Below the pieces are notes generated by a model. The model was not told where the DNA came from. It ran no database searches and saw only the letters and a list, made by a program, of their open reading frames with translations. Below are positions 1 through 64,000 of a stretch of 64,000 nt of DNA, one piece after another. The translations under genes and the position numbers were made by a program. This DNA is from Chloroflexota bacterium (lineage in GTDB: Bacteria; Chloroflexota; Anaerolineae; DTLA01), in the NCBI GenBank assembly GCA_014874485.1, contig JADBJK010000062.1, positions 1 to 64,000 of the forward strand, in the 5' to 3' direction. Positions within the stretch are counted from its first letter, which is position 1; every line of letters starts with the position of its first letter.

Positions 1-120
1 GAGAGGAAAGGGGAGGGTGTGGGAGGGGTTAGGTGAGGTCAAGCAGCCCCATCGCCCTACGTCAGGCGGCGAAAGAGACTGCCCATTGCAGCAGTCTTGC
101 CCCCAAACTGAAATGCACCC

Positions 121-147
121 CCGCCCCGCGCGGGCCTTTTTCTTTTT
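121..147 (+). terminator. possible intrinsic terminator of an upstream gene
   Basis: A short GCCC/GGGC stem (123-126 with 132-135) is followed by a pyrimidine and T-rich run (137-147). The stem is only 4 bp, so this is weak. It would end a transcript from left of the window. Positions 1-120 hold no gene I can support. Confidence 0.35.
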
Positions 148-157
148 GGCAAGAACC

Positions 158-166
158 TGCTATAAT
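158..166 (+). promoter_or_regulatory. extended -10 promoter for the phosphoesterase gene
   Basis: TGCTATAAT matches the extended -10 pattern (TG-N-TATAAT). There is no good -35 box at 16-18 bases upstream, which fits an extended -10 promoter. Expected transcription start is near 173, giving a leader of about 47 bases before the ATG at 220. Confidence 0.5.
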
Positions 167-219
167 ACGCACGCCATCCGCTTGTGCCGCATCTGTCAGA
201 AACCAAACCGTCAGCGCCT

Positions 220-975
220 ATGAAATCACTCATCATTGCCGACATTCACGCCAAACCGGCGGCCCTGGAAGCCATTCTGAACGCCGAACGCACGTGGGAC
301 GAGGTGCTTTTCCTCGGCGACGCGGTAGGCGTGGGGCCTGAACCCGACGAGACCCTGTCCATGCTGGCAGAACTCAAGGGCATTTTCCTGATGGGCAACC
401 ACGACCGATACATGGTCGCGCCAAAGGAGGAGGCCAATCCCGACGACCTGTTCGTGGCGTGGCTGGACTGGACGCGGGAGCAGATTTCGGAGCGCAACCT
501 TCGGTTCCTGGCCGGGTTTGAGGAGACGCGCGCCGTGGAGCGGGATGGCGTGAGCCTGCGCCTGATGCATGGAGAGATTCCCCATGCCCTGGGCGGAAGG
601 ATATGGCCGGACAGCCCGCGGGAGGTGTGGACGATGCTGGCCGAACGGTACCCGGAGCCGGTAATCCTGTTCGGCCACTCGCACGTTCAGTTCCAACTGC
701 GGCGGGCGGGGCGGCGTTTCGTGAACCCCGGGAGCGCCGGCGAGCCGCGCCTGGGCAAGCCCGGAGCGTGCTATGCGGTGCTCCAGGGCGGGCGGCTGAC
801 GCTGAAGGCGGTCCCGTATGACGTGGAGCGCACGTGCCGGGCCATGGATCGGCTCCCGTTTCCGAAGTCGTACATAGAGACCTGGAAGCAGGCGTTCCGG
901 GCGGCGGTGCTGCCGGAACCCCATTTCGGGCACATCCGCGATTTCACGGCGCTGATGGGCAAATCCTGGCGGTGA
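220..975 (+). CDS. calcineurin-like metallophosphoesterase
   Basis: A 251-residue protein with the order of motifs of the YfcE/MJ0936 type of calcineurin-like phosphoesterases. ADIHAKPAAL sits at the N-terminus, then GDAVGVGPEPDE near residue 33, GNHDRY near residue 59, GHSH near residue 160 and NPGSAGEP just after. These Asp, Asn and His residues bind the two metals in the family. It is probably a cytosolic phosphodiesterase or phosphatase; the substrate cannot be told. I chose ATG 220 rather than the ATG at 184 because the conserved Asp-His motif follows it at the usual distance and the upstream residues are unlike the family. It stands alone behind its own promoter. Confidence 0.85.
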   Translation: MKSLIIADIHAKPAALEAILNAERTWDEVLFLGDAVGVGPEPDETLSMLAELKGIFLMGNHDRYMVAPKEEANPDDLFVAWLDWTREQISERNLRFLAGFEETRAVERDGVSLRLMHGEIPHALGGRIWPDSPREVWTMLAERYPEPVILFGHSHVQFQLRRAGRRFVNPGSAGEPRLGKPGACYAVLQGGRLTLKAVPYDVERTCRAMDRLPFPKSYIETWKQAFRAAVLPEPHFGHIRDFTALMGKSWR

Positions 976-1021
976 GCGCAGGACGAGTGTGGTTCTTCAT
1001 CACCTTGATGCCTGAAAGTAT

Positions 1022-1230
1022 GTCATTGCGAGGGCGCTCGGCGCCCGAAGCAATCTCGGCAGACTGTCATTCTGAGGCGCGGAGCGCCGAAGAATCTCGT
1101 CAACCGAGAGGCGTCGCTTACGATGACGTGAGAAGGCACGTGCGACGCACCTCGGAGGTGCGTCGCACGTGGGCCAACTGGATGACTTCGCTTCGCTCGC
1201 AATGACAACGGACAATTTTCTCTGTGGTCA
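1022..1230. repeat. palindromic intergenic repeat (family A), copy 1
   Basis: This block starts with GTCATTGCGAG and ends with the inverted CTCGCAATGAC, then TCTGTGGTCA. It contains smaller inverted modules, including a perfect palindrome built on CACGTGCGACGCACC near 1136-1167. Further copies lie near 22.1, 24.9, 34.4, 41.5, 53.1 and 59.6 kb. All are intergenic. The short reading frames inside are not genes. Confidence 0.9.
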
Positions 1231-1248
1231 AGTAGTAGGAGTGAGAAG

Positions 1249-1785
1249 ATGATCGTAGGACAGAGAGTCCGGCTGCGTGCCCTGGAAGAGAGCGACCTGG
1301 AGCGGTGCTATCGCTGGATCAACGATCCCGAAGTTACTGAGCACCTCACCGCGCGCTTTCCCATCTCCACCCACGACGAACGCAAGTGGCTTCTGCAGGC
1401 ATCCAGCGGCGACGGCGACCGGTCGTTTGCCATAGAGACGGCCGAGGGCGAACACATCGGCAACATCGGCCTGCACCGAATCCACTACCTGGACCGCAAC
1501 GCCGAACTGGGCATCCTCATCGGCGAGAAGGATCGCTGGAATCAGGGCTACGGCACCGAGGCTATCCTCACGCTCCTCAAGTTCGCATTTGAGGAGATGA
1601 ACCTGCATCGCGTATACTTGCGGGTGGATGCTGACAACCCGCGGGCCATTCGGTGTTATGAGAAGTGTGGCTTCGTGAAGGAAGGGACGCTGCGGGACGC
1701 CACGTATCGCCGTGGCCGGTACAAGGATCAGTACATCATGAGCGTGCTGGCCCATGAGTTCCGCGCAGCAGCGAGCGGACGATGA
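1249..1785 (+). CDS. GNAT family N-acetyltransferase, RimJ/RimL-like
   Basis: A 178-residue single-domain GNAT protein. The N-terminus (GQRVRLRALEESDLERCYRWIND) is typical of the RimJ/RimL branch, which acetylates protein N-termini or small molecules with acetyl-CoA. The acetyl-CoA-binding segment is visible as RWNQGYGTEAI near residue 100, followed by LRVDADNPRAIRCYEKCGFVKEG near the C-terminus. The product is probably cytosolic and the substrate is unknown. The gene ends 13 bases before the PRPP synthetase start and the two may be cotranscribed. Confidence 0.85.
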   Translation: MIVGQRVRLRALEESDLERCYRWINDPEVTEHLTARFPISTHDERKWLLQASSGDGDRSFAIETAEGEHIGNIGLHRIHYLDRNAELGILIGEKDRWNQGYGTEAILTLLKFAFEEMNLHRVYLRVDADNPRAIRCYEKCGFVKEGTLRDATYRRGRYKDQYIMSVLAHEFRAAASGR

Positions 1786-1798
1786 GGAGGGGTGAGCC

Positions 1799-2800
1799 AT
1801 GTCCATGCTTCCTGGGACACCGTGCGCCGAGGAACCCATGTACCACGAAGAACCTATGTATGGGACGATGCGCCTGTTCAGCGGGCGGGCCAACATGCCC
1901 CTGGCCCAGCGCATCTCGGAGTACCTGAAAGTCCCCCTGGACGAGGCGGAGATTTTTGAGTTCCCCAACGAGAACATCTTCGTGCGCCTCAAGAAGAGCG
2001 TCCGTGCCCAGGACGTGTTCCTCATCCAGCCGACATGTTCGCCGGTGAACCGCAGCATCATGGAACTGCTCATCATGATAGACACGCTGAAGCGGGCCTC
2101 GGCCGGGCGCATCACCGCCGTCATCCCCTACTACGGCTACGGGCGCACCGACAAGAAGGACCAGCCCCGCGTTCCCATCACCGCGCGCCTCATCGCCGAC
2201 ATGATCACCGTGGCCGGGGCCAACCGCGTGCTGACCGTGGACCTGCACGCCGGTCAGATTCAGGGGTTCTTCAGCATCCCCGTGGACGAGATGACGGCCA
2301 TGCCCCTGCTGGTGCGGTACTTCCGGGAGAAAGGCATCGCGAATCCGGTCATCGTGGCGCCGGACGTCGGGGCGACCAAGCGGGCGCGCAACTTCGCCCA
2401 GGCGCTGGATGCGCCGCTGGCCGTCATTGAAAAGCGGCGCGTGGAGAACAGGCCAACCGCGCGGGTGCTGAACCTCATCGGGCGGGTGCGCGGCAAGAAC
2501 GCCATCATCGTGGACGATGAGATTGACACAGGCGGGTCGCTGGCCGGGGCCTTTGAGATTCTGCGCAAGCGCGGAGCGCAGGAGATTTACGCATGCGCGA
2601 CCCACGGCGTTTTCTCGCCGCCGGCGGTGGAACGGCTCTCGGCGCTGGGCTTCGCCGAGATCGTGGTTACCGACACGGTCCTCATCCCGCCGGAGAAGCA
2701 AATGCCGCACCTGAAGGTGCTGTCGGTCGCGCCGTTGTTGGGCGAGGTCATCCGCCGCATCCACACGGGCGAATCCGTCGGCGCCATGGCGCTGGCCTGA
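1799..2800 (+). CDS. prs: ribose-phosphate pyrophosphokinase (PRPP synthetase)
   Basis: A 333-residue protein that makes phosphoribosyl pyrophosphate from ribose 5-phosphate and ATP, for nucleotide, histidine and tryptophan synthesis. The N-terminal half has FSGRANMPLAQRI and the segment SCSPVNRSIMELL-like QPTCSPVNRSIMELL. The metal-binding VDLHAGQIQGFF lies near residue 143. The PRPP loop is VDDEIDTGGSLAGA near residue 238. Length is about 15 residues above the usual 315-320, mostly at the N-terminus. A GAGGAGGGG Shine-Dalgarno stretch precedes ATG 1799; later Mets (codon 14 or 20) are possible alternatives. The family identity is clear. Confidence 0.93.
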   Translation: MSMLPGTPCAEEPMYHEEPMYGTMRLFSGRANMPLAQRISEYLKVPLDEAEIFEFPNENIFVRLKKSVRAQDVFLIQPTCSPVNRSIMELLIMIDTLKRASAGRITAVIPYYGYGRTDKKDQPRVPITARLIADMITVAGANRVLTVDLHAGQIQGFFSIPVDEMTAMPLLVRYFREKGIANPVIVAPDVGATKRARNFAQALDAPLAVIEKRRVENRPTARVLNLIGRVRGKNAIIVDDEIDTGGSLAGAFEILRKRGAQEIYACATHGVFSPPAVERLSALGFAEIVVTDTVLIPPEKQMPHLKVLSVAPLLGEVIRRIHTGESVGAMALA

Positions 2801-2850
2801 GGTCGCGCCCCGTCGGCCCTGTCGCACTGGCCCTGGCTGCCGCTAGGCAC

Positions 2851-2879
2851 TGGACACGGACGGGGTTTCTGGATATAAT
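2851..2879 (+). promoter_or_regulatory. sigma-70-type promoter for the lipoprotein gene
   Basis: TGGACA (2851-2856) and TATAAT (2874-2879) are separated by exactly 17 bases. Transcription would start near 2886, about 136 bases before the ATG at 3022. Confidence 0.65.
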
Positions 2880-3021
2880 GATGTGTGGGCGCGCCTCGTG
2901 CGCCCTGGGCACCCGTCGCACAGCGGTACGCATGGCACCGTAGCCGCAACGCAACGATAGCGACGCTGTTGTTAGGGAACACATATCCTTCACTGACATT
3001 GTTTTGGGGGAGGAGGAGAGT

Positions 3022-4089
3022 ATGAAACTGCGCCGCTTCGTCTACGTCCTGCTTGTATTGGTCCTTGCCCTCAGCGCCTGCGGGGGCGGCGGAGGGGGCT
3101 CCAAGTTCACCAAGGCTGCCGAATCCGCCCTGGCGAAGTGGGAAGCGACCGGCATCACCAACTACCGCATCACCGTGCTGGACGAAGACCCCACCAGCAA
3201 GTCCCGCGCCACGGTCCTGGTTCGCGATGGTGAGGTGCTGGACGCCACCTGGGTTCGCAACGTTGACGACCCGAACGCCGCACCCGAACCGCTGGACGCC
3301 ACGTCGGCCAAGACCTACACCGTCCCCGGCCTGATTGAGTGGGTGCAGGAGCCGGGGGTCAAAGAGGCCAAGTTTGATGAGGAGAAGGGCTATCCCACCT
3401 ACATCAAGCGCCACATCACGACCGTAGAGCCGGCGGTAGATCGGGTCATCCAGGTGCTGGCGTTCAAAGAACTGCCCAAGAGCGAGACGGCTCGCGCGAT
3501 GCCGCCTGCGCCGAATGCGGCCCAGGCGAGCGAACTGCGCTCATATATTACGCACGCCATCATCAAAGAACACCCGCAACTGGGCCTGCCGCAATTTCTC
3601 TCGTGGCAGGCGGTGCCGGGCACTCGCGGGTACACGCGCTACGACACGCCCAACCCACCGGTAACCATCATCCTCTGGTGGGCGGAGCCGCAGGAAGGGT
3701 ATCCGGTTAGCCTGTGGGCCTATCCGCAGGGAAAGCGCGTCCTGTGGGATGCCGTCGTGTTCCTGTCTGGCGAGGTGCGGGAGGTTGGCTACGTGGAGTG
3801 GAAAGAGGGCGAACCCCCGCTCGGATCGCCCGAAGAGGCCCGCGACCTGGCCATCGGTTACCTGCAGAAGACCTACGCCGACAAGATTCCAGCGAGCCTG
3901 ACCTGGAAGGAAGGGGCCAAGCCCGAGGCCGCGCCCGGCTCGGACGCACGGCTGTACGAGTCGGGAGACTGGCACGCGGAGGTCAACTGGGTACTGGGCC
4001 CGATTCCGGTGTTTGACGTGAGCGTGGTGGGACCGGTCGGGTCGTGGTTCGTTACGGTGCACCCGACGGGCGCGGTGTACGAGCGCTGA
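3022..4089 (+). CDS. putative lipoprotein of unknown function
   Basis: A 355-residue protein with a lipoprotein signal: MKLRR, a hydrophobic stretch and the lipobox LSAC followed by a Gly-rich spacer. It should be lipid-anchored on the outside of the membrane. The rest is acidic and soluble with no motif I recognise. ATG 3022 follows AGGAGGAGAG and is preferred over an upstream TTG at 3004. The stop codon overlaps the next start by one base (TGATG), so it is translationally linked to the acetyltransferase. A second lipoprotein of similar style lies at 26826-28172, but I see no clear sequence relationship. Confidence 0.8.
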   Translation: MKLRRFVYVLLVLVLALSACGGGGGGSKFTKAAESALAKWEATGITNYRITVLDEDPTSKSRATVLVRDGEVLDATWVRNVDDPNAAPEPLDATSAKTYTVPGLIEWVQEPGVKEAKFDEEKGYPTYIKRHITTVEPAVDRVIQVLAFKELPKSETARAMPPAPNAAQASELRSYITHAIIKEHPQLGLPQFLSWQAVPGTRGYTRYDTPNPPVTIILWWAEPQEGYPVSLWAYPQGKRVLWDAVVFLSGEVREVGYVEWKEGEPPLGSPEEARDLAIGYLQKTYADKIPASLTWKEGAKPEAAPGSDARLYESGDWHAEVNWVLGPIPVFDVSVVGPVGSWFVTVHPTGAVYER

Positions 4090-4544
4090 TGCAGGCGATT
4101 GGCACGGCCACCGGTTTTGCCATACGCGCCGCAGGCGAGGGCGATGCAGAGCGCATCGCGACGCTGTCGGAACAACTGGGCTACCCGACGGATGCGGAGG
4201 CCATGCTGAAGCGGCTGCGCGCCATCGGCCGGCGGCCCGACCATGGGGTGTTCGTGGCCGAGGCCGAGGGGAATGTCGTGGGCTGGGTGCACGTGTACGC
4301 GGTCGCCGCGCTGGAATCCCCCGCCCACGCCGAAATCGGCGGCCTGGTGGTGGACGAAGCGCACCGCGGACGCGGCATCGGACGCGCGCTCATGGAGCGG
4401 GCGGAGGCTTGGGCGCGGGACATGGGGCTGGGCGCCGTGCGCCTGCGCTCCAACGTCATCCGCGCTGAGGCCCATGCCTTCTACGAGCGCATCGGGTACG
4501 CGCAGGTGAAGACGCAGAAGGTGTTCGCGAAGGCGCTGACTTGA
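4089..4544 (+). CDS. GNAT family N-acetyltransferase
   Basis: A 151-residue GNAT acetyltransferase. The acetyl-CoA loop is VVDEAHRGRGIGRALMERAEAWARDMG near residues 90-115, with the C-terminal AHAFYERIGYAQVKTQKVF segment typical of the fold. The N-terminal FAIRAAGEGDAERIATLSEQLGYP resembles small-molecule acetyltransferases. The start at 4089 overlaps the lipoprotein stop (TGATG), which argues for this start over the in-frame GTG at 4044. The substrate is unknown. Confidence 0.85.
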   Translation: MQAIGTATGFAIRAAGEGDAERIATLSEQLGYPTDAEAMLKRLRAIGRRPDHGVFVAEAEGNVVGWVHVYAVAALESPAHAEIGGLVVDEAHRGRGIGRALMERAEAWARDMGLGAVRLRSNVIRAEAHAFYERIGYAQVKTQKVFAKALT

Positions 4545-4643
4545 GGCGTCGTTTTGCGCTCATCGCGCTTCCGGTTGTCTGCACGGGAACGGGTCTGCGC
4601 ACCGGCGCTTGGGGGCGAGCGGTAGAACGCGGAGGTGGAATTG

Positions 4644-5840
4644 ATGAAAGGTGACAGCCCATTCAGGCCGGGAAGTCCGGTACCGGTTGAATTGTTTGTT
4701 GGCCGTCAAGAGCAGATAGAAGAAATCCTCAGGTATGTCAGAGCAACGACGTCGGGAAAGCAAGAGAACGTGTTCCTGACAGGCGAACGAGGGATAGGCA
4801 AGAGTTCGCTGGCCGCGTACCTGCGACAGTTGGTTGCGAGCAGGGAGAACGTGTTGGGTGTCCACGTCTTCCTCGGACATGTAGAAACCTTGGACGAATT
4901 CGTGCGATGTATATTTGAGGCGATCCTCAAGGAAGCCAAGGCCCACAGGTGGTACGAGCGGGTTTCCGGCTTCTTTGGGAAGTATGTAACACAGATAGAC
5001 TTGTTCGGCATTTCGGTCCGCTTTGATCCTCCCAAAGAGGACCTCACAGAACTCGTGCGCAGTTTTCCTGAAGCGCTGTGGAATGTCAGCGAGAAGATTC
5101 GCGACGAAAGAAAGGGCATCTTCATTGTCCTGGACGACATAAACGGCTTGGCGAGAAGGCCCGATTTTGCGAACTGGTACAAGAGTTTTGTAGACTATGC
5201 GGCCACGCACTACAAGAGTTACCCAGTCCTGGTAATGCCCACAGGTATTCCCGCCATCCGAGATGCGCTGAGCAGTCATCAACCCTCTCTCATGCGGGTT
5301 TTTAGGGTGGTTGACATTGCCAAACTGTCCGACGCGGAGGTACGCGACTTCTTCCAGAGGGCTTTTGAGAAGGTCAACATGACCGTTGAACCCGACGCCT
5401 TGGCCTCTTTGGTACGATATTCCAGCGGCCTCCCCATCTTCATGCATGAAATAGGCGATGCGGTGTTCTGGGTTACCAAGGACAACACAGTAACCCCCGA
5501 GGATGCCGCAATGGGTATTATCAACGCGGCGGAGAGTATCGGAAGAAAGTACCTTGACCCCAGGGTCTACAGAGCGATCAGGAGCACTAGGTACATCTCC
5601 ATTCTTCGCAAACTCGGAGAACAGCAGCCCATTCGCCGCGACTTCACGAAAAGGGATTTGGAAGCAGCGCTTACATCCGATGAGAAAAAGGTTCTTCACA
5701 ACTTCCTGCAGAAGATGCGGGCATTGCAGGTAATAGAGCAGGATCCAGAAGCGGGCCGCGGTTCCTACAGGTTCACGAATGAGATGTACCCTGTGTACAT
5801 ATACATGGAGAGCATGCGCTCCAGAGGGAGAAAGCGATAG
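4644..5840 (+). CDS. AAA/STAND-type ATPase of unknown role
   Basis: A 398-residue ATP-binding protein. The Walker A motif GERGIGKSS is near residue 47 and a Walker B-like FIVLDDING is near residue 160, followed by the sensor-like VLVMPTGIP segment. The C-terminal third looks like a winged-helix region. The layout resembles Orc1/ORC-like or STAND ATPases found in defence or mobile contexts, but there is no partner domain. Base composition is clearly less GC-rich than the neighbours and codon use is mixed, which suggests transfer. ATG 4644 is chosen because GGAGG (4631-4635) is 8 bases upstream. It is not part of the metabolic operon in function; its target is unknown. Confidence 0.75.
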   Translation: MKGDSPFRPGSPVPVELFVGRQEQIEEILRYVRATTSGKQENVFLTGERGIGKSSLAAYLRQLVASRENVLGVHVFLGHVETLDEFVRCIFEAILKEAKAHRWYERVSGFFGKYVTQIDLFGISVRFDPPKEDLTELVRSFPEALWNVSEKIRDERKGIFIVLDDINGLARRPDFANWYKSFVDYAATHYKSYPVLVMPTGIPAIRDALSSHQPSLMRVFRVVDIAKLSDAEVRDFFQRAFEKVNMTVEPDALASLVRYSSGLPIFMHEIGDAVFWVTKDNTVTPEDAAMGIINAAESIGRKYLDPRVYRAIRSTRYISILRKLGEQQPIRRDFTKRDLEAALTSDEKKVLHNFLQKMRALQVIEQDPEAGRGSYRFTNEMYPVYIYMESMRSRGRKR

Positions 5841-5890
5841 GCTGAATTGTTGCGGCTTCCCAAACTCACACCAAAGGAGGTGAACGACCA

Positions 5891-6742
5891 ATGGCGATCA
5901 CAGAGGTAGCCGTAATCGGCGCAGGGACCATGGGGAACGGCATCGCCCAAACCTTCGCCCAGGCGGGATACTCGGTAACCCTTGTGGAGATTGACGAAGG
6001 GCAGTTGAAGCGGGGCATGGCGGCGATTGAAAAGTCGCTCGCCAAATTCGTGGAGAAGGGGAAACTGACCCCCGAAGACCGCGACGCTGCCCTTTCGCGT
6101 ATCCGGCCCACGTTGAAGGTGGAAGACGCCGCCACCGCCCACTTCGTCGTGGAGGCGGTGGTGGAGAACGTGGACGTGAAGCGGAAGGTCTTCGCCCAGT
6201 TGGACGGCCTGTGCGCGCCCGAGGTCATCCTGGCGACCAACACCTCGTCCATCTCCATCACCGAAATCGCCGCCGCCACCAAGCGGCCCGACAAGGTCAT
6301 CGGGATGCACTTCATGAACCCGGTGCCGCTGATGCAGTTGGTGGAGATCATCCGCGGCCTCGCCACGTCGGACGAGACCTACGCCATCACCGAGGAGTTG
6401 GCCCGGAACCTGGGCAAGACGCCCGTGGAGGTCAACGACTATCCCGGCTTCGTCTCCAACCGCGTGCTGATGCCCATGATCAACGAGGCCATCTACTGCG
6501 TCATGGAGGGCGTGGCCAAGCCCGAGGCCATTGACACGGTGATGCGCCTGGGGATGAACCACCCCATGGGGCCGCTGGCGCTGGCGGACCTCATCGGCCT
6601 GGACATCTGCCTGAACATCATGGAGGTGCTGTACAAGGGGCTGGGCGACTCCAAGTACCGGCCGTGCCCGTTGCTGCGCAAGATGGTGGCCGCCGGGCAC
6701 CTGGGCCGCAAGACGGGCAAGGGGTTTTACAACTACTCATAG
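5891..6742 (+). CDS. hbd: 3-hydroxyacyl-CoA (3-hydroxybutyryl-CoA) dehydrogenase
   Basis: A 283-residue NAD(P)-dependent dehydrogenase of short-chain 3-hydroxyacyl-CoA. The Rossmann motif [18 protein letters not shown] is at residue 8. The catalytic His lies in [17 protein letters not shown] near residue 138, and the C-terminal domain has [18 protein letters not shown]. Its length matches the single-function Hbd family. AAAGGAGGTGAACG gives a strong ribosome-binding site. It leads the acyl-CoA/propionate block and has a paralogue at 23935-24789. It could act in beta-oxidation or in butyryl-CoA metabolism; direction cannot be told. Confidence 0.93.
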
Positions 6743-6843
6743 CCATCAGCATTCAGCCTTCAGCCTTCAGCGCAGATGTCGGGCCGCTGTTCGCTCACCG
6801 CTGACCGCTGATTGCTGACTGCTGACCGCTGATGGCTAATCGC
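6743..6843. repeat. short-word repeat array (family B)
   Basis: Degenerate 7-10 base words such as TGATTGCTGA, TGACCGCTGA and the inverted CAGCATTCAGC fill the gap between two genes. The same array type sits before several starts between 14.7 and 16.5 kb. The inverted words can fold on themselves. Confidence 0.8.
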
Positions 6844-6868
6844 TCAAAACACACAAAGGAGGCAAACC

Positions 6869-8011
6869 ATGGACCTGAAACTCACCGAAGAGCAGGAAAT
6901 GATCCGCAAGATGGCGCGGGAGTTTGCCGAGAAAGAGGTGGCGCCCATCGCCGCCGAAATGGACGAGAAAGGCGAAGTCCCCTTTGCCAACATCCGCAAG
7001 ATGGCGGAACTGGGCTTCCTGGGGCTGACCACGCCGGAGGAATACGGCGGGGCGGGCATGGACACGGTCTCCTACTGCATCGCCATAGAGGAAATCTCCA
7101 AGGCGTGCGCGGCCACGGCCATCGTCATGGCCGTGCAGAACTCGCTGGTCAACTACATCCTGCTGAAGTTCGGCACCGACGAGCAGAAGGACAAGTACCT
7201 GCGCCCGCTGGCTGCGGGAGACAAGATCGGCGCCTTCGCCCTGACCGAGCCGGGAGCGGGCACCGACGCCGCCGCCCAGCAGACGACCGCCGTCCTGCAG
7301 GGCGATCACTACGTCATCAACGGCACCAAGCATTTCATCACCAACGGCGGGTTCGCGGACATCGTGCTGCTGTTCGCCATGACCGACAAGAGCAAGGGGC
7401 ATCGTGGCATCTCCTGCTTCATCGTGGAGAAGGGCACGCCCGGCTTCAGCACGGGCAAGCACGAGCACAAGATGGGCATCCGCGCGTCGGACACGTGCGA
7501 GTTGATCTTTGAGGACTGCAAGGTTCCCGTCGCGAACCGCCTGGGACAGGAGGGCGAGGGGTTCAAGATCGCCATGATGGCGCTGGACGCGGGGCGCATC
7601 GGCGTGGGGGCGCAGGCGGTGGGCATCGCCCAGGCCGCGCTGGACAAGGCCATCGCCCACGCCAAGACCCGCGTGCAGTTCGGCCAGCCCATCGGCCAGT
7701 TCCAGGCCATCCAGTTCATGCTGGCCGACATGGCCACGCAGATTGAGGCCGCGCGGCTCCTGGTGTACAACGCGGCGCTGAAAAAGGACGCGGGCGAGCG
7801 GTTCTCCAAAGAGGCGTCCATGGCCAAACTGTTCGCGTCGGAGGTGGCCGGGTTCGTAACCACCAAGGCCGTGCAGATTCACGGCGGCTACGGCTACATG
7901 AAGGAGTACCCCGTGGAGCGGTACTTCCGCGACGCCAAGATCACCGAAATCTACGAGGGCACCAGCGAAGTGCAGCGGATGGTCATCGCCAGCAACCTGC
8001 TGAAGGAATGA
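6869..8011 (+). CDS. acyl-CoA dehydrogenase
   Basis: A 380-residue FAD enzyme that introduces a trans-2,3 double bond in short-chain acyl-CoA and passes electrons to ETF. The signature stretch is AFALTEPGAGTDAAAQQTTA near residue 120. The catalytic Glu lies in ITEIYEGTSEVQR near the C-terminus (about residue 362). FAD-binding Arg and Gln segments such as TRVQFGQPIGQFQAIQFMLAD are present. It lies between Hbd and the carboxyltransferase, so a butyryl-CoA or similar short-chain role is likely. AAAGGAGG precedes ATG 6869. Confidence 0.93.
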   Translation: MDLKLTEEQEMIRKMAREFAEKEVAPIAAEMDEKGEVPFANIRKMAELGFLGLTTPEEYGGAGMDTVSYCIAIEEISKACAATAIVMAVQNSLVNYILLKFGTDEQKDKYLRPLAAGDKIGAFALTEPGAGTDAAAQQTTAVLQGDHYVINGTKHFITNGGFADIVLLFAMTDKSKGHRGISCFIVEKGTPGFSTGKHEHKMGIRASDTCELIFEDCKVPVANRLGQEGEGFKIAMMALDAGRIGVGAQAVGIAQAALDKAIAHAKTRVQFGQPIGQFQAIQFMLADMATQIEAARLLVYNAALKKDAGERFSKEASMAKLFASEVAGFVTTKAVQIHGGYGYMKEYPVERYFRDAKITEIYEGTSEVQRMVIASNLLKE

Positions 8012-8021
8012 CGCAGCGCAA

Positions 8022-8057
8022 CGCCCGGCCGACCCTGAACGTGGGTCGCGCCGGGCG
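8022..8057 (+). other. strong intergenic hairpin
   Basis: CGCCCGGC (8022-8029) plus CGACCC (8030-8035) pair with GGGTCG (8043-8048) and GCCGGGCG (8050-8057), with one bulged C and a 7-base loop. There is no T run, so it is more likely an mRNA-stability element or partial attenuator than a terminator. Confidence 0.6.
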
Positions 8058-8098
8058 AACTGTTCCTGCGTGGCGCGAATACGCTTTGGAGGGAGACC

Positions 8099-9649
<1,551 letters not shown>

Positions 9650-9670
9650 GGTGTGGGGCAAGGAGGCAAC

Positions 9671-9991
9671 ATGCCGGAGCGGAAGAGAAGTATCGCAGAA
9701 GCGGCGGCGGAACTGGCTCAGCCGTTCACCCACGCTGTGCTGGGACGGGTGGACGACTACTGCGCCTACCTGAGCCGCTTTGAGGGAGCGTATCGGTTCC
9801 ACGAGCACGCCAAAGACGAGCTGTACCTGGTGATTGAGGGCGAGATTTGGATTGACTATGCCGACGGGCCCAGCGTGCTGGTGCGGCAAGGCGAGGCCAT
9901 CGTGGTCAAGGCAGGCGAACGCCACCGCTCGCGGGCCGACAAGTCGGCGTTGGTGGTCATGTTCAAGGCGGCCCAACTGTTCGCGGAATAG
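9671..9991 (+). CDS. small cupin-domain protein
   Basis: A 106-residue single-domain cupin. The metal-binding pattern is YRFHEHAKDELYLVIEGE at residues 40-57 and VKAGERHRSRAD near residue 83. Proteins like this are usually metal-binding enzymes or sensors with small substrates. AGGAGGCAAC lies directly before ATG 9671. It is 21 bases after the carboxyltransferase gene and 10 bases before the 5S-type subunit gene, so it is almost surely cotranscribed with them. A role specific to the carboxyl-transfer complex is inference from position only. Confidence 0.82.
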   Translation: MPERKRSIAEAAAELAQPFTHAVLGRVDDYCAYLSRFEGAYRFHEHAKDELYLVIEGEIWIDYADGPSVLVRQGEAIVVKAGERHRSRADKSALVVMFKAAQLFAE

Positions 9992-10001
9992 GAGACAATT
10001 C

Positions 10002-11513
10002 ATGGAGAACAAACCCCTTCGCATCACCGACACGGTTTTGCGAGACGCGCACCAGTCGCTGCTGGCGACGCGGTTGCGCACGGAGGACATGCTGCCCTTC
10101 GCAGCCAAGTTGGAGCGGGTGGGCTACCACTCGGTGGAGATGTGGGGCGGAGCCACGTTTGACTCGGCCATGCGCTTCCTGGACGAGGACCCGTGGGAGC
10201 GCATCCGCGTCCTGCGCAAGGCCATGCCCAACACGCCGTTCCAGATGCTACTGCGCGGGCAGAACGTGGTGGGGTATCGCCACTACCCCGACGACATCGT
10301 GGAGAAGTTCATCATCCTGGCGCGGAAGAACGGCATAGACATCTTCCGCATCTTTGACGCGCTGAACGACGTGCGCAACATGCGCTGGGCGATGGAGGTT
10401 ACGAAGCGCGTCGGGGGGCACGTGCAAGCCGCCATCTGCTACACCATCAGCCCCGTGCACACCATTGAGGGCTACGTGGAGATGGCGAAGCAGTTGGCCG
10501 ACATGGGGGCCGACTCCATCTGCATCAAGGACATGGCGGGGCTGATCTCGCCCTACGCAGCCTACGAACTGGTGAAGCGGCTGAAGGCGGAGATTCCCCT
10601 GCCCGTGCAGTTGCACACGCACTACACCAGCGGCATGGCGACGGGCGCGGTCATCAAGGCGGCCGAGGCGGGCGTGGATATGGTGGACACGGCCATCTCG
10701 TCGCTGGCGCTGGTTACGTCCCAGCCGCCCACGGAGACGATTGTGAGCATCATGCGGGAGACGCCGCGCGACACGGGGTTGGACCTGGGACTGCTGGCCG
10801 AAATCGCCCAGGACGTGGCGCAGATACGCAAGAAGTACGCCAAGTTTGAGAGCGGCCTGGTGGGCGTGGACGTGGACGTGCTGCGATTCCAGATTCCCGG
10901 GGGGATGCTGTCCAACCTGGTGGCGCAGTTGCGGGAGCAGGGCGCGGAGCATCGGTACCGTGAGGTGCTGGACGAGGTGCCGCGCGTGCGGGCGGAACTG
11001 GGCTATCCGCCGCTGGTTACGCCGTCCAGCCAGATCGTGGGCACCCAGGCGACGCTGAACGTGATCCTAGGCGAGCGGTACAAGGTCATCCCGCAGGAGG
11101 TGAAGAACTACATCCGCGGGCTGTACGGGAGGCCGCCCGCACCGATAGACCCGGCGGTGAAGCGGCTGGCCATCGGCGACGAGGAGCCGATAGACTGCCG
11201 CCCTGCCGACCTGATCCCGCCCGGCTACGAGCAGGCGAAAGCAGAAATCGGCGACCTGGCCGAGAGCGAGGAGGACATCATCTCATACGCCCTGTTCCCG
11301 CAGGTGGCCAAGCCGTTCCTAGAGCGGCGGCGGGCGGGCGCGAGCGGCAAGGCGCAGATGGTGGCGGCCATCGCGGCGGCGCTGGCGGCGCAGGAGAGCG
11401 CGAAGGCGGCACGGCCCGCGGTTGCGGCGGCTGCGCCCGCCATGTCGGTCTCCCCGTGGAAGATCGCGGGGCGGCAGAGCGCCATGGGCGGCAGCGGCTG
11501 GAGGGGGTTGTAG
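10002..11513 (+). CDS. 5S-type carboxyltransferase subunit (PycB/OadA-like)
   Basis: A 503-residue DRE-TIM-type carboxyltransferase, as in transcarboxylase 5S, pyruvate carboxylase B and oxaloacetate decarboxylase alpha. It moves carboxyl between oxaloacetate/pyruvate and biotin. DTVLRDAHQSLLATR begins at residue 10. The metal-binding region LHTHYTSGMATG is near residue 203, and the carbamylated-Lys motif SICIKDMAGLISPYAAYEL is near residue 173. It lacks a fused biotin domain; the C-terminus is Ala-rich (AKAARPAVAAAAPAM). The separate biotin carrier lies at 12473. The substrate pair is inferred from the surrounding methylmalonyl-CoA genes. Confidence 0.9.
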   Translation: MENKPLRITDTVLRDAHQSLLATRLRTEDMLPFAAKLERVGYHSVEMWGGATFDSAMRFLDEDPWERIRVLRKAMPNTPFQMLLRGQNVVGYRHYPDDIVEKFIILARKNGIDIFRIFDALNDVRNMRWAMEVTKRVGGHVQAAICYTISPVHTIEGYVEMAKQLADMGADSICIKDMAGLISPYAAYELVKRLKAEIPLPVQLHTHYTSGMATGAVIKAAEAGVDMVDTAISSLALVTSQPPTETIVSIMRETPRDTGLDLGLLAEIAQDVAQIRKKYAKFESGLVGVDVDVLRFQIPGGMLSNLVAQLREQGAEHRYREVLDEVPRVRAELGYPPLVTPSSQIVGTQATLNVILGERYKVIPQEVKNYIRGLYGRPPAPIDPAVKRLAIGDEEPIDCRPADLIPPGYEQAKAEIGDLAESEEDIISYALFPQVAKPFLERRRAGASGKAQMVAAIAAALAAQESAKAARPAVAAAAPAMSVSPWKIAGRQSAMGGSGWRGL

Positions 11514-11551
11514 TTGTAGGGATGCACGGCACGGCGGGCAGGGGTGTGCAC

Positions 11552-12340
11552 ATGGCTCTGTACCGAGTGTACATAGACGAGGTGGGCAACCACGACATGA
11601 GCCATGTGGACGATCCCCGATACCGTTTCCTCTCGCTCACGGGCGTCATCTTGGAAACGGGCTACTACGCCAGGGTCGTGCAGCGCGAGATGGAGGACAT
11701 CAAGCGGGATTTCTTCGGGCAGGATCCCGATGAGCCGATCATCTTCCACCGCAAGGAATTGGTGAACAAACGCCCACCATTCCAAGCCCTGCGAGATGAG
11801 CAAACGGAGCGAGAATTCAACGCTGCGCTCCTGTCGGCGCTGTCGCGGTGGGAGTATCGCGTGGTAACAGCCGTTCTGGACAAGAAGGCCCATCGCGACC
11901 GGTACCGCGTGTGGCGGTATCATCCATACCACTACTGCTTGGCCGTGTTGCTGGAAAGATATGTGCTGTTCCTGAAAGATGCGGGGGCACGAGGCGACGT
12001 GCTGGTGGAGAGTCGCGGCGGCAAAGAGGATGGCAATCTCAAGGATTCCTACCGGCGGCTCTATGAGCGCGGCACGGACTACATCGGTGCCGACCTGTGG
12101 CAAGCGCGGCTGACTTCGCGCGAACTGAAGGTGAAGCCCAGGCGCGACAACATCGCGGGCCTGCAACTCGCGGATCTCATTGCACACGCCTCACAGCGCG
12201 AGGTGTTGCTGCATCACGGGCTTGCAGGGGACAGCCGCGAGACATTCGGCAGCAGGATTAGCGGGATTCTGCGAGATAGCAAGTATCTGCGAGGCAGTGG
12301 AGGCGAGTTGGACGGGTACGGGAGGAAACTACTGCCTTAG
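11552..12340 (+). CDS. DUF3800 family protein
   Basis: A 262-residue protein with the DUF3800 pattern: YRVYIDEVGNHD at the N-terminus (an RNase H-like first strand with Asp), a central VESRGGKEDGNLKDSYRRLYERG, and a C-terminal NIAGLQLADLIAHASQREV. The family is linked to mobile or defence loci and is thought to have an RNase H-like fold; no activity is established to my knowledge. ATG 11552 is preferred over ATG 11522 because the conserved first strand starts there. It interrupts the carboxyltransferase set, so it is probably an insertion. A hairpin follows its stop. Confidence 0.75.
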   Translation: MALYRVYIDEVGNHDMSHVDDPRYRFLSLTGVILETGYYARVVQREMEDIKRDFFGQDPDEPIIFHRKELVNKRPPFQALRDEQTEREFNAALLSALSRWEYRVVTAVLDKKAHRDRYRVWRYHPYHYCLAVLLERYVLFLKDAGARGDVLVESRGGKEDGNLKDSYRRLYERGTDYIGADLWQARLTSRELKVKPRRDNIAGLQLADLIAHASQREVLLHHGLAGDSRETFGSRISGILRDSKYLRGSGGELDGYGRKLLP

Positions 12341-12349
12341 GCAAGAAGA

Positions 12350-12367
12350 AACGCCCTTGCGGGCGTT
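12350..12367 (+). terminator. hairpin after the DUF3800 gene
   Basis: AACGCCC (12350-12356) pairs with GGGCGTT (12361-12367) across a TTGC loop. The following bases are CTCCCG rather than a T run, so termination is likely weak. Confidence 0.5.
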
Positions 12368-12420
12368 CTCCCGATGGCCAATGGCCATCCACCTCCACTA
12401 CTGGATTGCCTATATTATAC

Positions 12421-12449
12421 TAGACTCTTGACAGTTTGTCAAGTACAAT
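12421..12449 (+). promoter_or_regulatory. promoter with a palindromic operator filling its spacer
   Basis: TAGACT (12421-12426) and TACAAT (12444-12449) are 17 bases apart. The 17-base spacer is exactly CTTGACAGTTTGTCAAG, a perfect 7-bp inverted repeat around GTT. A repressor bound there would block RNA polymerase. It drives the biotin-carrier gene and possibly the mutase genes downstream. Confidence 0.6.
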
Positions 12450-12472
12450 GTACGGACAAAGGAGGTCCCCAG

Positions 12473-12961
12473 GTGGCCTGGAAGACGACGCTCATCATAG
12501 ACGGAACCACCTACGAAGTAGAAGTCAGCGGCGACACGGTAACCGTGGACGGGCGGCCGTTCGCAGTGGCCGTGAAGGGGCGCGAGATCACGGTCAACGG
12601 CACGAACTACACCGTGGAGTTCGCGGGCGATCAGGTGCTGGTGAATGGAATCCCCCACGCCTTCCGAAAGGCGGAGGCGGCCAAGTCCCCTGCGGCCGGC
12701 CCCGCGCCCAAGACGGCACAGCCGACCGCAGCGCCATCCGTGGAGGACGCGAACGCGGTCCGGGCCATCATGCCGGGCAAGGTGCTGCGCGTGCTGGTGA
12801 AGCCCGGCGATGCCGTGGCCGACGGGGACGTGGTGCTCATCCTGGAGGCCATGAAGATGGAGAACGAACTCCGCGCCCACAAGGCCGGCAAGGTGAAGGC
12901 GGTACACGCCCGGCCCGGCCAGGACGTGGAGATGGGCCAGGTATTGGTGGAGATTGAGTAG
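12473..12961 (+). CDS. biotin carboxyl carrier protein
   Basis: A 162-residue biotin carrier. The C-terminal lipoyl/biotinyl domain has the site EAMKMENEL near residue 126, where the second Lys-flanked Lys is biotinylated. Before it lies a Pro/Ala linker (KSPAAGPAPKTAQPTAAPS). The N-terminal 70 residues carry short alternating beta strands with Val and Gly turns (TYEVEVSGDTVTVDGRPF), a pattern that may be internally repeated. GTG start with AAAGGAGGTCCCC. It plays the part of the 1.3S subunit and would carry carboxyl between the 8099 and 10002 products. The N-terminal region is longer than in the minimal 1.3S protein. Confidence 0.9.
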   Translation: MAWKTTLIIDGTTYEVEVSGDTVTVDGRPFAVAVKGREITVNGTNYTVEFAGDQVLVNGIPHAFRKAEAAKSPAAGPAPKTAQPTAAPSVEDANAVRAIMPGKVLRVLVKPGDAVADGDVVLILEAMKMENELRAHKAGKVKAVHARPGQDVEMGQVLVEIE

Positions 12962-13070
12962 CCTATAGCCAATAGCCATTCGCCATTAGCCGTTGGCCTT
13001 TCGCTCATGGCCCTGCGGCCCAAGGCCAAAGGCTAACGGCCAATGGCCAACGGCCCCTATTCCGCGAGGC
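12962..13070. repeat. GGCCAATGGCC-type short-word repeat
   Basis: Words such as GGCCAATGGCC, GCCATTAGCC and AAGGCCAAAGGC recur in both orientations between two genes. Similar words occur at 12376-12392 and 18821-18858. They resemble the family B arrays in layout but differ in sequence. Confidence 0.7.
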
Positions 13071-13086
13071 CCACTGGAGGTATGCC

Positions 13087-14745
<1,659 letters not shown>

Positions 14746-14751
14746 GAGAGC

Positions 14752-14820
14752 GATCAGCGATCAGTGGTCAGCCATCAGCCTGCTGACCACTGACCGCTGA
14801 ATGCTGACCGCTGATTGCTA
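14752..14820. repeat. short-word repeat array (family B)
   Basis: GATCAGCGATCAGTGGTCAG words are followed by the inverted CTGACCACTGACCGCTGA words, so the array can fold into a hairpin. It ends about 15 bases before the epimerase start. Confidence 0.8.
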
Positions 14821-14835
14821 GAAACGGAGACTGTC

Positions 14836-15234
14836 ATGAACAAAATCGCGCATGTGGGAATCGCAGTGAAAGACCTGGACGCGGCGCTCGCGCTGTTCCG
14901 CGACGTGCTGGGGCTGCACGTGGAGTACCGCCGCGTCGTGCCCGACCAGGGCGTGGAGATCGTCGGCCTGCCGGTGGGCGAAAGCGAGATTGAACTGCTG
15001 CGGCCCTTGTCCGAGACCAGCGGCGTCGCCAAGTTCCTGGAGAAGCGGGGCGAGGGCATCCACCACATCTGCTTTGAGGTGGACGACGTGGAGGCCGCGC
15101 TGCGGAACCTGGAGGCGCGCGGGTACGAGTTGATTGACAAGACGCCGCGCATCGGCTCCGACGGGCGACGGCTCGCCTTCGTCCACCCCAGGAGCACGCA
15201 CGGGGTGCTGATTGAGTTCTACGAGAAGAAGTAG
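14836..15234 (+). CDS. mce: methylmalonyl-CoA epimerase
   Basis: A 132-residue glyoxalase-fold epimerase that interconverts the R and S forms of methylmalonyl-CoA. It has IAHVGIAVKDLDAALALFRDVLGL at the N-terminus, GEGIHHICFEVDDVEAAL in the middle and FVHPRSTHGVLIEFYEK at the end. The metal-binding His and Glu of the vicinal-oxygen-chelate fold are in these segments. It sits between mutase copy A and the adenosyltransferase, which fits the pathway. ATG 14836 follows CGGAGACTGTC; an upstream ATG at 14815 falls in repeat-derived sequence. Confidence 0.93.
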   Translation: MNKIAHVGIAVKDLDAALALFRDVLGLHVEYRRVVPDQGVEIVGLPVGESEIELLRPLSETSGVAKFLEKRGEGIHHICFEVDDVEAALRNLEARGYELIDKTPRIGSDGRRLAFVHPRSTHGVLIEFYEKK

Positions 15235-15342
15235 CGGTCAGCAGTCAGCAGTCAGCCGTCAGCCATCAGCCTGCTGACCACTGACCGCTGAATGCTGACC
15301 GCTGATTGCTGATTGCTGATTGCTGATTGCTGACCGCTGACA
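15235..15342. repeat. short-word repeat array (family B)
   Basis: AGTCAGCAGTCAGCCGTCAG words on the left face inverted CTGACCACTGACCGCTGA and several direct TGATTGC units on the right. A large imperfect hairpin is possible. The array stops about 15 bases before the next start. Confidence 0.8.
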
Positions 15343-15356
15343 GCCAGGAGGTCGCC

Positions 15357-15884
15357 ATGCCATTGCAGCAAGGGCTGGTGCAAGTCTATACGGGCAACGG
15401 GAAGGGGAAGACGACAGCGGCGCTGGGGCTGGCCGTGCGGGCGTCGGGACACGGCCTGCGGGTGCTCATCATCCAGTTCATGAAGGGCTGGCCCAACTAC
15501 GGGGAACTCCGGGCCGTGAAGAACCTGCCGGGCGTGGAGTTGCGGCAGTTCGGGCGGGCCGAGTTCGTGGACCGGAACAACCCCGACCCCGCCGACATCC
15601 GCATGGCCCACGACGCCTTGCAGGCCGCCGCCGATGCCATGGCACGCGGCGAGTGCGACATCCTGATTCTGGACGAGGTCAACGTCGCGCTGGACTTCGG
15701 ACTCATCGCGCTGGACGAGGTCCTGCGCCTGCTGGACGCGAAGCCGCCGACGATGGAGTTGGTGCTGACGGGCCGCAACGCGCACCCTGAAATCGTCCGC
15801 CGCGCCGATTTGGTAACCGAGATGCTGGACATCAAGCACCCGTATGCGGAGGGGGTGCAGGCGCGGAGGGGGATAGAGTATTAG
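15357..15884 (+). CDS. cobO: cob(I)alamin adenosyltransferase, CobA/CobO type
   Basis: A 175-residue P-loop enzyme that adenosylates cob(I)alamin to the coenzyme needed by the mutase. The P-loop is YTGNGKGKTTAALGLAVRASGHG from residue 11. Further landmarks are QFMKGWPNYGE near residue 44, ILDEVNVALDFGLI near residue 103 and ELVLTGRNAHPEIVRRADLVTEM near residue 135, all typical of the CobA/BtuR group. AGGAGGTCGCC precedes ATG 15357. Its place between epimerase and mutase subunits links cofactor supply to the pathway. Confidence 0.93.
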   Translation: MPLQQGLVQVYTGNGKGKTTAALGLAVRASGHGLRVLIIQFMKGWPNYGELRAVKNLPGVELRQFGRAEFVDRNNPDPADIRMAHDALQAAADAMARGECDILILDEVNVALDFGLIALDEVLRLLDAKPPTMELVLTGRNAHPEIVRRADLVTEMLDIKHPYAEGVQARRGIEY

Positions 15885-15945
15885 CGGTCAGCAGTCAGCA
15901 GTCAGCGGTCAGCGATCAGCAGTCAGCGGTTAGCGGTCGCACGCA
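15885..15945. repeat. short-word repeat array (family B)
   Basis: CAGCAGTCAGCGGTCAGCGAT words in one orientation follow the adenosyltransferase stop. The opposite orientation appears after the next gene (16405-16470), so the two arrays bracket the four-helix-bundle gene. Confidence 0.75.
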
Positions 15946-15987
15946 GGGTTGCGCTTATAGCCAGGTGCAGTGAGTGGGAGTAGGATA

Positions 15988-16401
15988 ATGAAGGATTTCA
16001 GGACACTCAAGGTGTGGCACAAGGCACATGAACTCGTCCTGGATGTCTATCGCGCAACGAGCGATTTCCCGAAGGCGGAGGTGTACGGCCTCACAGGGCA
16101 GATACGCCGTTCCTGCGCATCCATCCCTGCCAATATCGCCGAGGGGTGTGGGAGGGCTGGCGGCGCCGAACTGGCCCGCTTTCTCCAGATTGCGATGGCT
16201 TCGGCATGCGAGACAGAGTACCATCTTCTCCTCGCCCGCGACCTGGGCTATCTCGCCGTTCCCGACTATGAACGGCTCGTTGCGAAAGTTACAGAGGTGA
16301 AGCGCATGTTGACTTCATTCATGCAAACGCTCAGGGAGGATAAGGGAAGTGCGCTGGATGCGATTCCTGACCAGCCCCACGCAGCCACCACAGAGCGATG
16401 A
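15988..16401 (+). CDS. four-helix-bundle protein (23S rRNA IVP / S23 family)
   Basis: A 137-residue protein of the family first seen in 23S rRNA intervening sequences: MKDFRTLKVWHKAHELVLDVYRATSDFPK at the start, then LTGQIRRSCASIPANIAEGCGRAGGAELARFLQIAMASACETEYHLLLA. The fold is a pentamer-forming four-helix bundle and the function is unknown. Family B repeats lie on both sides, and a 3' fragment of a second copy is at 18632-18838. This looks like a mobile or freely inserting cassette placed inside the mutase gene group. ATG 15988 is chosen over GTG 15970 because MKDF is the usual start. Confidence 0.85.
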   Translation: MKDFRTLKVWHKAHELVLDVYRATSDFPKAEVYGLTGQIRRSCASIPANIAEGCGRAGGAELARFLQIAMASACETEYHLLLARDLGYLAVPDYERLVAKVTEVKRMLTSFMQTLREDKGSALDAIPDQPHAATTER

Positions 16402-16404
16402 CCC

Positions 16405-16470
16405 AAAGGCTGACTGCTGACGGCTGACCGCTGATTGCTGATTGCTGACCGCTGACGGCTGACTGCTGAT
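16405..16470. repeat. short-word repeat array (family B)
   Basis: Direct words GCTGACTGCTGACGGCTGACC and TGATTGC units fill the gap before mutase copy B. It ends about 20 bases before the start codon. Confidence 0.75.
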
Positions 16471-16490
16471 GGCAAGATCGGAGGGAGCAC

Positions 16491-18170
16491 ATGTTTGACA
16501 AGAAGCAACTTGAAGCGATTGCCGCCGACCGCAAACGGTGGGAGGAAACGACGTTGAAGAACTCCCTGAAGCGCCTGCCCGAATGCCGCGACAAGTTCAT
16601 CACCGTCTCGGGCGAGACGGTGCAGCGCCTGTACACGCCCGCCGACATCGCCGACGTGGACTTCAACCGCGACATCGGGTGGCCAGGCGAGTTCCCCTTC
16701 ACCCGCGGCGTCCACCCCACCATGTACCGCAGCCGCCCGTGGACCATGCGCATGTTCGCGGGGTTCGGCACCGCCGAGGAGACCAACGCGCGGTTCAAGT
16801 ACCTGCTGAAGCACGGCGAGACAGGGCTTTCCGTCGCCTTTGACATGCCCACCCTGTACGGGTACGACACCGACGCACCCGAAGCCGCGGGCGAGTTCGG
16901 CAAGTGCGGCGTAGCCGTGTCGTCCCTCGCCGACATGGAAATCCTGTTTGACGGCATCCCCATGGGCGAGATCACCACGTCCATGACCATCAACGCGCCC
17001 GCCGCCGTCATCTGGGCCATGTATCTGGTGGCCGCCGAGAAGCAGGGCTGGAAGATGGAGCAACTGGGCGGCACCATCCAGAATGACATCCTGAAGGAGT
17101 ACATCGCCCAGAAGGAGTTCCTGTTCCCGCCCAAGCCGTCCATGCGGCTCATCGTGGACACCATAGAGTTCGGCAGCAAGTACGTCCCGAAGTGGAACAC
17201 CATCTCCATCAGCGGCTACCACATCCGCGAGGCGGGGGCCACGGCGGCGCAGGAGTTGGCCTTCACTCTGGCCGACGGCATGACCTACGTGGAGTGGGCG
17301 ATGCAGCGCGGGCTGGACGTGGACGAGTTCGCGCCGCGTCTGTCCTTCTTCTTCAACGCGCACATGGACTTCTTTGAGGAGATCGCCAAGTACCGCGCGG
17401 CGCGGCGCATCTGGGCCAAGGTCATGCGCGACAAGTTCGGCGCCAAGAATCCCCGCTCCTGGTGGCTGCGGTTCCACACCCAGACGGCGGGGTGCAGCCT
17501 CACGGCCCAGCAGCCCGAGAACAACATCGTCCGCACGGCGCTGGAGGCGCTGTCGGCGGTGCTGGGCGGGACGCAATCGCTCCACACCAACAGCATGGAC
17601 GAGGCGCTGGCCCTGCCCTCCGAGAAGGCCGTTACCATCGCCCTGCGCACCCAGCAGATCATCGCCCACGAGTCGGGCGTGGTCAACACGGTGGACCCGC
17701 TGGCGGGCAGTTTCTTCGTAGAGGCGCTGACCAACCGCATGGAGGAGGAGGCCAACCGCTACTTCCGCGAGATTGAGGCCCTGGGCGGCGTCCTGCCCGC
17801 CATTGAGAAGGGCTACTTCCAGCGGCAGATCGCGGAGTCGGCCTACCGCTACCAGCGCGAGATTGACACCAAGGCGCGGGTTGTGGTGGGCGTCAACGAG
17901 TACGTAGCCGAGGAGCCGCTGGAGATTCCGCTGCTGGAAATGGACAGGGAGGGCGAGCGGCGGCAGATCGCTCGGCTCCAGCGGGTGCGGGCCGAACGGG
18001 ACAACGAGGCCGTGAGCCAGAAATTGGCCGCGCTGGAGGAAGCCGCGCGCGGCACGCAGAACCTGATGCCGTTCATCATAGAGGCGGTGCGCGAGTACGC
18101 CACCCTGGGCGAAATCTGCGACGTATTCCGCAAGGTCTTCGGAGAGTATCGGGAGCCAGTGTTCTTCTAG
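16491..18170 (+). CDS. acyl-CoA mutase large subunit, copy B (methylmalonyl- or isobutyryl-CoA mutase-like)
   Basis: A 559-residue paralogue of the 13087 product with the same domain layout. At the substrate pocket it reads [23 protein letters not shown], so the Tyr of RQYAGF is Phe here. The second anchor, Arg in [13 protein letters not shown], is kept. A Tyr to Phe change at this place is one of the two known differences between methylmalonyl- and isobutyryl-CoA mutases. The enzyme may therefore accept another branched acyl-CoA, or the two large subunits may pair with one B12 subunit. Start ATG 16491 follows GGAGGGAGCAC. Identity as a B12 mutase subunit is firm; the substrate is open. Confidence 0.88.
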
Positions 18171-18261
18171 ATCTCGCCGTAGAGACACCCACGACGCAGA
18201 TGAACCTTGTTGTTCTACCATGATTCAGAGCGAACCAGAAACAACTACAAGGGAGGATAAC

Positions 18262-18573
18262 ATGAGCCAACCGGAATGGGAGACCTGCATAATATGTCGT
18301 GACCCTCGCGACTATACGGGTGCGCCTGGCGTCAAATTACGGTACTATGCCAAGGTGACTTCACAAGGCCGTCAATACGTGGGTCCACAGGTGTGGGTAC
18401 GAAACTCTGGAGGCCCGGAGATCGAGAGCGTTGAGTGCCTCCAGGCTTTCCAGCACCTATGCCAAGCGCTCAAGAGTGACGGTTGGGAGGAAGTTGATGC
18501 CGGAGACCTATTCGAGATGGATCCGGATATCCATCCGGCGTTTCCTTGCAAGTTTCGCCGTCGCATAAGGTAG
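18262..18573 (+). CDS. hypothetical protein with N-terminal CxxC
   Basis: A 103-residue protein starting MSQPEWETCIICRDPRDYTG. The Cys pair near residue 9 and another Cys near residue 60 and 97 could bind metal, but there is no complete zinc-ribbon pattern. The rest is polar with one amphipathic helix (CLQAFQHLCQALKSDGWEEV). GGGAGGATAAC precedes ATG 18262. It has lower GC than the flanking mutase genes. I do not recognise the family. It lies with a broken four-helix-bundle gene between two mutase subunit genes, which suggests an insertion. Confidence 0.55.
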   Translation: MSQPEWETCIICRDPRDYTGAPGVKLRYYAKVTSQGRQYVGPQVWVRNSGGPEIESVECLQAFQHLCQALKSDGWEEVDAGDLFEMDPDIHPAFPCKFRRRIR

Positions 18574-18631
18574 ATGGCACCGCACAGATGAGGTCACGGA
18601 TCACTCGGAAACCCCGATCGTCTACGTCTGA

Positions 18632-18838
18632 GCGGAAAAGGCGCGTTTTGTCCAGATTGCGATGGGCTCTGCCAGCGAAGCGGAATACCACCTGCTCCTG
18701 GCGCGCGACCTCGGCTTCCTTGACGATGCAGCCCACGAGCGGCTCATTGGAGAACTCTACACGGTCAAAAAGATGCTTGTATCCTTTCATCAAACCCTGC
18801 GGGACGAAAAGGACCAACCGCCCAAGGCCAAAGGCTAA
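18632..18838 (+). pseudogene. 3' remnant of a four-helix-bundle (S23) gene
   Basis: Reading from 18632 gives AEKARFVQIAMGSASEAEYHLLLA and then [30 protein letters not shown], to a TAA at 18836-18838. This matches the C-terminal half of the intact protein at 15988-16401 (ELARFLQIAMASACETEYHL, VKRMLTSFMQTLREDK). A TGA stands directly before the homologous part, and the N-terminal half is missing. It is a truncated second copy with no start codon in place. Confidence 0.85.
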
Positions 18839-18879
18839 AGGCCAAGGGCCAATGGCTGAACGCTTTCTTGGAGGACATC

Positions 18880-19302
18880 ATGACTGAGGAAAAGATTCGC
18901 ATCCTGATTGCCAAGCCTGGCCTGGACGGCCACGACCGCGGGGCGAAGGTCATCGCACGCGCCCTGCGCGACGCCGGCATGGAGGTCATCTACACCGGCC
19001 TGCGCCAGACGCCGGAGATGATCGTGGAGGCGGCGCTGCAGGAGGACGTGGACGCCATCGGCCTGTCCATCCTGTCGGGCGCGCACATGACCCTGTTTCC
19101 TCGCGTCATCCAGTTGCTCAAGGAGAAGGGGCTGGACGACGTCCTGGTGTTCGGCGGGGGCATCATCCCCGACCAGGACGTGCCGGAACTGAAGCGGTTG
19201 GGCGTGCGGGGTATCTTCGGGCCCGGCACGTCCACCGACACGATTGTGGAGTTCGTCCGCGAGGAGATTCGGCGGCACCGAGCCGGGGAGCCGCGCCAGT
19301 GA
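18880..19302 (+). CDS. methylmalonyl-CoA mutase B12-binding (small) subunit
   Basis: A 140-residue cobalamin-binding domain. The DxHxxG motif is [16 protein letters not shown] near residue 16, whose His ligates cobalt. It continues with [22 protein letters not shown] and [26 protein letters not shown], the usual S-L and GG motifs. It works with one or both of the large subunits at 13087 and 16491. GGAGGACATC precedes ATG 18880. Its stop overlaps the MeaB start (GTGA), so the two are translationally coupled. Confidence 0.94.
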
Positions 19303-20255
19303 GCCGATCCTCGCCCGAGCAACTGGCCCAGGGCGTGCTGGCAGGGGACCCGCGCGCGCTGGCCCGCCTCATCTCCCTGGTGGAGGATGAGCACCCCTGG
19401 GCGCGCGCCGCGCTGGCCATCCTGTACCCCCGCACGGGCCGCGCCCATCTGGTGGGCATCACCGGCGCGCCGGGGACGGGCAAGAGCACCCTGGTCAACG
19501 AGATGGCCAAGGTGTACCGCCGCCGCGGGCTGACTGTGGGCATCGTGGCCGTGGACCCCACCAGCCCGTTCTCCGGTGGCGCGATCCTGGGCGACCGCGT
19601 GCGCATGCGCGAACTGGCGGGCGACCCGGGCATCTTCATCCGCAGCATGGCCACGCGGGGCAGCCTGGGCGGGCTGGCGCGTGCCACGTCGGACGTGGTG
19701 AAGGTGCTGGACGCGGCGGGGTACGACCGCGTGCTGATTGAGACCGTCGGCGCGGGCCAGGCCGAGGTGGACATCGCCAAGACCGCCCACACGACCATCG
19801 TCGTGGAATCGCCGGGCTTCGGCGACGACATCCAGGCCATCAAGGCGGGCATTCTGGAGATCGCCGACGTGTTCGCCGTCAACAAGGCCGACCGCGAGGG
19901 GGCCGATTCCACCGTAACGGCGCTGGAGATGATGCTGGACCTCAACGGCACGGAACCCGGACGGTGGCGGCCGCCCATCGTCAAGACGGTGGCCATCCGT
20001 GGCGACGGTGTGCCCGACCTGGTGGACTGGGTGGAGGCGCACCATGACCATTTGCGCGACAGCGGTCTCCTCGCCCACAAGGAGGAGGAGCGCACGCGCG
20101 ACGAACTGCTCGCCCTCATCCAGCACGAACTAACCCAGGCGCTGCTGGCGTCCTTGCGGCCGGGAGAACTGGACGAGTGGGTGCGGCGCGTGGCCCGGCG
20201 CGAGGCCGACCCCTACGCCGCCGCGCAATCTATTGTTCACCGCGGAGGTCGCTGA
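19299..20255 (+). CDS. meaB: mutase-associated GTPase (MeaB/ArgK family)
   Basis: A 318-residue G3E-family GTPase that loads and protects adenosylcobalamin in methylmalonyl-CoA mutase. Motifs: P-loop [14 protein letters not shown] near residue 54, [19 protein letters not shown] near residue 86, [17 protein letters not shown] near residue 110, [12 protein letters not shown] near residue 147 and the base-specificity motif NKAD near residue 193. GTG start overlapping the previous stop. The family was once called an arginine/ornithine transporter ATPase; that name is not right here. Confidence 0.94.
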
Positions 20256-20382
20256 GACCACAGAGGGGAAATTGAACCGCAAAGATGCAAAGGTCGCAAA
20301 GGATTCCTGTCTTTCGTCGCGTCCTTGCCGCCTTCGCGGTTCAATTCGTTTCTCCGCGTTCTCTGTGGTCTCTGCGGTAAAA
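20237..20382. repeat. imperfect long palindrome (family C)
   Basis: CACCGCGGAGGTCGCTGAGA (from 20239) is mirrored by TCTCTGCGGT near 20370-20379, and ATTGAACCGC (20269) is mirrored by GCGGTTCAAT (20337-20346). The left arm overlaps the last codons of MeaB. A related element lies at 46992-47068. Confidence 0.75.
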
Positions 20383-20438
20383 GCATCCATTCTTGTCCAT
20401 TCGCGTGATTCGCGGATCATCGCTGTTGTGAGGCTGCG

Positions 20439-21053
20439 ATGCGGCTCATCTTTGTACGGCATGGCGAATCGGTGTGGAACCACGAGGGGCGGGTACAGGG
20501 CATCGCCGACCCGCCGCTGAGCGAGCGGGGGCGCGCCCAGGCGGCTCTTGTCGCCGAGCGGCTGGCGCGAGAGTTCAGCCCCGCGGCGGTGTACGTCAGC
20601 GCGCTCCAGCGGGCCACGGAGACGGGGCGCATCATCGCCGCCCGGCTGGGCCTGCCGCTGCACGTGGACGCCCGCCTGAACGAGTACGACATCGGCGCGC
20701 TCACCGGCCTCACCGATGCCGAGGTCGCCGAGCAGTACCCGGAAATCCGCGCCAAGTGGGAGATGGACGTGCAGTGGGTTCCCATACCGGGCGAGGAGGG
20801 GCTGTATCGGTTCCTGGACCGAATCACGCGGGCCATGGAGGACATCATCGCAGCGCACCCGGGCGACGCGGAGGTGGTCGTGGTAACGCATGGGGGCGTC
20901 ATGGCGCTGTACCTGGGCGACCTCATCGGGCTGAACCCGCGCCAGCGCATGCCGTGGCGGTTTGACAATGCGTCCATCTCCATCGTGGAGCCGGAGGGGG
21001 TCAGGCCGCGCATCGTGCGGCTGAACGACACGGCGCACATGCGCCGCGAATGA
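20439..21053 (+). CDS. histidine phosphatase (phosphoglycerate mutase-like) family protein
   Basis: A 204-residue protein with the catalytic [15 protein letters not shown] at residue 7. It also has the second-site [14 protein letters not shown], the Glu region [13 protein letters not shown] near residue 80 and the distal His in [17 protein letters not shown] near residue 150. These fit a phosphatase of the CobC/PhoE type rather than a glycolytic mutase, since length is only 204. CobC (alpha-ribazole phosphatase) is one possibility because of the B12-linked genes nearby, but the sequence alone does not decide. No clear ribosome-binding site precedes ATG 20439. Confidence 0.85.
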
Positions 21054-21192
21054 GAACCGATTGCATCCGGCGGGCGGCTTGGAGCGCGAACGACATGAAA
21101 CGGCGCGAGTTGCGCGGTTTTCGCGGCCTTTCGCGGGTTTCGCGCTCCAGACCACCCCTGTGCTCCCCACAACAACAGGAGCCATCCGCCGT

Positions 21193-21221
21193 TTGATTTT
21201 CGCGCCGCACAAGCCTATAAT
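21193..21221 (+). promoter_or_regulatory. sigma-70-type promoter for the transaldolase gene
   Basis: TTGATT (21193-21198) and TATAAT (21216-21221) are 17 bases apart. Transcription would start near 21228, about 25 bases before the ATG, with AAGGAGGTCAG in the leader. Confidence 0.75.
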
Positions 21222-21252
21222 GTCCCCACACTGCACAAGGAGGTCAGCGTAC

Positions 21253-21999
21253 ATGGACATCTTTCTGGATACGGCCAACATTGACGAAATCCGCAAGGCC
21301 GCCGAATGGGGCATCCTTTCGGGCGTTACCACGAACCCCAGCCTGATGATGAAGGCCGGGCAGACTGACTACAAGCAAGTGGCCCAGGAAATCTGCTACA
21401 TCGTGCAGGGGCCGGTCAGCGCCGAGGTGCTCAGCACCGACGCCGACGGGATGGTGGAAGAGGCCAAGGTCATCGGCCAGTGGTCGCCCCACGTCGTCGT
21501 CAAGGTCCCCGTTACCGAGGAGGGGCTGAAGGCCATCTATCGCATCGCCCAGTTGGACGTGGACACCGACAAGATTTGCGATGGCTGCCCCTACCTGGGC
21601 AAGTGCGACACCGACATTGAGACCGCGCGCGACCTCGCCGAGGCCTGGGGCATCCGCACCAACGCCACGCTGGTCTTCTCGGCCAATCAGGGGCTGCTCG
21701 CGGCCAAGGCGGGCGCGTCGTTCGTCTCCCCGTTCATCGGGCGGCTGGACGACGCCGGCCACGACGGCATGGAGGTCGTCCGCAATCTCGCCGAGATCTT
21801 TGACACCTACGGCATAGACACGGAAATCATCGCCGCCAGCATCCGCCACCCGCTCCACATCACCCAGGCCGCGCTGGCGGGTGCCGACATCGCCACCGTG
21901 CCCTTCGCCGTCCTGAGCCAGGCCATCAAGCACCCCCTGACCGACGTGGGCGTCCAGCGATTCCTGGCCGACTGGGAGAAGGCGAAGAAAGGCAAATAG
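21253..21999 (+). CDS. transaldolase / fructose-6-phosphate aldolase-like protein with Cys-rich insert
   Basis: A 248-residue class I aldolase of the small transaldolase (TalC/FSA) type. It has [31 protein letters not shown], the Schiff-base Lys in [15 protein letters not shown] (Lys84), [20 protein letters not shown] and [14 protein letters not shown]. The family is usually 214-220 residues. The extra length is an insert at about residues 98-124 that contains [10 protein letters not shown] (Cys109, Cys112, Cys118). This could bind a metal or act as a redox switch. AAGGAGGTCAGCGTAC precedes ATG 21253. Role: pentose phosphate carbon shuffling or fructose 6-phosphate cleavage. Confidence 0.88.
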
Positions 22000-22096
22000 C
22001 CGCCTTGCAGGAAAACAGGCCGCCAACCGAGCGGCCCGTTGCCTCCTTGCCGCAGGCTCGGCGCTAGTGCTGTACCCCAGGGATTCTTGATGGTTT

Positions 22097-22312
22097 GTCA
22101 TTGCGAGGGCGCGCAGCGCCCGTAGGGACAATTCATGAATTGTCCCTACTAGGACGCGAAGCGCCGAAGAATCTCGCCAACCGAGATGCTTCGCTTCGCT
22201 CACGATGGCGTGAGAAGGCACGTGCGACGCACCTCGGAGGTGCGTCGCACGTGGGCCGACCGGATTGCTTCGCTTCGCTCGCAATGACAACGGGTGATTT
22301 TCCTGTGGTCAA
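22097..22312. repeat. palindromic intergenic repeat (family A), copy 2
   Basis: GTCATTGCGAG at the left and CTCGCAATGAC near 22278-22288 are inverted ends. This copy carries a perfect 28-bp palindrome at 22122-22149 (GTAGGGACAATT and its inverse) in place of the GAAGCAATCCC segment seen in copies 1 and 3. It fills the space between convergent genes; the remaining bases 22000-22096 hold only a GGCCGC/GCGGCC hairpin without a T run. Confidence 0.9.
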
Positions 22313-22315
22313 CGA

Positions 22316-23761
22316 CTAGTGCCGGCCGTTGCCGTTCCCGTTGGACTTGGGACCGGCCATCGGCTCAGGCTGCACGCCGTAGCGGTACTCGGCCTGGAAA
22401 ATCTCCGCACCGAGTTTGTGGCCCGCCGCCTCCAACTTGGACGTGAACTTGGGGCGAATCCCCGTGCCCTTCATCACGCCGATGACCTTGCCATCCTCAC
22501 CGATGCCCAGTTCGTGGAAGACGAACACGTCCTGCATGATCACCGTGTCGCCCTCCATCCCCTGCACCTCGGTAACCTGCACCACCTTGCGCGAGCCGTC
22601 GCGCAGACGTGCCTGTTGCACGATAAGATCCACCGCCGAGGCGATTTGCTGGCGGATGGCGCGCACCGGCAGGTCCATGCCGGCCATGAGCACCAGCGTC
22701 TCCAGGCGGGCGACGGCATCGCGCGGGCTGTTGGCGTGAATCGTCGTCAGCGAACCGTCGTGGCCGGTGTTCATCGCCTGGAGCATGTCCAGCGCCTCGC
22801 CGCCGCGGCACTCGCCCACCACAATGCGGTCCGGCCTCATGCGCAGGGCGTTGCGCACCAGGTCCCGAATCGTTACGCGGCCGGTGCCATCTTCCTCGCC
22901 GGGCACGGCCTCCAGGCGCACCACGTGCGTCTGGTGCAGGCGCAGTTCGGCCGAGTCCTCAATCGTAACGATGCGCTCGTCGTTGGGGATGAACGAGGAC
23001 AGGACGTTGAGCAGCGTCGTCTTGCCCGAACCGGTGCCGCCCGACACGACGATATTGAGCCGCGCGTCCACGCACGCCTTGAGGAACTCCACCATCTCCG
23101 GCGTCAGCGATTGCAGGCGCACGAGGTCTTCGGCGGTGAACTTCTTTTTGCCGAACTTGCGGATGGTGATGGACGGCCCGTCAATGGCGCAGGGCGGGAT
23201 GATGGCGTTGACGCGGGAGCCGTCGGGCAAGCGGGCGTCCACCATCGGGTGGGTGCGGTCAATGCGCCGCCCCAGCGGCTGGACGATGCGCTGGATGACG
23301 CGGATCACGTGGTCATCGTCCCGGAACCGCACGTCGGCGCGGGTGATTTTGCCGCCGCGCTCAATGTACACCTCGTTCGGCCCGTTGACCATGACCTCAG
23401 TGATGGTGTCGTCTTCCAGCAGCGGATCAATGGGGCCGTAGCCCACCAGTTCGGCCTGCAGGTGCTGAAGCAGCGCGGCCCAGGTGTCCGAGTCCAGGTT
23501 CAGACCGGCCTGGCGGCAGACCGCAACGGTCTTGTCGGCCAGCAGTTGCAGATGCTCCGGCGACTTCATGAGCACCATCCCGTTGAGCACGGACTCCACG
23601 CGCGGGAGAATCCACCGGCACAGCCGGTCAAAATCCTCGCCGCCCACGGCCACGACGCGCGGCTGGCTGCCGGCGCCCCCTGTCGCGTGCCGCACTGCTG
23701 GGCCTGCCCCGGTCAATCCCACGGGAACGGAACCTGTGCTCCCCTCACGCATGGCTTCCAT
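22316..23761 (-). CDS. cpaF: CpaF/TadA-type secretion ATPase
   Basis: A 481-residue type II/IV secretion ATPase that powers pilus or Tad-type machinery. N-terminal domain up to about residue 150, then the hexamer-forming core. Walker A is [20 protein letters not shown] near residue 237, the Asp box is [13 protein letters not shown], and Walker B/His box is [23 protein letters not shown] near residue 310 with [16 protein letters not shown]. The C-terminal 35 residues are Asn/Gly-rich. It starts at ATG 23761 after GAGAGGACGTCC. An extended -10 (TGCTATGAT on the - strand near 23806-23814) is the likely promoter. No TadB, TadC or pilin gene is nearby, so it is an orphan in this window. Confidence 0.9.
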
Positions 23762-23887
23762 GGACGTCCTCTCTTGTTCCAGAATGTGCCCCAGAAAGCG
23801 CCGCCACTATCATAGCACGGCCGCTCGCTCCCCGGCGTGAATTACGGGTGAGGGCCGTGTGAAAGTGGAGTGAACTCGCACGTTTTG

Positions 23888-23896
23888 TGGTATAAT
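23888..23896 (+). promoter_or_regulatory. extended -10 promoter for the second 3-hydroxyacyl-CoA dehydrogenase
   Basis: TGGTATAAT is an extended -10 motif; the -35 region is poor. Transcription would start near 23903, 32 bases before ATG 23935. It is divergent from the CpaF gene. Confidence 0.55.
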
Positions 23897-23934
23897 GGGT
23901 CAAATCCACCATTTTCGGCGAAGGAGGCGAAAAC

Positions 23935-24789
23935 ATGGACATCAAGACTGTAGGTGTAGTCGGGTGCGGCCTGATGGGTTCCGGCATCGCCGAGACCTGC
24001 GCCCGCAAGGGCTACCGCACCATCGTCCGAGAGGTCAACGACGACCTGCTTGCCAAAGGGATGAAGGCCATCCAGGCGTCCATGGCCCGCGCTGTGGAGA
24101 AGGGCAAGGCCACCCAAGAAGAGGTGGACGCGGCGCTGGCCCGACTGACAGGCACGACGGACTTGGCCGCCATGTCCGAGTGCGACCTGGTGATTGAGGC
24201 CATCGTGGAGAACATGGCCGAGAAGAAGAAGGTCTTCGCGGCGCTGGATGGCATCTGCCCGCCCCACGCCATCCTGGCCAGCAACACCTCGTCGCTGTGC
24301 ATCACCGAGATGGCGTCGGTTACCCAGCGCGGCGGGCAAGTCCTGGGAATGCACTTCTTCAACCCCGTGCCGGTCATGCCGCTCCTGGAACTGGTCCGCA
24401 CGATTCTCACCAGCGACGAGACGTTGGAGACCGCCAAGGCGTTCGGCGCGTCGCTGGGCAAGACCACCATCGTGGCGAAGGACACGCCCGGCTTCATCGT
24501 GAACCTGCTGCTGGTCCCCTACCTGCTGGACGCGGTGCGTGCGCTGGAGAACGGCGTGGCGACCAAAGAGGACATTGACGCGGGGATGAAACTGGGGTGC
24601 AACCACCCCATGGGGCCGCTGACCCTGCTGGACTTTGTGGGGCTGGACACGGCCTACTACATCGCCAACGTCATGTTTGAGGAGTTCAAGGACCCCCGCT
24701 ATGCCGCGCCGCCGCTTCTGAAGCGAATGGTGCTGGCCGGCCACCTGGGCCGCAAATCGGGCAAGGGGTTCTACGACTACAGCAAGTAG
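23935..24789 (+). CDS. hbd: 3-hydroxyacyl-CoA (3-hydroxybutyryl-CoA) dehydrogenase, second copy
   Basis: A 284-residue dehydrogenase with GCGLMGSGIAETCARKGYRT at residue 9, the catalytic segment GMHFFNPVPVMPLLELVRTI near residue 138 and GCNHPMGPLTLLDFVGLD near residue 222. It is homologous to the 5891 product over the full length but clearly diverged, so an old duplication or a different chain-length preference is likely. AAGGAGGCGAAAAC precedes ATG 23935. The enoyl-CoA hydratase gene downstream completes a hydration/oxidation pair. Confidence 0.93.
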   Translation: MDIKTVGVVGCGLMGSGIAETCARKGYRTIVREVNDDLLAKGMKAIQASMARAVEKGKATQEEVDAALARLTGTTDLAAMSECDLVIEAIVENMAEKKKVFAALDGICPPHAILASNTSSLCITEMASVTQRGGQVLGMHFFNPVPVMPLLELVRTILTSDETLETAKAFGASLGKTTIVAKDTPGFIVNLLLVPYLLDAVRALENGVATKEDIDAGMKLGCNHPMGPLTLLDFVGLDTAYYIANVMFEEFKDPRYAAPPLLKRMVLAGHLGRKSGKGFYDYSK

Positions 24790-24810
24790 CGCGGGGCCAA
24801 GGGTACTTTA

Positions 24811-25043
24811 CCACAGACATTCTTGATAGTTTGTCATTGCGAGGGCGCGCAGCGCCCGAAGCAATCCCGGCAGACTGTCATTCTGAGGCGCGGAGCGCCG
24901 AAGAATCTCGTCAGCCGAGATGCTTCGCTTCGCCCACGATGGCGTGAGAAGGCACGTGCGACGCACCTCGGAGGTGCGTCGCACGTGGGCCGACCGGATT
25001 GCTTCGCTTCGCTCGCAATGACAACAGGCAGTTTTCTCTGTGG
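24811..25043. repeat. palindromic intergenic repeat (family A), copy 3
   Basis: This is the most complete copy. CCACAGA (24811-24817) at the left end is the inverse of TCTGTGG (25037-25043) at the right, and TTTGTCATTGCGAG faces CTCGCAATGACAAC inside them. It therefore looks like a small element with terminal inverted repeats. Family B-like words (GCTGAACGCCGAACGCTGAATGC) follow to 25128. Confidence 0.9.
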
Positions 25044-25140
25044 TCAACTACTGGCCAAAGGCCAACGGCTGAACGCCGAACGCTGAATGCTGAACGCCGA
25101 ACGCTGAATGCTGAACGCTGAACACCCAAGGAGACGCACT

Positions 25141-25923
25141 ATGTACGAAAACCTGACCGTAGAACGCAAGGGCGCGGTGGGGATCATCACCATCAACCGC
25201 CCGAAATCGCTCAACGCGCTGAGCCGCGCCACGGTGGCCGAACTGGCCGCCGCGATTGAGGAACTGAACGCCGACGACGCCATCCGCGCCATCATCCTGA
25301 CGGGCGCGGGCGAGAAGGCATTCGTGGCGGGGGCCGACATCAGCGAGTTCAACTCGCTCCGCTCGGCGGAGGAAGCGGCGGAGTACGCCCGCGCCGGCCA
25401 GGCCGTGCTCAACCGCATAGAGCGTCTGCCCAAGCCCGTTATCGCCGCCATCAACGGCTACGCCCTGGGCGGCGGGTGCGAACTGGCCATGGCCTGCGAC
25501 ATCCGCATCGCCGCCGACACCGCCCGCCTCGGCCAGCCGGAGATCAACCTGGGCATCATCCCAGGCTACGGCGGAACCCAGCGCCTCACCCGCCTGGTGG
25601 GCAAGGGCATGGCGAAACTGCTCGTCCTGAGCGGCGACCCCATCACGGCCCAGGAAGCCCAGCGCATCGGCCTGGTGGACGTGGTCGTCCCCGCCGCCGA
25701 ACTGATGCCTAAGGCGACGGAACTGGCCGAGAAGTTGGCGTCCAAAGCCCCGGTGGCGCTGCGCCTGTGCAAGCAGGCTATCAACGAGGGCGCGGAAGGC
25801 TCGCTTGCGGCAGGGCTGGATCACGAAGCGGCCCTGTTCGGCGTCGTGTTTGACACCGAAGACCGCGTGGAGGGCGTGAGCGCCTTCCTGGAAAAGCGCA
25901 AGCCCGCCTGGAAGGGAAAGTAA
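25141..25923 (+). CDS. enoyl-CoA hydratase (crotonase family)
   Basis: A 260-residue crotonase that hydrates short-chain trans-2-enoyl-CoA. Oxyanion-hole segments are GAGEKAFVAGADISEF near residue 58 and NGYALGGGCELAMACDIRIAAD near residue 105. The two catalytic Glu positions lie in GGCELAMACDIR and GQPEINLGIIPGYGGTQRL near residue 130-145. AAGGAGACGCACT precedes ATG 25141; the upstream ATG at 25108 lies in repeat sequence. It would act with the 23935 dehydrogenase and the 6869 acyl-CoA dehydrogenase. Confidence 0.93.
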   Translation: MYENLTVERKGAVGIITINRPKSLNALSRATVAELAAAIEELNADDAIRAIILTGAGEKAFVAGADISEFNSLRSAEEAAEYARAGQAVLNRIERLPKPVIAAINGYALGGGCELAMACDIRIAADTARLGQPEINLGIIPGYGGTQRLTRLVGKGMAKLLVLSGDPITAQEAQRIGLVDVVVPAAELMPKATELAEKLASKAPVALRLCKQAINEGAEGSLAAGLDHEAALFGVVFDTEDRVEGVSAFLEKRKPAWKGK

Positions 25924-25945
25924 TACTCAAAGGAGATACCCAACC

Positions 25946-26749
25946 ATGCCGTTTCGCTACGACTTTCCGACAGGCCAACCGCCCCTGAGGAGCCCCTCAG
26001 GGCGGCGCATCCTGCGCGTCGGCCACAGCGGCGCGGGAGCCTACGCCCCACCCAACTCGCTGCGCGCGCTGGCCCTCGCCCTGGAGCACAGGGTGGACAT
26101 GGTGGAGTTTGACGTGCGGGGCTGCGCCGACGGCCTGGTCCTCAGCCACGACGACACGGTGGAGACCGACGCCGGCCCCGCCACGCTGAGCACCCTGACC
26201 GTGGCTCAAGCCCGCGCCCTGCGCGTCCAGGGCGAACCCATCGCCACCCTGGACGAGGCGCTGGAACTCCTGCGGGGCCGCGTGCTCATCAACCTGGACA
26301 TGAAGGACGAAGGCCACGAGCGCCACATCGCCGAGGCCATCCGCCGCCACAACATGGCCGACCAGATTCTCGTCAGTTCGCTGGTGGCCCCTTCCCTACG
26401 TCGCCTTCGCGAAGCCATGCCGGAGGCTCGCCTGGGCATGTCGTACCCGGAGGACAAAGGCGGCGCGTCCAACAAGGCGTACATGCAGATTCCGGTCAAG
26501 ATTGCCCTCTGGTACATGCGGCGGTTCCTGCCCGTCATCGTCGGCAGGCTGCTGGCCCAGTCCCAGGCCGACGACGTGATGCTGTACCACAAGGTCATCA
26601 CGCCGGGCGCGGTGCGCACGTTCCACGCGGCGGGCGTGCGCGTCTTCGCCTGGACGGTGGACAACCTGGAGCGCATGCGTCAACTCGTCGCCATGGAGGT
26701 GGACGGCATCACCACCAACCAGACCCTGCTCTTTGACCAACTGGGCTGA
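25946..26749 (+). CDS. glycerophosphodiester phosphodiesterase family protein
   Basis: A 267-residue TIM-barrel phosphodiesterase. It has RVGHSGAGAYAPPNSLRALALALEHRVDMVEFDVRGCADGLVLSHDDTVETD, which carries the Glu-Asp metal ligands and the HDxxxxxT motif. In most family members the first motif is HRG; here it is GHSGAGAYAPPNS, with His kept. The C-terminus has FAWTVDNLERMRQLVAMEVDGITTNQ, also typical. No signal peptide, so it is probably cytosolic. It would release glycerol 3-phosphate from phospholipid headgroups. AAAGGAGATACCCAACC lies before ATG 25946; it may share a transcript with the hydratase. Confidence 0.88.
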   Translation: MPFRYDFPTGQPPLRSPSGRRILRVGHSGAGAYAPPNSLRALALALEHRVDMVEFDVRGCADGLVLSHDDTVETDAGPATLSTLTVAQARALRVQGEPIATLDEALELLRGRVLINLDMKDEGHERHIAEAIRRHNMADQILVSSLVAPSLRRLREAMPEARLGMSYPEDKGGASNKAYMQIPVKIALWYMRRFLPVIVGRLLAQSQADDVMLYHKVITPGAVRTFHAAGVRVFAWTVDNLERMRQLVAMEVDGITTNQTLLFDQLG

Positions 26750-26825
26750 TTCCGATGGGAACAAACCAACGCGCGCCTTCGTCTTCCATGCGCAATTCCC
26801 TTGAGTGGGAAGAAGGAGGAAGGCG

Positions 26826-28172
26826 ATGAAAAGGGCATGGAGGTTCGGAATCGTGCTGGTGTTGACCCTGGCCCTGGCCGGGTGCGCCTACGTGGGCCGG
26901 CAGAATGCCGCGCCGTCGGGGTTCGTCCAGGCGCGGGATGCGGCGTTGAGTTATGTCAAGGTCGGCCACCCCGACCTGAACTGGCCCGCCTCGTTCAAGT
27001 GGACGGCGGAGGACATCACCGCCGGCAGGCTGGGCGCGACCACCTGGAAGTTCTCGGACCCCAGCGGCCTGTCCGTCGTCGTGTCGCTGCCCGTTGTGCC
27101 GGATGCGCTCTACAGCGTGGAGGTGGCCTTCGGCGATTTCGCGTGGAGCGGCAAGGTGGATGCGATGGGCAAGGTCGCCCAGGAGCCGACCCCCGCGCCC
27201 TCGCTCACGGCCGAGGCGGCCCGCGATGCGGCGGTCGCGCACTTCCTGAGCCTCTACCCAGACCTGTCGCGGCCCGACGAGTGGATTGAAGTGGACGCGG
27301 CAGGCGGGCTTCTGGGCATCACCGCGCTGCGCTACATCGGCGGCGACTGGACGGTGGACGTGCAGGCCCCCGTCGTGCCCAAGCCGGAATACGCCGTCCG
27401 CGTAGCCCATGCGTCGGGCAAGGGCTGGGTTGGCCGGGTGTTCGCCGACGGCACGGTGGGCATGGACGAGGGCACGACGTTCCTCGCCGACGACACCCGC
27501 CCGACGCGGATTCTGGAAGCCGTCCGCACCGACCCCAAAGCCTGGGAGGGGAAGTACATCCGCGTTGTCGGCTACTACGAAGGGTGGGATTTGTTCGGCT
27601 CCGTGGGCACCGGCCCGGCCGTTACGCGGAGCGACTGGGTCATCCGCGACGACGGTGGCGCTATCTACGTGCACGCGGGGGGCGCGCCGGTTGACGGCCT
27701 GGACATCCCGCCCTCGGAGAAGGTGGAAAACGTGCTCCTGCGGCTGTTCGCCCAGGTGCGGGTGAACGACGCGGGCCAGCCCTACCTGTGGGTTGTGCAG
27801 GGAACGCGCATCGGCCCTGCCACGCAGGTGCTGCTGGAGTACGAGCGGTCGGGCGGGTTCGCGGGGTTCATGGACCGGCTGACCGTGTACGCGGACGGCC
27901 GCGCGGTGCTCAACCGCAAGGGGCTGGAGACCACCTTCCGCCTGACGCCGGAGGAGATGGCGCGGCTTACGGGGGAACTCACCTCGGCGCAGTTCACGAG
28001 CCTGGACGAGGCGTACCTGCCCTCCGACCCGTGCTGCGACCGATTCACGTACGTCATCCGGTATATGAACCCGGAGGGCGGCAAGCCTCACACCGTGAAG
28101 ACGATGGACGGGACGATTCCGCCGCAGTTGGTGCCCGTCCTGGAGATGCTGAACAACCTCGTGAGCCGGTAA
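26826..28172 (+). CDS. putative lipoprotein of unknown function
   Basis: A 448-residue lipoprotein: MKRAWRFGIVLVLTLALAGC with an LAGC lipobox. The mature part begins with about 230 residues that appear to contain two related segments (ARDAALSYVKVGHPDLNWP and ARDAAVAHFLSLYPDLSRP), each followed by a TTWKFSDPSG or TALRYIGGDW strand. The C-terminal third has LTVYADGRAVLNRKG and EEMARLTGELTSAQFTSLDE. I do not know the family. AAGGAGGAAGGCG precedes ATG 26826; a GTG at 26805 is unlikely. It ends convergent with the permease-peptidase gene. Confidence 0.8.
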   Translation: MKRAWRFGIVLVLTLALAGCAYVGRQNAAPSGFVQARDAALSYVKVGHPDLNWPASFKWTAEDITAGRLGATTWKFSDPSGLSVVVSLPVVPDALYSVEVAFGDFAWSGKVDAMGKVAQEPTPAPSLTAEAARDAAVAHFLSLYPDLSRPDEWIEVDAAGGLLGITALRYIGGDWTVDVQAPVVPKPEYAVRVAHASGKGWVGRVFADGTVGMDEGTTFLADDTRPTRILEAVRTDPKAWEGKYIRVVGYYEGWDLFGSVGTGPAVTRSDWVIRDDGGAIYVHAGGAPVDGLDIPPSEKVENVLLRLFAQVRVNDAGQPYLWVVQGTRIGPATQVLLEYERSGGFAGFMDRLTVYADGRAVLNRKGLETTFRLTPEEMARLTGELTSAQFTSLDEAYLPSDPCCDRFTYVIRYMNPEGGKPHTVKTMDGTIPPQLVPVLEMLNNLVSR

Positions 28173-28208
28173 GGGCGATTCACGAACCGCAGGTGCCGTA
28201 GGGGCAGC

Positions 28209-28238
28209 AGTAGGGGCAGTTCATGAACTGCCCCTACT
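28209..28238. repeat. perfect 30-bp palindrome between convergent genes
   Basis: AGTAGGGGCAGTTCA is followed by its exact inverse. Partial copies (GTAGGGGCAG at 28198, GGGCATTCGTGAATTGCCCC at 28253-28272) flank it. It could act as a two-way terminator. The same design with GGGACAATTC occurs at 22122, 34394 and 53154. Confidence 0.85.
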
Positions 28239-28289
28239 GTCCCTACGGAATGGGCATTCGTGAATTGCCCCTACGGGCCTCCCCAACGG

Positions 28290-31200
28290 TCAATACGCCG
28301 TGTCGGTCGCCAGCACCGCCGCGGTGAGGCTCAGCAGCCGCCCTGCGCGGCCGATTTTCGCGGGGTCCAGGTCTTCGGGGACATCGCCTGGCAGGTGCGA
28401 ATAGGCGTCCGCGCCCGGCCACGAGAGGGTGATCATCGGGTAGTTCGTCTGTAACCGCTGCGACAGGTAGAACGGCGCGTGAAGCCCCATCCCGGCCGTC
28501 TTCAGCGGAATGCCAAGCTGCCGCGCGCCGGTCTGCACCATCTCCGTCATGCGGTCGCTGCTGGAACGCCACGCCAGCACGGCCTCCCCGTCGCCTGCGC
28601 CCACGCCCTCCACCTGAAACACGGCGACAACCTTCAGGTCCGAGAGGCCCGACCGCGTGCCCAGGTACTGATACAGCGCGGGCGTCTGGTGCAGCTCCCC
28701 GCCCGCCCATGCCACAAAGAGCACCGTGCGCTTGGGCTTGAAATCCCAAGCCTTCCAGGAGCGGATGATCTCCAGCATGGTAGCCACACCGCTGGCGTTG
28801 TCGTTGGCGCCCGGGTACAGGACGCCGTTGACCGCGCCCAGCCCGTCGTAGTAGGCGAGGATGACCACCATCTCCGAATCCAGAGCCACATCTTCGCCGG
28901 GCCACATGGCCATGACGTTGCGGTAGGCGATGTCCTGCTGCTCAACGGGCGCGAATTGCGCCCTCGCCCGCGCGGAAGTCGCCACGTGGAATCCCTCGCC
29001 GTCGGCCAGCGATGCCCTGCGGTCGCGCAACGCGGCCAGGTTGTAGCCGGAGCCGCTCAGGATGCGGTCTGCCGCCTCAGGCGTGATGTACAGCACGGGC
29101 ATGGGCCGCGCCGTTAGCCCCGCGCCGGGGATGGACGTGCCGGGCAGTTCGCGGCGGAGCATGACGCTGGGGTCGTCGGTGATGACGAGCGCCGCCTGCG
29201 CGCCCACGTAGGCCAGCGAACTCCCCGGGCCGTAGAACCAGGGATAGGTGGTCAGCCACTGATCGGCGTGGTCCAGCAGGAGAATCCGATCCGTGCGCGT
29301 CGCGTCCGCCTCGGAGAACCCAAGCGCCGCGCGCACCGCGCTCAGGTTCGTGCTCGGCGAGTCGGCCCTCATCGCCACGTACACGATTTCCCCATCGGCT
29401 TCCCTCGCTTGCCTTGACAAGAGTTCGGTCGCCTCGGCGAAATCCCGGCCCATGGTGAGTGCGACGGGCTTGCCCAAGGCGTCCCACGCCTCCAGAGTCG
29501 TCTGGCCCTGGAGCGCCACCACGCGGCTGTGAATCGTCTGGAAGTACGTCCAGTCCTCCCCCGCCGTAACAAGCCCCAAGTCCTCAAACTGGCGAGCGAT
29601 CCAGTCGGCGGCGGCTTCGGCGCCCGGCGTGCCGATTTGCCGCCCACCGAACTCTGGCCCCGCGAGCGTCTGCACATCGGCCATAGCGCGGCCCGCGTCA
29701 AACGTCTCGGCCAGCGGCTTGTACCGCGCCCAGATGCCCGTGCTCTGCGCTGTCCACATGCCGACGCCGAGGATCACGACCGCCGCCAGCAGCGTGTACC
29801 GGTTGAACAGCGTCTTCATGCTCAGTGTCAGTTCCTCGGACATGCGGCGCAGACCCTCGCCCAGCAGGGTAAAAGCCACGATGGCGATCATGAAAGCCAG
29901 AGCCGGGTACACTGTGGCCCACGGAAAACTGCGGAACGAGCGCCACGAATTGGCGAGCATGACCCCCCATTCGGGGATGTCGTAATAGGTGAGGAGAGGC
30001 GGCCCGCCCTCGCCTTCCGCCGCAAACCCGCCGCCGATGAACACGCCCAGGAAGCCCAATTCGCCCAGAATCATCAGCGCGCCGCCCATCTCCAGGAAAG
30101 CCAGGCTGACCATAGTCGGCCAGATGTTGGGCAGGACGTGCCGCGTCAGAATCTGGCCCTGGCCCGCGCCGGTGGCCACCGCGCCCTCTATGTACGCCAT
30201 GGGGCGCACCGAGATGACCTGGGCGCGGATATTCTGCATGACTTCCGGCCACCCGATGACCAGCAGGCCGAACACGAAGGCGTACAGCCCCTGGCGGATG
30301 CCGGTGGCATAGACGACCAGCGTCGCCAGCAGCAACGCGGGGAACGAATTGACCATCTCGCCCAGGGCCATCAGGGCACGGTCCAGGAGCGTGTCGTGGA
30401 ACCAGCCCGCCAAGAATCCGAACACCCCGCCGATGACCAGCCGCCCCGCCACAGCCAGCAGCGCCAGCATCATGGTGCGGCGCGCGCCTGCCAGGAGCAG
30501 GCTCAAAATGTCGCGGCCCTGCGCGTCGCTGCCCAGCGGGAAGAGGTCCGACGGCCGGAAAGGCGGGGTGTACGTAACGCCCGCAATCTCCACGCGGCTG
30601 GCGGTGGTATAGGGATTGTGGGGGGCCAACTGGGGCCCGGCCAGCACCATCGCGAGGAGCGCGATGCCCAGCACTGCGCCGAGCGCGAGGGCCGGGTTCC
30701 CCACCGTCGCCTTGCGCCAGGCGCGAAGCCGCCCCCACCGCATGGACTCTGCAAGGCGCGACATCTCCTGTTTGGATTCCTCGGTGATGCGCGCGTCCAC
30801 AGGGAGCGGGGCCAGTTCCTGCGCCTTCTTGCGCCGCTCCCTCAGCCCCCGCAGGGTAATGGCGCGCACGAACCCCGTCCACGCCAGTTCCAGCCAGTTG
30901 CTGATCTCCATCTGCGCCGAGCCTGCCTCCTGCGCCCGTCGCAGCCGCGGGTCCAGCACCCGGTAGGCCAAGTCCATCAGGCCGTTCACCAGCACGAAGA
31001 AGAACCCCGTCGCCAGCACAAGCGCCGAGGCCGCATTCAGGTCGTAGCCCTGCAGCCGCTCCAGCAGGTGCTTGCCGAGGCCGGGCCAGCCGAAGAACAC
31101 CTCCACCACCGGCAGGCTGCTGAGCGCGAACCGCAGCGAGGACACGATGGCCGTCAGCACGGTCCCGGCCGCATTGGGCAGGATGTGCCCGAACCAGATT

Positions 31201-31856
31201 TCGGAGTTGGGGAGACCCTTGGCGCGTGCGGTGCGGACAAAGTCCTCGCCGATGAGGTTCTCCATGTACACCGACGTGAGCCGCGCCACCTGAGCGATGG
31301 GCCGGGCCGCCAACACCAGCACGGGCAGCACCAGATGCGAATCCCAGCCGAACCCGCCCACAGGCACGAGTCGGACGCCCGTGCGCTTGTAGAACTCAAT
31401 GGCCCCCAGTTGCAGCAGCACGGCAAGGAAGAAACTGGGCGTGGACACGCCAACAACCGAGAGCAGGAGCATGGACAGCGACGCGGCCCGCCGCCGAATG
31501 GCCGCAAACGCGATACCCAGCAGCCCGCCGACGACCCCGCCCAGCGCCATCGCCAGCAGCAACAGCACCGAACTGTTCCAGAGCGAGGTCCCGACCAACT
31601 GGGCCAGCGGGGCGCGCTCGCCCTGGCGCTGCATGTACCCCGTAGTGCGGGTATACTCGCCCCAATCCCCGCGGGGGATGCCCTCCCACAGGGTGATGGT
31701 CTGTCCCCAGGCGGTCTGCGCGACTTCGCCGATGGGCGCGGGCTGGAGCAGGCGCTGGCGCATGGCCATATCCTGCGTGAAGTAGGCCACGTAGGTAATC
31801 GCGAACAGCACCACGATTGCAGCAGCAACGCGACGCAATACGAACCGTGTGAGCAT
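28290..31856 (-). CDS. fusion of two oligopeptide-type ABC permeases with an M28-like peptidase domain
   Basis: A 1188-residue single frame. Residues 1-305 match DppB/OppB permeases (MLTRFVLRRVAAAIVVLFAI; VRTARAKGLPNSEIWFGHILPNA is the EAA-type loop). After a charged linker (310-375), residues 375-680 match DppC/OppC (FPLGSDAQGRDILSLLLAGARRTM; AYIEGAVATGAGQGQILTRHVLPN). A further membrane segment at 687-703 leads to an outside part (720-1188) like PA plus M28 peptidases, with GANDNASGVATMLEIIRSW near 1016 and YSHLPGDVPEDLD near 1152. In that domain the first zinc His (usual AHYD) is Tyr in AYYDG, and the usual Glu-Glu pair is Gly-Glu (AGGELH), so activity is doubtful. ATG 31856 follows GGAGAC. 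No ATPase or binding protein gene is adjacent. Confidence 0.85.
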   Translation of the reverse strand: MLTRFVLRRVAAAIVVLFAITYVAYFTQDMAMRQRLLQPAPIGEVAQTAWGQTITLWEGIPRGDWGEYTRTTGYMQRQGERAPLAQLVGTSLWNSSVLLLLAMALGGVVGGLLGIAFAAIRRRAASLSMLLLSVVGVSTPSFFLAVLLQLGAIEFYKRTGVRLVPVGGFGWDSHLVLPVLVLAARPIAQVARLTSVYMENLIGEDFVRTARAKGLPNSEIWFGHILPNAAGTVLTAIVSSLRFALSSLPVVEVFFGWPGLGKHLLERLQGYDLNAASALVLATGFFFVLVNGLMDLAYRVLDPRLRRAQEAGSAQMEISNWLELAWTGFVRAITLRGLRERRKKAQELAPLPVDARITEESKQEMSRLAESMRWGRLRAWRKATVGNPALALGAVLGIALLAMVLAGPQLAPHNPYTTASRVEIAGVTYTPPFRPSDLFPLGSDAQGRDILSLLLAGARRTMMLALLAVAGRLVIGGVFGFLAGWFHDTLLDRALMALGEMVNSFPALLLATLVVYATGIRQGLYAFVFGLLVIGWPEVMQNIRAQVISVRPMAYIEGAVATGAGQGQILTRHVLPNIWPTMVSLAFLEMGGALMILGELGFLGVFIGGGFAAEGEGGPPLLTYYDIPEWGVMLANSWRSFRSFPWATVYPALAFMIAIVAFTLLGEGLRRMSEELTLSMKTLFNRYTLLAAVVILGVGMWTAQSTGIWARYKPLAETFDAGRAMADVQTLAGPEFGGRQIGTPGAEAAADWIARQFEDLGLVTAGEDWTYFQTIHSRVVALQGQTTLEAWDALGKPVALTMGRDFAEATELLSRQAREADGEIVYVAMRADSPSTNLSAVRAALGFSEADATRTDRILLLDHADQWLTTYPWFYGPGSSLAYVGAQAALVITDDPSVMLRRELPGTSIPGAGLTARPMPVLYITPEAADRILSGSGYNLAALRDRRASLADGEGFHVATSARARAQFAPVEQQDIAYRNVMAMWPGEDVALDSEMVVILAYYDGLGAVNGVLYPGANDNASGVATMLEIIRSWKAWDFKPKRTVLFVAWAGGELHQTPALYQYLGTRSGLSDLKVVAVFQVEGVGAGDGEAVLAWRSSSDRMTEMVQTGARQLGIPLKTAGMGLHAPFYLSQRLQTNYPMITLSWPGADAYSHLPGDVPEDLDPAKIGRAGRLLSLTAAVLATDTAY

Positions 31857-31981
31857 ACGCGTGTCTCCGTCGGGCGGCAGGGTTGCGGCAAGAGACCTGC
31901 GAGGGCCCTTATAGCATAGACTCGCATAGTTTGCCACAGGTTCACCGATGCGGCAAAAAGGCGATGGGGATTTCGGCCCGT

Positions 31982-32010
31982 TTTGCCAATCGCCCCACGC
32001 CCGCTATAAT
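31982..32010 (+). promoter_or_regulatory. sigma-70-type promoter for the YdcF-like gene
   Basis: TTTGCC (31982-31987) and TATAAT (32005-32010) are 17 bases apart. Transcription would start near 32017, 28 bases before ATG 32045. The pair of genes that follows overlaps and should be one transcript. Confidence 0.65.
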
Positions 32011-32044
32011 GCGCCCTAGACAACGGAGCGCAGATCGCAGAAAG

Positions 32045-32692
32045 ATGAAGCGGATTGTCCTCTGGCTGCTGATAGCCCTCGCCGCGGGGTTCCTGGCGCT
32101 GTGCGCGGCGGTAAACCTGTACGGCCTGTGGGACCAGGCCGCGCCCGCCGACGCCATCGTAACCCTGGGCGCGCGCGTCCTGGCCGACGGCTCGCCCGGC
32201 CCTGACCTGACCAGCCGCACGACCCACAGCGCCGCCCTGTTCCGCGCCGGGTTTGCCCCCTACCTCATCTGCACCGGTGGATTCCAGGGCGACCGTTCGT
32301 CGGCAGCCGCCGTCTCGCGCAACCTCGCCGTCCAACTTGGCGTCCCGGCCGACCGCATCCTCCTTGCCGAGGACTCCATGTCCACGCAGGAAGACGCCGA
32401 GCAGGTCGCCCGCATCATGCGCGAGCGGCACTGGACCTCGGCCATTGTCGTCAGCCATCCGCTGCACCTGCTCCGCGCGCGCATCCTGTTCCAGCGCGAG
32501 GGCATCCACGTCCTGACCAGCCCCACCCCCCTCGCGCCGGGCGAGACTTCGCTGGAGACGCGCGCGTACTACACCATCCGCGAGGCGCTGGGCGTCATCG
32601 CCGCGCTCCTGCCCAAGGAGTGGGCCGGCCTGCTCCCCGGCGCTTCCGCCCGCACGGCCCTTTGGCCTGCGCCCGCAGGGACCTCGCAATGA
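32045..32692 (+). CDS. YdcF/SanA-like membrane protein (DUF218)
   Basis: A 215-residue protein. One N-terminal membrane segment (RIVLWLLIALAAGFLALCAAVNLYG) is followed by a DUF218 domain: ADAIVTLGARVLADGSPGPDLTSRTTHSAALFRAG, TGGFQGDRSSAAAVSRNLAVQLGVPADRILLAEDS, and VVSHPLHLLRARILFQREG. This family is tied to envelope integrity and vancomycin sensitivity in other bacteria, but its reaction is not settled. The stop overlaps the next start (ATGA). Confidence 0.88.
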   Translation: MKRIVLWLLIALAAGFLALCAAVNLYGLWDQAAPADAIVTLGARVLADGSPGPDLTSRTTHSAALFRAGFAPYLICTGGFQGDRSSAAAVSRNLAVQLGVPADRILLAEDSMSTQEDAEQVARIMRERHWTSAIVVSHPLHLLRARILFQREGIHVLTSPTPLAPGETSLETRAYYTIREALGVIAALLPKEWAGLLPGASARTALWPAPAGTSQ

Positions 32693-34317
32693 GCGACTGG
32701 CGTTCCATCCAGGCGTTGCGCGGGCTGCTCGCCCAGGAGAAGGGCGCTCTCGTCAAGGATTGGGGCGGGCGCATCCCCATCGCCCTGGCCTATCCCAACA
32801 CCTACTACGTGGGCATGTCGGCCCTCGGCCTGCAGACGCTGTACCGCCTGCTGAACGCGCAGGATGATGTGGTGGCCGAGCGGGTCTTCTGGGATGAGAG
32901 GTCGCAGGGCGCGCCCCTGTCGCTGGAATCGCAGCGGCCCCTGGGCGACTTCCCGTTCATCGCCTTCTCGGTTGCCTACGAACTGGACTACTTCCACGTG
33001 GCGCTCATGCTGCGGCGCGCCGATGTTCCCGTCCGCGCCGAGGAGCGTGGCGAGGACGACCCCATCGTGCTCCTGGGCGGCCCGGCGGTTACGGCCAACC
33101 CGCTCCCGCTGGCCCCCCTCGCCGACGCCATCTACATCGGCGAGGTGGAGCCTGCGCTGGAGCCAATGGTGGAGGTGTTGCGGTCTCGCGTGGAGCGCAC
33201 CCGCGACGAGACGCTCCAGGCGTTGAGCCGCATTCCGGGGTTCTACGTGCCCGCCTACCCGCGCCTGCCCGTGGCCCGCCGGTGGCTGCGCGACATGGAT
33301 GCGTTCCCCACCCACTCGGTCGTGCTCACGCGCCGCACCGAATTCGGCGACATGTACCTGATAGAAATCGCGCGGGGGTGCGGCCGGGGATGCCGCTTCT
33401 GCCTCGCGGGTTATGTCTACCGGCCCATGCGCGAGCGCAGCCTGGACGCGATCCTGTCCCAGGCGCACGCGGGCCTGGCCCACCGCCGCAAGATCGGCCT
33501 GGTCAGCGCCGCGGTGTCCGACTACTCGCAGCGCGACGAACTGGTGGCCCGCCTGCGCGAGATGGGCGCGAGAATCTCGGTCTCCTCGCTGCGGGCCGAC
33601 TCGCTGTCGCCCGCCCTGCTCCACGCCCTGGCCGACAGCGGAACCCGCACCCTGACCTTCGCGCCCGAGGCCGGCTCCGACCGCCTGCGCCGCGTCATCA
33701 ACAAGAACATCTCGGAGGAGCAGATACTCGCCGCGGCCGCCCTCGCACGCCAGGCGCGCTTCCCCGAACTCAAACTGTACTTCATGTTTGGGCTTCCCAC
33801 GGAGACGGAACACGACATCGGCGAGTTGTGCCGATTGACCGAGGACATCGCCCAGGCCTTCGGCGGCAAGGTAACCGTCAACCTGTCGCCCTTCGTGCCG
33901 AAAGCCCACACGCCCTTCGCGCGCGCCCCCATGCTCCCCGCCGAGGAACTGGAGCGGACGCTGGCGACCATCCGGGCGCGCCTTCGCAGTGCGGGCGTCG
34001 CCGTCAAGGCCGACAGCGTGGCGTGGGCGCGGGTGCAGGGCGTGCTGGCGCGCGGTGGGGCGGAGTTGGCCGAGGTCCTCGCGGCCATGGAGACGGTGTC
34101 GCTCCCGGCGTGGCGAGCGGCCCTGGCAGCCCGCGGCCTGTCCGAGGACATGTACATGGAGCCGGTGCCGCCGTCCCGTGCCCTGCCGTGGGAAGGCGTC
34201 ATCGCGTCGGGCGTCCGCGAGGCCTACCTGGCGCAGGAGCGACGCGCCGCCGAACAGGCCCGCACGTCGCCCGCGTGCCCGCCTTCGGGGTGCACCCGCT
34301 GCGGCGTCTGCCCGTGA
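32689..34317 (+). CDS. radical SAM protein with N-terminal B12-binding-like domain
   Basis: A 542-residue protein. The first 200 residues (AYPNTYYVGMSALGLQTLYRLLNAQDDVVAERVFWDE) resemble the B12-binding-like half of the TIGR03960-type radical SAM proteins. The [4Fe-4S] motif is CGRGCRFCLAG near residue 228. The barrel continues with SLRADSLSPALLHALADSGTRTLTFAPEAGS and KLYFMFGLPTETEHDIGE. The C-terminus ends in CPPSGCTRCGVCP, a Cys cluster that could bind another Fe-S centre. Start ATG 32689 overlaps the YdcF stop. Function unknown; the family often sits with translation or ribosome genes, which are absent here. Confidence 0.88.
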   Translation: MSDWRSIQALRGLLAQEKGALVKDWGGRIPIALAYPNTYYVGMSALGLQTLYRLLNAQDDVVAERVFWDERSQGAPLSLESQRPLGDFPFIAFSVAYELDYFHVALMLRRADVPVRAEERGEDDPIVLLGGPAVTANPLPLAPLADAIYIGEVEPALEPMVEVLRSRVERTRDETLQALSRIPGFYVPAYPRLPVARRWLRDMDAFPTHSVVLTRRTEFGDMYLIEIARGCGRGCRFCLAGYVYRPMRERSLDAILSQAHAGLAHRRKIGLVSAAVSDYSQRDELVARLREMGARISVSSLRADSLSPALLHALADSGTRTLTFAPEAGSDRLRRVINKNISEEQILAAAALARQARFPELKLYFMFGLPTETEHDIGELCRLTEDIAQAFGGKVTVNLSPFVPKAHTPFARAPMLPAEELERTLATIRARLRSAGVAVKADSVAWARVQGVLARGGAELAEVLAAMETVSLPAWRAALAARGLSEDMYMEPVPPSRALPWEGVIASGVREAYLAQERRAAEQARTSPACPPSGCTRCGVCP

Positions 34318-34351
34318 GGCAGCGTTCACGGCCGAGACGCCGAGTACTCTG

Positions 34352-34563
34352 CCACAGGGGTTCTTGTTGTCATTGCGAGGCCGCGCAGCGCCCGTAGGGA
34401 CAATTCATGAATTGTCCCTACTGAGGCGCGGAGCGCCGAAGAATCTCGTCAACCGAGATGCTTCGCTTCGCTCGCAATGACAGATGGCGTGTCATTGCGA
34501 GGGCACGGAGTGCCCCAAGCAATCTCCGGACCGCGAGATTGCTTCGCTTCGCTCGCAATGACA
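34352..34563. repeat. palindromic intergenic repeat (family A), copy 4
   Basis: Left end CCACAGGGGTTCTTG, then GTCATTGCGAG; right end CTCGCAATGAC. It carries the 28-bp GTAGGGACAATT palindrome at 34394-34421 and then a second partial unit (34490-34563). It lies between convergent genes. Confidence 0.9.
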
Positions 34564-34573
34564 CGGGCAACCA

Positions 34574-35839
34574 CTACCCCGCAGCGTGGCCCAGCGACCG
34601 CATCAGCGCCTCCAGGTCGCCCACCGTGGGGTCAATGAGGTGCGGCTTGCCCGTCGCCTTGATGGCGCTGGCCACGTCCTTCAGCCCGTTGCCGGTTACC
34701 AGCACCACGATCTTCTCGTCGGGGTTGATGCGCCCCTCGGCCAGCATCTTGCGCAGGCCCGCGAACGCCGCGACACCCGCAGGCTCCCCGAACACCGCCG
34801 CGCTCCGCGCCAGGACGCGCATGGCGTCCAGAATCTCCTCGTCGCTGACGGTGATGTACTCGCCACCCGTCTCGCGGACGGCCCGCAGCGCCTTGATGCG
34901 ATCCCTCGGGATGCCCACCGAGATGCTGTCGGCCAGGGTCGTCGGCACGATGGGCGTGATCTCCTCGGTGCCCGCCTTCCAAGCGTTGTATAGCACCGCA
35001 GAGCCTTCGGCCTGGACGCCCATCAGTTTGGGCATGCGCTCAATCCAACCCAGGGCGCGCAAGTCCCGCAGGCCCTTCCACAGCCCGCCGATGATGCACC
35101 CATCGCCCACCGACACGAAGATGCGGTCGGGCGCGTCCCACCCCAGTTGCTCGCAGATTTCCAGGCTGGCGGTCTTCTTGCCCTCGGACAGGTAGGGGTT
35201 GTACGCCGTGTTGCGGCTGTACCACCCATAGCGTGCCGACGCCTCCAGGCACAGGTCAAACGCCTGGTCGTAGGTGCCGCGCACCATGATGACGTTGGCG
35301 CCGAAGATGAGGAGTTGGGCGATCTTGGCCTGGGGCGCGGTCTCGGGCACGAAGATGTACGTGGTCATGCCCACGCTGGCGGCGATGCCCGCCAGAGACG
35401 AGGCCGCGTTCCCCGTGGATGCCGCCGTCATGATGGGCCGCCCCAGTTCGCGCGCGCGGGCCACGCCCACGGCGCTGGCGCGGTCCTTGAACGACGCGGT
35501 CGGGTTGCGCCCGTCATCCTTGATCCACAGGTCGCGCAGGCCCAATTGCTCGCGCAGCCGATGGGCCGGGTACAGCGGCGTCCAGCCCACGGGCAGCGGC
35601 GGGATGGCCGCAGAATCGGCCACGGGCAGCAGCGGCAGGTAGCGCCAGATGGACGGCGTGCGGTCCTGCGCCAGGGCCTCGCGGGAGAACCGCTTGCGGA
35701 TGTAGTCGTAGTCGTACACCACGTCTAGGATGCCCTCGTTGCCGTGGCGCGGGCAGACGTAGGGGTGCTCGTCCATGCGGTACTCTGCGCCGCACAGGAC
35801 GCACTTCATCCCAAGAACGTTGTCGTGTGGCACGGTCAC
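34574..35839 (-). CDS. thrC: threonine synthase
   Basis: A 421-residue PLP enzyme that converts O-phosphohomoserine to threonine. An N-terminal Cys knot (CVLCGAEYRMDEHPYVCPRHGN) precedes the catalytic domain. The PLP Lys is in NPTASFKDRASAVG near residue 125, with AASTGNAASSLAGIAASVG next. The phosphate/PLP segment SVGDGCIIGGLWKGLRDL is near residue 245, and VLVTGNGLKDV is near the end. GTG 35839 is chosen because GGGGAGGAGACGCC is upstream; ATG 35809 is an alternative that keeps the Cys motif. Long C-terminal extensions of the yeast type are absent. The leader has a possible pseudoknot (35865-35890). Confidence 0.92.
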   Translation of the reverse strand: MTVPHDNVLGMKCVLCGAEYRMDEHPYVCPRHGNEGILDVVYDYDYIRKRFSREALAQDRTPSIWRYLPLLPVADSAAIPPLPVGWTPLYPAHRLREQLGLRDLWIKDDGRNPTASFKDRASAVGVARARELGRPIMTAASTGNAASSLAGIAASVGMTTYIFVPETAPQAKIAQLLIFGANVIMVRGTYDQAFDLCLEASARYGWYSRNTAYNPYLSEGKKTASLEICEQLGWDAPDRIFVSVGDGCIIGGLWKGLRDLRALGWIERMPKLMGVQAEGSAVLYNAWKAGTEEITPIVPTTLADSISVGIPRDRIKALRAVRETGGEYITVSDEEILDAMRVLARSAAVFGEPAGVAAFAGLRKMLAEGRINPDEKIVVLVTGNGLKDVASAIKATGKPHLIDPTVGDLEALMRSLGHAAG

Positions 35840-35864
35840 GGCGTCTCCTCCCCGGACGAGAATT

Positions 35865-35890
35865 GTGCCGGAAGCGCGCAGGCACTTCCG
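35865..35890 (-). promoter_or_regulatory. possible H-type pseudoknot upstream of thrC
   Basis: On the transcribed strand, CGGAAG pairs with CTTCCG and the partly overlapping GTGCC pairs with GGCAC. The two pairings interleave, as in an H-type pseudoknot. The ribosome-binding site is about 20 bases downstream. A second hairpin (CTCGGGAG/CTCCCGAG, 35944-35969) lies further upstream. A role in translation control is inference. Confidence 0.35.
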
Positions 35891-35991
35891 CGCTCTTCAC
35901 CGCTTGGCAAAGCGCGTGTGGTCGCAGGCTCGGGGAGACAGCCCTCGGGAGCCCCGGTGAACTCCCGAGTCTGCCTCAGCCGTTGTGGGCC

Positions 35992-36294
35992 TTACCTGCT
36001 ATTTCGGTGTTTCTCAAAGCAATCGCGGCAATAGACGGGGCGGTCGCCGCGGGGTTCAAAGGGAACTTCGGTCTGTGCGCCGCAGTCCGCGCAGACGACG
36101 GAGTACATGCGGCGTGGTCTGGGATTGTCCGAGCCGCCCTGCCGAGGGTTGCCGCGGCGAGCCGCGCGACACTCGGGGCATCGGGTGGGGTCGTGGGTGA
36201 AGCCTTTCTCTCGGAAGAACTCCTGTTCCCCGGCTGAGAACACGAATTCTTTGCCGCAGTCGCGGCAGATCAACGTTTTGTCGGCGAAAGCCAT
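35992..36294 (-). CDS. small zinc-ribbon protein
   Basis: A 100-residue protein with three Cys pairs: LICRDCGKEF near residue 9, RCPECRAARR near residue 38, CADCGAQTEVPFEPRGDRPVYCRDCF near residue 68. The last segment is the hallmark of a widespread bacterial zinc-ribbon family often found near cold-shock genes. It should bind two zinc ions; its role is unknown but RNA or protein binding is plausible. CAGGAGGACCTGG precedes the ATG. A non-coding transcript (36592-36420) ends about 125 bases upstream in the same direction, so the gene might be expressed by readthrough. Confidence 0.85.
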   Translation of the reverse strand: MAFADKTLICRDCGKEFVFSAGEQEFFREKGFTHDPTRCPECRAARRGNPRQGGSDNPRPRRMYSVVCADCGAQTEVPFEPRGDRPVYCRDCFEKHRNSR

Positions 36295-36418
36295 CCAGGT
36301 CCTCCTGCTGAATTGTGGTTCGTGGTGTTGGTAGGTCGCCCGCTAGGACTCTTGCGCATACCCGCACCGGGGACTGGGAGTGCCTCAGAGAGAGCAGTGC
36401 CAGACCACAACAGCCACA

Positions 36419-36464
36419 GAAAACCGAAACCGGACAGCAGGCCATAGCCGTGGCCGCTGTCCGG
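36419..36464 (-). terminator. intrinsic terminator of the candidate ncRNA
   Basis: CCGGACAGC and GCTGTCCGG (36430-36438 with 36456-36464) form a 9-bp stem, extended inside by GGCC/GGCC. On the - strand it is followed by TTTCGGTTTTCT, a T-rich tail. Confidence 0.7.
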
Positions 36465-36592
36465 TCGTCCCTCGCAAGAACACCTTTGCCCATCGCGGAA
36501 ACCGCGCGGGCGAGAAACGGGTTACCATACCGAAAGTCTAGACCCTAGCCATCCTCGGCAACCGAGCACGACGCTCGCTGCAACGAATCTCT
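36420..36592 (-). ncRNA. candidate structured non-coding RNA, about 170 nt
   Basis: A strong promoter (36599-36627) and an intrinsic terminator (36419-36464) on the - strand bound a stretch with no usable reading frame. In the RNA, CGUUUCUCGC can pair with GCGAGGGACG (10 bp with two G-U pairs), enclosing a CGCGG-UUU-CCGCG hairpin, and CGAGC/GCUCG forms a 5' hairpin. I cannot match it to 6S, SRP, RNase P, tmRNA or a known riboswitch. It may be a free small RNA or a terminating leader of the zinc-ribbon gene. Confidence 0.55.
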
Positions 36593-36598
36593 GGACAT

Positions 36599-36627
36599 AC
36601 TATAGCACGCTTTTGCGAATATGTCAA
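36599..36627 (-). promoter_or_regulatory. near-consensus promoter for the candidate ncRNA
   Basis: On the - strand TTGACA (36622-36627) and TATAGT (36599-36604) are 17 bases apart. It is one of the two best promoters in the window. Positions 36628-36791 to the right hold nothing I can support. Confidence 0.8.
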
Positions 36628-36791
36628 GCCTTTTTCTGCAGGAATCCAGCCCAGAAGGCTTATTGGGAATCCCTATCGCGAGGAACAGCGCAGGCGCACT
36701 GCCGACCCCTCACGGGCGAACGGCGTGAAGGCGCGATGTACGGGCGGGCCATCCTTTGCGCCCCCGCAGGGAGTGACCCAAGGACACGACA

Positions 36792-36823
36792 GGAGGGGTT
36801 ACCGCACGGACGGCAACCCCTCC
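36792..36823 (-). terminator. hairpin after the hydrogenase operon
   Basis: GGAGGGGTT (36792-36800) and AACCCCTCC (36815-36823) form a 9-bp stem 28 bases past the last stop of the operon. There is no T run, so it may terminate weakly or protect the 3' end. Confidence 0.5.
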
Positions 36824-36851
36824 ATTGCGTCAGATTGGGACTGCGCCCCGC

Positions 36852-37769
36852 CTACTCCACGCTCTCCATCTTGATATGCCGCCGGCTGATGAGGAAGGCC
36901 CCGATGACGGCCACCGCACTCAGCCCGATCACGACGGACTCTGCGGGTTGCAAGATGTGCTTCCACGCGCGGGCCAGGGTGGGTGTCCCGACGCTCATCG
37001 GCAGCGCGTAGCGGCCCGGCTCATCCAGCAGCACGCTCAGGCGGTTTAGCCCTCCCGCCTGGGTCTCGCCGTAGAGCGTGGCTCGGTCAAATCCGCGCGC
37101 CTTCAGGAGCGACACCCGCTGCTTGGCCTTGTCCAGCAGTTCATCGCGGCGGCCCCACACCAGCGCCCCCACCGGGCACGTGGTGGCGCAGAACGGCCCG
37201 CCGATGCCCGAGTAGATGCGGTCCTGGCAGAAGGTGCATTTCGCCGCCTTGGCCTCGCCGGTGAGCACGTTGACCACGCGCAGGTGCGGCACACCGTAGG
37301 GGCAGAACTGGGTGCAGTAACCGCACCCGATGCACTTGCTCTCGTCGTAGGCGGTGAACCCCTTGGGGTCCTTGTACAGTGCGTCCGAGGGGCACACGGT
37401 TACGCACGCCGCGTCGGTGCAGTGCATGCATTGATAGTTCACGAAGTGCCAGTCCGTGTCGCTGCGCTTGCTCAGTTTGATCAGCGTCCAGGTGTCTGCC
37501 GACAGGCCGCGCGGCGTGTCGTACAGTTTCGCCGCGCCGGCCGCCTCCACGGGCAGCCGCACGGCCGTCTGCGTGTCTGCGGGCAACTTGTTCCACCGCT
37601 TACAGGCCATCTGGCAGGCGCGGCAGCCCACGCACTTGGAAGCGTCAAACAGGATGGCGAGCGGCGCGTCGCCCGCCGGGGCCGCCTGGGCCAAGCCCGT
37701 TGGCTTCATGGCACCGGCGGCCAGCAGCAGCCCCGACAGTTTCAGGAAGTCTCTGCGGTTGATGTCCAT
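36852..37769 (-). CDS. HybA-like Tat-exported ferredoxin subunit of hydrogenase
   Basis: A 305-residue electron-transfer protein. A Tat signal (NRRDFLKLSGLLLAAGA) is followed by four [4Fe-4S] sites: CVGCRACQMACKRWN near residue 46, CMHCTDAACVTVCPSDAL near residue 116, CIGCGYCTQFCPYGVP near residue 148 and CTFCQDRIYSGIGGPFCATTCPVGAL near residue 182. A C-terminal membrane helix (SVVIGLSAVAVIGAFLI) anchors it. It should take electrons from the small subunit and pass them to the quinone pool or a membrane partner. No cytochrome b or NrfD-type gene is next to it in the window. It is the last gene of the operon, 6 bases after the protease gene. Confidence 0.9.
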   Translation of the reverse strand: MDINRRDFLKLSGLLLAAGAMKPTGLAQAAPAGDAPLAILFDASKCVGCRACQMACKRWNKLPADTQTAVRLPVEAAGAAKLYDTPRGLSADTWTLIKLSKRSDTDWHFVNYQCMHCTDAACVTVCPSDALYKDPKGFTAYDESKCIGCGYCTQFCPYGVPHLRVVNVLTGEAKAAKCTFCQDRIYSGIGGPFCATTCPVGALVWGRRDELLDKAKQRVSLLKARGFDRATLYGETQAGGLNRLSVLLDEPGRYALPMSVGTPTLARAWKHILQPAESVVIGLSAVAVIGAFLISRRHIKMESVE

Positions 37770-37775
37770 AGGCTC

Positions 37776-38312
37776 TCACCTACCTTCCTCGCGTCCGACC
37801 GTCGCAAGGCGGTTCTCGGCCTGAGCGTCGCGCCGTCTCGCGCGGGGGTGCACTCCCCAGCGGGCCAATTCGGCCAGCACCCGATCCAGCAGCGCGTCCA
37901 TCTGCGCGGCGACGGTTGGAGACAACTCCAGGCCAGTGTCAATGATCTCAGGCTCCACCCCCACGAGTACCAGTTCCCGCGGGAACCTGCCGCGCAGGCG
38001 AGAGGCTGCGAGCAGATCCGCCAGACCCATCTGGTGCGGCGAGATCTTGATGCCCAGAAACGCAGGCACCTCATCGCCGATCAGGCGCACGAGCGTCCCG
38101 GGTGGGTTCCCCGTCGCCACAGCGTCCACGATCAGCACGCGGTCCGCCTCTTCCACGTAGTGCAGCAGGTCCAGCCCGAGGGTTCCCCCGTCCAGGACCT
38201 GCACGTCATCCGCGAAGTCAAACCGCTCCGCCAGACGCTGCACGGCCCGAACGCCCACGCCTTCATCGCGCAACAGGATGTTGCCCAGGCCGAGTACCAG
38301 TGTCTTGCCCAC
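37776..38312 (-). CDS. hydrogenase maturation protease (HyaD/HybD family)
   Basis: A 178-residue endopeptidase that trims the C-terminus of the hydrogenase large subunit after Ni insertion. LVLGLGNILLRDEGVGVRAVQRL at the start includes the Ni-sensing Glu. VQVLDGGTLGLDLLHYVEEADRVLIVDAV carries the second Asp, and SPHQMGLADLLAAS carries the His. The C-terminal 25 residues are basic and longer than usual. GTG start 3 bases after the large-subunit stop, so the two are coupled. The target has an 18-residue tail after DPCMACAVH, which fits such cleavage. Confidence 0.92.
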   Translation of the reverse strand: MGKTLVLGLGNILLRDEGVGVRAVQRLAERFDFADDVQVLDGGTLGLDLLHYVEEADRVLIVDAVATGNPPGTLVRLIGDEVPAFLGIKISPHQMGLADLLAASRLRGRFPRELVLVGVEPEIIDTGLELSPTVAAQMDALLDRVLAELARWGVHPRARRRDAQAENRLATVGREEGR

Positions 38313-38315
38313 GGG

Positions 38316-40031
38316 CTACATGCTTCCGTCTATGCGGATGCGCGTCAGTTCGCGCCCGCGAGCGTCCACCACGTGTACTGCGCACGCCATGCACGGGTCA
38401 AACGAGTGGATGGTGCGCAGAATCTCAATGGGCTGCTCGGGGTCCTGCACCGGCGTGCCGATGAGCGCGGCCTCGTAGGCGCCGGGCTGGCCTTTGGCAT
38501 CCCTGGGCGATGCGTTCCACGTGGACGGCACGACGCACTGGTAGTTGGCGATCTTGCCGTCCACAATGTGCACCCAGTGTCCCAGCGCGCCCCGTGGAGC
38601 CTCGTGGAAGCCCCACCCCTTGGCCTCCTTGGGCCACGTGGCGGGGTCCCATTTCTCGCCATTGTGAACCTTGAAATCCTTGTCGGCCATGCGGGTAGCC
38701 AGTTCGTCCAGCCAGGAGATGAGTTTCCCCGCGACAACGGCGGTCTCAATCCCACGGGCCGCCGTGCGCCCCAGCGTGGAGAACAGCGCCTCCGGGCCGA
38801 CGCCGAGTTTGGCGAGCACGGCGTCCACCAGGGCCTTGACCTCGGGCCGCCCTGCTGCGTACGCAACCAGCACACGTGCCAGCGGGCCCACTTCCATGGC
38901 CTTGTCGTCGTACCGAGGAGCCTTGAGCCAGGAGTACTTGCCATCGGTTTGCAAGAACTCGTAGGGCGGTTTCGGCCCCGTGTAGTTCGGCTGCGTCTCC
39001 CCGTCCCACGGGTGCTTGGATGCGGTATCCCCTTCCCCGTACCGGTACCACGAATGCGTAACGTATTCGGCGATCTTCGTGTGGTCCAGCGGGTGGAGCG
39101 TGCTCAGGTCGCGGTTGAGGATGATGCCCGACGGGAACAGCAGCGTGCCCGCCGCATCCGGGAACTCGCCGTATGCGAGGAAGTTGCCCAGCCCCTCACC
39201 CAGCCCGGCCCACTCCTTGTAAAACGGAGCCACCGCCAGCAGGTCGGGGATGTACACCTGATCCACAAACTGTTTTGCCTTCACGAACAGTTTTCGGATG
39301 AGCGCGAGTTTGTCGGCGTTGATCGCCGTCTCGCTGTCCGGGTCCAGCGTGATGGACATACCGCCGACCAGGTAGGTCTGCGGGTGCGGGTTCTTGCTGC
39401 CCAGGATGGCGTGGACGCGGATCACATCCCGCTGCCAGTCCAACGCCTCCAGGTAGTGGGCCACGGCCATCAGGTTGGCCTCGGGCGGGAGTTTGTACGC
39501 CGGATGGCCCCAGTAGCCGTTGGCGAACGGTCCCAACTGCCCGCTCTGCACGAAGGCGGTCAACTTGTCCTTGACGGCCTTGAAGTAGTCCGCACTGGAG
39601 TTGGGCCAATCGGAGATGGACTGCGCCAGCTGGGCGGTTGCCACGGGGTCTGCACGCAGGGCGCCAGTTACATCCACCCAATCCAGGGCGTGCAGATGGT
39701 AGAAGTGAATGACGTGATCCTGAACATACTGGATTCCCGCAATGAGATTGCGGAGGATTCGGGCGTTATCGGGAATCCGAATCCCCAGAGCGTCTTCTAC
39801 GCCTCGCACGGAGGCGACGGCATGCACCGTCGTTCAGACGCCTCATATACGCTGGGCCATGAGCCAGGCTTCGCGCGGGTCGCGGCCCTTCAGGATGATT
39901 TCCAGGCCGCGGAACATGGTGCTGGCGCTCCAGGCCTCGGCCACGCGCCCGTTCTCCACCTTGGCCTCAATCCGCAGGTGGCCCTCTATGCGCGTAACGG
40001 GGTCAATTGCGATTCGTTCTGCCACTTTCAC
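38316..40031 (-). CDS. [NiFe] hydrogenase large subunit with two in-frame TGA codons (probable selenoprotein)
   Basis: The frame is open for 571 codons except TGA at codons 63 (39843-39845) and 66 (39834-39836). The reading is AQRI-X-GV-X-TTVHAVASVRGVEDAL. Every [NiFe] large subunit I know has RxCGxCxxxH here, so both X positions are the Ni-binding cysteines of the N-terminal motif; the His four residues on is kept. The C-terminal motif DPCMACAVH keeps Cys codons. GTG start overlaps the small-subunit stop (GTGA) after GAGGAGGA. With selenocysteine or Cys inserted at UGA the product would be full length and membrane-side hydrogen oxidation is likely. If UGA stops translation, only a 62-residue peptide is made. 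A hairpin set lies right after the TGAs. Confidence 0.88.
39790..39845 (-). promoter_or_regulatory. SECIS-like RNA structure after the TGA codons
   Basis: Counted from the first UGA, GCGUCU (39836-39841) can pair with AGACGC (39790-39795), enclosing two hairpins. CGACGGUGCAUGCCGUCG (39815-39832) is a 7-bp stem with a GCAU loop about 19 bases past the first UGA, and GCCUC/GAGGC (39801-39815) is the other. Bacterial SECIS hairpins sit at this distance with G and U in the loop. GC-rich code can fold by chance, so support is moderate. Confidence 0.45.
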
Positions 40032-41128
40032 TCCTCCTCTTTCTCCTTGCCCAGGCGCTGGGCGGCCACTGCGCCCGCGGCGCCGACCACCAACCCGGCG
40101 GCAGCACCGATGAGGCCCGCAGCTGCCGGGGACAGGCCCTCGGCCGCAGCCTCGGCGTCGGGGTACGTGCTGGGCGGCGTCAACTGGTGAATCGGCACCG
40201 GCTCATAGGCGGGGCTTTCCCAGAAGTTCGGGGCCGCGCAGGCGATGCACCCGTGCCCCGCACCGACCGGCCAACTGAGGCCCTCGTTCCACCGGAGCGT
40301 GGGGCAGTTGTGGAACGCCACCGGCCCTTTGCACCCCATCTTGTACAGGCACCAGCCCTTGCGGTGGCCCTCGTCGCCCCACGCCTGCACAAACTCGCCG
40401 GCGTCAAAGTGCCCGCGCCGCTCGCAGTTGTCGTGGATTCGCCGGCCATAGGCGAACAGCGGGCGGCCCAAGTCGTCCACTGCGGGCAGGCTGCCAAAGG
40501 TCAGGAAATGCACAACCGTGGCGGTCAGGTTGTCCACGTTGAACGGGCACCCGGGCAGGTTCACGATGGGCACCCCCGAAACCACATCCTTCACGCCCTT
40601 CGCGCCAGTGGGGTTCGGGGTCGTGGCGGGCCAGCCACCGTAGAACGCGCACGCGCCCACCGTGATGATGGCCGCCGAGTGCGCTGCGACCTCCTTCATG
40701 ATATCCAGCGCCGTGCGCCCGCCGATGCAGCAGTAGATGCCGTCATCCACCGTCGGGATGGAGCCTTCCACGACGGTGAGGTATCCGCCCTCGGCCACCG
40801 TGTCTGCCAGCGACTTCTCGGCACGCTTGCCGGAGGGGGCCATGATGGTCTCGTGGTAGTTGAGGGATAGGGTATCCAGCACCAGTTCCGCGACGGTGGG
40901 TCTGTTGGCGCGGAGCAGTGATTCGGTGCATCCCGCGCAGTCCTGAAACTCCAGCCACACCACCGCCGGGCGCTTGGCGCTTTCCAGCGCCCGCGCGATC
41001 TTGGGCGTGAAACCGGCGGGCAAGGCCAACGTCCCAGCCATGATCGCACAGAACTTCAGGAAGTCGCGGCGGGATACCCCGTGCTCGGTAAGAGCCGTTT
41101 TCAAGGGGCTTTTCTGGTGTTTGTCCAT
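40028..41128 (-). CDS. [NiFe] hydrogenase small subunit, Tat-exported
   Basis: A 366-residue Fe-S subunit that relays electrons from the Ni-Fe site. The Tat signal is SRRDFLKFCAIMAGTLALPAG near residue 19. Proximal-cluster ligands are in LEFQDCAGCTESLLR, GACAFYGGWP and NLPGCPFNVDN. Medial and distal ligands are in HDNCERRG, GWCLYKMGCKGPVAFHNCP and GHGCIACAAPNFWES. A C-terminal hydrophobic, Ala/Gly-rich helix should hold it in the membrane. It leads the operon small-large-protease-ferredoxin, with GGAGGAGACACGCAC before ATG. Sequence order fits a group 1, respiratory uptake enzyme; the subgroup cannot be assigned by eye. No maturation hyp genes are nearby. Confidence 0.93.
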   Translation of the reverse strand: MDKHQKSPLKTALTEHGVSRRDFLKFCAIMAGTLALPAGFTPKIARALESAKRPAVVWLEFQDCAGCTESLLRANRPTVAELVLDTLSLNYHETIMAPSGKRAEKSLADTVAEGGYLTVVEGSIPTVDDGIYCCIGGRTALDIMKEVAAHSAAIITVGACAFYGGWPATTPNPTGAKGVKDVVSGVPIVNLPGCPFNVDNLTATVVHFLTFGSLPAVDDLGRPLFAYGRRIHDNCERRGHFDAGEFVQAWGDEGHRKGWCLYKMGCKGPVAFHNCPTLRWNEGLSWPVGAGHGCIACAAPNFWESPAYEPVPIHQLTPPSTYPDAEAAAEGLSPAAAGLIGAAAGLVVGAAGAVAAQRLGKEKEEE

Positions 41129-41338
41129 GTGCGTGTCTCCTCCCTGATGAATCCGCAGGCCAGCAAAGTAGCGCGGGACGCGCTCTCCCCGGCCCTAACG
41201 CTTCCACAGTCTCAAGGCTTGACCGCGATGGGCATCCCCCCTTTCATCCGCCGAATCCCGATGGCCATGTCCGGTAGGTGCTGTGCGGTTCCACGGTTCG
41301 CAGCGATGGCTGCTCTCCACAGACGGAATACTACCACA

Positions 41339-41366
41339 ATTATACCACATCTTGCGAAAAAGTCAA
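41339..41366 (-). promoter_or_regulatory. promoter of the hydrogenase operon
   Basis: On the - strand TTGACT (41361-41366) and TATAAT (41339-41344) are 16 bases apart, and TGG before TATAAT makes it an extended -10 as well. Transcription would start near 41332, leaving a leader of about 200 bases (41129-41332) in which I see no clear riboswitch. A short frame MAIGIRRMKGGMPIAVKP lies in it without a good ribosome-binding site. Confidence 0.75.
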
Positions 41367-41411
41367 TAGTTTTCGCCGATTGTTCCGAAAATCGTAACAT
41401 CCTGTGCTTGG

Positions 41412-41697
41412 CCACAGGGGGTTCTTGGCGGTTCGTCATTGCGAGGTCCGCAGCACCGAAGAATCTCGTCAACCGAGATTGATTCGCTTCGCTCGCAATG
41501 ACAGGTGGGCTGTCATGCACGTGCGACGCACCTTCGAGGTGCGTCGCACGTGGGGATTGCTTCGCTCGCAATGACAGATGGGGTGTCATTGCGAGGGCGC
41601 GCAGCGCCCGAAGCAATCCCCGGCAGACTGTCATTCTGAGGCGCGGAGCGCCGAAGAATCTCGCCAAACGAGAGACTTCGCTTCGCTCACAATGACA
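41412..41697. repeat. palindromic intergenic repeat (family A), copy 5 (composite)
   Basis: Starts CCACAGGGGGTTCTTGG, then GTCATTGCGAGG. It then repeats the module set about two and a half times, including the CACGTGCGACGCACC palindrome (41518-41551) with one changed base in its centre. It separates the divergent hydrogenase promoter from the terminator of the next gene. Confidence 0.9.
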
Positions 41698-41698
41698 A

Positions 41699-41728
41699 AG
41701 AGCCTCTCACACAACGGTGAGAGGCTCT
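41699..41728 (-). terminator. terminator of the large secreted-protein gene
   Basis: AGAGCCTCTCAC (41699-41710) and GTGAGAGGCTCT (41717-41728) form a perfect 12-bp stem with a 6-base loop. On the - strand it is followed by TTGTCATT. It lies 38 bases past the stop at 41766. Confidence 0.75.
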
Positions 41729-41765
41729 CCACAGGCATCCCGTGCGAGGCTGAATACGACCGGCG

Positions 41766-44700
41766 TCAGGGAATCTCCCACGTGCACGCCTCGCCCGCCA
41801 GCACCCAGTACCCCCTGCCGGGCTCCAGCAGGCGCAGGTCGTTGGCGAAGTCCGGCGCGCCCGGCCTGTACCGCCGCCATGTCCCGCCCATCTCCCCCGC
41901 CTCGTAGGCCATCACGGCGATCACCTTGTCGGCGAGGGGAGCCAGCGCCTCTTGGGGGCTGAGCGGCGCGGACGCCGGGAACCCCACCATGTTCCACCCG
42001 GCGTACAGTGGAATCTGCGCCCCCGAAGGCGCGCTGCCGGCCACCGTCCAGATGGTCGGCGCGAGCACCTTCACCCACAAGCCCATGCGCGCGTCCACAT
42101 AGGTCAGGGAGTTCGCCCCCGGCGGCATCAGCGGGCTGTACGACTTCCACGTCCCGGCGCCGGCATCCCAGTAGTACACGCTCACCAGCACGTCCGAGAT
42201 GGACGCGAACACGACATCGGGATTGTTGGAACTCGGTGCGACGGGCAGCGAGACGAGGTTCCACCCCTCGCGGAGCGCGATGCCTGGCACGCCGGGCGTG
42301 CCGGTCGGCGTATGGGTGGGCGTATTCGTCGGCGACGGGCTTGGCGTCCACGTGGCCGTCGGCGTGTCAGTGGGGGTCATGCTGGGCGCAACCGTCGGCG
42401 TCGCCGTGGGCGTGCTGGTGGGCGCGGCGGTCGGCGTATGGGTGGGCGTGTTCGTCGGCGACGGGCTTGGCGTCCACGTGGCCGTCGGCGTGTCAGTGGG
42501 GGTCATGCTGGGCGCAACCGTCGGCGTCGCCGTGGGCGTGCTGGTGGGCGCGGCGGTCGGCGTATGGGTGGGCGTATTCGTCGGCGACGGGCTTGGCGTC
42601 CACGTGGCCGTTGGCGTCAACGTGGGCGAGGGCGTGCGCGTCGGTGTGGCCGTTGCGCTCGCCACCGAGTACGCCACCGTCAGCAGCGGCCGCTTGGACA
42701 CGTCGGGGTACTCCGCCGACGCGAAGCGGTACTCCACCGACCCGCCTGTGGACGCGCCCTTGACAACCATGCCGAAGTTCTCGGCGGGATAGGCAACCCA
42801 GTGCCGCACCAGGTCGGTAACGTCCACCTCAATGGCGCTGTTGGCCGCGTTCATGTGGAACGTGGCGTAGGCAGTGGCCGTGCGGTCGTAGGTGGTGCCG
42901 TTGCAGCCGTCGGCTTCCCAGCGCTCGCCCGCGCGGGGCTGCTGCCACGTGGCTTCGGTAACAACCCAGGGCCGCAGCACCCGGTACACCAACCCGTCAA
43001 ACATGTTGCCGTTGCTCTGGTACGTGGCGTACAGCGTGAGCGACGCGCTGATGACGTTGGCCCCGGCCGGGATGGACGACACGTCAAAGCGCACCAGCCC
43101 CGCCATTACGTCGTAGGTGCGCACGCTGAAGTGGGTGAGGCCCGCGAAGTTGCTCGTAACCTGCCACTGATCCATGTACGTGTCCACGCTGCCCGCGTAC
43201 CCGTTCGCGCCGTAGCGGAAGGTCGCCGTTTGCACCGGCCCGCCCGGCGTGGGGGTGGGCGGCACGGGTGTGGGGGTCGGGGTGCGCGTGGGCGTGGCCG
43301 AGGGCGTGCGGGTCGGCGTGGGCGTCGGCCCGGCGGTGAACGTGGCTGTTGGGGTTGCCGTTGGCCCGGCGGTGGATGTCGGCGTCCGCGTGGGCGTGGC
43401 CGTGGGCCCACCGCTCGGCCAGTACTCAATCACCAGTTTCGGGCGGATGGACGAGTTGGCGTTCTCCGACGAGGCGAAGGTGTAGCCCACGGAGTTCCCG
43501 CCCGCGTCCCGCAGCAGCAGCCCCAGGTTCGTGGACGGCGCGGCGGCCCAGTTCCGCACGATGTCGGTAACGTCCAGGCTCACCCACACGTTGGTGATGC
43601 TGGGCGGCGGCTGGACCATGTCCGTGGCCGCTGCCGAGCGGTCGGGATTCGGCGGCTCGGTGCTGTTGCACCCGGCCAGGCCCCAGAAGGTGCTGCTGGT
43701 AGCGCGGTTCCACGTGGCGCCCGACTCCGTCCACCCGCGTAGCACCTGGTACGGGCTGAAGTAGGCCGAGCCGGCGTTGCTCCGCGCCGTGAGGTAGATT
43801 TCCAGCCGCGCCGAGCCGATGGACGCCCCCGCGGGCAGCGGCGACAGGTCAAACCGCAGGAGCGCCGACCAGATGTCCTGCCGCCCGTAGTCGTAGTTCC
43901 CGCCGCGGATGCTGAACGTCGTCTCGTTGCCGTAGTTGGTGTCTTTGGACCACCAGTCTATGAACGTGTCGGTAGCGCCCGTGTACCCGTTCACCCCCTG
44001 CTGGAGCGTGAGGACGGTGGGCGGGGTGGACGGCGTGGGCGTGAACGTGGCGGTGGGCGCGGGCGTCGGCGTCCGCGTGGGCGGCTGGCCCTCCAGCGTG
44101 TACTGCACGACCAATTTCGGGCGCAGGCTGCTCGTCTCGTAGTCCGACCCGGCCAAACTGTACTGCACCGGCTCGGCCATGTTGCACGTGGACTTGAGCA
44201 CCAGGCCCTGGTTGTTGGCAGGGTCCAGCACCCACGCCTGCACGATATTCGTAACGTCAAAGGTGTACCAGCGGTTGGTGGACTGGAGCCAGACTTCCTC
44301 GCCGCCGATGTCGGACCGGTCGGTGCCGATGCCATTGCACCCGGGCGCGGCCCAGGTCTCCACGCCCTGCGGGCGGTTCCACGTGGCCTGCGAGTCCACC
44401 CACGGGCGCAGCACCGCGTAGGGTCGGGCGCACATGTAGGCGCTGTTGCTCTGGCCCACGGTGTACACCTGGAGTTGCGCGCTCTGCACGGTGGCGTTGC
44501 TCGGGATGCCGCTCAGGTCAAAGCGCAGGAGCGACGCGATGACATCCTGCGAACGCACGATGAGGATGGTGTCCCAGTTGTAGTTGGAGTCGTCGCTGTA
44601 GTCCGAGATGTACGTGTCGCGCACGCCGGTGTATCCGTTCAGCCCCTGTTGGAAGGTAACCGTCGTGGCGACGGGCGTGGGGCCAGGGGTGAACGTCGGC

Positions 44701-46484
44701 GTGGGCGTGGGCGTAGCCGTCGGCGTGCGGGTGGGCGTGGCCGTCGGCCCGGCGGTGAACGTGGGCGTGCGCGTGGGCGTATGCGTGGCCGTGGCCTGCG
44801 CGGGGGTCGGCGTGGGCGTGTTGGTCGGGCCGGCGCTGCCGCTCTTGGTTACGTCCACGAAGTGGATGTACTCGTCGCCGTCGCTGCGCCCGTCAATGTA
44901 GAAGTCGCTGCCGCCCGCAAGGCTATTGGCAAACCGCGCGTTGGGCAGCACGAACGTGGCCTTCTTCCACGTCAGGGAGTTGGTCTTGTACACGCTGCCC
45001 CCAAGCCGCTCGCCCGTCGTGGAGTCGTAGAACAGATCCCAGCGGTCGGTGCCCCGGTCAAAGTACGTAACCGTTACGGTTACCGTCCGGTTGGTGTTGT
45101 ACAGGTAGCCATCGTCCACCTTGAAGAACATGTAGGGGTTGCCCGAGGCGGCATCGGTGCGACGGGTGATCCACGACTCCTTGCCCACCCACGAGCCGCC
45201 CAGGTTCACGCCCTGCTCGGTCTTGTTGGTGATGGTGCATCCGGCGGTGGTCGTGGGGAAGTTCAGTCCCGTGCGGTAGGTTACCACCACCGTTTTGCCG
45301 CCGGGCACCGAGTCGTCCTGGTACAGCCAGAAACTGAAGTTGCCGCACTCTGGATACCACGTGTAGCCCGACTCGCGCATGGCCACCCAGACGCTGGGCG
45401 TATCCTGCAGCGTGCGCCCCAGGTACCGGTTGGCGAACTCCAGGATGGGAAAGTTGTAGTAGCGCACGTTGCCCTGGGCATCCTGCAAGAGCCAGCCGCG
45501 CCAGTCCTGCGGCGAGTAGTCTATCGTGAGCCAGGTGTTGTGGCGATGGAGCACGCCCAGCACGCCCCAGTACGTCTCCTCCTCGGTCGGCGTCATGTAC
45601 TGGTACGCCTCCTGGCCGGTCGGGTACGTCAGGCTCCACTTGAGGATGGGGTCCACCGTGCCGCAGCCCTCAAACCCGGGCTTGTCGGGGATGTACTGAG
45701 AGTCCGCGTCGGCCTGCATCGCCGCGTGAAAGTCGCCGATGCCGTAGGTGAGGGCGGCGTAGTCGGTCCACTCCTTGCGCTCGCAGATGTGCTGGAACCG
45801 CGGCGTTCCTGGAATCACCACGCGCGTCGTGTGGAACGCCTGGCCGTACATGTCCACAATCTGCTTGACGGTGCTCACCCACAGCGGCCCCGAAAGGCCG
45901 TTGTCGCGCATGCACTGATCGTAGGCTTCCACGCAGGGCTGGGTCTCGGCGTACACGCCCACGCCCATGATGATGAACTCCAGGCGCGGGTCGCCGTCAA
46001 ACCGCTGTCCCAGCGCGCGCACGAAGTTGCCGTACTTCTGGAGATAGGCCCAGTGCCAGTATTTGGGAATCTGCTCCGTGCCGCAGGTGATGATGGCGTC
46101 AGGATAGCGGCTCTGGAACCACGAGGGGACCTGCAGGCCGCCCGCCTGTCCCGCGTAGGTTTGCAGGTGAAGGGCCACTGGCTTGCCCTTGGCCCACTGG
46201 GCCGCCACGAAGTTCTCAATCAAGTCCCAGCGGTACTGGCCCTCGCTCGGCTCCAGTTGCTTCCAACTGAAGGTCATGTGCCCGCCCACGATGGGCCACT
46301 GGGCGGGGTCCAGGTTGGCGCTGTCGCGCGCGATGTACACGCCTGGGCGAGGGGTCGCCCACGTGGCGCTGCTGCGGATGCCCTGCGCCGAACTGTAGTT
46401 TCGGCCCCCTGCGCCCAGCCCGACGATGGTCAGGCACAGCATCACCGTCGCAATCCATAGGAAGCGAGATCGGCTTGTCCTCAT
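41766..46484 (-). CDS. large secreted protein: glycosidase-like domain plus three DNRLRE domains
   Basis: A 1572-residue exported protein. A signal peptide ([19 protein letters not shown]) is followed by a barrel-like region at about 30-400: [24 protein letters not shown] and [12 protein letters not shown] resemble GH42/GH5-type glycosidases, though catalytic residues are not certain. A beta-rich region to about 620 follows. Then come three DNRLRE (CBM96-like) domains, each starting near [36 protein letters not shown] or [18 protein letters not shown] and holding ALLRFDLS and RPKLVVQY strands. TPTPT-rich linkers separate them; one contains a 42-residue tandem repeat. The last 140 residues ([23 protein letters not shown]) form a repeated cap domain. 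Likely binds and degrades polysaccharide outside the cell. Confidence 0.85.
42304..42607. repeat. 126-bp tandem repeat coding Thr/Pro linker
   Basis: The unit recurs at a 126-base step (starts at 42304, 42430, 42556; third copy partial) and codes [20 protein letters not shown] and 22 more residues per unit. The copies are almost identical in DNA, so the expansion is recent. Confidence 0.9.
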
Positions 46485-46832
46485 GTGGCAATCGCTCCTG
46501 GGTTTTGGGTGTGAAACCTCTAGGATATAGTCTATGCGCTTTTCCTCTGCCAACAATGGGGAAAAGGTACTACGGGCGCTGCAAGGCCTACCGCGCCCGT
46601 CGTCGGGCACGGCGCGCCCTTGGGGGGGCGCTATCTGTAACGCAGGACCCCGACGCGGAGATACGCGGAACCACCAACGCCATGCGGCCAGGCGTCGGTG
46701 CGCCAGGTAACCCACGCCCCCGTGGGCAGCACTGCAAGATTCGCGCCACCCCGCGCAGGGGTCCAGGCAGCCGTCTGCCCCGCCGCGAAGAGGCTCGGCG
46801 AAAAGGGCACATTCCCGCACGGTGCGCGCCGA
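46485..46832. other. 348-base stretch without a supported gene
   Basis: It lies between the divergent secreted-protein gene and the tRNA promoter. A weak - strand promoter is possible (TTGGCA and TATATC, 18 bases apart, near 46525-46555) for the gene at 46484. The frames seen here are Arg-rich and lack a ribosome-binding site. Confidence 0.5.
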
Positions 46833-46861
46833 TTGACAGAACCGCACCCCCGCCGTATAAT
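46833..46861 (+). promoter_or_regulatory. consensus promoter of the tRNA gene
   Basis: TTGACA (46833-46838) and TATAAT (46856-46861) are exactly 17 bases apart, a perfect sigma-70 consensus. It starts transcription about 5 bases before the mature tRNA 5' end. Confidence 0.9.
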
Positions 46862-46872
46862 ATCCTCGCTGC

Positions 46873-46946
46873 GGGCGAATAGCTCAGTTGGGATGAGCGC
46901 CTCGCTTACACCGAGGAGGTCACAGGTTCGAGCCCTGTTTCGCCCA
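46873..46946 (+). tRNA. tRNA-Val (anticodon TAC)
   Basis: Acceptor GGGCGAA pairs with TTCGCCC, the D arm is GCTCAGTTGGGATGAGC, the anticodon arm is CCTCG-CTTACAC-CGAGG with TAC in the loop, and the T arm is ACAGG-TTCGAGC-CCTGT. The discriminator base is A. The 3' CCA is not fully encoded (ACCT follows), so it must be added after transcription. It decodes GUA and wobble codons. Confidence 0.95.
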
Positions 46947-46954
46947 CCTGCGAG

Positions 46955-46979
46955 AGGCCGCCACCCCACAAGGCGGCCT
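46955..46979 (+). terminator. terminator after tRNA-Val
   Basis: AGGCCGCC (46955-46962) pairs with GGCGGCCT (46972-46979), followed by TTGCATT. The stem is strong and the T run short. Confidence 0.65.
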
Positions 46980-46991
46980 TTGCATTCCTAG

Positions 46992-47068
46992 AGGCTCACC
47001 GCGGAGACGCGGAGAACACAGAGGAAGACCCTGATTCTCTCTGCGCTCTCCGTGGCTCTGCGGTGAAC
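46992..47068. repeat. imperfect palindrome (family C), second copy
   Basis: GGCTCACCGCGGAGACGCGG on the left is mirrored by CTCCGTGGCTCTGCGGTGAA on the right, with CACAGAGG and CTCTCTGCG inside. It has the same end sequence as the element at 20237-20382. It separates the tRNA from the two-component genes. Confidence 0.75.
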
Positions 47069-47091
47069 GGGATTTTCACAGCGAGGATTTG

Positions 47092-47769
47092 GTGGCAGAG
47101 CGCATTCTGGTTGTGGAAGACGATGCGAAGATCGCGGACCTGCTGCGGCGCGGGCTGGTCTTTGAGGGCTACGCCGTGGACGTGGCCGCCGACGGCGAGA
47201 CCGCCTTGGCGATGGCCCGCGACCGCGAGCCCGACCTCGTGATCCTGGACCTCATGCTGCCAGGCATCAGCGGGCTGGAGGTGTGCCGCCGCCTGCGCGC
47301 CGCTGGCGACGTCCCCATCCTCATCCTCACCGCCAAGGGCGCTGTCGCCGACCGCGTCCAGGGCCTGGACAGCGGAGCCGACGACTACCTCGTCAAGCCC
47401 TTCGCCTTTGAGGAACTCCTGGCCCGCATCCGCGCCCTCCTGCGCCGCCACCAGCGCGCCGAGCAGGAGGAAGTCCTGCGGTTCGCCGACCTGACCATGA
47501 ACACGTCCACGCGCAGGGTAACCCGCGGCGACCGCGTCATTGAACTCACCGCCAAGGAGTTTGACCTGCTGGAACTGTTCCTGCTCCACCCGCGCCAGGT
47601 GCTCACCCGCGACACCATCTACGACCGCATCTGGGGCTACGACTTCGGCGGCGAGTCCAACATCCTGGAGGTGTACATCCGCTACCTGCGGGCCAAACTG
47701 GAGGCGGGCGGCGAGCCTCGCCTCATCCACACCGTGCGCGGCGTCGGCTACGCCCTGCGCGAGGAGTGA
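47092..47769 (+). CDS. OmpR-family response regulator
   Basis: A 225-residue two-domain regulator. The receiver has [15 protein letters not shown], the phospho-acceptor Asp in [17 protein letters not shown] near residue 51, the Thr in [10 protein letters not shown] and the Lys in [15 protein letters not shown] near residue 100. The winged-helix DNA-binding domain starts near residue 130 ([27 protein letters not shown]) and ends with [28 protein letters not shown] 47092 is chosen because GCGAGG is at the right distance; TTG 47089 is an alternative. It pairs with the kinase 4 bases downstream. Its targets are not shown, though the secreted-protein genes nearby are candidates. Confidence 0.93.
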
Positions 47770-47773
47770 ACCC

Positions 47774-49165
47774 ATGCCCATCCGCACCCGCCTAACCCTC
47801 TGGTACGTGGGACTGCTGGCGCTGGTCCTGGTGGTCTTTGACCTGACCGTGTACGCCGTGCTGTCGTACCGCACCTACGCCGAGGTGGACCGCAGCGTGC
47901 AGACCCTGGCCGACCAGATTGTCATGTCCATCCGCGCCGAGAACAACCCTCTGTCGGTGCTCGTGTCGGGGCGGGTGCGCCTGCCATCGGTGGATGCCTT
48001 CTCCACGCCCGACACCTACTGGCAGGTGGTGCGCACCGACGGCGTCATCGCGGCCCGCTCGGCCAACCTGGGCGAGCAGAGCCTGCCGCTGGACCCCGAC
48101 ACGCTGGCCCGAACCATCCAGGGCGAAAGCGTCCTGACGACGGCGCGGGCAGGCGACACGCGCGTGCGCATCTACAGCACGCCGCTGGTGGTGCTGCGCA
48201 ACATCGTGGGCACGGTGCAGGTGGGGGCATCGCTGCGCGGCGTGGATGCGACGCTACGGCGCGTGGCGGGCTTGTTGGGCGCGGGCACGCTGTTGGCCGT
48301 CATCGTGGCGGGCGTGGTGGGGTTCGCGCTGGCGCGGGCGGCCCTGCGTCCCATTGACGAGGTAACCCAGGCCGCGCTGCGCATCTCCCGCGCCGAGGAC
48401 TTGAACCGCCGACTGCCCGAACCGCCCGTCCAGGACGAGGTGGGCCGACTCACCGCCACGTTCAACGAGATGCTGGCGCGGCTGGATGACCTGTTCCGCG
48501 CCCAGCAGCACCTGGTGGCCGACGTGTCCCACGAGTTGCGGACGCCGCTGACGACGATTCAGGGCAACCTGGACCTCCTGCGCCGCGGCGCGCTGGACGA
48601 CCCCGAGGCCCGCCGCGAGGCCCTCCGCGCCATTGAGGCCGAGGTCGGCGCCATGTCGCGCCTGGTGGCGGACCTGCTCCTGCTGGCCCAGGCCGACGCG
48701 GGGGTCAAGTTGGAGTTCCGCCCCGTGGAGTTGGACACGCTCCTGCTGGACGTGTACCGCCAGGCGCAGACGCTGGCGCAGGGCGTGCGGGTGAAACTGG
48801 GGGAAGAAGACCAGGCCCTGGTGATGGGCGACCCCGACCGCCTGCGCCAGTTGTTGCTGAACCTGGTGGACAACGCGCTGAAGTACACGCCCCCAGGCGG
48901 CGAGGTAACCCTGTCGCTCCAGCGGGAGCCAGGCTGGGTCTGCCTGTCCGTGTCCGACACGGGCATCGGCATCCCGCCCGAAGATTTGCCGCACATCTTT
49001 GAGCGGTTCTACCGTTCGGACAAGGCGCGCACCCGCGGCAAGGGCGGCACGGGCCTGGGCCTGGCCATTGCCAAGTGGATCGCCGAGGCCCACAACGGCC
49101 GCATCACCGTGGAGAGCGTGCCCAATCGGGGCAGCACCTTCACGGTCTGGCTGCCGTCGCCATGA
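47774..49165 (+). CDS. sensor histidine kinase
   Basis: A 463-residue membrane kinase. TM1 (LWYVGLLALVLVVFDLTVYAV) is followed by an outside sensor of about 130 residues and TM2 (LLGAGTLLAVIVAGVVGFALA) near residue 165. A HAMP region (RPIDEVTQAALRISRAEDLNRRLPEP) follows. The phospho-acceptor is in QQHLVADVSHELRTPLTTIQGN near residue 250. The ATP lid has LLNLVDNALKYTPPGGEV, SDTGIGIPPEDLPHIFERFYR and GGTGLGLAIAKWI. It phosphorylates the 47092 regulator. The signal is unknown. It ends 22 bases before the convergent beta-helix gene. Confidence 0.93.
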   Translation: MPIRTRLTLWYVGLLALVLVVFDLTVYAVLSYRTYAEVDRSVQTLADQIVMSIRAENNPLSVLVSGRVRLPSVDAFSTPDTYWQVVRTDGVIAARSANLGEQSLPLDPDTLARTIQGESVLTTARAGDTRVRIYSTPLVVLRNIVGTVQVGASLRGVDATLRRVAGLLGAGTLLAVIVAGVVGFALARAALRPIDEVTQAALRISRAEDLNRRLPEPPVQDEVGRLTATFNEMLARLDDLFRAQQHLVADVSHELRTPLTTIQGNLDLLRRGALDDPEARREALRAIEAEVGAMSRLVADLLLLAQADAGVKLEFRPVELDTLLLDVYRQAQTLAQGVRVKLGEEDQALVMGDPDRLRQLLLNLVDNALKYTPPGGEVTLSLQREPGWVCLSVSDTGIGIPPEDLPHIFERFYRSDKARTRGKGGTGLGLAIAKWIAEAHNGRITVESVPNRGSTFTVWLPSP

Positions 49166-49187
49166 AGTGGGGCGGGCCGCACGCGAC

Positions 49188-50717
49188 TCAGTATGACCGC
49201 CTGCGCATCACGATCGGCAGGAAGCGCGTGTGCCGCCGCTCGTCCGCGCCGATGTCGTAGCCCGCGCCGATGGGCCGTCGGTCGCCGTCTATGTCCGTCG
49301 CCACGCCCGCATCGGCCCCCGCGTCCATCGCCGCCGAGCCCGCGCCCAGGTGGTAGCCGTCAGGGAACAACCGCGGGTTGCCGAACACCGGGTTCGTGCC
49401 CGTGATTGCCGTGCTGCTATTGGCCCAGAAGAGGGTGTGGTCGGCGGAGACCGTGGCGCTGGCCGGGAAAGTGACCGTGATGCCCCAGGTGTGGCTGGCG
49501 ACGATGGTGTTGGTCAGGGCCAGGGTGACGTAGCCGTTCACGTAGATGCCCGTGCCGCTGCCTGCCCCCACCAGGGTGTTATGGAGCAGGGTGGCGCTCA
49601 GCGGCCAGCCGATAGAGCCATAAGCCTCAACGGTCTTGTTCCCACTGCGAGCGATCACGTTGTTGACCAGGACGGCGCCGGGGCCGGAACTGTAGCTCAG
49701 CATGAGCCCTGTGTCGGTCGGGTTGTCCAGAATGTGGTTGCCCTCAAAGCGGGAGTTGCTGTGGCCCAGATAGACGGCGTGTTTGCCGATGTTGCCCCGC
49801 AGCAGGTTGTCGCGATACGTGGCGAAGCCGAACCACTGATATAGGCCCGCGCCGTAGCCGGTGCCTGCGGCGTTGGTCCGGTTGCCCTCCACCCGATTGC
49901 CCTGGATCAGCGCGCCGTTCGGCCCGCCGGCGATGCCGCCGCCCCAACCGGTATTCCTGCCTGCAACGTTGTTGATCACCTGGTTAGCCTCCACCACCAG
50001 CCCGGACCCGGTGCCGTATAGACAGATTCCCCCACCCGTACCGTCATCCGACGTGCTGGCTACGTTGCTGATGACCACGTTCCCCCTGATGACGGCGCGG
50101 CTGGCGTCGCGCAGGTAGATTCCTCCGCCATAAGAAGTTCTGAAATCGCTGATGCCGACGGCGGCAACGTTGTTGGTGATCACGTTGTTGACGATGACCG
50201 GATGGGCGCCGTACACGAAGATGCCCCCGCCGCAGCCGTCAGGATTGTTGCTGGACCCGGCGCAGTCTGCGGTCAGCCCGGTCCCGTTGCCGCGCGCAAC
50301 GATGAAGCCGTCCAGCGTGGGGGTAATGTCGCCCGTGATGCCCACGACCCGCCGCCGGCCCTCGCCGTCCAGCGTAGTGGGATAAGCCACCGGGTCGCGC
50401 ACCACCGGCCCGCTGGCCGCGCCGTCCCATCCGCCGTACAGGGTGATGGACTTGGTGATTGTGATCACCGCGGCGCCCGTGCCTGTGTACACGCCCCGCG
50501 CCAGGTACAGGGTGTCCCCATCACTCGCCTGTGTCAGCGCCGCCTGCAACCCGCACGGATTGGCCCGGGTGCATGCCGTGCCCGCGCCATCCGGCTTCAC
50601 GAACCACACGCTCGGGGCGGCCCGCACCTGCGACATCGCCCCGAAGCCCGCCAGGACCGCCAGCGCCAGGCCGAACCCCAGCGCCAGCGCCAACGCAGAC
50701 AGAACGTACCGCCTCAT
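49188..50717 (-). CDS. secreted right-handed parallel beta-helix protein
   Basis: A 509-residue exported protein. A signal peptide (MRRYVLSALALALGFGLALAVLAG) is followed by WFVKPDGAGTACTRANPCGLQAALTQASDGDTLYLARGVYTG, the start of a pectate-lyase-like helix. Repeated rungs carry NVITNN, GGGIYLRDASRAVIRGNVVISN, GGGICLYGTGSGLVVEANQVINN and similar. The end (GSAAMDAGADAGVATDIDGDRRPIGAGYDIGADE) is a choice-of-anchor-type tail before HTRFLPIVMRRRSY. A polysaccharide lyase or a surface-binding role is possible; no catalytic residues are obvious. ATG 50717 follows GGGGGTGGGGAAC. Confidence 0.85.
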   Translation of the reverse strand: MRRYVLSALALALGFGLALAVLAGFGAMSQVRAAPSVWFVKPDGAGTACTRANPCGLQAALTQASDGDTLYLARGVYTGTGAAVITITKSITLYGGWDGAASGPVVRDPVAYPTTLDGEGRRRVVGITGDITPTLDGFIVARGNGTGLTADCAGSSNNPDGCGGGIFVYGAHPVIVNNVITNNVAAVGISDFRTSYGGGIYLRDASRAVIRGNVVISNVASTSDDGTGGGICLYGTGSGLVVEANQVINNVAGRNTGWGGGIAGGPNGALIQGNRVEGNRTNAAGTGYGAGLYQWFGFATYRDNLLRGNIGKHAVYLGHSNSRFEGNHILDNPTDTGLMLSYSSGPGAVLVNNVIARSGNKTVEAYGSIGWPLSATLLHNTLVGAGSGTGIYVNGYVTLALTNTIVASHTWGITVTFPASATVSADHTLFWANSSTAITGTNPVFGNPRLFPDGYHLGAGSAAMDAGADAGVATDIDGDRRPIGAGYDIGADERRHTRFLPIVMRRRSY

Positions 50718-50762
50718 GTTCCCCACCCCCAGGATACATGTATCGGCCGATGCTACAGCCCG

Positions 50763-51056
50763 CTACGGCCTCCGCATTACCACCGGCAGGTGGGCGCGAC
50801 AGCAGGGGCCCGCGCCGCCCCAGAAGCCGCCGACGAGGGTATAGCCTCCGCCGGAGAGCGCGCCGGCATCCGGCTGGCCCACCGTGCCGCCCAGGGCGTA
50901 GGCCCCGCCCGCGCTGACGCCGCTCCCGCCGGCCGTCCACCATCCCAAATTGTAGCCAGGCTGCGCGCCCACGGCAAGTTGCGCCAGAACCGGAGCCGAC
51001 GCGGCCAACAGGAGAGCGAGGAACAGCACCGCTGCGAAAAACCGTTGGCGTTTCAT
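50763..51056 (-). CDS. small secreted GQ-repeat protein
   Basis: A 97-residue exported protein: signal MKRQRFFAAVLFLALLLAASA, then YNLGWWTAGGSGVSAGGAYALGGTVGQPDAGALSGGGYTLVGGFWGG and a C-terminal HLPVVMRRP. It is a relative of the 57622 product, with the same SxxYxLxx-GTxGQ-xGxxSxxYxLxxGFW layout. It starts 10 bases after the fibre-like gene, and the paralogous pair at 57.6-59.2 kb has the same arrangement. Function unknown; the pairing suggests the two products work together outside the cell. The GGAGGCGGCG site precedes ATG 51056. Confidence 0.8.
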   Translation of the reverse strand: MKRQRFFAAVLFLALLLAASAPVLAQLAVGAQPGYNLGWWTAGGSGVSAGGAYALGGTVGQPDAGALSGGGYTLVGGFWGGAGPCCRAHLPVVMRRP

Positions 51057-51066
51057 CGCCGCCTCC

Positions 51067-52959
51067 CTACCACGCCACCTCTGACGTCTGCACCGTGGCC
51101 ACCCAGCGGATGGTTTCGCCGTTGCCCCTCACCTGAACCCGCAGCGCATCCTCGCGGGTGTCGGCCGTAACCCGCGCATCCCAGGCGGCATCGTCCTCGC
51201 CCAGGGGGGTAACCACAGGAGTGCCTACGAGGGCTGTCGTCCCTGCCACGTTTTCCACAACTCCCTGTATCCTGTACCCGGCCGATTCGCCGCCGTTGGA
51301 ACGCCCCGCCACCATAATCTGGAAACTGATGGTGCGCCCGCTCGCCACCGTGATCCACGCGCTACTCCCATCCAGATACAGGTCGGTCCACGCATTCCCA
51401 ACGGACGTATTGCGCAGCACAAACAGGCCCGCCTGGGCATCGCCGACTGCGGCGAAGGTTCCGCTCGCGTACGCCCACTGCCCCACGTGATCGGCGAGAG
51501 CGCCGCTGCCACCTGGAATCGTCGCCCCGTTGGCCGTCGCCCTGTTGTCAATGCCGCCGCCGACAGTCGCGTAGAACCCGGCCGCCTGATTGGTGTGGCC
51601 CCCGCCGACTGCCGACGAGTGGCCGCTGGCCGTGTTCTCTGCGCCGCCGCTGACCGTGGCGTAGCGAGCAGAGGCGGTGTTGCTGCGCCCCCCGGCCACG
51701 GTGGCCTCGTCGTCGCTGGCCGTATTCTCCCAGCCTCCGCCCACGGCAGAAACAGGCCCGCTGGCTGTGTTCCCCTGTCCGCCCGCCACTGTGGACACGG
51801 TGCCACTGGCGGTATTGTTTTGGCCGCCACCGACCGCGGCCCGGCTTTCGCTCGCGGCGTTATCCTGCCCGCCGCAGATGGTGCTGTAGTCGCCCGCGGC
51901 AACGTTGCCGTCGCCGCCTGCGACTGCGGCATTGCGGCCGCTGGCTGTGTTGCCCAAGCCCCCGCCGACGGTCGCGGCAGAGCCACTCGCGCGGTTGCCC
52001 CATCCCCCGCCAACGGTGGCGTAGGATTTGTCGCTCGTTGTGCCCGCGTTATCGCCCGCCTGATTGTCCCGTCCGCCGCCGACGGTGCCATAGTCATCGG
52101 TAACGCGGTTGGGACATGCGCCGGTGCTCATGAGCCCACATCCAGAAGCCGACCCACCGCCGCCGATGGTTGCGCCGTGGACCCCCGCGCTCACGCTGTT
52201 GACGCCCTGGCCGCCCAGGATGTTCGGGCTGGTAGGATTGGGCTCCAAGCGCAGAGCGCGCGCATTCTGCACGCGAAAATCCAGCGGCTGGTTGTCGGTC
52301 GTTCCCAGGAAGTGCGTGCCCGAAATGGTGCCGCTGTTGCCGAGCAGTCTCCAGTAGCGCGCGTCGGTGAACCCCGTGTCCAGCGTCAGCGTTACGTTCC
52401 CGCTCGTGCCCCCGCCCGACAGCCCCGACCCGGCAGTAACCGCCGTAATGTCCCCGCCGGAGTCGTTGTCCACGCCGTCGGCGAACCCCGCAGGCACCCC
52501 CTGCAGGCCACTCCACGGCGCGGCGACCGTGTACAGCGCATACGGCACAGGCGTGAGCGCCTGGCGGGGCGACAGCGTCGTGTAGTCCGCATCGCCCGTG
52601 CACCGGACTGCCACTTCCAGCCATCGGGCGTCGCCCTGGAACGCCCCAGCGCCGAAGTCCAGGTCGGGGATCAGAAACAGCCCGCTGGTTACGGCCACGG
52701 CACTGCGCGCCTGCGTCGTGCCGACCTGCGCGCCACCGGTTGCGGCGTCGTACAGGCCGAACCTGAAGTCACACGTGCCACTGTAAGGGCTGCCATCCTT
52801 CCGCAACTGGCCTTGATAGGTGAATGCAGTGCCCGCGGGGGCTTGGACGCTCACGCGGCCCCCTGGGGAAGCCAGCCCCTGCGCCTGGGTCAGCCCCACG
52901 GCCACCGCCAGCGCCAGAACTACCACCACACACCCCAGAATCGCCCATCTGTGTCTCAT
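51067..52959 (-). CDS. secreted fibre-like protein with 15-residue VGGG repeats
   Basis: A 630-residue exported protein. Signal MRHRWAILGCVVVVLALAVAV, then an N-terminal domain (AFTYQGQLRKDGSPYSGTCD, FGLYDAATGGAQVG, LSPRQALTPVPYALYTV) shared with the 57920 product. Residues about 290-490 are 12-13 repeats of 15 residues of the type ATVGGGxxNxASGxx, similar to the head repeats of trimeric adhesins. The C-terminal 130 residues are a beta-rich cap. It should form a long fibre or solenoid on the surface. AGGAGGTGCGCA precedes ATG 52959. No autotransporter barrel or LPxTG is present. Confidence 0.85.
   Translation of the reverse strand: MRHRWAILGCVVVVLALAVAVGLTQAQGLASPGGRVSVQAPAGTAFTYQGQLRKDGSPYSGTCDFRFGLYDAATGGAQVGTTQARSAVAVTSGLFLIPDLDFGAGAFQGDARWLEVAVRCTGDADYTTLSPRQALTPVPYALYTVAAPWSGLQGVPAGFADGVDNDSGGDITAVTAGSGLSGGGTSGNVTLTLDTGFTDARYWRLLGNSGTISGTHFLGTTDNQPLDFRVQNARALRLEPNPTSPNILGGQGVNSVSAGVHGATIGGGGSASGCGLMSTGACPNRVTDDYGTVGGGRDNQAGDNAGTTSDKSYATVGGGWGNRASGSAATVGGGLGNTASGRNAAVAGGDGNVAAGDYSTICGGQDNAASESRAAVGGGQNNTASGTVSTVAGGQGNTASGPVSAVGGGWENTASDDEATVAGGRSNTASARYATVSGGAENTASGHSSAVGGGHTNQAAGFYATVGGGIDNRATANGATIPGGSGALADHVGQWAYASGTFAAVGDAQAGLFVLRNTSVGNAWTDLYLDGSSAWITVASGRTISFQIMVAGRSNGGESAGYRIQGVVENVAGTTALVGTPVVTPLGEDDAAWDARVTADTREDALRVQVRGNGETIRWVATVQTSEVAW
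51490..52093. repeat. 45-bp coding repeats of the fibre-like protein
   Basis: About 13 units of 45 bases, each coding (A/S)(T/A)V(G/A/S)GGxxNxASGxx. Sequences differ from unit to unit, so the array is old compared with the 126-bp repeat at 42.3 kb. Confidence 0.85.
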
Positions 52960-53012
52960 TGCGCACCTCCTGGTTTTCGTCATCAAGGACACGAAGCAAA
53001 CAAAGTACGTGG

Positions 53013-53206
53013 CCACAGAGAAGATTGTCCACCTGTCAGCGAAGCGAAGCAATCCCACGTGCGACGCACCTCGGAGGTGCGTCGCACGTGCCTTCTCACG
53101 CCATTGCGAGCGAAGCATCTCGTCGCCGCGGTTCTCAGGCGCTCCACGCCCCAGTAGGGACAATTCATGAATTGTCCCTACGGGCGCCCCGCACCCTCGG
53201 AATGAC
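53013..53206. repeat. palindromic intergenic repeat (family A), copy 6, reversed
   Basis: This copy begins CCACAGAGAAG and runs in the opposite order: GCGAAGCGAAGCAATCC, the CACGTGCGACGCACC palindrome, then the 28-bp GTAGGGACAATT palindrome at 53154-53181 and GGAATGAC. It shows that the element inserts in either orientation. Confidence 0.85.
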
Positions 53207-53507
53207 ATGCAATCAAAGATTGCTGCGGCGAAGGTCAGACGAATTCTGTTCGCGCTCCCGTGTCCTTCGTGGTCACTATCCATCCCTTCGCGGTCGTCCG
53301 ATACGCCACGAGGCGGCGCGCGGCTCCTTCCACATGCGAGTAAGACAGGCCCCGTGGCGTGCCACCGTCTGAATCGCATCCGCCACCGGCACAATGTCGT
53401 GGCCTGCCCCGGGCAGGTGCACACCCCCGGAACCCTGCGTCGCCGGCCAGGACACCCACCGGAATCGGAGCACGCGTGGCACTTCGCACCCGCGCGCCGA
53501 CGCCGGC
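53207..53507. other. 301-base stretch without a supported gene
   Basis: It lies downstream of the - strand protease gene. It has TCCTTCGTGGTC-type repeat words and scattered short frames but no ribosome-binding site or recognisable protein. No terminator is evident. Confidence 0.5.
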
Positions 53508-56500
53508 CTACGGCAAGTGCACGTGGTCTCGCATGATGGCGGGCAGGTGGATAAACGTACAGTCGGCATCCCCTCCGGGCCCGCAATCGCGGTCGCAGAT
53601 GCCGTCATCCACCCCGTCGCAGTACCCGTCCAGGCCGCCGGTCGGGCAGTCCTGTGGGCACGTGGCCGAGTTCTCGGGGTCGCTGCACACGCCATCGCCG
53701 CAGGGCGACTCCCCGAAGTCCAGTCCCATGAGTTGGGTTACCTCCACGCGGGTGCCGTCTCCGAGGACGCACACGGCGCACGAATCGGTCATGAATCGCC
53801 CGCACACCTCCCGATCCTCGGTTACCTCCAACCCGTAGCCGTGCTGCGCGCAGTAACTGAACGCCTGGCCTGCGCTTCCGAGCAGGTACTGCCACGCATT
53901 GGTGGGCCCCGTCGGAAGTTCGCACAGCCCGACCTCCCCCACATCCTCCAGCACGGTGCGGTACTCGTAGCCCATCGCCATGCAGTACACGGCCGCGGGG
54001 TTCCTCATGCCATCCCTAGGCCCTTGGGCGACTGCATCTCCCGCGCAAGAACCCGACGCCCGAGCGCTGATGGTGTGGGCTATGTCCCTGAGGAAGGATG
54101 CCAGCCAAACGGAAGCGGGCCCCGTCCCCGCCGAAGCCGTTGCCGACGCGGTCGGGCCGCCAAAGTACAGGATGCGCACCCAGTCGCCCCTGTCCCCCAG
54201 GATGATCTCATATCGCCCGTTGCCGTCCACGTCGGCGACCGTTACGGCATCGCCCTGCTCAAAGTCCAGCGCGAACTCCCGCACCTTGTTCCCGTCCATG
54301 TCAAAGACGTGAATCCAGTTGTCCCTGTCGGCGTGTACGATTTCCGCTTTACCAGCGCCGTTGAGGTCTCCCACGGTCAAGCCATCGTACCCCTCAAAAT
54401 CCAGCGGGAAGCTCGCGAGCACCGTTCCGCTCATGTTGAAGACACGAATCCTGTCGTCGGAACGGTCGCCGTGAATAATCTCGGCCAGGCCGTCGCCGTT
54501 CACGTCCCCGGCGGCCAGGCCGTCCCAGCCCTCAAAGTCGCGCACGAAGGATGCGATCACAGTTCCGCTCATGTTGAAGATGCGAATCCTGTCGTCGGAA
54601 CGGTCGCCGTGAATAATCTCGGCCCGGCCGTCGCCATTCACATCGCCAACGGCCAGCCCGTCGCCCTCCTCAAAGTCCTGCCGGAACTCGCTGATGAGGC
54701 TCCCGTCTCCCCGCAGCACGCGAATCCAGTCGCCCCTGTCGCCGTGCACGATCTCAGCCCTGCCATCCCCGTTGACATCCCCCACCGCCAACCCGTCGTG
54801 CTCCTGGAAGTCAAGCCCGAAGGCGACCTCCGTCTCCCCAACCGCGTTCAATACGCGGATGACATCGGCGCTCCTGTCCGCGTGGACGATTTCGGGGTAA
54901 CGATCGCCATCCACATCTCCCGCAGCCAGCCCATCAAACTCCTCAAAATCCAGGGTGAACCCCCTGCACACGCCGGCCACGTAGTACGCATCGTGGCACC
55001 AGGCGTGCCCGTAGTCCACCTCGCCGTAGCCGTTGGACCCCGGGATGTTGTCCTCTGGCCGAGGCCAGCCCGCACCCCAACTGTTCCGGATGATCCAGGT
55101 GTGGTTCGCGTCATTCCACCCCACGATGACGATGCAGTGGCCGCCGCCACAAGCATGGAGCGGCCCGTGGCAGAGCAACGCTCGCTTGATCGCGGTCCGA
55201 TCGCCGCCCACGTGCCCATAGTCCGCAATGCTCCACAGCCTGTCGCCCCAGGTGCTGCACCGAGCGCACGTGCAGGGGTTGGAGCACAGACCGGTGCTGC
55301 AGTTGCAGAGGCAACGGCCATTCTCGTCCTCGCAGGCGCCCGATTGGTACGCAAAGCAGGTCTCGTCCACGACGCCTGAGTACAGCACGTGCGAGAACGT
55401 ATCCAGGCGCGCATCCGTTGATGCCGTTCGGCCTGAGCAACTCGCGGGGCGGTAGCACCCGGAAACGAGGTCCTGCTCCGACAAATCTACGCGGATTCCG
55501 GTTTCCACGACATAGGTCATCTCCATCGCGCCGATTGTGGCGAACGCCCAGCAACTGCCGCAATTCTGCTGGTCCCTCACAGGTGGAAAGGCATAGTAGT
55601 CCCTCCAGTCAAAACGGCTGGGCAATGCGGACATTTGGCAGCGGTTGCACGGCGGGCAACGGGAGCCACCGCAGTCAATCCCCGTCTCATCGCCGTTGCG
55701 GATTCCGTCAAAGCAACTCGCGACGGGCGTTGGCGTGCGCGTTGGCGTGCGCGTTGGCGTGCGCGTGCGCGTCGGAGTGCGGGTCGGGGTCCGCGTGGGC
55801 GTGGCGGTGCGTGTAGGCGTCAACGTGGGGGTCCGGGTCGGCGTCGGGGTCAACGTAGCGGTTGGAGTCCGTGTTCGGGTAGGCGTCGCGGTGGCAGTGC
55901 CGGCGTAGGAGATCACCAGATAGGGGCGGTAAATGTTCTCGTGCTCGGATGTCCGGAAGACCCGCCCCCAGTCGCCGATGGTCAGCGGCTGGAGCATGAA
56001 GCCGTAGTTCGGCACCGAGCCCTCCAGCCAGTCTTTCACCAAGTCGCTCACGTTGAAACTGCGCCAACCGATGCCGACCTCCGAGTCCAGGTCCAGGTAC
56101 CTGGTGCAATCCTTTGGACGGGTGCGCCAGGTAACCTTCATGGGATCCCAGTCGCTGGCAGCCAGGCAGAAGCGGAGCTTGGCACGGGTGCCCAGCAGGG
56201 GCGATTCCTGGTAGAGCCACAAGGTGGCCCCTTTGAAATCGGCGCCTCCGGGGTAACCGCTGAAATCAAAGCGAATCAGCGCCCATTGCTCGTCCCCTTT
56301 GTAACGCCCGACCACCATCGTGAGGGCATCTCCGTAGTTGTCGTCGGGGTAGCGCGCGTCAATGTAGGTGTCGCCAGTGGGATAGCAGGTGTACTCGGCG
56401 GCCAGAGGCCGGCTCCCCTCGCCTGCCCCGTAGGCCAGGGGGTCCGCCCCCGACTGGGGAGGCGCCACCGCCAGCCCGGACCGCGCTGCCAGCACCAGCA

Positions 56501-56543
56501 GTATGGGCAACAACACGAACAGAACAAACCAACGTCGTCTCAT
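53508..56543 (-). CDS. secreted multidomain papain-family protease
   Basis: A 1011-residue exported protein. After a signal peptide, residues 50-220 form a DNRLRE domain ([36 protein letters not shown]). A TPTRT linker (225-275) and a Cys segment ([17 protein letters not shown]) follow. The C1A protease domain at about 295-520 has Gln/Cys in [16 protein letters not shown], His in [13 protein letters not shown] and Asn in [10 protein letters not shown], so it should be active. Residues 525-760 are FG-GAP-like repeats with calcium-type [10 protein letters not shown] loops. A DUF333 domain ([17 protein letters not shown]) and a Cys-rich [10 protein letters not shown] segment come next, then [14 protein letters not shown]. 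Likely degrades extracellular protein. Confidence 0.88.
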
Positions 56544-56621
56544 TGCTCACCTCCTGGTTCTCACCATCAAGGACAGGGTAATCCGTCTGCACCTCTCTTG
56601 GTTATGCCTTCGTGGCCGTGC

Positions 56622-57461
56622 TCACCGCATAACTGCAGGCAGGAAGGCCCTCGGTACGGCACCCGGCACCCAAGTTGGCGTCGGCCCGTGCGTGTTTGTC
56701 GGCCGCCGCGTGTACGTGGTCGTCGGCGTGGGCGTGCGTGTCGGCGTGCGCGTCGGAGTACGGGTCGGGGTCCGCGTGGGCGTGGCAGTGCGCGTAGGCG
56801 TGGGCGTAGGGGTTGGCGTGCCGTACGTGATCACAAGCCTGGGGTCGTAGGTATTCTCGCGGCTGTCAAACTGGCGCATGTTGCACGTTGTCTCGTCCCG
56901 GCTGAGCAGTTTCACCCCGTAGTTGGGATAGTCCCCGTCGTACCAGTAGCGCACCAATTGGGTGAGATTCCAACTATACCAGCCAGTGGTCATCCCGACA
57001 GGGATTCCCCAGTAGATCGTGGTACTGTGGCCGGGCTGGTTGTTCCAGGTAACGCCGCCTTCCGTCCAACTCCCTGTAACGCGGTGGACGTCAATCATGT
57101 TCGTAGTGGTGCCGCCGGGTTGAGCGTAGCGCAAGTACAGCTGGAGGTAGGCGCTTTGGATCGTCTGGCCAGCGGGGATACCCGATAGGTCAAAACGGAT
57201 CAGACCGCGCCCGCGGCTGGGGAATTCAACCCCTGGGCATTCCTCCGAGCCAATCACCAGCACCACGCTGCTGCCGTGGTTGGCATTGGGCAGCCAGTAG
57301 TCTATCCAGGCATCAGCCACAGGGTAGAGGGTGATTTGAGAAGCCGGCCCTGGCGGTGCACCTGCCTCTGCGGGCTGATCTGTCGGCGGCTCGCCGGTCC
57401 CTGCCAGGGTTACGGTGAGGCCCACAGCAACGACCATCGTCGCAAACAGCCTGCCTTTCAT
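56622..57461 (-). CDS. secreted DNRLRE-domain protein with Thr/Pro linker
   Basis: A 279-residue exported protein. Signal MKGRLFATMVVAVGLTVTLAG, then one DNRLRE domain ([41 protein letters not shown]). A TPTRT linker follows, ending in RPTNTHGPTPTWVPGAVPRAFLPAVMR. The same RPTNTxGPxPTWVPGA block and an LPxV(M/F)R motif occur in the 60666 product. It has no enzyme domain and may bind carbohydrate or other surface polymer. AGGAGGTGCACC precedes ATG 57461; the frame extends upstream but without a signal peptide. Confidence 0.85.
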   Translation of the reverse strand: MKGRLFATMVVAVGLTVTLAGTGEPPTDQPAEAGAPPGPASQITLYPVADAWIDYWLPNANHGSSVVLVIGSEECPGVEFPSRGRGLIRFDLSGIPAGQTIQSAYLQLYLRYAQPGGTTTNMIDVHRVTGSWTEGGVTWNNQPGHSTTIYWGIPVGMTTGWYSWNLTQLVRYWYDGDYPNYGVKLLSRDETTCNMRQFDSRENTYDPRLVITYGTPTPTPTPTRTATPTRTPTRTPTRTPTRTPTPTTTYTRRPTNTHGPTPTWVPGAVPRAFLPAVMR

Positions 57462-57621
57462 GGTGCACCTCCTCTTGCACAGAGCACCGAACGGCGGACG
57501 GCCGTAACCCTCAAGATGGCCGCCGCCCCGGGCTTCCTCTTGCGTGGTTACCTCTCCCAATCAGGCGGAACGCATGGGCTAAATGTTACGGGTTCCACTC
57601 CGACCGCATCTCAGCCGCGGG

Positions 57622-57909
57622 TCATGGAGCGCTCATCACCACCGGCAGGAAGCGCTGGAAGATGCGCACCAGCCCGTACCAGTAGCCCAGGTTGGCCTTG
57701 TAGTTGGAACTCTGCATCGCGCCGATGGCCGTCTGCCCCACCGTGATGTGCGCCACGTAGTTGGACGACGTGGACGTGCCCCCGCCGCTGCCCGTGCCCG
57801 GCGTGAACCAGTCCAGCCGGTAGTTGGACGAGGTCATCGCCACCGCCCCGACCGCCAGTGCAACGGCCACCAGCGCGAGCAGCCCCATGCGCAGGATTCT
57901 GCGTCTCAT
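57622..57909 (-). CDS. small secreted GQ-repeat protein, second copy
   Basis: A 95-residue exported protein: signal MRRRILRMGLLALVAVALAVGA, then SSNYRLDWFTPGTGSGGGTS, SSNYVAHITVGQTAIGAMQ, SSNYKANLGYWYG and a C-terminal FQRFLPVVMSAP. It is the paralogue of the 50763 product. It starts 10 bases after its fibre-like partner with GGAGGGCGGCC before ATG. Function unknown. Confidence 0.8.
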   Translation of the reverse strand: MRRRILRMGLLALVAVALAVGAVAMTSSNYRLDWFTPGTGSGGGTSTSSNYVAHITVGQTAIGAMQSSNYKANLGYWYGLVRIFQRFLPVVMSAP

Positions 57910-57919
57910 GGCCGCCCTC

Positions 57920-59209
57920 CTAGTACAGATGGTGGTGGCCGAGTTGGATGCGCACCCCGCCTATCTGGATATACGTGGCGTCGTCGGCAAAACTTAGCTC
58001 AAAGTAGAGCGCCAGAATGCCCTGATCCGCCGATAGCACATTATTCACAGCAAGGGTATAGGAGGTCGCCGTGTTGCTGGTGCGGTCGGTCGTGTTGCTG
58101 ATGAGATTCACCCCTGTAGTCGCACCCGTCTGTTTATACAGGTATGTGCCCGTGATATAGGCCTTGCCGCCATCTTGGCATTGATAGTACACGGTGATGC
58201 CCTCCACGTCCACAGGCTGGCCGTAGAGAACCGCAGGGATGGGGATGGGCACGTACACAACCTTGTTCCCAGAATTCGACCCTCGCCAGATTCGGACCGA
58301 CCCGTTGGGCTGCACATCCCAGCGCGTGGTATCCGTGTTCAGGTTCTTGATGATCTGCATGCCAGGGACGAATATGTACGAATCGGCCTTGGTCTCAATG
58401 GAGCCGTTGTTGTTGATGCGGATTTCGTCCTCCCCGCCGTCGCCGCCGAAGCCCTTTAGCAGTTGTCCGCTCCCATCGTTGGAGATGACCACTGTGGCGT
58501 CGGCGCTATTCGCGTCGGCGTGCAGCGCGATGCCCGAAGCGCCGCCCGCCACCGCTTTGACAGCCGGGCCGCTCAGGCCCGAACCCGCGCTGTAGCCATA
58601 GACACCGATGCCGCCGCCGCTGTTTTCTCCCGAGACGCCCGCGTGGTTGCCGGCATCGCTGCGACCGTGCACCGCGTCATGCCCCTTGCTGTAGGCGTCC
58701 AGCCCCCAGCCGTTGCCATGGTTGAAAACGTTGAGTATGGCGCTGGTGGACGTCTCGCTGATGACCGCCTCGGGCCGCAGGCTCCACGCATAGGGCACGG
58801 CGTAGATGGCCTGGCGCGGCGTCATCTCCGCATCGCCGCCGACCTTGATCCCCAGCCACACCTGCCGCCCGTTGAGATCTTGCGCCGTACAGTAATCCAT
58901 GTACGCGTTGAACAGCCCGTTGACGGCGGTAACGTCGTCGCCGTCGGTGCACAGCGCTGTGCCGCCGGTGGCCGCGTCGTACAGCGTCATCGTGATGCGC
59001 CGCGTGCCGTTGATGGGGTTGCCATTGGCATCCAGCAGCCGCCCCTGGATGGGGATGACATCATCCAACGATGCGGCCACATTGACTTCGCCTTGAGGCA
59101 GCACGCCGTCTGCCCCTGGCCCCTGGGCCAGCGTTAGCCCAACCGCCCCCACCAAGACAAGTACCACCGCCACAAGGAAGACCCACTGGAGAATCCGCTT
59201 GCGTTCCAT
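57920..59209 (-). CDS. secreted fibre-like protein
   Basis: A 429-residue exported protein. Signal MERKRILQWVFLVAVVLVLVGAVG, then the same N-terminal domain as the 51067 product (IPIQGRLLDANGNPINGTRR, TLYDAATGGTALC, MTPRQAIYAVPYAWSL). The middle (GHDAVHGRSDAGNHAGVSGENSGGG, GVYGYSAGSGLSGPAVKAVAGG) resembles tail-fibre or adhesin repeats. The C-terminal 150 residues are a beta-rich cap with HHH near the end. AAAGGAG is 8 bases before ATG 59209. It leads the - strand secreted-protein series, behind the promoter at 59404. Confidence 0.82.
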   Translation of the reverse strand: MERKRILQWVFLVAVVLVLVGAVGLTLAQGPGADGVLPQGEVNVAASLDDVIPIQGRLLDANGNPINGTRRITMTLYDAATGGTALCTDGDDVTAVNGLFNAYMDYCTAQDLNGRQVWLGIKVGGDAEMTPRQAIYAVPYAWSLRPEAVISETSTSAILNVFNHGNGWGLDAYSKGHDAVHGRSDAGNHAGVSGENSGGGIGVYGYSAGSGLSGPAVKAVAGGASGIALHADANSADATVVISNDGSGQLLKGFGGDGGEDEIRINNNGSIETKADSYIFVPGMQIIKNLNTDTTRWDVQPNGSVRIWRGSNSGNKVVYVPIPIPAVLYGQPVDVEGITVYYQCQDGGKAYITGTYLYKQTGATTGVNLISNTTDRTSNTATSYTLAVNNVLSADQGILALYFELSFADDATYIQIGGVRIQLGHHHLY

Positions 59210-59403
59210 TTCCAATACTCCTTTCCAAATGTGAGGCGCAATGCGCCTGGGTGGATACGCCGCACACGCGGCAAACGCTTGGGGAGAGCCATTCGCATTG
59301 AGCGAGGGCGGAAGGTGAAGAGGTTAGGCGCCACTGTAGCAGCATCGTCGGGCGATGTCCGCTCCCATACGTGCTACGATGAATCCTCGGCGACCCCGCG
59401 CAG

Positions 59404-59432
59404 ATTCTAGCACAAATTGCGGAAAACCGCAA
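59404..59432 (-). promoter_or_regulatory. promoter of the secreted-protein series, with inverted repeat at -35
   Basis: On the - strand TTGCGG (59427-59432) and TAGAAT (59404-59409) are 17 bases apart. The -35 box is the left half of TTGCGGTTTTCCGCAA, a perfect 6-bp inverted repeat that could be an operator. The leader is about 188 bases. Confidence 0.65.
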
Positions 59433-59440
59433 GGGTTTTT

Positions 59441-59720
59441 GCGAGCGGATCGCTGAAGAATCCCGCCAGCCGAGATGCTCCGCTTCGCTCAGCATGACAG
59501 GCGGAGATTGTCATTGCGAGGGCGCGCAGCGCCCGAAGCAATCCCAGCAAACTGTCATTCTGAGCGACGAAGCCGCGAAGAATCTCGTCAACCGAGATTG
59601 CTTCGCTTCGCTCGCAATGACGGATGAGTGCGGCACGTGCGACGCACCTCGGAGGTGCGTCGCACGTGGGGATGACTTCGCTGCGCTCGCAACGACAACG
59701 GGCCGTTTCCTCCGCGGTCA
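59441..59720. repeat. palindromic intergenic repeat (family A), copy 7
   Basis: A partial unit (59441-59500) precedes a full one starting with GTCATTGCGAG at 59510. It holds the CACGTGCGACGCACC palindrome at 59635-59666 and ends near TCCGCGGTCA. It fills the gap between divergent promoters. Confidence 0.9.
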
Positions 59721-59781
59721 ACCAGCCTCCAAGTTCCCAATTCCCACCGAAATGCACGCACCACCATGCCTTTCGTCCCAT

Positions 59782-59810
59782 TGACCTGCGCCGCGCCTGA
59801 TGCTATAATG
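59782..59810 (+). promoter_or_regulatory. sigma-70-type promoter for the membrane-protein gene
   Basis: TTGACC (59782-59787) and TATAAT (59805-59810) are 17 bases apart. Transcription would start near 59817, 45 bases before ATG 59862. Confidence 0.75.
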
Positions 59811-59861
59811 GAGTCGCAGGGCTGGCCCCCGAATCTACACAGCCCGTGCGGGGTGGTATCC

Positions 59862-60593
59862 ATGCGGACTTTGGACCTAGGCGCCTGGAGCCAGCAACAA
59901 CTGATGTATCTGCTCATCGCCACATTCCTCGCGATCATCCTGCTCATCGTGGCGCTTTTGATCTACCTGCGCCGGACGCGTCCCCAGACGCCGCGCGCCG
60001 ACGAGGGCGAGATGGCCCCGCCGCCGGAAATCGTCCTGCGCCGCCGGGGATGGGCCGGGCGCATGGAAATCGTCATCGGCGGACACACGTACCGCCGCCT
60101 CAAGGACGTGGACGATCCCGCGGCGCGCCGGGCCCTCATGCTGGCCGCAGGAGACCTGGTCGCCTTCGTGGAGCCGGCCGCCGCGCCCCCGCCACCCAAG
60201 CCCGCCCCCGCGCCCGAACCGCAGGCTCCCAGCACCGGCAAGCACTACGCGCCCGCCAGGGAGTTGGCCCAACAGGCATTCCTCGCCCAACTGGAACAGG
60301 CCAACCTGGCCGTGCCTCCGGCCGGAGGCTGGCTGGCTGTGCTGGGCAGAGGGCTGGGCTCCCGCGCCACGAGCAGCCCCACCGGCTCCTTCGTGGACGA
60401 AATTGAAGCGATTATCCAGCGACGGTGCAGGGAACAGGGCATAGACACGCCGGTTCACCTGCGCACCGACGGGCAGGGCATCGTCCGCGTGGAGGTGGAC
60501 GGCGTCCTGTACGACAGCCCGGGCGACATTCCCGAAATCGCCATCCGTGAGTTGATCCGCGCTGCTGTTGGGGAGTGGGAAGCGCGCATTTAG
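59862..60593 (+). CDS. single-pass membrane protein of unknown function
   Basis: A 243-residue protein with one N-terminal membrane helix (MYLLIATFLAIILLIVALLIYL) and a cytosolic part. A basic stretch and a beta-like segment (MEIVIGGHTYRRLKDVDDPAARRALMLAAGDLVAFVEP) are followed by a Pro-rich linker (AAAPPPPKPAPAPEPQAP). The C-terminal domain ends VHLRTDGQGIVRVEVDGVLYDSPGDIPEIAIRELIRAAV. I do not know the family. The promoter just upstream fixes ATG 59862. It is 72 bases before the protease fusion gene and may be cotranscribed with it. Confidence 0.8.
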   Translation: MRTLDLGAWSQQQLMYLLIATFLAIILLIVALLIYLRRTRPQTPRADEGEMAPPPEIVLRRRGWAGRMEIVIGGHTYRRLKDVDDPAARRALMLAAGDLVAFVEPAAAPPPPKPAPAPEPQAPSTGKHYAPARELAQQAFLAQLEQANLAVPPAGGWLAVLGRGLGSRATSSPTGSFVDEIEAIIQRRCREQGIDTPVHLRTDGQGIVRVEVDGVLYDSPGDIPEIAIRELIRAAVGEWEARI

Positions 60594-60665
60594 CGGTGCG
60601 ACCCCGCGCTGGCGCAATGCCAACCGGCCCGCTCCGACCGCAGTACAACCGAAAGGAGCAGGGAC

Positions 60666-63600
60666 ATGGACAGAGGCGTGTTGCGCCTGCGCGGGCATCG
60701 TCGCGCCGCGATGGTCTGCGCGTATGTCATCGCCGTCGCCCTGACGCTGGGGCTGGCGGCTGAAGCGATGAGTCCCCCCGCGCCGCAGGCTCCGGCCGAA
60801 CCGGAGACCGTCTTTCGGCAAGCACCCCTCGCACCGCCCCAGCCCTACGAGCCCCACCCCCAGGGCGGCTACGTCCCGCCCGCCGTGGACCTGTCCCACT
60901 TCCGCGCCTCGTGGGACGGCCCCGCGCCCGCGGCGAACCTGTCGCGCTTTGACTGGCGCGCGCAGGGCAAGGTTACGTCGGTGAAGAACCAGAGCGCCTG
61001 CGGCGCGTGCTACGCTTTCGCCAGCATCGGCGCGTTTGAGTCCAAACTGCTCATTGACAACGCAGGCACGTGGGACTTCTCCGAGAACAACGCCAAGGAG
61101 TGCGACTGGCACGCGGGCTCCTGCGGGGGCGGCAACTACTTCCGCATGGCCAGTTTCTTCTCCCAGGCGGGCACCGTCCTGGAATCCTGCGACCCTTATG
61201 TGCCCTCGGATGTGCCCTGCACGACCGGCTGTCCCTATCAGAAGACCCTGCTGGATTGGCGCATCATCTCCGGCAGCCAGATGCCCGACACGAACACCCT
61301 GAAGAACTACATCATGACCTATGGCCCCATCATGACGACGATGTACGCGGGCAGCGGGAACAACGCCTGGCAGCAGGAGTTCAACGCCTACAACGGCAGT
61401 TACACGCTCTACTACACCGGCGCGGGCAACCCGAATCACGGCGTCCTCATCGTGGGATGGGACGACAGCCTGCACCATGCGGGTGGCACAGGCGCGTGGA
61501 TCGTGAAGAACTCCTGGGGCACCAACTGGGGCGGGACGTGCGGTTTCGGCTCCGAGCGCGGCTACTTCACCATCGCCTACGGTTCAGCCAAGATCGGCTA
61601 CAACTCGGCCTTCGTGTACGATTGGCAGGATTACGACCCCAACGGCAGCATCCTGTACTACGACGAGGCCGGATGGCAGGGGAGAGCGTGGACCGTAGGG
61701 GGTACCACCCTGTGGGGCCTCGCCAAGTTCTACCCGCCCAGCAACACGAACGTAACCCGCGTGGAGTTCTGGACGACGGACAGGACAACCGACGTGGACG
61801 TGTACCTGTACGGCGACTTCAATGGGACCACGCTGAGCAACCTGCTGGCGCAGAAGTTGAACAACGCCTTCAACGAGCCTGGGTACCATTCGGTGGCGCT
61901 GGATTCTCCGGTGCCGGTCAGCGCGGGCGATGACGTGATCGCCGTCGTGAAGTTCACCAATGCATCGTACCTGTACCCCGTGGCCGCCGACGAAGTCGGG
62001 CCCCACGAGACCGGCCGCACGTACATCAGCGGCAGTGGAACATCGTGGCTTGACCTTGGCGCCCAGTACTCACAAGACGTGGCCATTCGCATCCGCACGT
62101 CCTCGCAGGCTACGACAACGGCAACGCCAAGCGCGACCGCCACGCGGACGCCGACGCCGTCGGGCGGCGCCCCGGCCACCGGCCCCTGGTCCGGCACCAC
62201 CAGCCGCGGCCAGCCCATGTCCTTTGATGTCCAGACCGGCGGCACCCAATGGGCCAACTTCTACCTGAAGACCGACTTCGTGGCCGCCAACTGCGGCAAC
62301 GCCACCGGCACCACCGAGATCACCCTGTACGGACCGGGGAATATCACCGGCGGGCAGTTCAGCGGGGGCACCGGCACCTTCTCGTTCACCGGCCAGTTCT
62401 CGTCGCCTTCTGCCGCGAGCGGAACCTACGCGTTCAACAACTACCTGGTCATCGTGGGATTGCCGTCTCCGCCCTACATCTGTTATTACTACCTGACACA
62501 GTCGGGCACGTGGAACGCGACAGCGACGGAGGCAGGCACGGCCACGCCCACGCCGACGGCGACGCGCACCCCAACCCGCACTGCTACCCGCACGCCGACC
62601 CGAACTCCCACGCGCACTGCCACACGCACGCCGACCCGAACCCCCACGCGCACTGCCACGCCAACTCGGACGCCAACGCCGACGCGCACCTACACCCCGC
62701 GCCCCACCAACACGCCCGGCCCATCGCCCACGTGGGTACCCGGTGCGCAGGCGCGGCTGTGGCTGCCCATCGTATTCCGGCAGTGGAACGCGGCGGCTGC
62801 GGCCACCCCGACCCCGACCGCCACACGAACCCGCACCGCTACGCGCACGCCGACCCGAACCCCCACGCGCACCGCCACGCCAGGCCAGCACGTGATCCGC
62901 ATCGGCGTGGGGGCAGACATCAGCGGGGTTGCCGCGTCCTACGGATGGCGGCAGGCTAACGCCGTGCAACTGGCCGTGAACCAGGTCAACGCCGCAGGGG
63001 GCATTCGCGTCGGCGGGACGACCTACACGCTGGAAACGGTCCTGGCCGACAGCGGCTGCGACGCGGAACGCGCCCCGGACGCCGCAACCGCGCTCATCAA
63101 CGCGGGGGTGGTCGCGGTGGTGGGGCATACGTGCAGCGCCGAATCCATGTCCGCACAGCCCATTTACTACGACGCCCGCGTATCCATGATCACCTCCTCG
63201 TCCAGCAACCCGGAACTGACCCAGCTGGGCTACGACACGACCTTCCGAACGCGGCCTCATGATGGCACGCCTCCTTCGCTCATGGCGGCCCACCTGCGCA
63301 TCTGGGCCGGGCTCTCCACAAGCGCCATCGTGGACAGTCGCCCTGCGGTGCCCTGGTGGGGCGACGCCTACGAGCAGACCTTCACGGCGCTGGGCGGCAC
63401 CATCACCAGCCGTCGCGCGGTGCACAGCACCGACGAATTCACGGCCACGCTCGCAGCCATCCTGCCCGAGCACCCAGACACCATCGCCAACCTGTCCGTT
63501 TCAGGCCCCTTGGAGGCAGGGCTGTTCAGCCAAATCGCCCACAACATGGGCATGACGGCTGTGCCGGTCGGGTGGATGTCGCAGACGAACAATGAGTCGG

Positions 63601-64000
63601 TGCTGGCCGACTACGCCAATGTGGCGGGGGCCGCTGCGGAAGGCGACTACGTCGCCATGTCGTTCCGACGGTTCCAGGACATGCCCGGCTGGTCAACATT
63701 TCTGGACGCCTACCGCGCAGCCCGGTTCGCCCATGAACCCGACGATCCGGGCGTCCTGGGCGCGTTTGCCTACGACGCTGCCCGCATCATCATCGCCGCC
63801 ATCGTCCGGTCGCAGAGCACCGATCCGGCCGTGATTCGGGACTTCATCGCTGCGACGAGCAACTACGAGGGCGTGGTGGGCACCTACGTGGGCTTTGATG
63901 CGCACGGCGACGTCATCCCCCAGTGGGCCTGGCTGGTGCGGCGACAGGGCGGGCAGTGGGTAACGGTGGCCGGGCCGAGCGCATCGGGGCCCGTGCGCCG
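60666..64000 (+). CDS. papain-family protease fused to a periplasmic-binding-protein domain (3' end beyond window)
   Basis: An open frame of at least 1111 codons that runs off the window, so no stop is seen. A signal region (MVCAYVIAVALTLGLAAEA) is followed by a C1A protease at about 90-300: Gln/Cys in KNQSACGACYAFASIG, His in PNHGVLIVGWDD and Asn in IVKNSWGTNWGG. A lectin-like beta domain (to about 475), a second beta domain, and TPTRT linkers with RPTNTPGPSPTWVPGAQARLWLPIVFRQ follow near 690. From about residue 740 a type 1 periplasmic-binding-protein domain begins (IRIGVGADISGVAASYGWRQ, NQVNAAGGIRVGGTTYTLE, VVAVVGHTCSAESMSAQPIY). GAAAGGAGCAGGGAC precedes ATG 60666. It should act outside the cell. 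Confidence 0.85.
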   Translation, partial: MDRGVLRLRGHRRAAMVCAYVIAVALTLGLAAEAMSPPAPQAPAEPETVFRQAPLAPPQPYEPHPQGGYVPPAVDLSHFRASWDGPAPAANLSRFDWRAQGKVTSVKNQSACGACYAFASIGAFESKLLIDNAGTWDFSENNAKECDWHAGSCGGGNYFRMASFFSQAGTVLESCDPYVPSDVPCTTGCPYQKTLLDWRIISGSQMPDTNTLKNYIMTYGPIMTTMYAGSGNNAWQQEFNAYNGSYTLYYTGAGNPNHGVLIVGWDDSLHHAGGTGAWIVKNSWGTNWGGTCGFGSERGYFTIAYGSAKIGYNSAFVYDWQDYDPNGSILYYDEAGWQGRAWTVGGTTLWGLAKFYPPSNTNVTRVEFWTTDRTTDVDVYLYGDFNGTTLSNLLAQKLNNAFNEPGYHSVALDSPVPVSAGDDVIAVVKFTNASYLYPVAADEVGPHETGRTYISGSGTSWLDLGAQYSQDVAIRIRTSSQATTTATPSATATRTPTPSGGAPATGPWSGTTSRGQPMSFDVQTGGTQWANFYLKTDFVAANCGNATGTTEITLYGPGNITGGQFSGGTGTFSFTGQFSSPSAASGTYAFNNYLVIVGLPSPPYICYYYLTQSGTWNATATEAGTATPTPTATRTPTRTATRTPTRTPTRTATRTPTRTPTRTATPTRTPTPTRTYTPRPTNTPGPSPTWVPGAQARLWLPIVFRQWNAAAAATPTPTATRTRTATRTPTRTPTRTATPGQHVIRIGVGADISGVAASYGWRQANAVQLAVNQVNAAGGIRVGGTTYTLETVLADSGCDAERAPDAATALINAGVVAVVGHTCSAESMSAQPIYYDARVSMITSSSSNPELTQLGYDTTFRTRPHDGTPPSLMAAHLRIWAGLSTSAIVDSRPAVPWWGDAYEQTFTALGGTITSRRAVHSTDEFTATLAAILPEHPDTIANLSVSGPLEAGLFSQIAHNMGMTAVPVGWMSQTNNESVLADYANVAGAAAEGDYVAMSFRRFQDMPGWSTFLDAYRAARFAHEPDDPGVLGAFAYDAARIIIAAIVRSQSTDPAVIRDFIAATSNYEGVVGTYVGFDAHGDVIPQWAWLVRRQGGQWVTVAGPSASGPVR

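Follow-up and report, generated by a model that had tools for sequence, protein, structure and literature searches.

What does an aminopeptidase-like domain do on the outer face of a peptide permease when a single gene encodes both, and how is such a permease supplied with substrate and with energy? The question is raised by a gene in the 64,000-nucleotide stretch of DNA analysed here (the window), for which the original prediction was a DppB-DppC-M28 triple fusion whose peptidase part handles the substrate at the entry gate. The reading that we favor, with a probability of roughly 45%, is that of a peptide-importer core bearing a tethered pseudo-peptidase as an extracellular receptor or gate and sharing its ATPases in trans.

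Architecture and distribution of the fusion gene

The gene lies on the minus strand and is a single open frame of 1188 codons, running from an ATG at 31856 to a stop at 28290. An alternative GTG start upstream would give a protein of 1215 residues, and the alignment with the orthologue starts at the ATG. The encoded protein comprises, in order, a DppB-type permease (permB), a DppC-type permease (permC), a seventh transmembrane (TM) helix and a PA/M28 aminopeptidase-like domain, and the features of the locus are as follows.

28290..31856, minus strand: whole fusion gene, permB-permC-TM7-PA/M28-like, 1188 residues from the ATG (open frame, Pfam, orthologue alignment from residue 1)
30927..31856, minus strand: DppB/OppB-type permease, residues 1-310 (Pfam BPD_transp_1 at 110-307; PDB matches to DppB/OppB)
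31170..31250, minus strand: permB EAA loop, GEDFVRTARAKGLPNSEIWFGHILPNA, kept in all intact triple fusions
30705..30926, minus strand: inter-permease linker, residues 311-384, predicted to be cytosolic (lies behind the final helix of permB, without a domain match)
29841..30704, minus strand: DppC/OppC-type permease, residues 385-672 (second BPD_transp_1 stretch; PDB matches to DppC/OppC)
30126..30203, minus strand: permC EAA loop, PMAYIEGAVATGAGQGQILTRHVLPN (EAA loop comparison across the family)
29712..29840, minus strand: seventh TM helix and linker, residues 673-715, with NRYT motif, common to triple and split forms and predicted to take the M28 part outside
28962..29711, minus strand: N-terminal M28 segment and putative PA-like region, residues 716-965 (alignment; transferrin receptor match, profile 36-362)
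28293..28961, minus strand: M28 aminopeptidase-fold core, residues 966-1188, catalytically degenerate (Pfam M28; residue mapping)
28210..28237, no strand: perfect palindromic interspersed repeat, GTAGGGGCAnTTCATGAAnTGCCCCTAC or a close variant, just past the fusion stop and between convergent genes, with 21 exact sites in the genome

The predicted fusion in one frame is borne out by two Pfam BPD_transp_1 stretches (1.4e-42, 145.9 bits against a cut-off of 26.4) and a Peptidase_M28 match at residues 980-1176 (3.7e-17, 63.1 bits against a cut-off of 21.3), all of which exceed the gathering scores. In the PDB, residues 2-310 match DppB/OppB chains and residues 387-677 match DppC/OppC chains, and the permease helices are seen in hydropathy. 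Pfam returned no PA-domain match on the window protein, and the tentative label PA-like is drawn from where the region lies and from how it aligns with M28 relatives that contain a PA domain. An AlphaFold2 model of the window protein alone, computed with no alignment, had a mean pLDDT of 36.6 and was too poor for use. The seventh TM segment between permC and the M28 part is found family-wide, in triple and two-gene forms alike, and the hydrophobic segment 3' of permC has a conserved N-R-Y-T or S-K-R motif just before it. The ends of DppB and DppC are usually cytosolic and permC gains a seventh helix, a combination that places the M28 part outside, in agreement with the outer-face location originally proposed.

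The nearest orthologue, from the same genus, is 88% identical and aligns end to end. Matches to the fusion were found in 34 of 150 relatives, in 4 of the 400 genomes of a phylum sample (which includes one genome of another class) and, at E<=1e-90, in 64 of 396 genomes of the class. Altogether we found 53 unbroken permB-permC-M28 triple fusions from 49 genomes, mostly of one bacterial class, and 27 two-gene forms from 22 genomes, in which permB adjoins a permC-M28 fusion; one further gene, L044, is truncated at a contig end and belongs with the triple fusions, in addition to the 53. Both forms occur together in at least 10 genomes, that of the window among them (all genome tallies counted by hand from locus lists). 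The predicted domain order thus recurs in other genomes and, far from always being separate genes, the homologues are commonly fused, with a two-gene form also existing. A chimera or frameshift artefact is ruled out, as the order is unbroken in 49 genomes and every part is under selection. Between the window gene and its nearest orthologue, dN/dS is 0.10 for permB, 0.055 for permC, 0.30 for the short TM7 linker, 0.20 for the PA-like region, 0.11 for the M28 core and 0.12 overall; the M28-derived domain, at about 0.11, is under purifying selection.

As a weak test of presence outside the phylum, a scan of genome contigs with the single window protein gave one weak match to the M28 part only (L039), and a scan of viral contigs gave none. 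No permease-M28 fusion was found in the literature available as open-licence full text. The triple-fusion family is real and conserved, and apparently undescribed.

The window gene stands alone, between a convergent lipoprotein gene on its downstream side and, upstream, a divergent DUF218 gene. The convergent lipoprotein (26805-28172, plus strand) has a weak Emfourin domain, which is metalloprotease inhibitor-like, and the GTAGGGGCAnTTCATGAAnTGCCCCTAC palindrome or a close variant is also present at 22122-22149, 34394-34421 and 53154-53181. Three large genes elsewhere in the window encode a papain-family protease with lectin-like and type I periplasmic-binding domains, in one frame that continues past the window end (60666-63998, plus strand), a probably secreted protein with a papain-like protease, CBM96 and FG-GAP repeats (53508-56543, minus strand) and a probably secreted CBM96 and disaggregatase-repeat protein (41766-46847, minus strand). 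Near eight fusion genes, and often divergent from them, is a gene for a lipoprotein of ~590 residues (L072 5718-7481 and seven more loci) with an apparent beta-propeller, C-terminal TM helices and no Pfam match; homologues are found on contigs C8 and C98 of the window's genome.

Catalytic residues of the M28-derived domain

The M28 catalytic set consists of H97, D117, E151, E152, D179 and H256 (Aeromonas aminopeptidase numbering), and we mapped these residues with an alignment anchored on the first domain of a secreted M28 protein, the positions of E151/E152 and D117 being verified against the Aeromonas aminopeptidase in HMMER output. In the window protein H97 is replaced by Y1002, E151 by G1053 and D179 by E1083, and D117, E152 and H256 are retained as D1019, E1054 and H1154. 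The resulting pattern, Y-D-G-E-E-H against the required H-D-E-E-D-H, leaves the M28 two-metal and general-base set incomplete: the general base (E151) and the zinc ligand H97 are gone, and the Zn1 ligands D117/E152/H256 are still present, as they are in most of the window's clade. The full set is found in 0 of the 51 triple fusions tabulated. The largest triple-fusion clade mostly reads Q-D-E-G-R-x, with essentially only D117 and E151 left, and, judged from these residues, its metal site is gone. The residue losses differ between clades, an indication that decay went on after fusion.

Among the two-gene relatives the set is complete in 1 of 25 rows (a tabulation that includes the contig-cut L044; 1 of 24 without it). 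The exception, L116 (9166-11673), is from a genome of another class, and its tethered peptidase, with all six residues in place, may still be active. An aminopeptidase working outside to trim peptides at the entry gate, where substrate handling was originally envisaged, would account for the M28 fold, and an active tethered form may exist in L116 or be ancestral. For the triple fusions we regard this explanation as very improbable, given the missing general base and H97 in the window protein, the absence of a complete set throughout the tabulated triple fusions and the two residues left in their largest clade.

Something of the former active site may nonetheless be kept. Alignment columns within four residues of it have a conservation of 0.638 against 0.503 in the rest of the core, a value reached by 109 of 5000 random anchor sets, and this speaks, if modestly, for the retention of a pocket there. 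The outer domain matches the M28 family only and no binding-protein fold; a profile search found nicalin (2.5e-8) and transferrin receptor (7.7e-5), and nicastrin, a further non-catalytic M28-fold protein, was not among the matches.

An M28 protein whose first domain is intact is encoded next to the two-gene form. On contig C99 of the window's genome an operon-like run comprises permB, permC-M28, a TolB-like propeller and a secreted protein of 1619 residues in which two M28 domains flank a Peptidase_MA_2-like part (the Peptidase_MA_2 match falls just under its cut-off), and this layout recurs at other two-gene loci. In the two-gene operons tabulated, the full catalytic set is present in 11 of 11 first domains and in 0 of 7 second domains of the secreted M28 proteins. 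These operons, together with the many free peptide-binding proteins encoded elsewhere in the window's genome, would fit a normal importer served by a free binding protein, its pseudo-M28 domain only adding stability or docking a secreted peptidase, whose products would then arise near the channel. We consider this unlikely for the triple fusions, as a tandem M28 peptidase gene is missing from their loci, the window included, and no binding protein consistently adjoins the fusion genes. The free binding proteins also count against the receptor that we prefer, since they could still serve this permease.

At L117 (876-10112) three tandem permC-M28 genes come after a single permB gene; identity among the three copies is 84-85% in the permC parts and 60-65% in the M28 parts. 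Such a contrast would follow from an M28 part that determines specificity, and it could also be no more than faster evolution of an extracellular domain.

ATPase supply and the sister clade

When the ORFs of the window were compared with ATPase, binding-protein and permease references, the fusion ORF was the sole match, and no ATPase or binding protein adjoins it, as had been noted from the outset. The conserved ATPase partner that the original prediction had contemplated did not emerge from the other genomes either: within about 8 kb of the fusion genes in either direction, as far as the contigs extend, no ATPase neighbour is conserved (neighbourhood ORFs were classified by blastp against references from the window's own genome). 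Dpp-type ATPases are encoded at no fewer than six loci of the window's genome (C116, C55, C15, C86, C33 and C102), and its ordinary SBP-DppB-DppC operons on C51 (L058) and C71 (L057) are without any adjacent ATPase gene, which makes ATPase sharing plausible in this organism. NBDs can serve in trans, and sugar importers offer documented cases of multitask NBDs (PMC7658222). The EAA loops are intact in both permease halves family-wide, and of all parts of the fusion permC is under the strongest constraint. We infer that the fusion permease would be energised by ATPases in trans.

The main rival explanation draws on the clade adjoining that of the window. The window's clade (seven proteins) has a sister clade of seven proteins (L061, L062, L063, L064, L050, L101 and L122; support 99, from a quick tree search with SH-aLRT support only). 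In six of these seven the N-terminal part is an NBD that comes nearest to LolD/MacB models, giving the order NBD-DppB-DppC-M28, and the seventh, L064, is apparently incomplete at its N-terminus. Directly upstream are genes for a HlyD/MacA-type protein and for a MacB_PCD/FtsX permease, and at these loci an importer core looks to have been joined to a MacAB-like system. The fused NBDs have lost the signature and H-loop in 6 of 6 cases and Walker A in 3 of 6, and are not intact NBDs of the MacAB type. Seven other triple fusions have a TPR-like N-terminus, called from one Pfam TPR_2 match under its cut-off and otherwise by eye.

These additions, the MacB-like and MacA/HlyD-like genes ahead of the degenerate NBDs and the lack of a conserved adjacent ATPase in every architecture would be explained if the importer core had ceased to transport and become a membrane scaffold or sensor, one that bears a pseudo-peptidase on its outer side and a TPR or pseudo-ATPase on its inner side and that perhaps governs secreted peptidases or partner exporters. 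The degenerate fused ATPase fits such a non-transport role, at least in the sister clade, where this rival is strongest, and there it counts against a receptor. For the family we judge it somewhat unlikely, because both EAA loops are strongly conserved, in the NBD clade too, and the constraint on permC (dN/dS 0.055) fits ongoing coupling to an ATPase.

A proposed receptor derived from a peptidase, and known systems

Substrate capture by ABC importers of the Dpp/Opp type is thought to depend on a binding-protein fold dedicated to it. In the reading that we favor, one chain would supply the two transmembrane halves of a peptide importer of this type, and the membrane-tethered outer domain would be a PA/M28 aminopeptidase descendant that has lost catalysis. 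This pseudo-peptidase would capture peptides beside the channel mouth as a substrate receptor or gate, perhaps holding peptide N-termini in what is left of the active-site pocket, with possible help, in the clade of the window, from the retained one-metal site. It would act instead of, or alongside, a soluble binding protein, and Dpp/Opp-type ATPases from other loci would dock on the intact EAA loops and drive the permease. The peptide substrate, the receptor role and the supply of ATPases in trans are all inferred. That the outer domain substitutes for a binding protein, as the original prediction suggested, is the leading idea, now with a pseudo-enzyme as the receptor. A bolder version is possible, if doubtful: a dead M28 aminopeptidase would have replaced the substrate-binding protein as a covalent receptor of an undescribed class, and one clade would have merged further with a MacAB-like system via a decayed ATPase, uniting an importer core and an exporter part in one polypeptide.

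The permease halves resemble the DppB-DppC pair of Dpp/Opp-type (peptide/nickel) transporters (PDB 8z1v, 8j5q, 8z21, 8wd9) in both BPD_transp_1 domains, the B-then-C order and the EAA loops. Unlike that pair, they are fused to each other, to a seventh TM helix and to a pseudo-M28 ectodomain, with no ATPase or binding protein adjacent, and the NCBIfam equivalog score is far under its cut-off (148 against 350). With PA/M28 aminopeptidases such as YwaD and the Aeromonas leucyl aminopeptidase the outer domain shares, by profile, the fold and such motifs as GANDNASG and the HTPxD region; it differs in lacking the general base and H97 and in being tethered to the membrane on a permease. Nicalin and transferrin receptor are likewise membrane proteins with an ectodomain of degenerate M28 fold, but are eukaryotic, single-pass and without an ABC permease.

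If the receptor reading is true, the family would deliver substrate in a new way, with a retired peptidase in place of a binding-protein fold; it would be a bacterial analogue of nicalin and transferrin receptor, with their dead M28-fold ectodomains, and an importer-side counterpart of the dead peptidase of HlyB. A nested series, leading from an active secreted peptidase through a tethered form that is nearly active and the dead triple fusion to a quadruple fusion with a pseudo-ATPase, makes receptor evolution testable.

The closest working parallel is HlyB, in which a degenerate C39 domain recruits cargo (PMC8277102, PMC6363468). There too a dead peptidase domain is joined to an ABC transporter, but the domain has the C39 fold and is cytosolic, and the transporter is an exporter with its own active NBD. 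In architecture, GlnPQ and OpuA come closest: their extracytoplasmic receptors are fused to the membrane domain (PMC8025302, PMC11065425). The fusion described here, one frame with TM7, likewise joins an extracytoplasmic domain covalently to an importer TMD; the GlnPQ/OpuA receptor has the classical substrate-binding-protein fold, whereas the outer domain of the fusion is derived from M28.
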